Shown piece after piece: positions 1 to 36,091 of a DNA stretch of 36,091 nt. A model generated the notes under the pieces. That model did not search any database and was not told the origin of the DNA. It was given only the letters and a program-made list of their open reading frames with translations. Each line of letters opens with the position of its first letter. Positions within the stretch are counted from its first letter, which is position 1. A program made the translations under genes and the position numbers. This stretch comes from Hylemonella gracilis (GTDB lineage: Bacteria; Pseudomonadota; Gammaproteobacteria; Burkholderiales; Burkholderiaceae_C), in contig CAMAWQ010000007.1 in NCBI GenBank assembly GCA_945862005.1, positions 1 through 36,091 of the forward strand. Direction: 5' to 3'.

Positions 1-681
1 GGGGTAGGTGTGGTGGTTGTTGTGCAGCTCTTCGCCGCCAATCAAAATACCCCACGGCACGATGTTGGTGCTGTGGTCGGCTGCTTCAAAGTTGCGATAG
101 CCCCAGTAGTGGCCAATACCGTTGATCACTCCCGCCGCGGTAACAGGAATCCAGGCCATTTGCACCGCCCAGACCACCGCACCGGCAGCGCCAAACAAGG
201 CCAAATCAATGATCAACATCAGGCCCACGCCTTGCCATTTATAGAGGGAATACAGGTTGCGCTCAATCCAGTCGTTGGGGGTGCCGTGGCCATAACGTGC
301 CATGGTGTCTTGGTTGTGAGTTTCAACGCTGTAAAGCTCGGCACCTTCCCAAAAGACTTTGCGAATGCCAAAAACTTGGGGGCTGTGGGGGTCTTCAGCG
401 CTTTCGCACTTGGCGTGGTGTTTGCGGTGAATAGACGCCCACTCTTTGGTGACCATGCCGGTGGTCAACCACAACCAAAACCGGAAAAAATGCGCCACCC
501 ATTTGTTCAGGTCTAAAGAACGATGGGCCTGATGGCGGTGCAAAAAGATGGTGACCGACGCAATGGTGATGTGAGTGAACACCAGCGCCACCAGCACCTG
601 CTGCCACCAAGAGACCTGCCAAAGACCATGGGCCAGCCAGTCAATGATGGCGTTGAACACTGCCGAATCAGATATCCACAT
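1..681 (-). CDS. Fatty acid / acyl-CoA desaturase (C-terminus truncated by window start)
   Basis: Manual reverse translation from CAT at 679-681 gives MWISDSAVFNAIIDWLAHGLWQVSWWQQVLVALVFTHITIASVTIFLHRHQAHRSLD...HRKHHAKCES...EELHNNHHTYP, with the three histidine boxes HRHQAHR, HRKHH and HNNHH. Missing from the ORF track because no stop lies in the window. Confidence 0.9.
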   Translation of the reverse strand, partial: MWISDSAVFNAIIDWLAHGLWQVSWWQQVLVALVFTHITIASVTIFLHRHQAHRSLDLNKWVAHFFRFWLWLTTGMVTKEWASIHRKHHAKCESAEDPHSPQVFGIRKVFWEGAELYSVETHNQDTMARYGHGTPNDWIERNLYSLYKWQGVGLMLIIDLALFGAAGAVVWAVQMAWIPVTAAGVINGIGHYWGYRNFEAADHSTNIVPWGILIGGEELHNNHHTYP

Positions 682-702
682 GTTTCAAAACTTTCCGTAA
701 AT

Positions 703-738
703 CAATAAAACTAAGGGTGGAATAAATCCACCCCTTAA
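703..738 (-). terminator. Probable intrinsic terminator for the RsmB-family gene
   Basis: On the minus strand TTAAGGGGTGG-ATTTATT-CCACCCTTA (one G bulge) is followed by AGTTTTATT. Confidence 0.55.
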
Positions 739-813
739 GACGTTAACTTATTCCATTCTACGTGCGAGCCCCTCAAACCCCTAATTTGGGCTTAATATCG
801 CTCAAAAACCGTT

Positions 814-2088
814 TTATTTTTTCTGCCAAACGGCAGCAAAAAAACCATCGGTATGGTGCACATGGGGCCATAAACGCAAATAAGTAGCCCCCTCCTCGCC
901 AAAACTGCACAGGCTAGAAGCCTCAGGCACCTTTAGGTCGGTCAACAAGGTTTGCACCGACAGGGCCTCAAAATCAGGGTGCATTTGGCTAAAGGCTTGG
1001 GCAATAACTTCGTTTTCTTGGCTCAGCAAGCTGCAAGTGGCGTACACCAAGCGCCCACCCGACTTGAGCAACTTGGCCGCACTGTCCAAAATCGCGGTTT
1101 GCTTAACTGACATTTCTTCTACAGCTTGTAGGCTTTGGCGCCACTTCAAGTCGGGGTTACGGCGCAGTGTGCCCAAACCGCTGCAGGGCGCATCTACCAG
1201 CACACGATCTAACTTACCAGCCAGCCGCTTGATGCGGTCGTCACGCTCGTGGGCAATAGCCGCGGGATGTACGTTAGACAAGCCACTTCTCGCCAGCCTT
1301 GGTTTTAAGGCATCCAGCCGATGACCCGCCGTGTCAAAGGCATACAGCCTGCCGGTATTGCGCATGCAACCGCCAATGGCCAAGGTTTTGCCACCAGCAC
1401 CTGCGCAAAAGTCCGCCACCATTTCACCGCGCTTGGCGTCGAGCAGCAGAGCCAACAACTGGGAGCCTTCGTCTTGCACTTCAAAGGCCCCCCGGTTAAA
1501 GGCCTCCAGCTTGTTCAAAGCAGGCTTGCCTTGCAGGCGCAGCCCCCAAGGTGAATAGGGCGTAGGTTCAGCCCGCAAGCCCGCGGCCACCAGCTCTTTT
1601 AAAACAGACTCACGTTTTTCGTTAAGGATGTTGACGCGCACATCCAAACCTGCCGTTTGATTCAAGCTGTCGGCCAAAGCCCAAAACGCTGAATCAGGCA
1701 GCTGCGGCTTGAGGCACGCCACCAGCCAATCGGGCAAGTTGTGGCGGTGGCGGTCCATCAAGTCTTGGGGGTTGACCTGATCGCACTGCTCCAGCCAGCG
1801 CAACTCTTGCGGGTTTAAGGCGCCCTTAAGGAAATCACGTGGGGCTTGAAACCCCAATATGGCCAAGCGGCGCTCTTTGGGGCCACTGCCTGATGGGGCC
1901 AAATGGTCAAACAACAGCTTTTTACGCAGCACCTCGTACACCGTTTCGGCCAAGGTGGCGCGCTCACGAGGGCCTAGGGCGCGGTGGTCGCGAAAAAAGC
2001 GAGACACCACCGCATCGGCAGGGTGTTCAAATTTCAGTGTTAAGCGGACAAGTTCAGCGCTGAGGTCCAGTAGGGCTTTAGGGTGCAT
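814..2088 (-). CDS. RsmB/NOP2-Sun family 16S rRNA (cytosine-C5) methyltransferase
   Basis: ORF 424 aa; SAM-binding motif ADFCAGAGGKTLAIG, VDAPCSGLGTLRRNPD and YATCSLLSQENE catalytic motifs. Confidence 0.92.
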   Translation of the reverse strand: MHPKALLDLSAELVRLTLKFEHPADAVVSRFFRDHRALGPRERATLAETVYEVLRKKLLFDHLAPSGSGPKERRLAILGFQAPRDFLKGALNPQELRWLEQCDQVNPQDLMDRHRHNLPDWLVACLKPQLPDSAFWALADSLNQTAGLDVRVNILNEKRESVLKELVAAGLRAEPTPYSPWGLRLQGKPALNKLEAFNRGAFEVQDEGSQLLALLLDAKRGEMVADFCAGAGGKTLAIGGCMRNTGRLYAFDTAGHRLDALKPRLARSGLSNVHPAAIAHERDDRIKRLAGKLDRVLVDAPCSGLGTLRRNPDLKWRQSLQAVEEMSVKQTAILDSAAKLLKSGGRLVYATCSLLSQENEVIAQAFSQMHPDFEALSVQTLLTDLKVPEASSLCSFGEEGATYLRLWPHVHHTDGFFAAVWQKK

Positions 2089-2094
2089 GAACTC

Positions 2095-2679
2095 TTATAC
2101 AGCACCACGCAAAAGCTTGGCGATGGCGCGCGGGTAAATCAGGTGCTCTTGCGTCAGCACCCTTGCCGCCAGGGTGTCGGCATTGTCATCAGGCAGCACG
2201 GGCACCACAGCCTGATCAAGTATGGGGCCGTGGTCCAGCTCTGCCGTGACCCTGTGCACGGTGGCGCCGGCAAACTTGCAGCCTGCATCCAGCGCGCGCT
2301 GGTGGGTGTGCAAACCGGTAAACGCTGGCAATAGGGAGGGGTGAATATTGACCAAGCGGCCTTCATAGTGCGACACAAAGCCCGGCGTCAAAATGCGCAT
2401 GAAGCCCGCCAACACCACCAATGCCGGGATGTGGGTATCGATGGAGTCCATCAGGGCTTGGTCAAATGCATCACGGCTGGGGTAAGACTGGTGGTTGATC
2501 ATCTCAGTAGCTACACCCTTAGCCATGGCTAACTCCAGTCCTTTGGCATCAGGCCGGTTGCTGATGACCGCGGCCACTTGGGCTCCTAAAGTATCAGCCC
2601 AGCGCTGGGTTTGTGCGGCTTTCAAAATGGCTGCCATATTGGAGCCGCCGCCAGAGATCAGAATGACAAGGTTCTTCAT
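2095..2679 (-). CDS. purN: Phosphoribosylglycinamide formyltransferase
   Basis: Internal start MKNLVILISGGGSNMAAILKA; motifs VVLAGFMRILTPGFV, NIHPSLLPAFTGLHTHQRAL, GATVHRVTAELDHGPILDQA. Confidence 0.95.
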   Translation of the reverse strand: MKNLVILISGGGSNMAAILKAAQTQRWADTLGAQVAAVISNRPDAKGLELAMAKGVATEMINHQSYPSRDAFDQALMDSIDTHIPALVVLAGFMRILTPGFVSHYEGRLVNIHPSLLPAFTGLHTHQRALDAGCKFAGATVHRVTAELDHGPILDQAVVPVLPDDNADTLAARVLTQEHLIYPRAIAKLLRGAV

Positions 2680-2757
2680 GCAAACCATTATCGGCGCGGA
2701 TAGAACTTGAGCACGCTCTCTTAGCATGCACCTCAAATAGAGAAGTAAGTGGAGCGG

Positions 2758-3315
2758 CTAGCTCAGCAGCCGTGAGTACTTCGGCACATGGGCCATCAGA
2801 AACTCCATCTGATCGGCCAAGATGCGGCGGTTGCGCAAAATAAAGTCTTCCCAGAGGCTGGGTACGTAGGGTGTGTAGAGCAAAGGCATGCCCGCTTGCT
2901 CGGGGGTGCGGCTGCTCTTACGGTGGTTGCACGCGCGGCAGGCTGTCACCACATTCATCCAAGTGTCCACGCCTTTTTGAGCAAAGGGCACGATGTGTTC
3001 GCGGGTCAGCTCTGTCTCGTGATAGGGGTCGCCACAGTAGGCGCACACATTGCGATCGCGAACAAACAACTTGGTGTTGGTGAGGCTGGGGCGAAGGTCA
3101 AAGGGGTTGATGTTGGGCACGCCCTTGGTGCCACTGATGCTGTTAACTCGGATGATGGACTGCTGTCCGGTGATGGCGTTGTGTCCGCCATGAAACACAG
3201 CGACTTCGCCGCCGGACTCCCAACGAACCTCGTCCGCAGCGTAATGCAGCACCGCTTCCTCTAAGGTGATCCACGATTGCGGTAAACCTTGAGCCGACAG
3301 CTTCAATACTTTCAA
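2758..3315 (-). CDS. HNH endonuclease family protein
   Basis: ORF 185 aa with CAYCG...LTREHIVPFAQKGVDTWMNVVTACRACNHRK (HNH with two CxxC-type pairs). TTG start preceded by a strong SD (CAGGAGGAT on the minus strand). Confidence 0.9.
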   Translation of the reverse strand: MKVLKLSAQGLPQSWITLEEAVLHYAADEVRWESGGEVAVFHGGHNAITGQQSIIRVNSISGTKGVPNINPFDLRPSLTNTKLFVRDRNVCAYCGDPYHETELTREHIVPFAQKGVDTWMNVVTACRACNHRKSSRTPEQAGMPLLYTPYVPSLWEDFILRNRRILADQMEFLMAHVPKYSRLLS

Positions 3316-3494
3316 AACGATCCTCCTGACAAGTCAGTCAACCATCCACTAAAACGAAAGTGTGTACTAGCGGACGGCTGGGTCGTCGCCGCCTCGCCAT
3401 TGCGTCACAATATACAGCCTTTCAGTGACATAGCCCCCGCAGGGCACATGCGCACTGTGTTTGATGCCTGACGAACTGCCACCTTTTTGCCTGC

Positions 3495-4484
3495 ATGAAC
3501 CACCACCCCATGAGAGTCTTCAGAGGGTTTCATCACCCTGGCATTGCCCCAGCCTGTGCCTTAACCATTGGTAATTTTGATGGAGTGCACCGGGGCCACC
3601 AAGCCATGATCGCATTGATGCGCAGCGAGGCCGAGCAGCGCGGCGTGGCCAGTTGCGTGCTCACGTTTGAGCCGCATCCGCGTGACTTTTTTGCCCTGCG
3701 GGCTCAGCGACCTGAACTCGCGCCCAGCCGCGTGGCCACTTTGCGCGACAAACTGGCCGACCTGAAACGATGCGGTGTTGAGCAAACCGTGATCTTGCCT
3801 TTTGATGCTCATATGTCCTCGCTCAGCCCACAAGCTTTTATTGAAGACGTGTTGATTCAAGGCCTCAAAGCTCAGTATGTGCTGGTGGGCGACGACTTTA
3901 AATTCGGCGCCCAACGTGCCGGTGACTATGCGTTTTTAGATGCCGCCGCCAGCGCCCTGCCCACCCACCAGCAGTTTGATGTGGCGCGCATGAACAGCTA
4001 CGAGGTGCATGGGCTGCGCGTGTCCAGCTCCGCCGTGCGCCAAGCCCTGGCAGAAGGCCGCATGATGGACGCCGCTCGCTTGCTGGGTCATCCCTACCAC
4101 GTCACTGGCCATGTGGTGCATGGCCGAAAACTCGGCCGCGAACTGGGCTTCAAAACCTTAAACCTGCGCATTGCCCACAACCAACCCGCCACCACAGGTA
4201 TTTTTGTAGTGCGGGTCATGGGGCTCGGTGCAGAGCCCTTGGCAGGTGTGGCCAATTTAGGCCGCCGCCCCAGCTTGGATGTACATGATGTGAATGGCGG
4301 CCGCGTGCTGCTGGAAACGCATTGCCTAGACTGGCCAGAAGATTTAGGCCCCGATGGGGCCTACGGTAAGATCATTCGCGTGGAATTGCTGCACAAGCTG
4401 CACGACGAAATCAAGTACGACAGCTTAGACGCCCTAAAGCAAGGCATTGCCCGTGACTGCGAAGCCGCAAGGGCGTTTTTCTAG
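3495..4484 (+). CDS. ribF: Bifunctional riboflavin kinase/FAD synthetase
   Basis: [46 protein letters not shown]; adjacent to ileS-lspA. Confidence 0.95.
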
Positions 4485-4503
4485 CCCCCTCTCCGTTTGC
4501 CCT

Positions 4504-7383
4504 ATGACCTCCGAAGCCCCCGACTACCGCGCCACCCTCAATTTACCGGACACCCCGTTTCCCATGCGCGGCGACCTGCCCAAACGCGAGCCCGCATGGG
4601 TCAAGACTTGGGAAGAGCAAGGCACTTATAAAAAGCTGCGCGACGCTCGCCGCGGTGCGCCCAAGTTTGTGCTGCACGACGGCCCGCCCTACGCCAATGG
4701 CCAAATTCATATTGGCCACGCTGTGAACAAAATTCTTAAGGACATGATTGTCAAATCGCGCCAGTTACAGGGCATGGACGCGCAATTTGTGCCCGGCTGG
4801 GACTGCCACGGCTTGCCCATTGAAAACGCCATTGAAAAACTCCATGGCCGCAACCTGCCCAGAGACGAGGTACAAGCCAAAAGCCGCGCGTTTGCCACCG
4901 AGCAAATTGCTGGCCAAATGGCCGACTTCAAACGTCTGGGCGTGTTGGGTGCGTGGGACGAGCCCTACCGCACCATGGACTTTGCCAACGAGGCCAACGA
5001 AATTCGTGCGCTTAAACGCATCATGGAGCGTGGTTTTGTGTACCGTGGGCTCAAGCCCGTTTACTGGTGTTTTGACTGCGCCAGTTCTTTGGCCGAATTT
5101 GAAATTGAGTACGCCGACAAAAAAAGTACCACGCTGGATGTGGCGTTTGAATGCGCTGAGCCCGACAAATTGGCGGCTGCCTTTGGTCTGCCCGCACTAG
5201 ACGGTCCTGCTTACGCCGTGATTTGGACCACAACCGCTTGGACCATTCCCGCAAACCAAGCCCTCAACCTCAACCCCGAGATTGAATACGCGCTGGTTCA
5301 AACCGAGCGGGGGTTGTTGCTGATGGCAGCGGTGTTGGTGGAGTCTTGCATGGCGCGCTACCAGTTGAGCGGCGACCAGAATGGCCGAGTGTCAGCTACC
5401 ACACTGGGCAAAAACTTGGCCCTTATCAACTTCAAGCACCCGCTTTACGATGTGGCAGACGCCAGTGGGCACTATGGATACCGCCGCTTCAGCCCCGTGT
5501 ACTTAGCCGATTACGCCACGGCGCAAGACGGCACCGGCTTGGTGCATTCGTCGCCCGCTTATGGGGTGGACGACTTCAACAGCTGCAAAGCCCACGGCCT
5601 CAACTACCAAGACATTCTCAACCCCGTAGGTTCCAACGGTGCTTACGCAGCAGACTTTCCGCTGTTTGGCGGGCAACACATCTGGAAAGCTGTACCGGCT
5701 GTGATTGAAGCCTTGCGCCAAGCGGGGCGCCTGTTGGCCACACAAGATATTCAGCACAGCTACCCGCACTGCTGGCGGCACAAATCACCCGTGATTTACC
5801 GCGCAGCTGCCCAATGGTTCATCCGCATGGATGAAGCTGACCAAGCGGGCACTGAAGGCGTGTTTACCCAAGACAAAGCGCCCCAAACCCTGCGCCAATT
5901 GGCCCTAGCGGCGATTGAAGAAACCCGGTTTTACCCAGAGAACGGCAAAGCCCGCCTGCGCGACATGATTGCCAACCGGCCGGACTGGTGCATCAGCCGA
6001 CAGCGCAGCTGGGGCGTGCCCTTGCCCTTTTTTATTCACAAAGATTCTGGCGAACTCCATCCCCGCACCATGGAGCTCATAGACCAAGCGGCCAACATGG
6101 TGGAGCATGGCGGCATTGAGGCCTGGAGCAAAGTGACCGCCGAGCACATGCTGGGTGCGCAAGACGCCCAACATTACAACAAGGTCAACGACATTTTGGA
6201 TGTGTGGTTCGATTCCGGCACCACCCATTACCACGTGCTGCAACAAAGCCACGCCGATGCCTCTGCTTGGCCTGCCGACTTGTATTTAGAAGGACATGAC
6301 CAGCACCGCGGTTGGTTTCACAGCTCTTTGCTCACTGCCTGCGCCATGTACGACCACGCCCCCTACAAAGGGCTGCTCACTCACGGCTTCACCGTGGACG
6401 GCAAAGGCCGAAAAATGAGTAAGAGCGTGGGCAATGTGGTGGCTCCGCAAGAAATCAGTAACAAATTGGGCGCTGAAATCATTCGCCTGTGGTGCGCCTC
6501 TACCGATTACTCGGGTGACCTGGGTGTGGACGACAAAATTTTGGCGCGCGTGGTGGATGCCTACCGCCGCATTCGCAACACCTTGCGCTTTTTATTGGCC
6601 AATGTGAGCGACTTCAACCCCGCCACCGACGCTGTACCTTTAGACCAACTGCTCGAGGTAGACCGCTACGCTATCAGCCGCGCCGCCGAAATTCAAGCCG
6701 ACATCTTGCGTCACTATGAGGTTTATGAATTTCACCCTGTGGTCTCCAAGCTGCAGGTGTACTGCTCTGAAGACTTGGGCGCTTTTTATTTAGATCTCCT
6801 CAAAGACAGGCTCTACACCACCGCACCCAAGTCATTTGCAAGGCGCAGCGCCCAAACGGCCTTGTGGCACATCACCCACGCCAAGCTGCGTTGGATGGCT
6901 CCGTTTTTAAGCTTTACCGCCGAAGAGGCATGGGAAGTTTTTGGCACATCCGACTCCATTTTTTTAGAAACCTACGCCCAGTTGCCTGAGCCCGATACCC
7001 AGTTGCTCACCAAGTGGTCCCGCATTCGCAACATTCGAGACGCAGTCAACAAAGACATTGAAACCCTACGCGCTGCCGGTCAGGTAGGCGCGTCTTTGCA
7101 AGCCCAAGTGCAACTTACGGTTAACGCGGCTGACTATGCCTTGCTCAGCAGTTTGGGCGCTGACTTGAAATATGTATTCATCACTTCTGGGGCCACTCTG
7201 AGCCTTGGGGAAGCGCTGAGCGTTCACACTGAGGTTTCACAAGACCCCAAGTGCGATCGCTGCTGGCATTACGCGTCAGATGTGGGCCAACAAGCGGACC
7301 ACCCCAGTTTGTGTGGCCGCTGCTTCAGCAGTTTGTTTGACAAGCCCACCACTTCAAGCGCTCCAGAGCGGCGGTTTGCCTGA
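4504..7383 (+). CDS. ileS: Isoleucine--tRNA ligase
   Basis: [23 protein letters not shown] (HIGH) and [12 protein letters not shown] (KMSKS); C-terminal CxxC zinc motif [12 protein letters not shown]...LCGRC. Start [12 protein letters not shown] chosen inside the longer ORF. Confidence 0.97.
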
Positions 7384-7384
7384 T

Positions 7385-7885
7385 ATGGCTAAAAACTTTT
7401 CTCGAGCTCCCTTTCAACCCAGTCTTGGATTGTGGCTGGGCTTAGCTGTTGTGGTGTTGTTGGCTGATCAGTTCACCAAGATTTTGATCTTGGGGCATTA
7501 CCAGTTGGGCGACAGCACGATGGTGACATCGTTTTTTAACGTGGTGCGGGTTCACAATGCCGGTGCGGCCTTTTCGTTTTTGTCAGACGCTTCGGGCTGG
7601 CAGCGCTGGTTGTTTATCGGTATTGGTGCAGTGGCCATGGTGTTGATCGTGTGGATGCTGCGATCTAACCCAACTCAGCGTTTGTTCTCGGCCGCACTGA
7701 CCCTGATTTTGGGCGGCGCGATGGGCAACGTTTTAGACCGACTTCTCTACGGCTACGTGGTGGACTTTATTGACGTGCACTGGGCGGGCTGGCACTTTCC
7801 AGCATTCAATGTGGCCGACAGCGCCATTTCGTTGGGCGCTGCGGCACTGATTCTGGACGAACTCCTGCGAGTTCGACGTTCTTAA
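7385..7885 (+). CDS. lspA: Lipoprotein signal peptidase II
   Basis: [54 protein letters not shown] motifs; follows ileS. Confidence 0.96.
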
Positions 7886-8874
7886 AGCGTCAAAATCGTG
7901 CAGCCCGTGGTGTTGCGGGCTTCTAAATCGATGTGCGCCTGTTGAATCTGTTCCAGCGGATAGGTTTGGTCGATATTGATTTTCACTTTGCCGCTCACCA
8001 CCACGTCAAACAAATCATTGGCCATAGCCTGAGTGCTTTCGCGCGTGGCAATATGAGTGAACAGGGTTTGGCGCGTCACGTAAAGTGAACCTTTACCGGC
8101 CAGTGAGCCTGGCGCAAAAGGTGGCACGGGGCCTGACGCATTGCCAAAACTGGCCATCAATCCAAAGGGGCGCAAGCAATCCAACGACTTGTCCCAAGTG
8201 TCTTTACCCACCGAGTCGTACACCACCTTGACGCCCTTGCCACCGGTGATCTCTTTAACTCGCGCCGCAAAATCTTCTTTGCTGTAGTTGATGGCAAAGG
8301 CCGCGCCATTGGCTTTGGCCAATTCGCACTTGGCGTCTGAACCTGCAGTACCAATCAATTGAAGGCCCAAGGATTTGGCCCACTGGCACACAATTTGGCC
8401 TACACCGCCTGCCGCCGCATGAAACAACACATGGTCACCTGGCTCTAAGCCCTCTACAGGGCGCACTTTTTTAAGCAAGTACTGGGCGGTTAAACCCTTT
8501 AGCATCATGGCCGCGCCGGTTTCAAACGAAATCGCGTCTGGCAATTTGCACACACATTTGGCAGGCATGACCCGCACTTCGCAATAGCTTCCAGGGGGCT
8601 GGCTAGCATAGGCCGCACGGTCGCCCACCTTCAAGTGGGTCACGCCCTCGCCCACGGCTTCCACTACGCCAGAGGCCTCCATGCCCAAATTCAAAGGCAT
8701 GGGCAGTTGGTACAAACCAGAACGCTGGTACACATCAATAAAGTTCAAACCCACCGCTTTGTGGCGGATGCGAATCTCCCCAGGGCCTGGATCCCCCACT
8801 GTCACCATGGCAATTTTGAGCTGCTCAGGCCCACCGTGTTGTGCAATTTGAACGGCGCGTGAAGTTAAGGTCAT
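7882..8874 (-). CDS. NADPH:quinone oxidoreductase (zinc-type alcohol dehydrogenase-like, MDR superfamily)
   Basis: [21 protein letters not shown]..., [35 protein letters not shown]-like. Confidence 0.92.
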
Positions 8875-8958
8875 GAGAGGTCTCCTAATATGTTTTGGGT
8901 TGATATGGCTCAAATTCTATAAGGGCGGCCAACTGCAAGATCTGGGGGCTTAAACGCC

Positions 8959-9741
8959 ATGCCCAAACCGCTCATCCTTGACCCTAAAGCCTCGTGCCGC
9001 CAGAACGCGCAACGCTTGCTGGGAGAAAACTTGCAACAATTTTTTGAATGTCTCCAAGCCATACCTAACTCTGATGACCCCGAACTGATCCACCAAGCGC
9101 GCATGGCTTGGCGGCGCTCCCGCGTTCTTTGGCGCTTGTTCCAGCCAGTAGACACTTTAGGCTCACCTTGGGGCGAGCTTAGTCCTCTGCTTAAGCCACT
9201 GGGGCTTGTGCGTGACCTTGACGTTGCCCGACTCGAAACCCGGCCCCAGCGCCTAAAAGCCGCCCCCTTATCCCCCGCTTACTTGTGGGCTCAGCAGGCT
9301 CTGCAACGGCTTTCAGACTCAGCTCGTCTTCAGTTGATTGACCAAATCGCCACACTCCAGCCGCCCAAGTTGCACCACCTGACCCATTGGCTGGCAGCAC
9401 TTCAAATCCAACCCCAACACCCGAAGTCTTGGGCTAGGGCCCGTGCAAGGAAATGGGTAGAGGCCTTGACGCGCAGCTACGAGGAAGCGCAAATACAAAC
9501 CTTTAGCGCCAAAAGGTGGCACTTGGTGCGCCTTAGAGCCAAGCGACTGCGCTACGGTATTGAGGCCCTTGGCCCTCTGCTGCCCCGCAAATGGGCCAAG
9601 CTATGGCACCACAGAGCACGCCAACTCCAAATCCGTTTGGGTCTTGAAAGAGACGCGCTGCGACTCACCGAATTGTTACAGTGCACGTCATGTCCACCCA
9701 AGCGTACGCACGACTCACCCCCGCCACCATCCTGCTCCTAA
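8959..9741 (+). CDS. CHAD domain-containing protein
   Basis: ORF 260 aa with IHQARMAWRRSRVLWRLF, LVRDLDVARLE and HLVRLRAKRLRYGIEAL, matching conserved His/Arg/Lys patterns of CHAD domains. Confidence 0.8.
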   Translation: MPKPLILDPKASCRQNAQRLLGENLQQFFECLQAIPNSDDPELIHQARMAWRRSRVLWRLFQPVDTLGSPWGELSPLLKPLGLVRDLDVARLETRPQRLKAAPLSPAYLWAQQALQRLSDSARLQLIDQIATLQPPKLHHLTHWLAALQIQPQHPKSWARARARKWVEALTRSYEEAQIQTFSAKRWHLVRLRAKRLRYGIEALGPLLPRKWAKLWHHRARQLQIRLGLERDALRLTELLQCTSCPPKRTHDSPPPPSCS

Positions 9742-10607
9742 CCATCCCGCCCCTCATGTGGGCCGGCAATGTGGTGGTAGGCCGGATGTTGAGCCCGCAT
9801 GTTTCGCCGGTCACGCTGAATTTCATCCGCTGGAGCTTGGCTTTTTTAATTTTGCTGCCGCTGGCTTGGCGCGTCGTGCTGCCGGGCAGTGGCTTGTGGG
9901 CCAGCTGGAAGCGCTTCACCTTGCTGGGTTTGCTGGTCGGTTGCTACAACGCGCTGCAGTACATGGCGCTGGAAACCTCCTCACCGCTCAACATCACCCT
10001 AGTGGCGTCCAGCAGCCCGATTTGGATGATGGCCATAGGCCGCTTGTTTTTTGCAGCGCCCATCAGCCGCAGGCAAGGCCTTGGGGCGGTGTTGTCCATG
10101 CTGGGCGTTGCCTTGGTTTTAAGCCGCGGCGAATTGGACGCCTTGCTGAATTTGCGATTGGTGGTGGGCGATGTGTACATTTTGGTGGCCACCCTGTCTT
10201 GGGCGTATTACAGCTGGATGCTGACCCAAAAAAATCAAGAACCGGCCCATATTCGCAACAATTGGTCGGCATTTTTACTGTCTCAAATTGTGTTTGGCAT
10301 GGGTTGGGCAGGCGTGTTTGCGGCCGGCGAATGGGCGACAGACCGCGCCTTTGTAAATTGGAGCTGGCCAGCAGCTGCCGGCATGTTGTTTGTAGCGCTC
10401 GGACCTGCACTGCTGGCCTACCGTTGCTGGGGTGCCGGCGTGCAAAGGGCGGGACCCGCGGTAGCCTCCTTTTTTTCCAACCTCACCCCCCTGTTTGCGG
10501 CCTTAGGGTCTTTGGCTTTATTGGGCGAATTGCCCCAATACTTTCATGTGCTGGCTTTTGCGTTCATTGTGGGGGGGATCGTGGTATCTTCAAAACGTTT
10601 TCAATGA
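9690..10607 (+). CDS. DMT family (EamA) transporter
   Basis: Highly hydrophobic ORF with repeated EamA units (PLMWAGNVVVGRML..., ALGPALLAYRCWGAGVQRAGPAVASFFSNLTPLFAALGSLALLGE). Confidence 0.9.
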   Translation: MSTQAYARLTPATILLLTIPPLMWAGNVVVGRMLSPHVSPVTLNFIRWSLAFLILLPLAWRVVLPGSGLWASWKRFTLLGLLVGCYNALQYMALETSSPLNITLVASSSPIWMMAIGRLFFAAPISRRQGLGAVLSMLGVALVLSRGELDALLNLRLVVGDVYILVATLSWAYYSWMLTQKNQEPAHIRNNWSAFLLSQIVFGMGWAGVFAAGEWATDRAFVNWSWPAAAGMLFVALGPALLAYRCWGAGVQRAGPAVASFFSNLTPLFAALGSLALLGELPQYFHVLAFAFIVGGIVVSSKRFQ

Positions 10608-10621
10608 TCGAGTCTTCTCCC

Positions 10622-11128
10622 ATGAACCACCCACCTCAAGCCCAAGTTACGGATGGACAAACTGCCCGCTCAGGCCGCTTGGCTTGGGTATGTGGCTTAC
10701 TGGCTTTGGTCTTGAGCGCCTGCGGAGCCACCACACCGCTCAACGAGAGCAGCGCCAATACTTCCCCCATTTCCAGGGAAATGAACGACCTGATCAACAA
10801 CAACCAGTTGCCTGCGGGGGCCAAAATCAACCATGGACAGTCGCTCATCATGGGCGCAGGCGACAACTGGGTGGGCCGAGTGGTGATGGAGCTGAGCCAA
10901 AGCCCTAACGCCACCTACAACTTTTTTCTAGACCAATACCCCGCGCAAGGCTGGACTTTGGTGACGGCAGTGCGAGGCAAAACCAGTTTGCTGGTGTTCA
11001 CCAAGGCCGACCGAACAGCCTCGGTGGAAATGGTGGAGGGCGCTTTTGGTGCCACCCAAACCACTTTAACAGTGACCCCCAAAACCACGCTGCCCACCCC
11101 GGCATCGGCCAGCCCCGCTCGGCGTTAG
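10622..11128 (+). CDS. Hypothetical lipoprotein
   Basis: MNHPPQAQ...LLALVLSACGATTP lipobox (LSAC). An alternative in-frame ATG at 10604 overlaps the DMT stop (ATGA). Confidence 0.75.
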   Translation: MNHPPQAQVTDGQTARSGRLAWVCGLLALVLSACGATTPLNESSANTSPISREMNDLINNNQLPAGAKINHGQSLIMGAGDNWVGRVVMELSQSPNATYNFFLDQYPAQGWTLVTAVRGKTSLLVFTKADRTASVEMVEGAFGATQTTLTVTPKTTLPTPASASPARR

Positions 11129-11164
11129 AACCTAAGTTAAGGTCTTAGTTAGGACGTTAAAGCC

Positions 11165-11953
11165 TTAGTAGGTTCCGGGGTACGCACCCCCGTCTGCCAA
11201 TACGTTTTGCCCATTGATGTAAGCGGCCTGTTGGCTGCACAAAAAGGCGCAAATGGCGCCAAATTCTTGCGGGTTGCCAAAGCGTTGCGTCGGAATTTGC
11301 TTGCGGCGCGCATCCATCACGGCCTCCAGCGGTTGACCGGTTTTTTTAACGGCATTGGCAAAGTTGCCACGCAAACGGTCGGTATCAAAAGCGCCTGGTA
11401 AGAGGTTGTTGATGGTCACCCCATGAGCGGCCAACTTAGGGTTGCGCGCCACACCTGCCACAAAACCGGTTAAACCGCTGCGCGCACCGTTGGACAAGCC
11501 CAAAATGTCTATGGGCGCCTTCACCGCGCTGGAGGTGATGTTGATGATGCGTCCAAACCCACGGGCCGCCATGCCGTCTACCGTGGCCTTGATGAGTTCA
11601 ATAGGGGTGATCATGTTGGCGTCCACAGCCTTGATCCAAGCCTCGCGGTCCCAGTCGCGGAAGTCTCCGGGGGGTGGGCCTCCTGCGTTGGTGACCACAA
11701 TGTCAAATTCTTGGCGCTGTGCAAACACGGCCTGCCGCCCATCGGGGGTGGTGATGTCAGCCGCCACGGCCAAAACCTCTCCTGCACCTTGCAGTGCCTT
11801 GAGTTCGGCTACAGCGGCGTTCAGGGCTTCAGCACCCCGGGCCACGATGAGCACATGCGCCCCTTCTTGGGCCAAGGCCTGAGCGCAGCCCAAACCCAAA
11901 CCTTTGCTGGCCCCACACACCAACGCCCATTTACCTCTAATTCCTAAGTCCAT
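11165..11953 (-). CDS. SDR family oxidoreductase (3-oxoacyl-ACP reductase-like)
   Basis: GASKGLGLGCAQALAQEGA, VTNAGGPPPGD, ITSSAVKAPIDILGLSNGARSGL, NGQNVLADGGAYPGTY. Confidence 0.9.
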   Translation of the reverse strand: MDLGIRGKWALVCGASKGLGLGCAQALAQEGAHVLIVARGAEALNAAVAELKALQGAGEVLAVAADITTPDGRQAVFAQRQEFDIVVTNAGGPPPGDFRDWDREAWIKAVDANMITPIELIKATVDGMAARGFGRIINITSSAVKAPIDILGLSNGARSGLTGFVAGVARNPKLAAHGVTINNLLPGAFDTDRLRGNFANAVKKTGQPLEAVMDARRKQIPTQRFGNPQEFGAICAFLCSQQAAYINGQNVLADGGAYPGTY

Positions 11954-11987
11954 ATTGCAAGTCCTACTTCAAATAAAAAAAAACGCC

Positions 11988-13607
11988 TTAATAACCTGCA
12001 GCCAGACCATCGCGTCGCGCGTCGCTAGCCGCCACATAGCCTTCTACCTTAGGGTCGCCCGCACGCCAAATAAACTGACCCGCACCAAAGTCTTGATAAG
12101 AATCGTTGATGACTTCCATTTTGTGGCCACGCTCGGCCAAACCTTGTACCGTGGCGATTGACATACCGGCTTCCACATTGATTTCTAACCCTGCGTTGTA
12201 ACGCCACCTTGGGGCGTCGCAAGCAGTTTGCGGATCTTGCTTGTAATCCAGCATGCGCACCAGCGTTTGCATGTGCCCCTGGGGTTGCATGTTGGCGCCC
12301 ATCACCCCAAAGCTCATCACAGGTTGGCCGTTTTGAGTCAAAAAGGCGGGGATGATGGTGTGGAAAGGCCGCTTGCCTGGCGCTACCAAGTTGGCCGGGT
12401 TGTGGGCATTGGCTAGCAAGTTGAACGCATGGCCTCGGTTTTGCAGACTCACGCCAAATTCCGGCTCCACACAACCTGAGCCAAAGCCCATGTAATTGCT
12501 CTGAATAAAGCTGACCATCATGCCGTTTTCATCGGCCGTGGTGAGGTAAATGGTGCCGCCCTTGACCGGGTTGCCCGCCCCAAAGTCCTGCGCCTTGTTC
12601 ATTTGAATCAGCTTGGCGCGCGAGGCCAAATAGGCGTCATCCAGCATCTGCTTGGCACTCACTTGCATGCTGCCGGGTTCGGCCACATAGCGGTAGACAT
12701 CGGCAAAGGCCAGCTTCATCGCTTCAATTTGCAGGTGCTGAGAGTCCACACCATCCACCGGCAAACCCGCCACATCCAGCTGGTTCAAGATGCCCAAGGC
12801 AATCAAGGCGGCAATGCCCTGACCATTGGGTGGAATTTCGTGCAGGGTGTAACCACGGTAGTTTTTGCCAATGGGCTCTACCCACTCAGGCTTGTAGGCG
12901 GCTAAATCGCTGGCCTTAAGGCAGCCGCCGTATTCATTCGAAAAACGCTCCAGAGCCTGGGCGATTTCGCCGCCATAAAAGGCCTGCCCTTTGGAAGCTG
13001 CAATGGCACGCAAACCCTTGGCTGCAGCCGCAAACTTAAACAACTCGCCCACACGGGGTGCCCTGCCCCAAGGCAAAAAGGCCTGCGCAAACCCCGGCAT
13101 GCTCTGCAGCTCGGCGGTGGCGGCTTCCCATTTTTGTTGCACCACCACGGGCATCAGGTAACCGCGCTCTGCAATTTCAATGGCCGGGGCCATCAAATCG
13201 GCAAAAGGCAACTTGCCAAAGCGCTCGCTCATGGCCACCCAACTGGCCACCGCACCAGGCACGGTCACAGCGTCCATGCCGCGCTTTGGCGGGTGCGCTT
13301 GCGCACCGTATTTAGATTCAAAGTACTGGGGTGTCCAGCCTTGGGGCGCACGCCCTGAGGCATTCAAGCCATGCAAGGCCTTGCCGTCCCACAAAATCGC
13401 AAACGCATCGCTGCCTAGGCCATTGCTAACGGGCTCACAAATGGTCATAGCTGCAGCCGCTGCAACCGCCGCATCCACCGCGTTACCCCCGCTTTGCAAA
13501 ATGCGCAAACCCGCCTGGGCCGCCAAGGGGTGAGAGGTAGACACCACGTTGCGCGCAAATACGGGCAAGCGGGTGCTGGCATAGGGATTGGAAAAATTGA
13601 ACTGCAT
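11988..13607 (-). CDS. Gamma-glutamyltransferase family protein (no evident signal peptide)
   Basis: ASTSHPLAAQAGLRILQSGGNAVDAAVAAAAAMTICEPVSNGLGSDAFAI...KGGTIYLTTADENGMMVSFIQSNYMGFGSG. Confidence 0.9.
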   Translation of the reverse strand: MQFNFSNPYASTRLPVFARNVVSTSHPLAAQAGLRILQSGGNAVDAAVAAAAAMTICEPVSNGLGSDAFAILWDGKALHGLNASGRAPQGWTPQYFESKYGAQAHPPKRGMDAVTVPGAVASWVAMSERFGKLPFADLMAPAIEIAERGYLMPVVVQQKWEAATAELQSMPGFAQAFLPWGRAPRVGELFKFAAAAKGLRAIAASKGQAFYGGEIAQALERFSNEYGGCLKASDLAAYKPEWVEPIGKNYRGYTLHEIPPNGQGIAALIALGILNQLDVAGLPVDGVDSQHLQIEAMKLAFADVYRYVAEPGSMQVSAKQMLDDAYLASRAKLIQMNKAQDFGAGNPVKGGTIYLTTADENGMMVSFIQSNYMGFGSGCVEPEFGVSLQNRGHAFNLLANAHNPANLVAPGKRPFHTIIPAFLTQNGQPVMSFGVMGANMQPQGHMQTLVRMLDYKQDPQTACDAPRWRYNAGLEINVEAGMSIATVQGLAERGHKMEVINDSYQDFGAGQFIWRAGDPKVEGYVAASDARRDGLAAGY

Positions 13608-13660
13608 AGCGACTCAGAACCTCAAAGCAAACAAACTCTAAAACAGACTATTTAACGTAC

Positions 13661-13684
13661 AAACGGCACCCTAAGGTGCCGTTT
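13661..13684 (-). terminator. Perfect 10-bp stem hairpin downstream of tctA (probable terminator)
   Basis: AAACGGCACC-CTAA-GGTGCCGTTT located 23 bp beyond the tctA stop. Confidence 0.55.
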
Positions 13685-13706
13685 GAGGGTTGCAGTGTAA
13701 AAGAAC

Positions 13707-15218
13707 TTACTCTTCTACAAAGGCCTCTTCACGTTTGGCCTTCACAGCAGGCATCAACACGATGATCAGCAACACCGCAGCAATTGCCAGCAATGTGGCC
13801 GACAAAGGCCGCGTGACCAACACGCTCCAGTCACCGCGAGACAACAGAAGCGCACGGCGTAGGTTTTCTTCCATCATCGGGCCCAAAATGAAGCCCAGCA
13901 ACAAAGGTGCAGGCTCCACACCCAGTTTGATAAAGATATAGCCGATGACACCAAATATCGCCACCATCCAAATATCGAAGGTGTTGTTATTGGTGGTGTA
14001 CACACCCAAGGCGCAGAACAGCACGATGGCGGGGAACAACCAACGGTAAGGCACGCTGAGCAGTTTGATCCAAATGCCAATCAATGGCAGGTTCAAAATG
14101 ATGAGCATCAGGTTACCGATCCACATGGAGGCAATCAGACCCCAGAACAGCTCGGGGTTGCTGGTCATCACCTGTGGGCCAGGCTGGATGTTGTGGATGG
14201 TCATGGCACCCACCATCAAAGCCATCACGGCGTTAGGTGGAATACCTAGCGTCAGCAAAGGAATGAAGGAGGTTTGCGAGCCTGCATTGTTAGCAGACTC
14301 AGGAGCCGCCACGCCGCGAATGTTGCCCTTGCCAAACGGAACTTCACCGGGCTTGAGCTTGGTTTTCTTTTCGACGGTGTAGGCCGCAAACGCCGCCAAC
14401 AAAGCGCCACCACCGGGCAAGATACCCAGCATAGAACCCAAAGCCGTGCCACGGAGAATAGCAGGCGTCATGAGCTTGATGTCTTCCCAGTTAGGGTAAA
14501 GGTTGCTTACCTTGTCAGTGAACACTTCGCGGTCTCCTTCCTTGACCGAAAGGTTGGCAATGATCTCGCCATAACCGAACACACCCATGGCAATGATGAT
14601 GAAGCCAATACCGTCGGTAAGTTCAGGAATGTCAAAGGAGAAGCGTGCCACACCAGAGTTCACGTCGGTACCCACTAGGCCGAGCAGCAAGCCCAGAATG
14701 ATCATGGCCACAGCCTTGAGCAAAGAACCCGAGGCCAACACCACCGCACCAATCAGACCCAACACCATGAGCGAAAAGTACTCAGCAGGGCCGAACTTGA
14801 AGGCGACTTCAGTTAGAGGAGCCGCAAAGGCCGCCAAAATCAAAGTGCCCACGCAACCGGCAAAGAAAGAACCGATACCGGCAGCGGCCAAGGCAGGGCC
14901 CGCACGGCCGCGTTTGGCCATTTGGTGTCCGTCAATAATGGTCACCACCGATGAAGATTCACCGGGCAAGTTCACCAAAATGGCGGTGGTAGAGCCACCG
15001 TACTGCGCACCGTAGTAAATACCGGCCAACATAATCAGCGCTGCAACTGGGGGCAGCGCATAAGTTGCAGGCAGCAACATAGCGATAGTGGCAATGGGGC
15101 CCACACCGGGCAACACGCCAATCAAAGTGCCCAAGAGGCAGCCGATAAAGGCATAAATCAGGTTGGTGGTGGTAAACGCAACACCGAAACCTAAGCTGAG
15201 GTTATTGATCAAATCCAT
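13707..15218 (-). CDS. tctA: Tripartite tricarboxylate transporter permease, TctA family
   Basis: ORF 503 aa, polytopic; GVLPGVGPIATIAMLLPATY, GAQYGGSTTAILVNLPGESSSVVTIIDGHQMAKRGRAGPALAAAGIGSF. Confidence 0.96.
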   Translation of the reverse strand: MDLINNLSLGFGVAFTTTNLIYAFIGCLLGTLIGVLPGVGPIATIAMLLPATYALPPVAALIMLAGIYYGAQYGGSTTAILVNLPGESSSVVTIIDGHQMAKRGRAGPALAAAGIGSFFAGCVGTLILAAFAAPLTEVAFKFGPAEYFSLMVLGLIGAVVLASGSLLKAVAMIILGLLLGLVGTDVNSGVARFSFDIPELTDGIGFIIIAMGVFGYGEIIANLSVKEGDREVFTDKVSNLYPNWEDIKLMTPAILRGTALGSMLGILPGGGALLAAFAAYTVEKKTKLKPGEVPFGKGNIRGVAAPESANNAGSQTSFIPLLTLGIPPNAVMALMVGAMTIHNIQPGPQVMTSNPELFWGLIASMWIGNLMLIILNLPLIGIWIKLLSVPYRWLFPAIVLFCALGVYTTNNNTFDIWMVAIFGVIGYIFIKLGVEPAPLLLGFILGPMMEENLRRALLLSRGDWSVLVTRPLSATLLAIAAVLLIIVLMPAVKAKREEAFVEE

Positions 15219-15229
15219 TTAGGGTCTCC

Positions 15230-15718
15230 TCAACCAGTAATGAAAGCAGGCCAAACGGGCAACTGCAACTTCAGCAGCTTCACAAAGGCCAAGTAACTGC
15301 CAATCGACAAAACCACGCTGAGGATCAACACCTCTTTGAGCTTGAAGACTTCACCGGCCAAGCTGGCCACAATCACCAAGCCAAAAATTCCAACGATCAA
15401 GCCCATATGTGGAATACCCAACTTGGGCAAACCACCGAGCAAGATACCAAACAACACGTTGGCCGAGATCACGAAGAACAAGGGCTTCCAAGCCCATTTG
15501 CCGATCTTATCGCCACCTTGCGCTTTTGAGGTAAAGCCCGTCACAGTGATGAGCACGCCCAAAATGGTTAAGACGGTCCCAAGCAAGGTTGGGAAGTAAC
15601 CTGGGCCCATACGGGCGCCGGTACCCAAGTTATAACTGGAAGCGCCATAGACAAAAGCCAAGCCCAACGCAGTAAACATGAGTCCGGAGAAAAAGTCTTT
15701 CTGACTCTTGATATTCAC
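15230..15718 (-). CDS. tctB: Tripartite tricarboxylate transporter TctB family protein
   Basis: GTG start (VNIKSQKDFFSGLMFTALGLAFVYGASSYNLGTGARMGPGYFPTLLG) preceded by AGGAGA; hydrophobic C-terminal half. Confidence 0.9.
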   Translation of the reverse strand: MNIKSQKDFFSGLMFTALGLAFVYGASSYNLGTGARMGPGYFPTLLGTVLTILGVLITVTGFTSKAQGGDKIGKWAWKPLFFVISANVLFGILLGGLPKLGIPHMGLIVGIFGLVIVASLAGEVFKLKEVLILSVVLSIGSYLAFVKLLKLQLPVWPAFITG

Positions 15719-15805
15719 AAAAGATCTCCTACAAATTTCTAGAAGGTCGCATTCTGCCTTGTATTCATGCGGCTTCTGGATGTGGATACCACCTATTTGC
15801 GCCAT

Positions 15806-15823
15806 CCTAGGGATATCCCTAGG
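15806..15823. promoter_or_regulatory. 18-bp perfect palindrome, candidate operator upstream of tctBA
   Basis: CCTAGGGATATCCCTAGG is identical to its reverse complement. It lies between the speE-like stop and the tctB start on the minus strand. Confidence 0.35.
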
Positions 15824-15830
15824 CACATCC

Positions 15831-16652
15831 TCAAGATATCAAGTCAACGGGTTTGAAGCCTTTGATCCATTTCAGTGCAGGCAAACCCCAACGGGCTTGT
15901 ATGAGCTCGGCACGTTGCACCAAAAGCTTGCGGTCGGGTCGCTTTGGAGTGCGTTGGGCCAGCACCACGGTGTTGCCCTCGCGCGTGGCCTTAAATGTCC
16001 ACAAGGCATCTGTCCCAAAAGCCTTGGCCATTTTTTGAAGGCTGCGCTGGTAGCTGGACGAACGCCCAAATAAATTGACTGTCATGCAACCATGCTCCGT
16101 TAAGGTGGCGCAGCAATCGGCATAAAAAACCTCACTATCGAGCACAGGGGCAGCGGCTTGAGCGTCGTACAAGTCCACCTGCAAGGCATCCACACTGGCC
16201 TGCCAATGCGCTTGCCGAATTTCTTCAGCCGCATTGCCCAACACCACTTGCATGCGTTTTGTGTTGGCTGGCAGCTTGAACCAGCCGCGGCAGGCGGCAA
16301 TGACCTGTGGGTTGAGCTCAATAGCGGTGGTCTGCATGCGCAGCACCTTGTGGCAAAACTTGGTCAAAGACCCTGCGCCCAAGCCCAGTTGCAGGGCTTG
16401 GAGACTGGGCACCGTGTCGGGCTCTACCAGCAGCATCCAAGCAAACATGCGTTGAATGTATTCATGCACCAAGGCGGTGGGGTCATCTATTCGCATAGAA
16501 CCCTGAATCCACTCGGTTTCCAAGTGCATGTGCCGCACATCGCCCCAATCCGAAAAATGCACCTCGGGCAAAACCGCAGCTGCTACTTGAGCAGCTTTTG
16601 AGACACCAGGGGATTTGGGAGCGCTTTTGCTCACAGGTAGGGCTGTACCCAC
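15831..16652 (-). CDS. Spermidine synthase-like methyltransferase-fold protein
   Basis: ALQLGLGAGSLTKFCHKVL, TAIELNPQVIAACRGWF, VDALQVDLYDAQA; spermidine synthase-like fold motifs. Confidence 0.8.
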   Translation of the reverse strand: MGTALPVSKSAPKSPGVSKAAQVAAAVLPEVHFSDWGDVRHMHLETEWIQGSMRIDDPTALVHEYIQRMFAWMLLVEPDTVPSLQALQLGLGAGSLTKFCHKVLRMQTTAIELNPQVIAACRGWFKLPANTKRMQVVLGNAAEEIRQAHWQASVDALQVDLYDAQAAAPVLDSEVFYADCCATLTEHGCMTVNLFGRSSSYQRSLQKMAKAFGTDALWTFKATREGNTVVLAQRTPKRPDRKLLVQRAELIQARWGLPALKWIKGFKPVDLIS

Positions 16653-17551
16653 TGCTCACTGCGCTCCCATAGAGCGCGGGCCAGGCTTGCGTCTTGCCCC
16701 AAGGGGGTGGGCAGCACGTGCTTGCACAGGTCGTAATAAAGACCCGTTTCGTTTGCGCATTGCGCTGAAGTGGCGCAGAACAGCGAGGTGCGAGCACCTT
16801 CTTCTGGAGTGATCATGCCGCGCAACTTAAGCAAATGCCTAAAGGGCAAGGGAACGGCTCGCCACACCTCTGTGGACACCACGCCAGGGTGCAAGGCATA
16901 GCTGGTCACGCCTGTATCCTGCAGGCGTCTGCCCAGCTCTGCGCTGAACCAAATATTGGCCAGCTTCGAGACGCCGTATTCCTGAATGCCGGTAAACGTT
17001 CGGGTGGGTTGCTGCAAGGCCTCCCAACTCCAAGCCTGGGCTTTGCGGTGGGCCCGACTGGCCACCGTGACCACGCGCGCCGAACCATAAGCAGAGGCCG
17101 TGGCCTTGAGCTTAGGCAGCAGCAACTGCGTGAGCAAAAAATGGCCCACGTGGTTGACGCCAAATACCTTTTCAAATCCGCTTGCAGACAAGCCGCGCGC
17201 ACCCGCCAAGCCTGCGTTGTTGATCAAGATGTGAAGAGGAAACCCAAGGCTCAAAAAAGCTTGGGCACAAGCTTTTACAGAATGCAGGTCGCCAAGGTCA
17301 AGTGGCAACCATTCCACCTGCCCAATAGGGGGCACGGTGGCAGCGGAATTAGAAATAGGCATCAGGGTGGGCCAGGCCCGGATTTCGTCCAGAACCACTT
17401 GGGTTCTTTCCTGCGACAAACCTGCCAAAAACACCCTCGCACCATGGCGAGCCAGTTCTCGAGCCGTCACGCGGCCTATGCCTGTGTTGGCGCCAGTGAT
17501 CAAGGCAACTTTTCCGGTCAAGTCTGGCAGGTTCAGCGGGGGGATGTTCAT
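16631..17551 (-). CDS. SDR family oxidoreductase (retinol dehydrogenase/WW-domain oxidoreductase-like)
   Basis: GKVALITGANTGIGRVTARELARHGARV, ILINNAGLAG, NHVGHFLLTQLLLP, YGVSKLANIWFSAEL. Confidence 0.9.
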   Translation of the reverse strand: MNIPPLNLPDLTGKVALITGANTGIGRVTARELARHGARVFLAGLSQERTQVVLDEIRAWPTLMPISNSAATVPPIGQVEWLPLDLGDLHSVKACAQAFLSLGFPLHILINNAGLAGARGLSASGFEKVFGVNHVGHFLLTQLLLPKLKATASAYGSARVVTVASRAHRKAQAWSWEALQQPTRTFTGIQEYGVSKLANIWFSAELGRRLQDTGVTSYALHPGVVSTEVWRAVPLPFRHLLKLRGMITPEEGARTSLFCATSAQCANETGLYYDLCKHVLPTPLGQDASLARALWERSEQWVQPYL

Positions 17552-18450
17552 GGCGTGATTATCTTTGGGTGAATTGGCTTGGGGGCGCTTGGGGGCAAAA
17601 GCGCGCGCAGCTTGGGTAAAGCGCTGCAGGCGTTGGCTAGGGTTGCAGCTTGCAAGACGTCTAAGCTGATGCCCCGTAAATCTGCTACCACCTTTGCAAT
17701 TCGCGGCAATTCTGCAGGCTCGTTGCGTCCCTGCGGCTGGCCCAGCGCCCGGTCTGCGGCGGTGGTGTAGAGCCAGTGCGGCGGAATGTCGGGGGCGTCG
17801 GTCTCCAACACCAAGGCGCTTATGGGCAGCTCTGTGGCCAAACGTCTCAGTTGCTGGGCTCGCTCATACGTCACTGCGCCGCCGAAACCCAATTTAAAAC
17901 CCAATTCTAAAAAGCTATCGGCTTGCTGTGCACTGCCATTAAAAGCATGGGCAATGCCCCCCATGGGCTGGTGCGTCCGCAACCCCTTAAGCAACTGGTC
18001 TGCAGACTTGCGCACATGCAAAATCACCGGCAACTGGTGATGTGCTGCCAGCTGCAACTGCGCCTTATAAAAATACAGTTGCTTGTCCCGCATGGCGGGC
18101 GTGCACAACTGAGGCACAAAAAAATCTAAACCTATTTCGCCCACGGCCACCAAATGTGGGTCCTGAACATGGTCCCTAAGCGCTTGGTCCAACACATTCA
18201 AGTCGGATTCCGGCGCCTGCGGTACATACAAAGGGTGAATGCCCAAGGCATAACTGTCTTTATGGTGTTGTCCGTTGAACGCCACACCTTGGTGTGCCAA
18301 CCGGCGCACGGCGTCAAAGTTGGCCACCTCTACCGCAGGCAATACGCAATGCACTAAGCCAAGGGACGCGGCGCGCTGGCGCACCGGCAAGTGCTGCCCT
18401 AAAAATTCTGGGGCGTCTAGATGGCAGTGGGTGTCGATCCAGCCCTTCAT
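17548..18450 (-). CDS. TatD family metal-dependent hydrolase
   Basis: WIDTHCHLDAPEF, AVGEIGLDFF, PVILHVRKSADQLL, GIAHAFNGS, LVLETDAPDIPP. Confidence 0.93.
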   Translation of the reverse strand: MKGWIDTHCHLDAPEFLGQHLPVRQRAASLGLVHCVLPAVEVANFDAVRRLAHQGVAFNGQHHKDSYALGIHPLYVPQAPESDLNVLDQALRDHVQDPHLVAVGEIGLDFFVPQLCTPAMRDKQLYFYKAQLQLAAHHQLPVILHVRKSADQLLKGLRTHQPMGGIAHAFNGSAQQADSFLELGFKLGFGGAVTYERAQQLRRLATELPISALVLETDAPDIPPHWLYTTAADRALGQPQGRNEPAELPRIAKVVADLRGISLDVLQAATLANACSALPKLRALLPPSAPKPIHPKIITP

Positions 18451-18460
18451 GGCAGGGCTT

Positions 18461-19141
18461 TTAAAGCTTTGAGAGTCGGCCTTGCACCAGCTGACACTGA
18501 TGCCCGCAACGCTGCGCCAGGGCGGGGTCGTGGGTCACCACCACAAACGCCGTACCCTGTTGTTGGGCCAGATTCAGCATCAGGTCCAACACCCCTTGTG
18601 CGGTGGAGCGGTCTAGATTGCCCGTGGGTTCATCGGCCAACACGCAGGCGGGCTGGGTCACCAAAGCCCGGGCAATGGCCACGCGCTGCCGCTCACCTCC
18701 TGACAGTTCTGAAGGTCGGTGGTGCAAGCGGCCCGACAAACCCACCGCCGCCAACAAGTGTTCTGCCGCAGCAGCAGCTTGGGCTTTGGGCTGCCGTCTT
18801 ATCCACAAAGGCATGGCCACATTTTCTAGCGCTGAAAATTCTGGGAGCAGGTGGTGAAACTGAGACACAAAACCTAGGTGCTGGTTGCGCAAGCGTCCAA
18901 GCTGCGCTGCACTGAGTCGGCTGATGTTTTCCCCCAGCCAATGCACCGTGCCTTGCGTGGGTGCATCTAAGCCCCCCAGCACATGCAACAGCGTACTTTT
19001 GCCCGAACCCGAGGCCCCCACTATGGCCCAGGTTTCTCCGCTTTTCACTTGCAAGTCCACCCCTTGCAGGACCTGTACATCCAACGGGCCTTCATGAAAG
19101 CGCTTGCTTATGCCCTGCGCATCCAGCACCAGACTATTCAT
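18461..19141 (-). CDS. lolD: Lipoprotein-releasing system ATP-binding protein
   Basis: Walker [34 protein letters not shown], Walker [12 protein letters not shown]; adjacent to lolC. Confidence 0.94.
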
Positions 19142-20378
19142 ATCGCAGAGCCTCAGCTGGATTCACGCGGCTGGCCTGCCAGCTGGGGTACAAAGTGGAT
19201 ACCCAAGACAGCGCCAATGAAATCAAAGCGATGGGCACGATGTCTGCGCTTTGCGGGTCGCTGGGCATGCGGCTGATTAGGTAAATGTCTTGAGGTAAAA
19301 AACTCGCGCCCAACAAATGCTCCAGGGCGGGTACCAGCACATCAATGTTCAAGGCTACTGCCAAACCCAAACCCAAACCGACCAAAGTGCCCATGACGCC
19401 CACCGCGGCGCCCTGCACCACAAAAATGATCAATATGCTGCGCGGGGTAGCGCCCAGTGTTCGCAAAATGGCAATGTCTGCACGTTTGTCGGTGACCGAC
19501 ATCACCAAGGTGGACACCAAGTTAAATGCCGCCACCGCCACGATCAGGGTAAGGATGATGAACATCATGCGTTTTTCAAGCTGCACAGCGGCAAACCAAT
19601 TGCGGTTTTGGCGGGTCCAGTCGCGCACATAAAACCGGTTTTCTAAGGCCAGGCTCAACTGCTCGGCCACGCGCGGGGCTTGGTGCAGATCGCGCAGCTT
19701 CAAGCGCAGACCTGTGGGGCCTTCCAGCTTGAAAATGCGGGCGGCGTCGTCCAGATGCACCAAAGCCAGAGAGGCGTCAAATTCAAAATGCCCCGAATCG
19801 AAAGTACCCACCAACGTCATTTGTTTAAGACGTGGCACCACGCCAGCAGGGGTCACTTGGCCTGATGGGGCCACCAAGGTCACTTTATCGCCAGTGCGCA
19901 AGCCTAAAGAGCGCGCCAACTCGCTACCCAAGACCACACCAAATTCACCGGGCACCAGTTGAGACAGTGCCGGAATGTGCAAATCGGTCACCGTGGGCTC
20001 AAGGGCAGGGTCTATGCCTCTGACCACAGCGCCTTTCATGTCTTCGCCGCGCGCCACCAAGGCTTGTGCGCCAATAAAGGGCGCCGCCCCCACCACCTGC
20101 GGATGGGCGCGCACCACGCTTAGGGTTTGGGCCAAGTTGGTCAAGGCGTCGCCATAGGGCGCCAACACTTCAACGTGCGACACGACGCCCAGCATGCGGT
20201 CGCGCACTTCTTTTTGAAAGCCGTTCATCACGCTCAGCACAATGATGAGGGCGGCCACCCCAAGGGCAATGCCCAGCATGGACACCGCTGAAATAAACGA
20301 AATAAACCCATTGCGGCGCGTCGCCTTACCCGCACGGGTATAGCGCCAACCCAAAATGAGTTCGTAAGGAAATAGCAT
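19134..20378 (-). CDS. lolC: Lipoprotein-releasing ABC transporter permease (LolC/E family)
   Basis: Start [64 protein letters not shown]; overlaps lolD. Confidence 0.93.
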
Positions 20379-20463
20379 GTGGGCGAAGCTTTTTGGGGGT
20401 GTGGTGACTTGAGTTGCGATTATTCGCCATTTGCTGACCCAGCGGCGGGAGACAATACAAGCT

Positions 20464-21558
20464 ATGCCTCCTGATTCGCAAGCTGCTCCTTCTCCAGCAC
20501 CCTCACACGTGTTGGTTCCATTTGCAGTGTGTGAGGATCCCGCCAGCCGCCAAGCCCTGCGCAAGCTGGATTTGCCCAACCTAGACGCTCTGCTGCAATC
20601 GTTGTTGCCCCAAGGGGTACAGAGCATTCCGCTCCAATCGCCCACACTTGCGCATGAGCGCCTATGGGCAGGCGCGCACCAACTCAACCCCTTGGCCCCC
20701 GCCTGGGCAGCTTGGCATGCACAGCGCATGGGGCTGGACCCGCTGGGGCAATGGGCTTGGGCTTGGATTACCCCTTGCTATTGGCAGGTGGCGCAAGCCC
20801 AAGTGACCCTAAGCGACCCCGATGAGCTGCAACTGAGTGCGCCAGAATTTCAAGCCCTGCTTGAAAGCATGCAACCCTATTTTGCAGAAGACGGCATAGA
20901 ACTTAAGCAAGTGGAACACCCCCCCAATTTGCCAACGCCTTTGCTCCCCCCTATGCCAACCTCTATGTCAACCTCATGGCTGGCCAAAGGCGAGGTATTT
21001 CGGTCTTACGATGTTTTTTCTTCTTATGTGTCTTTAGAGCGCGCCCTTGACCAAGACCTGACCCCGTGGATGCCCGCGCACCCCACGCTACGGCGTTTGC
21101 AAAATGAAATGCAAATGCTCATGTACACCCACCCCGTCAATGAGGCGCGCAGCCAAGCCCGAAGACCCACCGTCAATTCCTTTTGGATCAGTGGCGCTGG
21201 TGCGCTGGATGGCATCTCCACATCCAGCCCTTCCCCCTCAAGCGCTTCCATGAAATATGCACAAAACTTGTCCCGGCCCGCCTTGCAAGGCGACTTGCAA
21301 GGTGACTGGCAGGCTTGGAGCGAGGCTTGGAGCGCACTGGACGCCCAAACACTGGCACCCTTGTTGGCCAAGGTGCGCTCAGCCCAAGCTGGGGCAACAG
21401 AACCACATGCACCACACCGTCAAATCAGCCTCACGCTGTGCAGCGCCTTTAAGTCGCACACTTTTTGCAGCGGTAACGTGTCGGCTTGGTCAAGATTCAA
21501 ACGCGTATTTCAGCCCTCAGCCACTGCGCGGCGGCATGCCTTCATGGAGCAACTGTGA
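20464..21558 (+). CDS. RpfE-like conserved hypothetical protein (recJ-adjacent)
   Basis: MPPDSQAAPSPAPSHVLVPFAVCEDPASRQALRKLDLPNLDALLQSLLP..., RLQNEMQMLMYTHPVNEARSQARRPTVNSFWISGAGAL; stop overlaps the recJ GTG. Confidence 0.65.
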   Translation: MPPDSQAAPSPAPSHVLVPFAVCEDPASRQALRKLDLPNLDALLQSLLPQGVQSIPLQSPTLAHERLWAGAHQLNPLAPAWAAWHAQRMGLDPLGQWAWAWITPCYWQVAQAQVTLSDPDELQLSAPEFQALLESMQPYFAEDGIELKQVEHPPNLPTPLLPPMPTSMSTSWLAKGEVFRSYDVFSSYVSLERALDQDLTPWMPAHPTLRRLQNEMQMLMYTHPVNEARSQARRPTVNSFWISGAGALDGISTSSPSPSSASMKYAQNLSRPALQGDLQGDWQAWSEAWSALDAQTLAPLLAKVRSAQAGATEPHAPHRQISLTLCSAFKSHTFCSGNVSAWSRFKRVFQPSATARRHAFMEQL

Positions 21559-23264
21559 ACATCACCCCTCGGGACATTCCCCCACGTGCCGTTTGGGCCT
21601 TAGAGCAAGCAGGAGTGCACCCTTTGCTGGCGCGTTTGTATGCCGCACGCGGCGTGAACGACCCCGCTGAACTGGACGATGGCTTGGCCAAATTGCTGCC
21701 GCCCTCTGACATGTTGGGCACGCAAGCCGCTGCCACGTTGTTGGCTGACGCCATGGCGCGCCAAGCGCCCATTTGCATCGTGGCCGACTACGACTGCGAT
21801 GGCGCCACTGCCTGCGCCGTGGCCGTGCGCGGCCTGCACTTGCTGGGTGCCACGCGCGTGAGCTACGTGGTACCCGACCGCGTGGTGGATGGCTATGGCC
21901 TAACCCCTCCCATTGCCCAGCGGGTTCACGCCACCGGTGCCCAAGTGCTGGTGACGGTAGACAACGGTATTGCCAGCGTGGAAGGCGTGGCCACCGCCCA
22001 AGCTTTGGGCCTGCAGGTGCTGGTGACCGACCACCACCTGCCCGGCCCCGAATTGCCCGCGGCGGAAGTCATCGTCAACCCCAACCAACCGGGCTGCACT
22101 TTTGCTAGCAAAGCCATGGCAGGTGTGGGGGTGATGTTTTATGTGCTGCTGGCCTTACGCGCCGAGTTACGCGCACGTGGCGCCTTTACCGCGGAGCAAC
22201 AACCCAAACTCGACACCCTGTTGCCCTTGGTGGCACTAGGCACCGTAGCCGATGTGGTCAAGCTTGATGCCAACAACCGTCGTTTGGTGGCGCAAGGCCT
22301 CAAGCGGATTCGCGCGGGCGCGCTTCCGGCGGGCTTGGCCAGCCTGTTTGCGGTGGCGGGCCGCAAAGCTGCTCTAGCCACCACCTTTGATTTTGGATTT
22401 GCCGTAGGCCCGCGCTTGAATGCTGCGGGCCGTTTGTCTGACATGACCCTAGGCATTGAGTGCCTGCTTACAGACGACCCCGCCCGTGCCGACGAACTGG
22501 CACGCCAGCTGGACGCCATCAACCGCGAACGCCGCGAAATTGAAGGCGATATGCGCGAGCAGGCTTACCAATTGGCCGAAGAACTTTTGGACCCGCATGA
22601 AGAACCCCCGCCTGCCATTTGCGTGTTTGACCCCGACTTTCACGAAGGCGTAGTGGGCATTGTGGCCTCGCGCCTCAAAGACAAATTGCACCGCCCTACC
22701 TTTGTGTTTGCGGCCAGCCAAGCCCCCGGCAAAGAACATGAGCTCAAAGGCTCGGGCCGCTCGATACCGGGTTTTCATTTGCGAGACGCGCTGGACTTGG
22801 TAGCCAAACGCTACCCCGGCGTGTTGCTGCGCTTTGGTGGCCACGCCATGGCGGCAGGATGCACCGTGGCTGAAGAACATTTAGACACCTTTGAACAAGG
22901 CTTGATGGAGGTGGCCGCCGAATGGCTGGACGCCGCCACACTGACCCGCCAATTGCAAACCGATGGCCCACTGCCTCCCGAATACTGCCGCATTGACATG
23001 GTGGACGTGCTGCAGCAACCCGTATGGGGGCAAGGCTTTGCGCCGCCCACCTTCAGTGAGGAGCTGGAAGTGGTGTCACAGCGGCTGGTGGCCGAGAAAC
23101 ATATGTCCTTAAAACTCAAGCACCAAGGCCAAGCCATTGACGGTATTTGGTTTGGCCGCACCGAGCCCTTGCCACCTCGTGCCCTGTTAGCCTTTAGGCT
23201 GGAAGCGGACGAATGGCAAGGCCAGCGGCGGGTGCGGTTTTTGGTGGAGGGCGCTGCCCTCTAA
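21555..23264 (+). CDS. recJ: Single-stranded-DNA-specific exonuclease RecJ
   Basis: ICIVADYDCDGATACAVAVRGL, VTVDNGIASVEGV, VTDHHLPGPELPAAEVIVNPNQPGC, FRFGGHAMAAGCTV-type (LLRFGGHAMAAG) motifs. GTG start. Confidence 0.95.
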   Translation: MNITPRDIPPRAVWALEQAGVHPLLARLYAARGVNDPAELDDGLAKLLPPSDMLGTQAAATLLADAMARQAPICIVADYDCDGATACAVAVRGLHLLGATRVSYVVPDRVVDGYGLTPPIAQRVHATGAQVLVTVDNGIASVEGVATAQALGLQVLVTDHHLPGPELPAAEVIVNPNQPGCTFASKAMAGVGVMFYVLLALRAELRARGAFTAEQQPKLDTLLPLVALGTVADVVKLDANNRRLVAQGLKRIRAGALPAGLASLFAVAGRKAALATTFDFGFAVGPRLNAAGRLSDMTLGIECLLTDDPARADELARQLDAINRERREIEGDMREQAYQLAEELLDPHEEPPPAICVFDPDFHEGVVGIVASRLKDKLHRPTFVFAASQAPGKEHELKGSGRSIPGFHLRDALDLVAKRYPGVLLRFGGHAMAAGCTVAEEHLDTFEQGLMEVAAEWLDAATLTRQLQTDGPLPPEYCRIDMVDVLQQPVWGQGFAPPTFSEELEVVSQRLVAEKHMSLKLKHQGQAIDGIWFGRTEPLPPRALLAFRLEADEWQGQRRVRFLVEGAAL

Positions 23265-23273
23265 AATGAGTCG

Positions 23274-24128
23274 GTGAGCACGATACTTAACGCCGACCTT
23301 CACTGCCACTCTGTGGTGTCTGACGGCACGCTCACGCCCGAGGCTCTGGCCCAACGCGCCAAAGCCAATGGCGTAGAACTTTGGGCCCTAACCGACCACG
23401 ACGAAGTGGGCGGCCAGCAACGGGCCCAAGCAGCCGCCCAGGCACTGGGCATGGGTTATTTAACGGGTACCGAAATTTCCATCACCTTTGCGGGCCAAAC
23501 CGTTCACATTGTGGGCTTGGGCTTTAATGCCGAGGACGACAACATTCAAAAAGGGCTGTACCAAACCCGCGGCGGGCGTGGCCTAAGGGCTCAAGAAATG
23601 TCCGCCAGCTTGGCTGCGGCGGGCATTAAAGGGGCTTACGAGGGCGCGCTGAAGTACGCGGGCAACCCGGAGCTGATTTCCCGTACCCACTTTGCGCGCT
23701 TCTTAGTCGAAGCTGGGGTGTGCAGCGAAACCAATGAGGTGTTTCGCAAATACCTCACTGAAGGTAAGCCGGGGTTTGTGCCGCACCGCTGGGCCAGCCT
23801 GAAAGACGCCGTGCATTGGATTCGAGATGCTGGCGGCGTGGCCGTGATTGCCCACCCCGCCCGATACCCCTTTAGCGCCACCGAAGAATATGCACTGTTC
23901 AGCGAATTTAAGGCGCACGGCGGGCAAGCGGTAGAAGTGGTTACTGGCAGCCACACCGCCGCCGAATACGTCAAATACGCCGATATGGCGCTGGAGTTTG
24001 ACTTGGCAGCTTCTCGAGGCAGCGATTTTCACAGCCCAGATGAATCGCGCACCGACTTGGGCACCCTGCCCTACTTGCCCGGCAAGCTCACGCCGGTATG
24101 GGATTTGCTGACCCACCGTATTCAGTAA
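23274..24128 (+). CDS. PHP domain phosphoesterase (RNase AM/TrpH-like)
   Basis: ADLHCHSVVSDGTLTPEALAQRAKANGVELWALTDHDEVGG, VIAHPARY, GSDFHSPDE. GTG start. Confidence 0.92.
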   Translation: MSTILNADLHCHSVVSDGTLTPEALAQRAKANGVELWALTDHDEVGGQQRAQAAAQALGMGYLTGTEISITFAGQTVHIVGLGFNAEDDNIQKGLYQTRGGRGLRAQEMSASLAAAGIKGAYEGALKYAGNPELISRTHFARFLVEAGVCSETNEVFRKYLTEGKPGFVPHRWASLKDAVHWIRDAGGVAVIAHPARYPFSATEEYALFSEFKAHGGQAVEVVTGSHTAAEYVKYADMALEFDLAASRGSDFHSPDESRTDLGTLPYLPGKLTPVWDLLTHRIQ

Positions 24129-24159
24129 GTCAAGCGCTGTAAGTTTTGCGCCCCACGTT

Positions 24160-25041
24160 TTGAACCGATCTCCTTTGCTGGGCATTGCGCTGGTGTTGTG
24201 CGCTTTGGCCTGCTTTGCCACCTTGGACACCGTGACCAAATACGTCACCCTGACGGTGCCGGTGATGTTTGCATTGTGGTTTCGCTATGCGTTTCAAGCA
24301 GTGGCGACCACTGTGCTCATGTGGCCACAGCGCGGTGTGACCCTTTGGAAGACCCAACGTGTGGGCTTGCAGTGCTTGCGCGGCACCTTGCTGCTGCTCA
24401 CCAGCATGTTCACGTTTATGAGCCTCACCTTCATGCCGGTGGGCGAATTTACGGCTGTGGCCATGATCACCCCGCTGGTGGTCACCCTGCTGGCTACGCT
24501 GCTGCTTAAAGAGCGCGTGTCGGTGTGGCGCTGGCTGTTGGTGGCGGGCGGGTTTACGGGCACGCTGCTCATCATCCGGCCTGGAGGCGAGCTATGGAGC
24601 TGGTTGCTGTTGCTGCCACTGTGTCAAGTGCTGGCGTACGCGTCGTTTCAAATTCTCACCAGTCGCATGGTGCAAACCGAAGACCCCATCACCACCCACA
24701 TTTACACCGGTTGGGTAGGCACCGCCTTGGCCAGCGTGCCACTGTATTTTTATTGGCAACCGCCTGCAAGCTGGGCCGAATGGGCGGGCTTGGCGGTCAT
24801 GGGCCTCACCGGGTCTTTGGGCCACTTTTGTTTGATTCACGCCTTCAGAAAAGCGCAAGCCGCCACCCTGACCCCGATTTTTTACGCTCAAATTGGCATG
24901 GCCATGTTGGGCGGCTGGCTGATGTTTTCTCACCTGCCTGATGGCTGGGCCTTGGCGGGTATGGCCTTGATTGCAGTGTGCGGCGCCACCAGCACTTGGC
25001 TGGCCGTACTTGAAAGCCGCTTGCGCACCCACCCAAAATAG
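24160..25041 (+). CDS. DMT family (EamA) transporter
   Basis: Hydrophobic ORF 293 aa, MPVGEFTAVAMITPLVVTLLATLLLKERVSVWRWLLVAGGFTGTLLIIRPG. Confidence 0.92.
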   Translation: MNRSPLLGIALVLCALACFATLDTVTKYVTLTVPVMFALWFRYAFQAVATTVLMWPQRGVTLWKTQRVGLQCLRGTLLLLTSMFTFMSLTFMPVGEFTAVAMITPLVVTLLATLLLKERVSVWRWLLVAGGFTGTLLIIRPGGELWSWLLLLPLCQVLAYASFQILTSRMVQTEDPITTHIYTGWVGTALASVPLYFYWQPPASWAEWAGLAVMGLTGSLGHFCLIHAFRKAQAATLTPIFYAQIGMAMLGGWLMFSHLPDGWALAGMALIAVCGATSTWLAVLESRLRTHPK

Positions 25042-25048
25042 ACAGACC

Positions 25049-25672
25049 ATGGCCCAGTATTTCGAACTCCACCCCGACAACCCCCAGCCCCGGCTGCTCA
25101 AGCAGGCTGCGGCCTTACTCACACAAGGCGGCGTGCTGGCCGTCCCCACCGACTCCAGCTACGCGCTGGTCTGCCACTTAGACGACAAAACCGCCTCCGA
25201 CCGCTTGCGCAGCCTCAGGGGTGTGGACGACAAGCACCACCTGACGCTGCTGTGCCGCGACTTGAGCGAGCTGGCCACGTACGCCAAGGTCGACAACTGG
25301 CAATTTCGATTGCTTAAAGCGGCCACGCCAGGACCCTTTACCTTTATTTTGGAAGCCACCAAAGAAGTGCCCCGCCGCCTGAGTCACCCAGCGCGGAAAA
25401 CCATAGGCTTGCGCGTGCCCGAACATCGGGTATTGCTTGACCTGCTGGCCCAGCATGGCGCGCCCCTGCTGGCCACCACACTGATTCCTGCTGGCGAAAC
25501 CGAGCCTTTAAACGATGCGCAAGACATACGCGAACGCTACGAGCACCAGCTGGCGGGCGTGCTGGACGCTGGCGCCTGCACCTTAGAGCCCACCACAGTG
25601 GTGGACCTAAGTTCCGACGCACCCACCGTGTTGCGCCAAGGCGGCGGCGACCCCGCCTTGCTTGGGCTTTAA
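25049..25672 (+). CDS. Sua5/YciO/YrdC family protein (threonylcarbamoyl-AMP synthase-like)
   Basis: Start MAQYFELHPDNPQ; GGVLAVPTDSSYALVCHLDDKTASDRLRSLRGVDDKHHLTLLCRDLSELATYA, PGPFTFILEATKEVPRR. Confidence 0.9.
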   Translation: MAQYFELHPDNPQPRLLKQAAALLTQGGVLAVPTDSSYALVCHLDDKTASDRLRSLRGVDDKHHLTLLCRDLSELATYAKVDNWQFRLLKAATPGPFTFILEATKEVPRRLSHPARKTIGLRVPEHRVLLDLLAQHGAPLLATTLIPAGETEPLNDAQDIRERYEHQLAGVLDAGACTLEPTTVVDLSSDAPTVLRQGGGDPALLGL

Positions 25673-25714
25673 GCGTGCGCCCTACATTTTTGTGACCTCT
25701 GAGACAATCCGCTC

Positions 25715-26383
25715 GTGGACTTCGCCCATCTGATCCAAACCGTTTTAATTTACGCCCTACCCGTGCTGTTTGCCATTACGGTGCATGAGGCGGCTCACGG
25801 CTACGCTGCACGAGCTTTGGGCGACAACACTGCTTGGATGATGGGGCGCGTCACCCTCAACCCCATGAAGCACATTGACCTGGTGGGCACCATCCTGATG
25901 CCGCTGGTGCTGTACTTTGCCACCTCAGGTGCTTTTTTGTTTGGCTACGCCAAGCCCGTACCGGTTCGTTTTGATTTGCTGCGCCACCCCAAGCGCGACA
26001 TGGTGTGGGTGGCTTTGGCCGGGCCTGGCGCCAACCTGCTGCAGGCCTTGTTGTGGGGCATAGCCCTGTACGCCATGATGGCCATGAGCGTGAGCGAGCG
26101 CTTTTTTTTAGAAATGGGCAAGGCGGGCATGCTGACCAATGTGGTCATGTTTGCTTTTAACCTGTTTCCGCTGCCGCCGCTCGATGGCGGGCGCATTGTG
26201 GTGGGCTTGTTGCCCTGGAAGCAAGCCGCTTGGTTTGCACGCATTGAGCCTTGGGGCTTTTTTATTGTGATGGGCCTGGTAGTGGCGGGTGTGGTCAGCA
26301 CCTTGTGGATGCAGCCTGTGATGCGACTGACTTTTGATGTGCTCGATGTCATGCTCTATCCATTTGCTTATCTATTGAGATAA
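25715..26383 (+). CDS. Site-2 protease family (M50) membrane metalloprotease
   Basis: ITVHEAAHGYAARALGD (HExxH) and FNLFPLPPLDGGRIV. Confidence 0.92.
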   Translation: MDFAHLIQTVLIYALPVLFAITVHEAAHGYAARALGDNTAWMMGRVTLNPMKHIDLVGTILMPLVLYFATSGAFLFGYAKPVPVRFDLLRHPKRDMVWVALAGPGANLLQALLWGIALYAMMAMSVSERFFLEMGKAGMLTNVVMFAFNLFPLPPLDGGRIVVGLLPWKQAAWFARIEPWGFFIVMGLVVAGVVSTLWMQPVMRLTFDVLDVMLYPFAYLLR

Positions 26384-26438
26384 CCCAAAGAGATAAACCA
26401 AACCAAAAACCTCACCCTGTAAAAAAGACCCCGCGTTT

Positions 26439-27749
26439 ATGAAAGCCACCCGAGTTCTGACCGGCATCACCACCTCAGGCACCCCGCATTTAGGCAACTA
26501 CGTGGGGGCCATTCGACCCGCCATAGCCGCCAGCCGCGCGGCTGGGGTGGAAAGCTTTTACTTTTTGGCCGACTACCACGCCCTGATCAAGGTGGACGAC
26601 CCAGCGCGCATTCAGCGCTCTACGCTTGAAATTGCCGCCACCTGGATTGCCTGCGGCCTAGACCCTGAGCGCGTGACTTTTTACCGACAGTCAGACATAC
26701 CGGAAATTCCCGAGCTCACTTGGTTTTTAACTTGCGTGTGCGGCAAAGGCTTGCTCAACCGCGCCCACGCCTACAAAGCCGCGGTAGATAAAAACACCGA
26801 GGCCCAGCAAGACCCCGATGCCGATGTCACGGCGGGCTTATTTATGTACCCCGTTCTCATGGCGGCAGACATTTTGATGTTCAACGCCCACCAAGTGCCG
26901 GTGGGCCGCGATCAAATTCAGCACATCGAAATGGCGCGCGATCTGGCGTCCAGCTTCAACCACCGCTATGGCGAACACTTTGTGCTGCCCGAGGCGCTCA
27001 TTGAAGACCATGTGGCCACCCTGCCTGGGCTAGATGGGCGCAAGATGAGTAAAAGCTACGACAACACCATCCCGCTTTTTGCGCCGCCCGAACAACTGCA
27101 AAAAATTATTGCTGGCATCAAAACCGACTCGCTTGCCCCCGGCGAACCCAAGACTACAGATGGGTCTGCACTGTTTCAGATTTACCAAGCCTTTGGCTCT
27201 GTCGCCGAATGCGACGCTATGCGTCAAGCCTACGCCCAAGGCATTGCCTGGGCAGATGCCAAGCACCAGTTGTTTGAGCGTATCAACCAAGAAATTTCAC
27301 CCTTGCGAGCCCGCTACGAAGGGCTGATGGCGCACCCCGAACAGCTCGAAGCGCTGCTGCAGGCAGGGGCCGCCAAAGCCCGGAGCATGGCCACCCCCAT
27401 GATGAGCCGAGCACGCCATGCGGTGGGCCTGCGCAACCTGCTGGATCTGCGTAACTCTAAGGTTTCACACAACGCAAAAGCTCATAAAACCGCACTGCCC
27501 AGTTTCAAACAATACCGGGATGCAGACGGCAAGTTTTACTTCAAACTGGTGGATGCAGCGGGCAAACTGTTGCTGCAAAGCCAAGGCTACGCCTCACCTC
27601 AAGACGCGGGGATAGACGTTAAAAAACTGCAGGCAGATCCTAAAGAACTTGCCAACCTGATTGGCAACCTTAATCTGATTGTTGCCACCGATTCGCAGCT
27701 TGAAGAGGCGCTAAATGCCCTCCAGCAACTTAAAGACACAGCAGCTTGA
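26439..27749 (+). CDS. trpS: Tryptophan--tRNA ligase with C-terminal extension
   Basis: TSGTPHLGNYVGAIRP, PVGRDQIQHIEMARDLASSFN, GLDGRKMSKSYDNTIPLF. The extra C-terminal ~100 aa includes KFYFKLVDAAGKLLLQSQGYASPQDAG. Confidence 0.96.
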   Translation: MKATRVLTGITTSGTPHLGNYVGAIRPAIAASRAAGVESFYFLADYHALIKVDDPARIQRSTLEIAATWIACGLDPERVTFYRQSDIPEIPELTWFLTCVCGKGLLNRAHAYKAAVDKNTEAQQDPDADVTAGLFMYPVLMAADILMFNAHQVPVGRDQIQHIEMARDLASSFNHRYGEHFVLPEALIEDHVATLPGLDGRKMSKSYDNTIPLFAPPEQLQKIIAGIKTDSLAPGEPKTTDGSALFQIYQAFGSVAECDAMRQAYAQGIAWADAKHQLFERINQEISPLRARYEGLMAHPEQLEALLQAGAAKARSMATPMMSRARHAVGLRNLLDLRNSKVSHNAKAHKTALPSFKQYRDADGKFYFKLVDAAGKLLLQSQGYASPQDAGIDVKKLQADPKELANLIGNLNLIVATDSQLEEALNALQQLKDTAA

Positions 27750-27835
27750 GCAGGAGCGCTTGAAGGAGTGGCGCCTCAGGTAAAAGGGGATTGCCACAGG
27801 GGCTGCACAGTACAATCAGCCCCTTTCGGCGCTGC

Positions 27836-27925
<90 letters not shown>

Positions 27926-27962
27926 AATGGGTATGTGCCATAATCCACCCCTTTATCTCTTT

Positions 27963-28047
27963 GCCCGGGTGATGAAATTGGTAGACGTAGGGGACTCAAA
28001 ATCCCCCGCCGCAAGGCGTGTCGGTTCGAGTCCGACCCCGGGCACCA
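27963..28047 (+). tRNA. tRNA-Leu (anticodon CAA)
   Basis: GCCCGGGTGATGAAATTGGTAGACG...GGGGA-CTCAAAA-TCCCC...GGTTCGAGTCC...CCCGGGCACCA; type II tRNA with encoded CCA. Confidence 0.97.
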
Positions 28048-28102
28048 CCCTCTTGTAGTTTCCCCCTTTTTTCTATGCCGTCCTGTTTAGGCAGAATGTT
28101 GT

Positions 28103-28116
28103 TTGATTTGAGTCAA
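28103..28116. promoter_or_regulatory. FNR/CRP-family-like dyad upstream of the caspase/CHAT operon
   Basis: TTGAT-TTGA-GTCAA, one mismatch from the FNR consensus TTGAT-N4-ATCAA; embedded in GTTTGA-N6-TCAAAC. Confidence 0.25.
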
Positions 28117-28138
28117 ACCTGATGGAACAAAGGGAACC

Positions 28139-28636
28139 ATGAAGCCACATTTTCGTATCCGCGCGCTGGTTGCAGTTTTAGCACTTTCGGCGCTTTCAGC
28201 CTGCAACACCACCCCCATCAACACTTCTGAGCCCATCACGCCGCAAGCTAGAGTGAGCTTTATTGACATTTCAAAGTTCGACCGTGAATTGGCCAGCTCT
28301 GTAGATTCGCCTCTGGAGTCTGTGGATGTGGTGTTTTATGACCGCGTGGGGCCCAACAACATGCCGGAACGCTTGCAAAAATGGTTGGCCGCCGTGGAAA
28401 AGAACGGCGGCGTGGTGCGTGTGGTGCCACCCCCTAATGAAATTGCGCCGCGTGACCCTTTGGCCCTACTTGGCTTGGTAGGCAGCTTGTTTAGCGTGAT
28501 CAAGAACCTGGCGGCGATCAACACAGACCGCGTGTTTGAAACGGTTAAAGGCCGTGACGCGGCCATTGCACTGGAACGAAACGCTGCTGGCGAGTTGGTG
28601 GTGGGTAAGCTGCAATTTACTAAACGCAAGCCATGA
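28139..28636 (+). CDS. Orphan lipoprotein, first gene of caspase/CHAT operon
   Basis: MKPHFRIRALVAVLALSALSACNTTP, lipobox LSAC; SD-like AAGGGA upstream; stop overlaps next start (ATGA). Confidence 0.85.
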   Translation: MKPHFRIRALVAVLALSALSACNTTPINTSEPITPQARVSFIDISKFDRELASSVDSPLESVDVVFYDRVGPNNMPERLQKWLAAVEKNGGVVRVVPPPNEIAPRDPLALLGLVGSLFSVIKNLAAINTDRVFETVKGRDAAIALERNAAGELVVGKLQFTKRKP

Positions 28637-30339
28637 CCAACGGCTTCTCCCGCTTTGTGCGAGCGGTAACAGCGTCTTGCTTTTCAACGGCTTTGCTTGC
28701 TGCCACGTTTTGCGCCATGCAGCCCGCACTGGCCCAAGACACATCTAATCGCACGGCCCTAATCATTGGCATTGGTGAATACGGCTATTCCGGCGTGACG
28801 TCTTTGACCGGGGTGCCTTATGACATGACCAGCGCCCAGCGTATTGCTTTGGCCATGGGCATTCCTGAAAAAAATATCAAAACCCTCATCAACGCCCAAG
28901 CCACCAAAGAAAATATTCTGAAAACTCTTCAAGAGTTGGGACGCAACACCCAGCCCGGCGCTCGGGCGTTTGTGTATTTTTCTGGGCATGGCACACGCTA
29001 TCCAGACCCTACTTCGGGCGGGTGCATTGAAGGGCTTTTGACCTACGAGGGTCAAACCATCACCAACAAAGAGCTGGCCAGTGCCAGCCAACAGCTGCAC
29101 CAAAACGCTGACAAGCTCATCACCTTAATGGATGCCTGCCACTCTGGCGGCGTTGCTAACGCCTTCAACACCCGCTCCGCCAACGCCAACCTTTTTAAAC
29201 CTAAGTTTTTTTTAAAGGCGGATGCATCTGCCAGTATGTGCAGCCAGCCCACCAACATGCGCACCCGTGCCTTCATTAACGAAGCTACACGGCTAGGCGC
29301 CTTGCAAGAAAACGTGGTTCAAATCACCTCGTCACGGCCCGACGAGGTCAGCTTTGACGAACCCGGCAAAGGTGGGCTTGCCACCCAAGGCCTGCGCGAT
29401 TGCTTGCTGGGCCAAGCCCAAGACACCGACGGATCCGGCGCAGTGAATTTGGCCGAAATTCAGAAGTGCGCGCAAAACTTTGTAGACAACAAACTTAAAA
29501 ATGTGCCGGGCTTGTCTCCCCACCACATCACCGTCAAGGGCAACCGAAATCTGATTCCGGTGATAGCACCTGTACCTGTATCAGCACCTGCGCCCGCAAT
29601 TGCTGCTCCACCTACACCCTTAATTGCCGCTGTGCCCGAAAGCACTTCTGTTCTGGCGGCTATTCAGCCTAACGCCTCATCCACCGAACCCTCTGCTGCT
29701 CAAACCACATCTCCACCGGCAGTTCAACCTGCCGCAACAAGGCCCGAGCCCGCCCCAGTGAAACCAGCTCCACAAGCTCCGGCCGAAGTTCAAATGGCTC
29801 CAGCTCCTGTCAAGCCTGCGCCGGTTGTGGTTCCGCCCGCCTTGGCCTCTTTGGCTACTCTCAAAGACATTGAACAGCAGCGCAACCCCAAGCGCAAAGT
29901 AGAGGTCAAACTCAGTAAACCGGCGCTCAAAATTGGCAAAGATTTGCTGGACCTGAGCATTCAGTCCAGTCATGCGGGCTATGTGTATTTGGTGCTTTTG
30001 GGCAGCGACAGCAAAAGTTTTTATGTGCTCTACCCCAATGGCCTAGACCAAAACAACAAAATATTGGCAGGCCAAACCTTGCGCATTCCCAAACCGGAAT
30101 GGCAAATTAAATCTGTTGGTCCTGCGGGTACCAACCACATGCTGGTGATGGTGTCAGACAGCCCACGCAAGCTTGACAGCTTGGTTATGGCAGAGCCCTC
30201 GGCGTCAGCGCCTTTTACCTATGCCTTAAACAATTTTGAAGGGCGCTCCGCGCTCATCCGTTTTTTAACCAGCTCAGGCGCCAACGGCTCTTCTGAGAGC
30301 TTTGGTGCCAAAATTCTTTCAGTCAAGGAGGTTCTATGA
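28633..30339 (+). CDS. Exported caspase family (peptidase C14) protein with DUF4384-like C-terminal domain
   Basis: Signal peptide ending PALAQ; TALIIGIGEYGYSG...VYFSGHGTRYPD (His at 28987-28989) and LITLMDACHSGG (Cys at 29137-29139). Pro/Ala-rich linker, then PALKIGKDLLDLSIQSSHAGYVYLVLLGSDSKSFYVLYPNGLDQNNKILAGQTLRIP. Confidence 0.92.
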   Translation: MTNGFSRFVRAVTASCFSTALLAATFCAMQPALAQDTSNRTALIIGIGEYGYSGVTSLTGVPYDMTSAQRIALAMGIPEKNIKTLINAQATKENILKTLQELGRNTQPGARAFVYFSGHGTRYPDPTSGGCIEGLLTYEGQTITNKELASASQQLHQNADKLITLMDACHSGGVANAFNTRSANANLFKPKFFLKADASASMCSQPTNMRTRAFINEATRLGALQENVVQITSSRPDEVSFDEPGKGGLATQGLRDCLLGQAQDTDGSGAVNLAEIQKCAQNFVDNKLKNVPGLSPHHITVKGNRNLIPVIAPVPVSAPAPAIAAPPTPLIAAVPESTSVLAAIQPNASSTEPSAAQTTSPPAVQPAATRPEPAPVKPAPQAPAEVQMAPAPVKPAPVVVPPALASLATLKDIEQQRNPKRKVEVKLSKPALKIGKDLLDLSIQSSHAGYVYLVLLGSDSKSFYVLYPNGLDQNNKILAGQTLRIPKPEWQIKSVGPAGTNHMLVMVSDSPRKLDSLVMAEPSASAPFTYALNNFEGRSALIRFLTSSGANGSSESFGAKILSVKEVL

Positions 30340-30992
30340 AACGTTCATATCTTCTAGGTTGTGTACTCGGCGGTCTGTACTTGGCCAGCAGCTGCCAAGT
30401 TGGCGCACAACCCCTGCAAAACGCCACGGTAGACCAGCTGGTCGAACAGCTGGCCCCCAGCACCCCCATGCGCACCCGCGGCATGCGCAATTTGGCGCCA
30501 CAAAGGGCCCCAGGTGCTACTGCCGGCACGGACGCAGTGGCAGTCAATGCTCCCGACGCCACAACTGGCACCTCTACCAACATGGCGGCTGGTACATCAA
30601 CTTCTTTGGCCTCATCTTCAGCGGCTGCCGATACCCCAACAGCCCCAGAGGCACCGCGCAGTGTGGACTTGGTCATCAACTTCAACTTTGATTCAGCCAG
30701 CCTTCAGCCTGCCAGCAAGCCGCTGCTGGATGTGTTGGCCATTGCCTTGAGCAGCGACAAACTCAAAACCATTCGATTTAAGGTGGAGGGCCATACCGAC
30801 GCCAAAGGCCAACAGGCCTATAACCAACAGCTCAGCAGCCGCAGAGCGGAATCGGTGGTGAGCTACTTGACAGAAAAAGGCGTGCCCAAAGACCGCATGC
30901 TGCCCGAAGGCAAAGGCTTTTCCGAGTTGCTGTACCCCGAAAAACCCACTGCCATGGAAAACCGCAGAGTTCGCATTACCGCGTTGCAATAA
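30336..30992 (+). CDS. OmpA family protein (peptidoglycan-binding C-terminal domain)
   Basis: Signal peptide; Ala/Thr/Ser-rich linker; INFNFDSASLQPASKPLLDVLA...VEGHTDAKGQQAYNQQLSSRRAESVVSYLTEKGVPKDRMLPEGKGFS. Confidence 0.92.
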   Translation: MKRSYLLGCVLGGLYLASSCQVGAQPLQNATVDQLVEQLAPSTPMRTRGMRNLAPQRAPGATAGTDAVAVNAPDATTGTSTNMAAGTSTSLASSSAAADTPTAPEAPRSVDLVINFNFDSASLQPASKPLLDVLAIALSSDKLKTIRFKVEGHTDAKGQQAYNQQLSSRRAESVVSYLTEKGVPKDRMLPEGKGFSELLYPEKPTAMENRRVRITALQ

Positions 30993-31009
30993 ATCAAAGG
31001 GAAATTCAA

Positions 31010-31477
31010 ATGGCCAAGTCCAAGCACTTAGTTGTATCTTGTGCCCTAACAGCTTGCGTGGCGCTACTGAGCCCTCTGGCCCACTCTGCGCCGCCGCAGC
31101 TGGTGAGCACTGAAGAAATGCAAGCCTCTAATGCGGCGCCACCCCCGTTTGTGGCACGCTCAGTACCCGACCGTAATGCGCCCCAAATTGAGCTGCTCAA
31201 CCCCAAACTGCCCAGCACCGTGAGCTCGCCCACCCCCATTGAGGTGAAATTTCAACCCGCTGCATCCAGCCAAGTCAAACCTGAGACCTTTAAGGTGTTG
31301 TATGGCAGCTTTCAAATAGACATCACCCGCCGCATCTTGAACGTGGCCAAAGTGACCGATTCGGGTATTCAGGTGCAAGAAGCATCTTTACCCAAAGGCA
31401 AACACAAGCTGCTGATGCAAATTGAAGACAACGCCGGGCGGATCGGTAGCCGCCAAGTGGAGTTTGAGGTCAACTGA
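31010..31477 (+). CDS. Small exported protein, possible Ig-like fold
   Basis: MAKSKHLVVSCALTACVALLSPLAHSA signal peptide; beta-rich-looking sequence SPTPIEVKFQPAASSQVKPETFKVLYGSFQIDITRRIL...LPKGKHKLLMQIEDNAGRIGSRQVEFEV. Confidence 0.75.
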   Translation: MAKSKHLVVSCALTACVALLSPLAHSAPPQLVSTEEMQASNAAPPPFVARSVPDRNAPQIELLNPKLPSTVSSPTPIEVKFQPAASSQVKPETFKVLYGSFQIDITRRILNVAKVTDSGIQVQEASLPKGKHKLLMQIEDNAGRIGSRQVEFEVN

Positions 31478-31504
31478 GCCTTGAACACTCCCAGCGCCAC
31501 CCAG

Positions 31505-34504
31505 ATGACACACATGTCGAGGTCTTGGAGGTGGCTTGTCTTGGTGTTGAGTGTTGGGGGGCTCGTCTGTTTACTGCACCCCTCCCTAAGTTTGGCGCAA
31601 TCGGACGCACCCGAAACCCTGCAACTACCCTCGGAAGAGCTGGCTAGGCTGCGTGAAGTTCTGAACCGCCCCATAGATCCCAACAGCCTGAACCAAACCA
31701 AAGAAGAGCTCTACAAACTCAAAGATAACGCAGCCTGGCGTTTAGGCGACATGGTCAAACGCGAAGAGGTGCTGCGCGAATGGGCACAGATCAGCAACGA
31801 CGGCAAATGGACGCTTCGCGACTATTTGGCAGGCACCGAAAAGCGCGCAGAGGCCTACGCTATTGGCAAGGAGCTGATAGAGGTGATGAAATTTCCACCC
31901 TCTGCCGCCCGAATTCGTGTCACGCTGGCGTCCAACAACATTGACGACAGCAACCTAAAAGAAGCGGGCAGGCTGCTGGACCAAGCTGAAAAAATTATCA
32001 AGGAGGAGTGGCGCAATGTGCCACCTAGAGGGGCCAACACTTTTCACATGGCTAGGGCCGAGATGGAGTTTCACAACATCAAGGCCCTGTATTTATGGCG
32101 AATGTCTCGCTGGGCCGAATCGGTGCAGAGCTCAGAACTCTCCATCCGTAAGGGCAAAGAGATGATCAAAAACGACGCTCAAGCAGATGAGCGTCAAAAG
32201 CAATTTTCAAAAAACTACTTGATTTTTTGCCACAACATTTTGGCCTTAACCCAAATGACATCGGGTCAATATGCCAATGCAGAGTGGAGCCTTAGGGAGG
32301 CTTACAAGCTGGCTAAAGAATTTAAGTTCAGCGATAACCAACTGATCGGTGTGTTCAATCGATATGCAGACTTAAGAAACGCTTTGGGTCTTACCGATGA
32401 AGCCAAGGCTTACGCAGAAAAAAGCTTGGCCTTACTCACAGCCCAGGGGTACAAACCAGGCTCATTCAACTGGGTATTTGCCAGCAACAAAATTTCGCTA
32501 GCTCTTACTATTGCGGGCAAATGGAAAGAGGCCTTAAACCAGTTTGAACTGGTAGATCAAGAAGTTTCCAAACTCAAAACACAATCGTCTCAGTCTCGCC
32601 TGTCCTTTGTGCGGGGTTTGGTTTACATGAACAATGACAAAGCCACCGATGCCCTTAAATATTTGGAGCCCACCTTCAAATGGCATGTTCAAAATTTTGG
32701 CGAGAACCATTACCAAACTGCCGTTGCCGGTGGTCTTTTGGCCTCGGCTTTGAGCCTTTCTGGGCAGCCTACTTTAGCTAGGCCGCAGTTTGAGCAAGCC
32801 ATGCGCAACATCACTGCGCCTGAAGTGCTCACAGGAGACTTTGCCGAGACCGCATTTCAAAAAGCGGCCAAGCGCTTTGTATTTCAAACCTACTTGCAGC
32901 TTTTGTCTAAAACCGCATCTCAAAACCCCAAAGATGCAGAAACTATTTTTGGGCTGGCAGATTTCCTGAATGCCTCGTCGGTTCAGCAGGCTCTGAGCGA
33001 TGCCGCGGTGCGCTCAGGTATTGATGTGCCCGTTTTGTCGGACATCATCCGCAAAGAGCAAGACGCCAAAGGAGAAATGACCAGCTTGCTGTCTTACCTG
33101 TCCAGCCAAAGCGGCGAAGGCGACGTCCGCCGCATCACACCGCAGGTGGTCGAGCAAATGCGCGTGAGGCTGCGCGAACTCGAAGCTGAGCGCCGCAAGT
33201 ACAAAGAAGACATTGCCCAGCGGTTTCCAGACTACTTTCAGCTCATTCAGCCCCGCTCGCCTAAACCTTCAGACATTGCCAAGCTGCTCAAACCCGACGA
33301 AGTGTTTGTGTCAGTGCTGCCCATGGACGCCGAAACGTTTGTATGGGGCATCAATGCGCAGGGAGATATTCATTTCCACCGGTGGGCCTTGAGCGAAAAG
33401 GCCATGAATGCGCTGGTAGAGCGAGTGCGCCAAACTTTGGACGTGGCCGGTTACGGCACCCAAGCACCCGCATTTGATGCAGCGGGCTCGCACCAGATTT
33501 ATCAGGGCTTGTTGGGGCCGCTAGAGCGCATGCTTGCTGGCAAACACCATATGGTGCTTGCCACTTCCGGCCCCTTGGCAAAACTGCCCCTTGCGGTGCT
33601 GGTGCGCACAACTGGTAAGGCCAAAGCGGCTGCCCCGCATTACTTGATTCAAGACATGGCGGTCAGCCACGTGCCTACAGCCAGCGGCTGGATGGCCCTT
33701 AAACGGTTTGGCAAGGTGGGCACCACTGGTCGACCCTTGGTGGCTTGGGGAGACCCTGTGTTTGAAGCCAAGCAATTGGCCATCAACACCAGCGGTAGCG
33801 CACAAGTGCGCTCGGCACTTGCGATTAGGTCAGTTTTGGAACCCCGCACACTCCCCCAAGGCGGCCTAGAAACGGGGGTGATGAATTTTGTGGACTATGC
33901 CCAATTGGCCCCACTGCCCGAAACGCGAGACGAAGTATTGGAATTGGCGCAAATTTTGGGCAGCCTGCCCGATCAGGATCTGTTTTTAGGGCCCAAAGCC
34001 ACCCGCAAATCGGTGCTGCAACACAGCAGCTCAGGCCAGTTGGCTCAAAAACAGGTGGTGGTGTTTGCCACCCACGGCCTATTGGCCGGAGACCTGCCCA
34101 ACCTAAACCAACCCGCCTTGGCCATGGCGGTGACTTCCAACCCGGCAGAGTCACCCCTGCTCACGCTGGATGACGTGCTGAGCTTGAAGCTGAACGCAGA
34201 CTGGGTGGTCCTGTCGGCCTGCAACACCGCCGGTGCTGACGGAAAAGCCCAAGAGGCACTCAGTGGTTTGGCGCGCGGCTTTTTTTACGCAGGCAGCCGC
34301 AGCTTGCTGGTGACGCACTGGTCTGTGGAGTCTGAAAGCGCCATGCTGCTCACCACTCGCACCTTTGAAGCCTACAAAACCCATCCCGACATGCGCCGCG
34401 CCGAAGCCCTACGCCAAGCCATGCTCCAAACCATGAAAGACAAACGATTTGCCCACCCGGCCTTTTGGGCACCTTATGCGTTGGTGGGAGAGGGTGGTCG
34501 GTAA
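31505..34504 (+). CDS. Exported TPR-CHAT domain protein
   Basis: Probable start MTHMSRSWRWLVLVLSVGGLVCLLHPSLSLAQ (signal peptide; ORF track uses TTG at 31481). Helical TPR-like repeats, then CHAT domain with VVVFATHGLLAGDL (His 34073-34075) and WVVLSACNTAGADG (Cys 34220-34222). Confidence 0.92.
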   Translation: MTHMSRSWRWLVLVLSVGGLVCLLHPSLSLAQSDAPETLQLPSEELARLREVLNRPIDPNSLNQTKEELYKLKDNAAWRLGDMVKREEVLREWAQISNDGKWTLRDYLAGTEKRAEAYAIGKELIEVMKFPPSAARIRVTLASNNIDDSNLKEAGRLLDQAEKIIKEEWRNVPPRGANTFHMARAEMEFHNIKALYLWRMSRWAESVQSSELSIRKGKEMIKNDAQADERQKQFSKNYLIFCHNILALTQMTSGQYANAEWSLREAYKLAKEFKFSDNQLIGVFNRYADLRNALGLTDEAKAYAEKSLALLTAQGYKPGSFNWVFASNKISLALTIAGKWKEALNQFELVDQEVSKLKTQSSQSRLSFVRGLVYMNNDKATDALKYLEPTFKWHVQNFGENHYQTAVAGGLLASALSLSGQPTLARPQFEQAMRNITAPEVLTGDFAETAFQKAAKRFVFQTYLQLLSKTASQNPKDAETIFGLADFLNASSVQQALSDAAVRSGIDVPVLSDIIRKEQDAKGEMTSLLSYLSSQSGEGDVRRITPQVVEQMRVRLRELEAERRKYKEDIAQRFPDYFQLIQPRSPKPSDIAKLLKPDEVFVSVLPMDAETFVWGINAQGDIHFHRWALSEKAMNALVERVRQTLDVAGYGTQAPAFDAAGSHQIYQGLLGPLERMLAGKHHMVLATSGPLAKLPLAVLVRTTGKAKAAAPHYLIQDMAVSHVPTASGWMALKRFGKVGTTGRPLVAWGDPVFEAKQLAINTSGSAQVRSALAIRSVLEPRTLPQGGLETGVMNFVDYAQLAPLPETRDEVLELAQILGSLPDQDLFLGPKATRKSVLQHSSSGQLAQKQVVVFATHGLLAGDLPNLNQPALAMAVTSNPAESPLLTLDDVLSLKLNADWVVLSACNTAGADGKAQEALSGLARGFFYAGSRSLLVTHWSVESESAMLLTTRTFEAYKTHPDMRRAEALRQAMLQTMKDKRFAHPAFWAPYALVGEGGR

Positions 34505-34547
34505 ATTTTGGTCGTCCAAAATGGAGTCAAACGTCATCCTATCTGGA

Positions 34548-35504
34548 TTAAGACCTCAATCCATCCTCCACTTTCGGATACCAAAGCCTTAAACCCAGCT
34601 CCTGCTTCATGCGCTGATTGCTTAACCGGCGCGATTCGCTCATAAAGCTCAGCAGCATGGGGGACAGACGTTGCTGAGCATCGGCTCGTGAAATCAGCTC
34701 GGGCTTGGGCAGGCCGAACAGTTCGGCCGCCAAATCAAAGTACTCACCCATGGAGAGGTCGGAGTCGTCGCACACGTTGTAAATACGCTGGGGCGCAGCC
34801 CGCCACAGAGCTGCAATGCAGGCGCGGGCCAGGTCGTTGGCATGAATGTGGTTGGTGTACACGTCGTCTTGCGGCAGCAGCGCGGGGGTGCCCCGCAGCA
34901 AGCGCTCGCGTGGGGTGCCACCTTCGCGGTCTGGGGCGTAAATGCCCGGAATACGCAGCACACTCACCCAAACCCCCGTGGCACGCCCCAGCCAGCGCAG
35001 GTGCTGCTCTGCATCGCCCCTGCGCTGGGCGCGGGCGGTTTGAGGGTTGGGTGGCGTGGTTTCTGACGTCCACTGGCCTTGCCGGTCGCCATAAACGCCG
35101 GTTGTGGACCCGTACACCAAAGACGCAGGCAAGCTGCGCAGCCGCAAGGCCCGCACCAGCGCTAGGGTACGCGGGTCAGAGGCCGGAGGCGGGGCAGCAT
35201 TGGCTGGGGGCGCAATATTGGGCGGCGGGGCCAGGTGCAATACCCGCGTGGCTAAGCCCGCCAGGCGGCGCAAGGTGTGTGGCGCATCAAGGTTGCCCAA
35301 AATGGGGGCAGTACCCAAAGCGCGCAGCTCGTCGAGCCGCTGCGGGCTGGAGGTTAGCGCCAACACCCGCAGGGCTTGGGGGCTTTGCGCGGCTTGCAGC
35401 TGGCGCAGCACACGCAAGCCCACATCGCCGCAGCCCACAATCAGCAGCCGTTGGCGGCGAAATCTGGCAGGCAGCGCGCCTAAGGGTGTTTGGTTTGAGG
35501 GCAA
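34548..35504 (-). CDS. NAD-dependent epimerase/dehydratase (extended SDR-like) protein
   Basis: RQRLLIVGCGDVGLRVLRQLQAAQ, LVYGSTTGVYGDRQGQWTSE, LRIPGIYAPDREGG, HANDLARACIAAL. Confidence 0.88.
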   Translation of the reverse strand: MPSNQTPLGALPARFRRQRLLIVGCGDVGLRVLRQLQAAQSPQALRVLALTSSPQRLDELRALGTAPILGNLDAPHTLRRLAGLATRVLHLAPPPNIAPPANAAPPPASDPRTLALVRALRLRSLPASLVYGSTTGVYGDRQGQWTSETTPPNPQTARAQRRGDAEQHLRWLGRATGVWVSVLRIPGIYAPDREGGTPRERLLRGTPALLPQDDVYTNHIHANDLARACIAALWRAAPQRIYNVCDDSDLSMGEYFDLAAELFGLPKPELISRADAQQRLSPMLLSFMSESRRLSNQRMKQELGLRLWYPKVEDGLRS

Positions 35505-35549
35505 AATTCCAGCTTCTTAAAAAACTTCAACTCCAAGGATAGCCAAAAC

Positions 35550-36091
35550 ATGTCAACCGCCGTTCCCCACAAGATCCACGTACAACCCAGCGGACGCGAA
35601 TTTACAGTGGAGGGTGAAGAAACCATTTTGGCGGCAGGCATTCGGCAAGGCATTGGCCTGCCCTATGGCTGCAAAGACGGGGCCTGTGGTTCGTGCAAAT
35701 GCAAAAAAATATCGGGCACCGTGGTGCACGGCACTCACCAAAGCAAAGCCCTAAGCGACGAAGAAGAAGCCCAAGGCATGGTGCTGACCTGCTGCGCCGT
35801 GCCCCAAAGCGATGTGGTGCTCGAGTCGCGCCAAGTCACCGAGGCGGGGGCCTTTGCCATTCGCAAAATGCCGGTGCGGGTGAACAGCCTGGCCAAAGTG
35901 TCGGACGATGTGATGGTGCTGAAGCTGCAACTGCCCGCCAATGATGCGTTTCAGTACCACGCGGGCCAGTATGTGGAGTTTTTGCTGCGCGACGGCAGCC
36001 GCCGCAGCTACTCCATGGCCAATGCGCCGCACCTGCTGGCCAAAGAGAGCCCGCAAATTGAGCTGCATATTCGGCACATGCCGGGCGGCAA
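35550..36091 (+). CDS. CDP-6-deoxy-delta-3,4-glucoseen reductase-like 2Fe-2S/FAD oxidoreductase (3' truncated)
   Basis: Manual translation MSTAVPHKIHVQPSGREFTVEGEETILAAGIRQGIGLPYGCKDGACGSCKCKKISG...VLTCCAVPQSDVVLE...YHAGQYVEFLLRDGSRRSYSMANAP. Runs off the window end, so absent from the ORF track. Confidence 0.88.
   Translation, partial: MSTAVPHKIHVQPSGREFTVEGEETILAAGIRQGIGLPYGCKDGACGSCKCKKISGTVVHGTHQSKALSDEEEAQGMVLTCCAVPQSDVVLESRQVTEAGAFAIRKMPVRVNSLAKVSDDVMVLKLQLPANDAFQYHAGQYVEFLLRDGSRRSYSMANAPHLLAKESPQIELHIRHMPGG

Follow-up and report, generated by a model that had tools for sequence, protein, structure and literature searches.

The window analysed here, the whole stretch of 36,091 nucleotides from Hylemonella gracilis, contains five tightly packed plus-strand genes situated between two tRNA genes (27836–28047) and a convergent epimerase-type gene (34548):

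28139–28636, + strand: small lipoprotein with an LSALSA/C lipobox, belonging to no Pfam family
28633–30339, + strand: exported caspase-DUF4384 protein (Pfam Peptidase_C14, 1.1e-17; DUF4384, 1.3e-13; signal ALA/Q)
30336–30992, + strand: exported OmpA-like protein, a probable peptidoglycan binder (Pfam OmpA, 1.4e-21; GHTD...LSSRRAESV)
31010–31477, + strand: small exported Ig-like protein (weak Big_13 match)
31481–34504, + strand: TPR-CHAT protein, with candidate starts at TTG 31481, ATG 31505 and ATG 31514 and no internal stop

The lipoprotein and caspase genes overlap by 4 bases, as do the caspase and OmpA genes, and the OmpA/Ig-like and Ig-like/TPR-CHAT gaps measure 17 and 3 bases, respectively. 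Inspection and a simple signal score point to export signals on all five products. In a sister-species assembly (G685), trpS and the genes for the lipoprotein, caspase, OmpA-like and Ig-like proteins keep their order on one contig, the four products sharing 92, 88, 86 and 85% identity with those of the operon, and the TPR-CHAT gene (90% protein identity) opens another contig. The dN/dS values of all five operon genes against the sister species fall between 0.07 and 0.15, which indicates that the operon is under purifying selection. The caspase, OmpA-like and small exported proteins, pointed out in the initial annotation as encoded together with TPR-CHAT, are thereby confirmed as a conserved operon with signals on all of its products. 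The caspase is composed of a Peptidase_C14 domain with the dyad motifs FSGHG/DACHSG, a Pro/Ala-rich linker and a C-terminal DUF4384; motifs of this type occur in 12 of the 12 caspases compared. It is the sole caspase found in the source genome, the assembly of which is 72% complete. Unlike TPR-CHAT, the mature exported caspase retains four extra Cys residues, possibly engaged in disulfides.

The last gene of the operon encodes a protein with the following predicted features:

31514–31597, + strand: signal peptide MSRSWRWLVLVLSVGGLVCLLHPSLSLA, with the predicted cut before Gln at 31598–31600
31601–33210, + strand: alpha-helical TPR superhelix and following helices (Pfam TPR_12, 2.7e-13; all-helical in the low-confidence full-length model)
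33491–34492, + strand: CHAT domain, caspase-like, clan CD (Pfam PF12770, residues 663–996; Foldseek)
34073–34075, + strand: His857 in FATHG (residues 854–858), catalytic by prediction, invariant in 22/22 homologues
34220–34222, + strand: Cys906 in LSACNTAG (from residue 903), catalytic by prediction, invariant in 22/22 homologues

TPR-like repeats followed by a C-terminal CHAT domain with FATHG, LSACNTAG and an intact dyad, as originally proposed, are recovered by Pfam as TPR_12 and CHAT, the latter with 160.2 bits against a cut-off of 24 (E 9.9e-47), and the alignment of full-length homologues keeps both dyad residues throughout. Signal/membrane scoring detected no later membrane segment in the TPR-CHAT of this stretch. 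The AF2 model of residues 515–999, built from seven sequences with proteins from the wider genome-search loci left out of the inputs, is of moderate confidence (pLDDT 69.6, pTM 0.71) and gives the CHAT region a caspase-like fold. Its Foldseek matches comprise Csx29/TPR-CHAT (4e-13), DdvA (2e-9), separase (8e-9), gingipain R (7e-5) and SAVED-CHAT, at TM-scores of about 0.5 and with high rmsd. Structure modelling had been suggested earlier as a check on the CHAT domain; judged by the pTM and by the Csx29, separase and gingipain matches, the fold is the right one. The poor full-length AF2 model (pLDDT 56) served for the layout only, a long helical superhelix before CHAT, and its top structural matches are again separase and Csx29. 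PDB sequence searches with the single TPR-CHAT or the close-family CHAT profile gave no match. DdvA was recovered at the sequence level with a broader CHAT profile (1.7e-6), its ATHG and LAAC motifs in alignment; the same profile puts the family Cys column on C627 of the S. brodae TPR-CHAT, the mutation of which abolishes protease activity (PMC9729208). In our estimate, TPR-CHAT is probably a real protease.

The export of this protein was addressed with a rough home-made n-h-c score. All 22 sequences (TPR-CHAT and 21 homologues) passed it, in comparison with 48 of 141 background ORFs once those with later membrane segments were excluded (P about 3e-8). Since around half of all background ORFs also pass, the score is weak alone and supportive only. 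A strict [AV]xA signal rule missed the TPR-CHAT of this stretch (S-L-A), and the looser score was used instead. Stronger support for export comes from a signal that was replaced and yet retained, and from the near-absence of non-catalytic Cys. In L033, the nearest relative, the mature protein shares 90% identity beyond residue 30 and its gene again follows the 3' end of the Ig-like gene, whereas the leader is completely different (31481–31600 here, 1–170 in L033) and again ends in A-V-Y-A/Q. A signal-peptidase-type site followed by Gln closes the h-region in nearly all homologues. The signals of the lipoprotein, caspase and OmpA-like protein stay alike between the sister species, unlike the replaced TPR-CHAT signal.

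Only 38 Cys are present in the 21,294 mature residues of the 22 homologues, and 22 of them are the catalytic Cys, which is the only conserved one; other Cys columns are common to at most three sequences, and non-catalytic Cys constitute 0.075% of residues. Six other genes in the window encode 0.7–2.2% Cys. Distant signal-bearing CHATs contain 0.28% and CHATs without a visible signal 1.4%, although the latter set is small and heterogeneous and may include mis-called frames. In our reading, free thiols were selected against beyond the cytosol and the nucleophile was retained; a thiol protease in oxidising surroundings would be expected to have the catalytic Cys as its sole conserved one. The Sec-type signal of the initial annotation is thus borne out at the sequence level by the replaced L033 signal, the Cys depletion and the signal score, and TPR-CHAT is very probably exported to the periplasm. 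The earlier preference for ATG 31505 or 31514 over TTG did not fare as well, as neither ATG is preceded by a visible Shine-Dalgarno sequence. TTG 31481 lies 3 nt past the stop codon of the Ig-like gene with TGAGGT upstream. In L033, a TTG preceded by AGGAG, at the corresponding position relative to the Ig-like gene, is evidently where the leader starts; the rejection of TTG 31481 is thus unsupported, and this codon appears at least as likely to be the start as either ATG.

Exported TPR-CHAT proteins are ordinary in their distribution. CHAT was found in 105 of 398 sampled Pseudomonadota genomes and, in the 20 loci examined, most of 18 distant CHAT ORFs bear a visible signal peptide. By these predicted signals, signal-bearing TPR-CHATs predominate among the sampled Pseudomonadota, and export here is not special. 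Within the genus the distribution is patchy, with a homologue of any kind in 14 of 26 genomes; a scan of the genome contigs returned one relative. A second, paralogous signal-bearing TPR-CHAT is encoded in the same genome in L034 (G000:C56, 2657–6377), adjoined by an Ig-like gene of its own and by a further conserved gene. The same arrangement is present in G015 (L047), and in both L034 and L047 the Ig-like protein is a distant homologue of that of the operon. Another signal-bearing TPR-CHAT (L054, 1–2763) comes from a contig that IMG/VR classes as viral and that may be bacterial DNA. Our literature search found no paper treating an exported TPR-CHAT.

The company of these genes was counted within 12 kb of 23 CHAT loci from 19 genomes with a homologue, some on short contigs. 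CHASE2 occurs at 9 of the 23 loci (0.31 expected) and a caspase at 6 (0.44 expected), with P values that are optimistic as the homologues are related. No CHASE2 was found in the source genome at the 72% completeness of its assembly. As 17 of the 23 loci, some of them on short contigs, have no caspase within 12 kb, the caspase is not the general substrate. The caspase label requires at least six changes on the CHAT tree, which means that the link was gained or lost on several occasions and is not one inherited block. An OmpA gene lies immediately upstream of TPR-CHAT in L039, L041, L109 and L115, overlapping its start in the last two, and a small lipoprotein gene recurs next to TPR-CHAT in other genomes. 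FecR and CHASE2-GGDEF-EAL genes come after TPR-CHAT in L053, and in L051 it is found amid sigma-70, tubulin-like and caspase genes. The L051 cluster (4950–12395) combines a sigma-70-family factor, a possible anti-sigma gene, two caspases and a TPR-CHAT with a lipoprotein-like signal, and is a candidate for sigma-linked envelope proteolysis. In L039 (3–10665) and L041 (5038–16581), three caspases come after the order lipoprotein-OmpA-TPR-CHAT-CHASE2; their N-termini resemble signals, and both the DACHSG and the DACRDN type are represented among them. An MlaD-like gene and a small membrane-type gene lie immediately next to TPR-CHAT or close to it in two genomes (L035, 4204–5731; L036, 5023–6428).

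The signal on TPR-CHAT, together with the adjoining exported caspase and cell-wall-binding protein, suggests a protein-cutting switch in the cell envelope. There is, in our estimate, an even chance that TPR-CHAT is a Sec-exported cysteine endopeptidase of the separase/Csx29-like kind, serving an envelope signalling module as its regulated periplasmic protease. The sequence shows the architecture, the intact dyad, the conservation and the operon; the elements that we infer are proteolysis, gating by the TPR, limited cleavage of a neighbour and a CHASE2-type input in relatives. If TPR-CHAT works like Csx29 and separase, its superhelix would hold a partner and keep the dyad mis-set; a signal would then change the complex, and the protease would cleave, to a limited extent, an envelope protein located with it. 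Operon neighbours would be the likeliest partners; their role as substrates or activators we infer only from repeated co-location. The caspase might be cut at the Pro-rich linker before DUF4384 in a two-step relay from CHAT to caspase, or in the reverse direction, with the OmpA-like protein holding it near peptidoglycan and the lipoprotein at a membrane; in relatives, the input would probably be the CHASE2 sensor. Such a CHAT-caspase cascade is a tentative extension that we consider unlikely, and the same doubt applies to a two-protease clan CD cascade located wholly outside the cytosol, OmpA-tethered to peptidoglycan and CHASE2-coupled in relatives.

TPR-CHAT could instead be an exported sensor or scaffold, an envelope receptor resembling DdvA, in which binding of a ligand or partner by CHAT triggers a conformational change and proteolysis is not needed. 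DdvA, an anti-sigma factor that spans the membrane, matches closely in structure and shows, against the protease reading, that a membrane TPR-CHAT can act as a sensor or anti-sigma factor. The relative L051 adjoins a sigma-70-family gene, and CHASE2 sensors stand beside many CHAT loci. Nevertheless, the invariance of His and Cys in 22 of 22 sequences while other Cys were purged argues for catalysis, and by Pfam TPR-CHAT has neither an anti-sigma nor a membrane domain, nor is there a sigma gene among the five operon genes, so that we regard the sensor as a minority possibility, with perhaps one chance in a handful. A location other than the free periplasm is less probable still. An uncleaved signal could anchor TPR-CHAT on the periplasmic side of the inner membrane, or, with a mis-called N-terminus, the protein could be cytosolic, as all three start candidates are in play. 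The signal-peptidase-type site and Gln of nearly all homologues, the Cys depletion and the signals on all operon partners speak against both versions, of which the anchor is possible and the cytosolic protein very unlikely.

A role in envelope defence or self-killing, with TPR-CHAT and the caspase triggered by phage adsorption or envelope damage to cut envelope proteins, ranks only slightly above mislocation and appears distinctly improbable. Clan CD proteases do act as bacterial defence effectors (Craspase, PMC9729208; PMC10028731), the operon caspase matches a PADLOC caspase model, and the patchy occurrence of homologues within the genus is in line with such a function. However, TPR-CHAT matches no PADLOC model specifically and has only a marginal match (BovA, E 0.0013), the operon includes no gasdermin, STAND, CRISPR or EAD partner, and the genes next to TPR-CHAT in relatives encode signalling and envelope functions, not defence.

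Work on bacterial CHAT and caspase proteases has dealt nearly exclusively with effectors of defence or development in the cytosol. A large exported branch that retains the catalytic Cys but has lost nearly all others, and that is repeatedly linked to exported caspases, OmpA and sensors of the extracytoplasmic space, would carry CHAT/caspase chemistry into envelope signalling. If true, the two-protease cascade, which is not described in the literature searched, would represent the equivalent of caspase cascades in the envelope, and its relatives would be widespread in Pseudomonadota.

Among known systems, Csx29/TPR-CHAT of the type III-E CRISPR Craspase shares the N-terminal TPR, the C-terminal CHAT and the dyad columns, and is the best Foldseek match of the CHAT region. 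However, Csx29 is cytosolic, bound to Cas7-11, and cleaves Csx30 upon RNA binding, whereas the protein described here bears a signal peptide and is about 12% identical to it. Identity with Craspase is ruled out, as no Cas7-11 (gRAMP) or other cas gene occurs among the Pfam matches of the five operon genes. DdvA of Myxococcus xanthus (PDB 8ROT) is likewise a membrane-linked TPR/CHAT-type protein with ATHG and LAAC in the profile match, and its CHAT domain lies in the periplasm, but it possesses a membrane segment where the present protein has a cleavable-type signal. An h-region that begins around 10 residues from the ATG start and the lack of an anti-sigma domain and of an operon sigma gene rule out a DdvA-type anti-sigma factor. 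Separase likewise places a caspase-like domain after a superhelix of helical repeats and matches strongly in Foldseek, although it is eukaryotic and intracellular and has cohesin as its substrate. HetF of Anabaena, the founding CHAT protein and a putative protease (PMC8406250), also combines CHAT, TPR and a membrane link. Its CHAT is N-terminal, with an internal membrane segment, and a HetF-type protein is ruled out here by the C-terminal CHAT at 663–996 after a signal peptide and by the absence of a later TM. Bacterial metacaspases were surveyed in 2012 (PMC3501461), in a paper the main text of which does not mention CHAT; of 217 metacaspase operons, 14 contained OmpA, and many of the enzymes had an N-terminal helix, maybe a signal. 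Exported metacaspases resemble the present system in the OmpA of some operons and in their possible signals.
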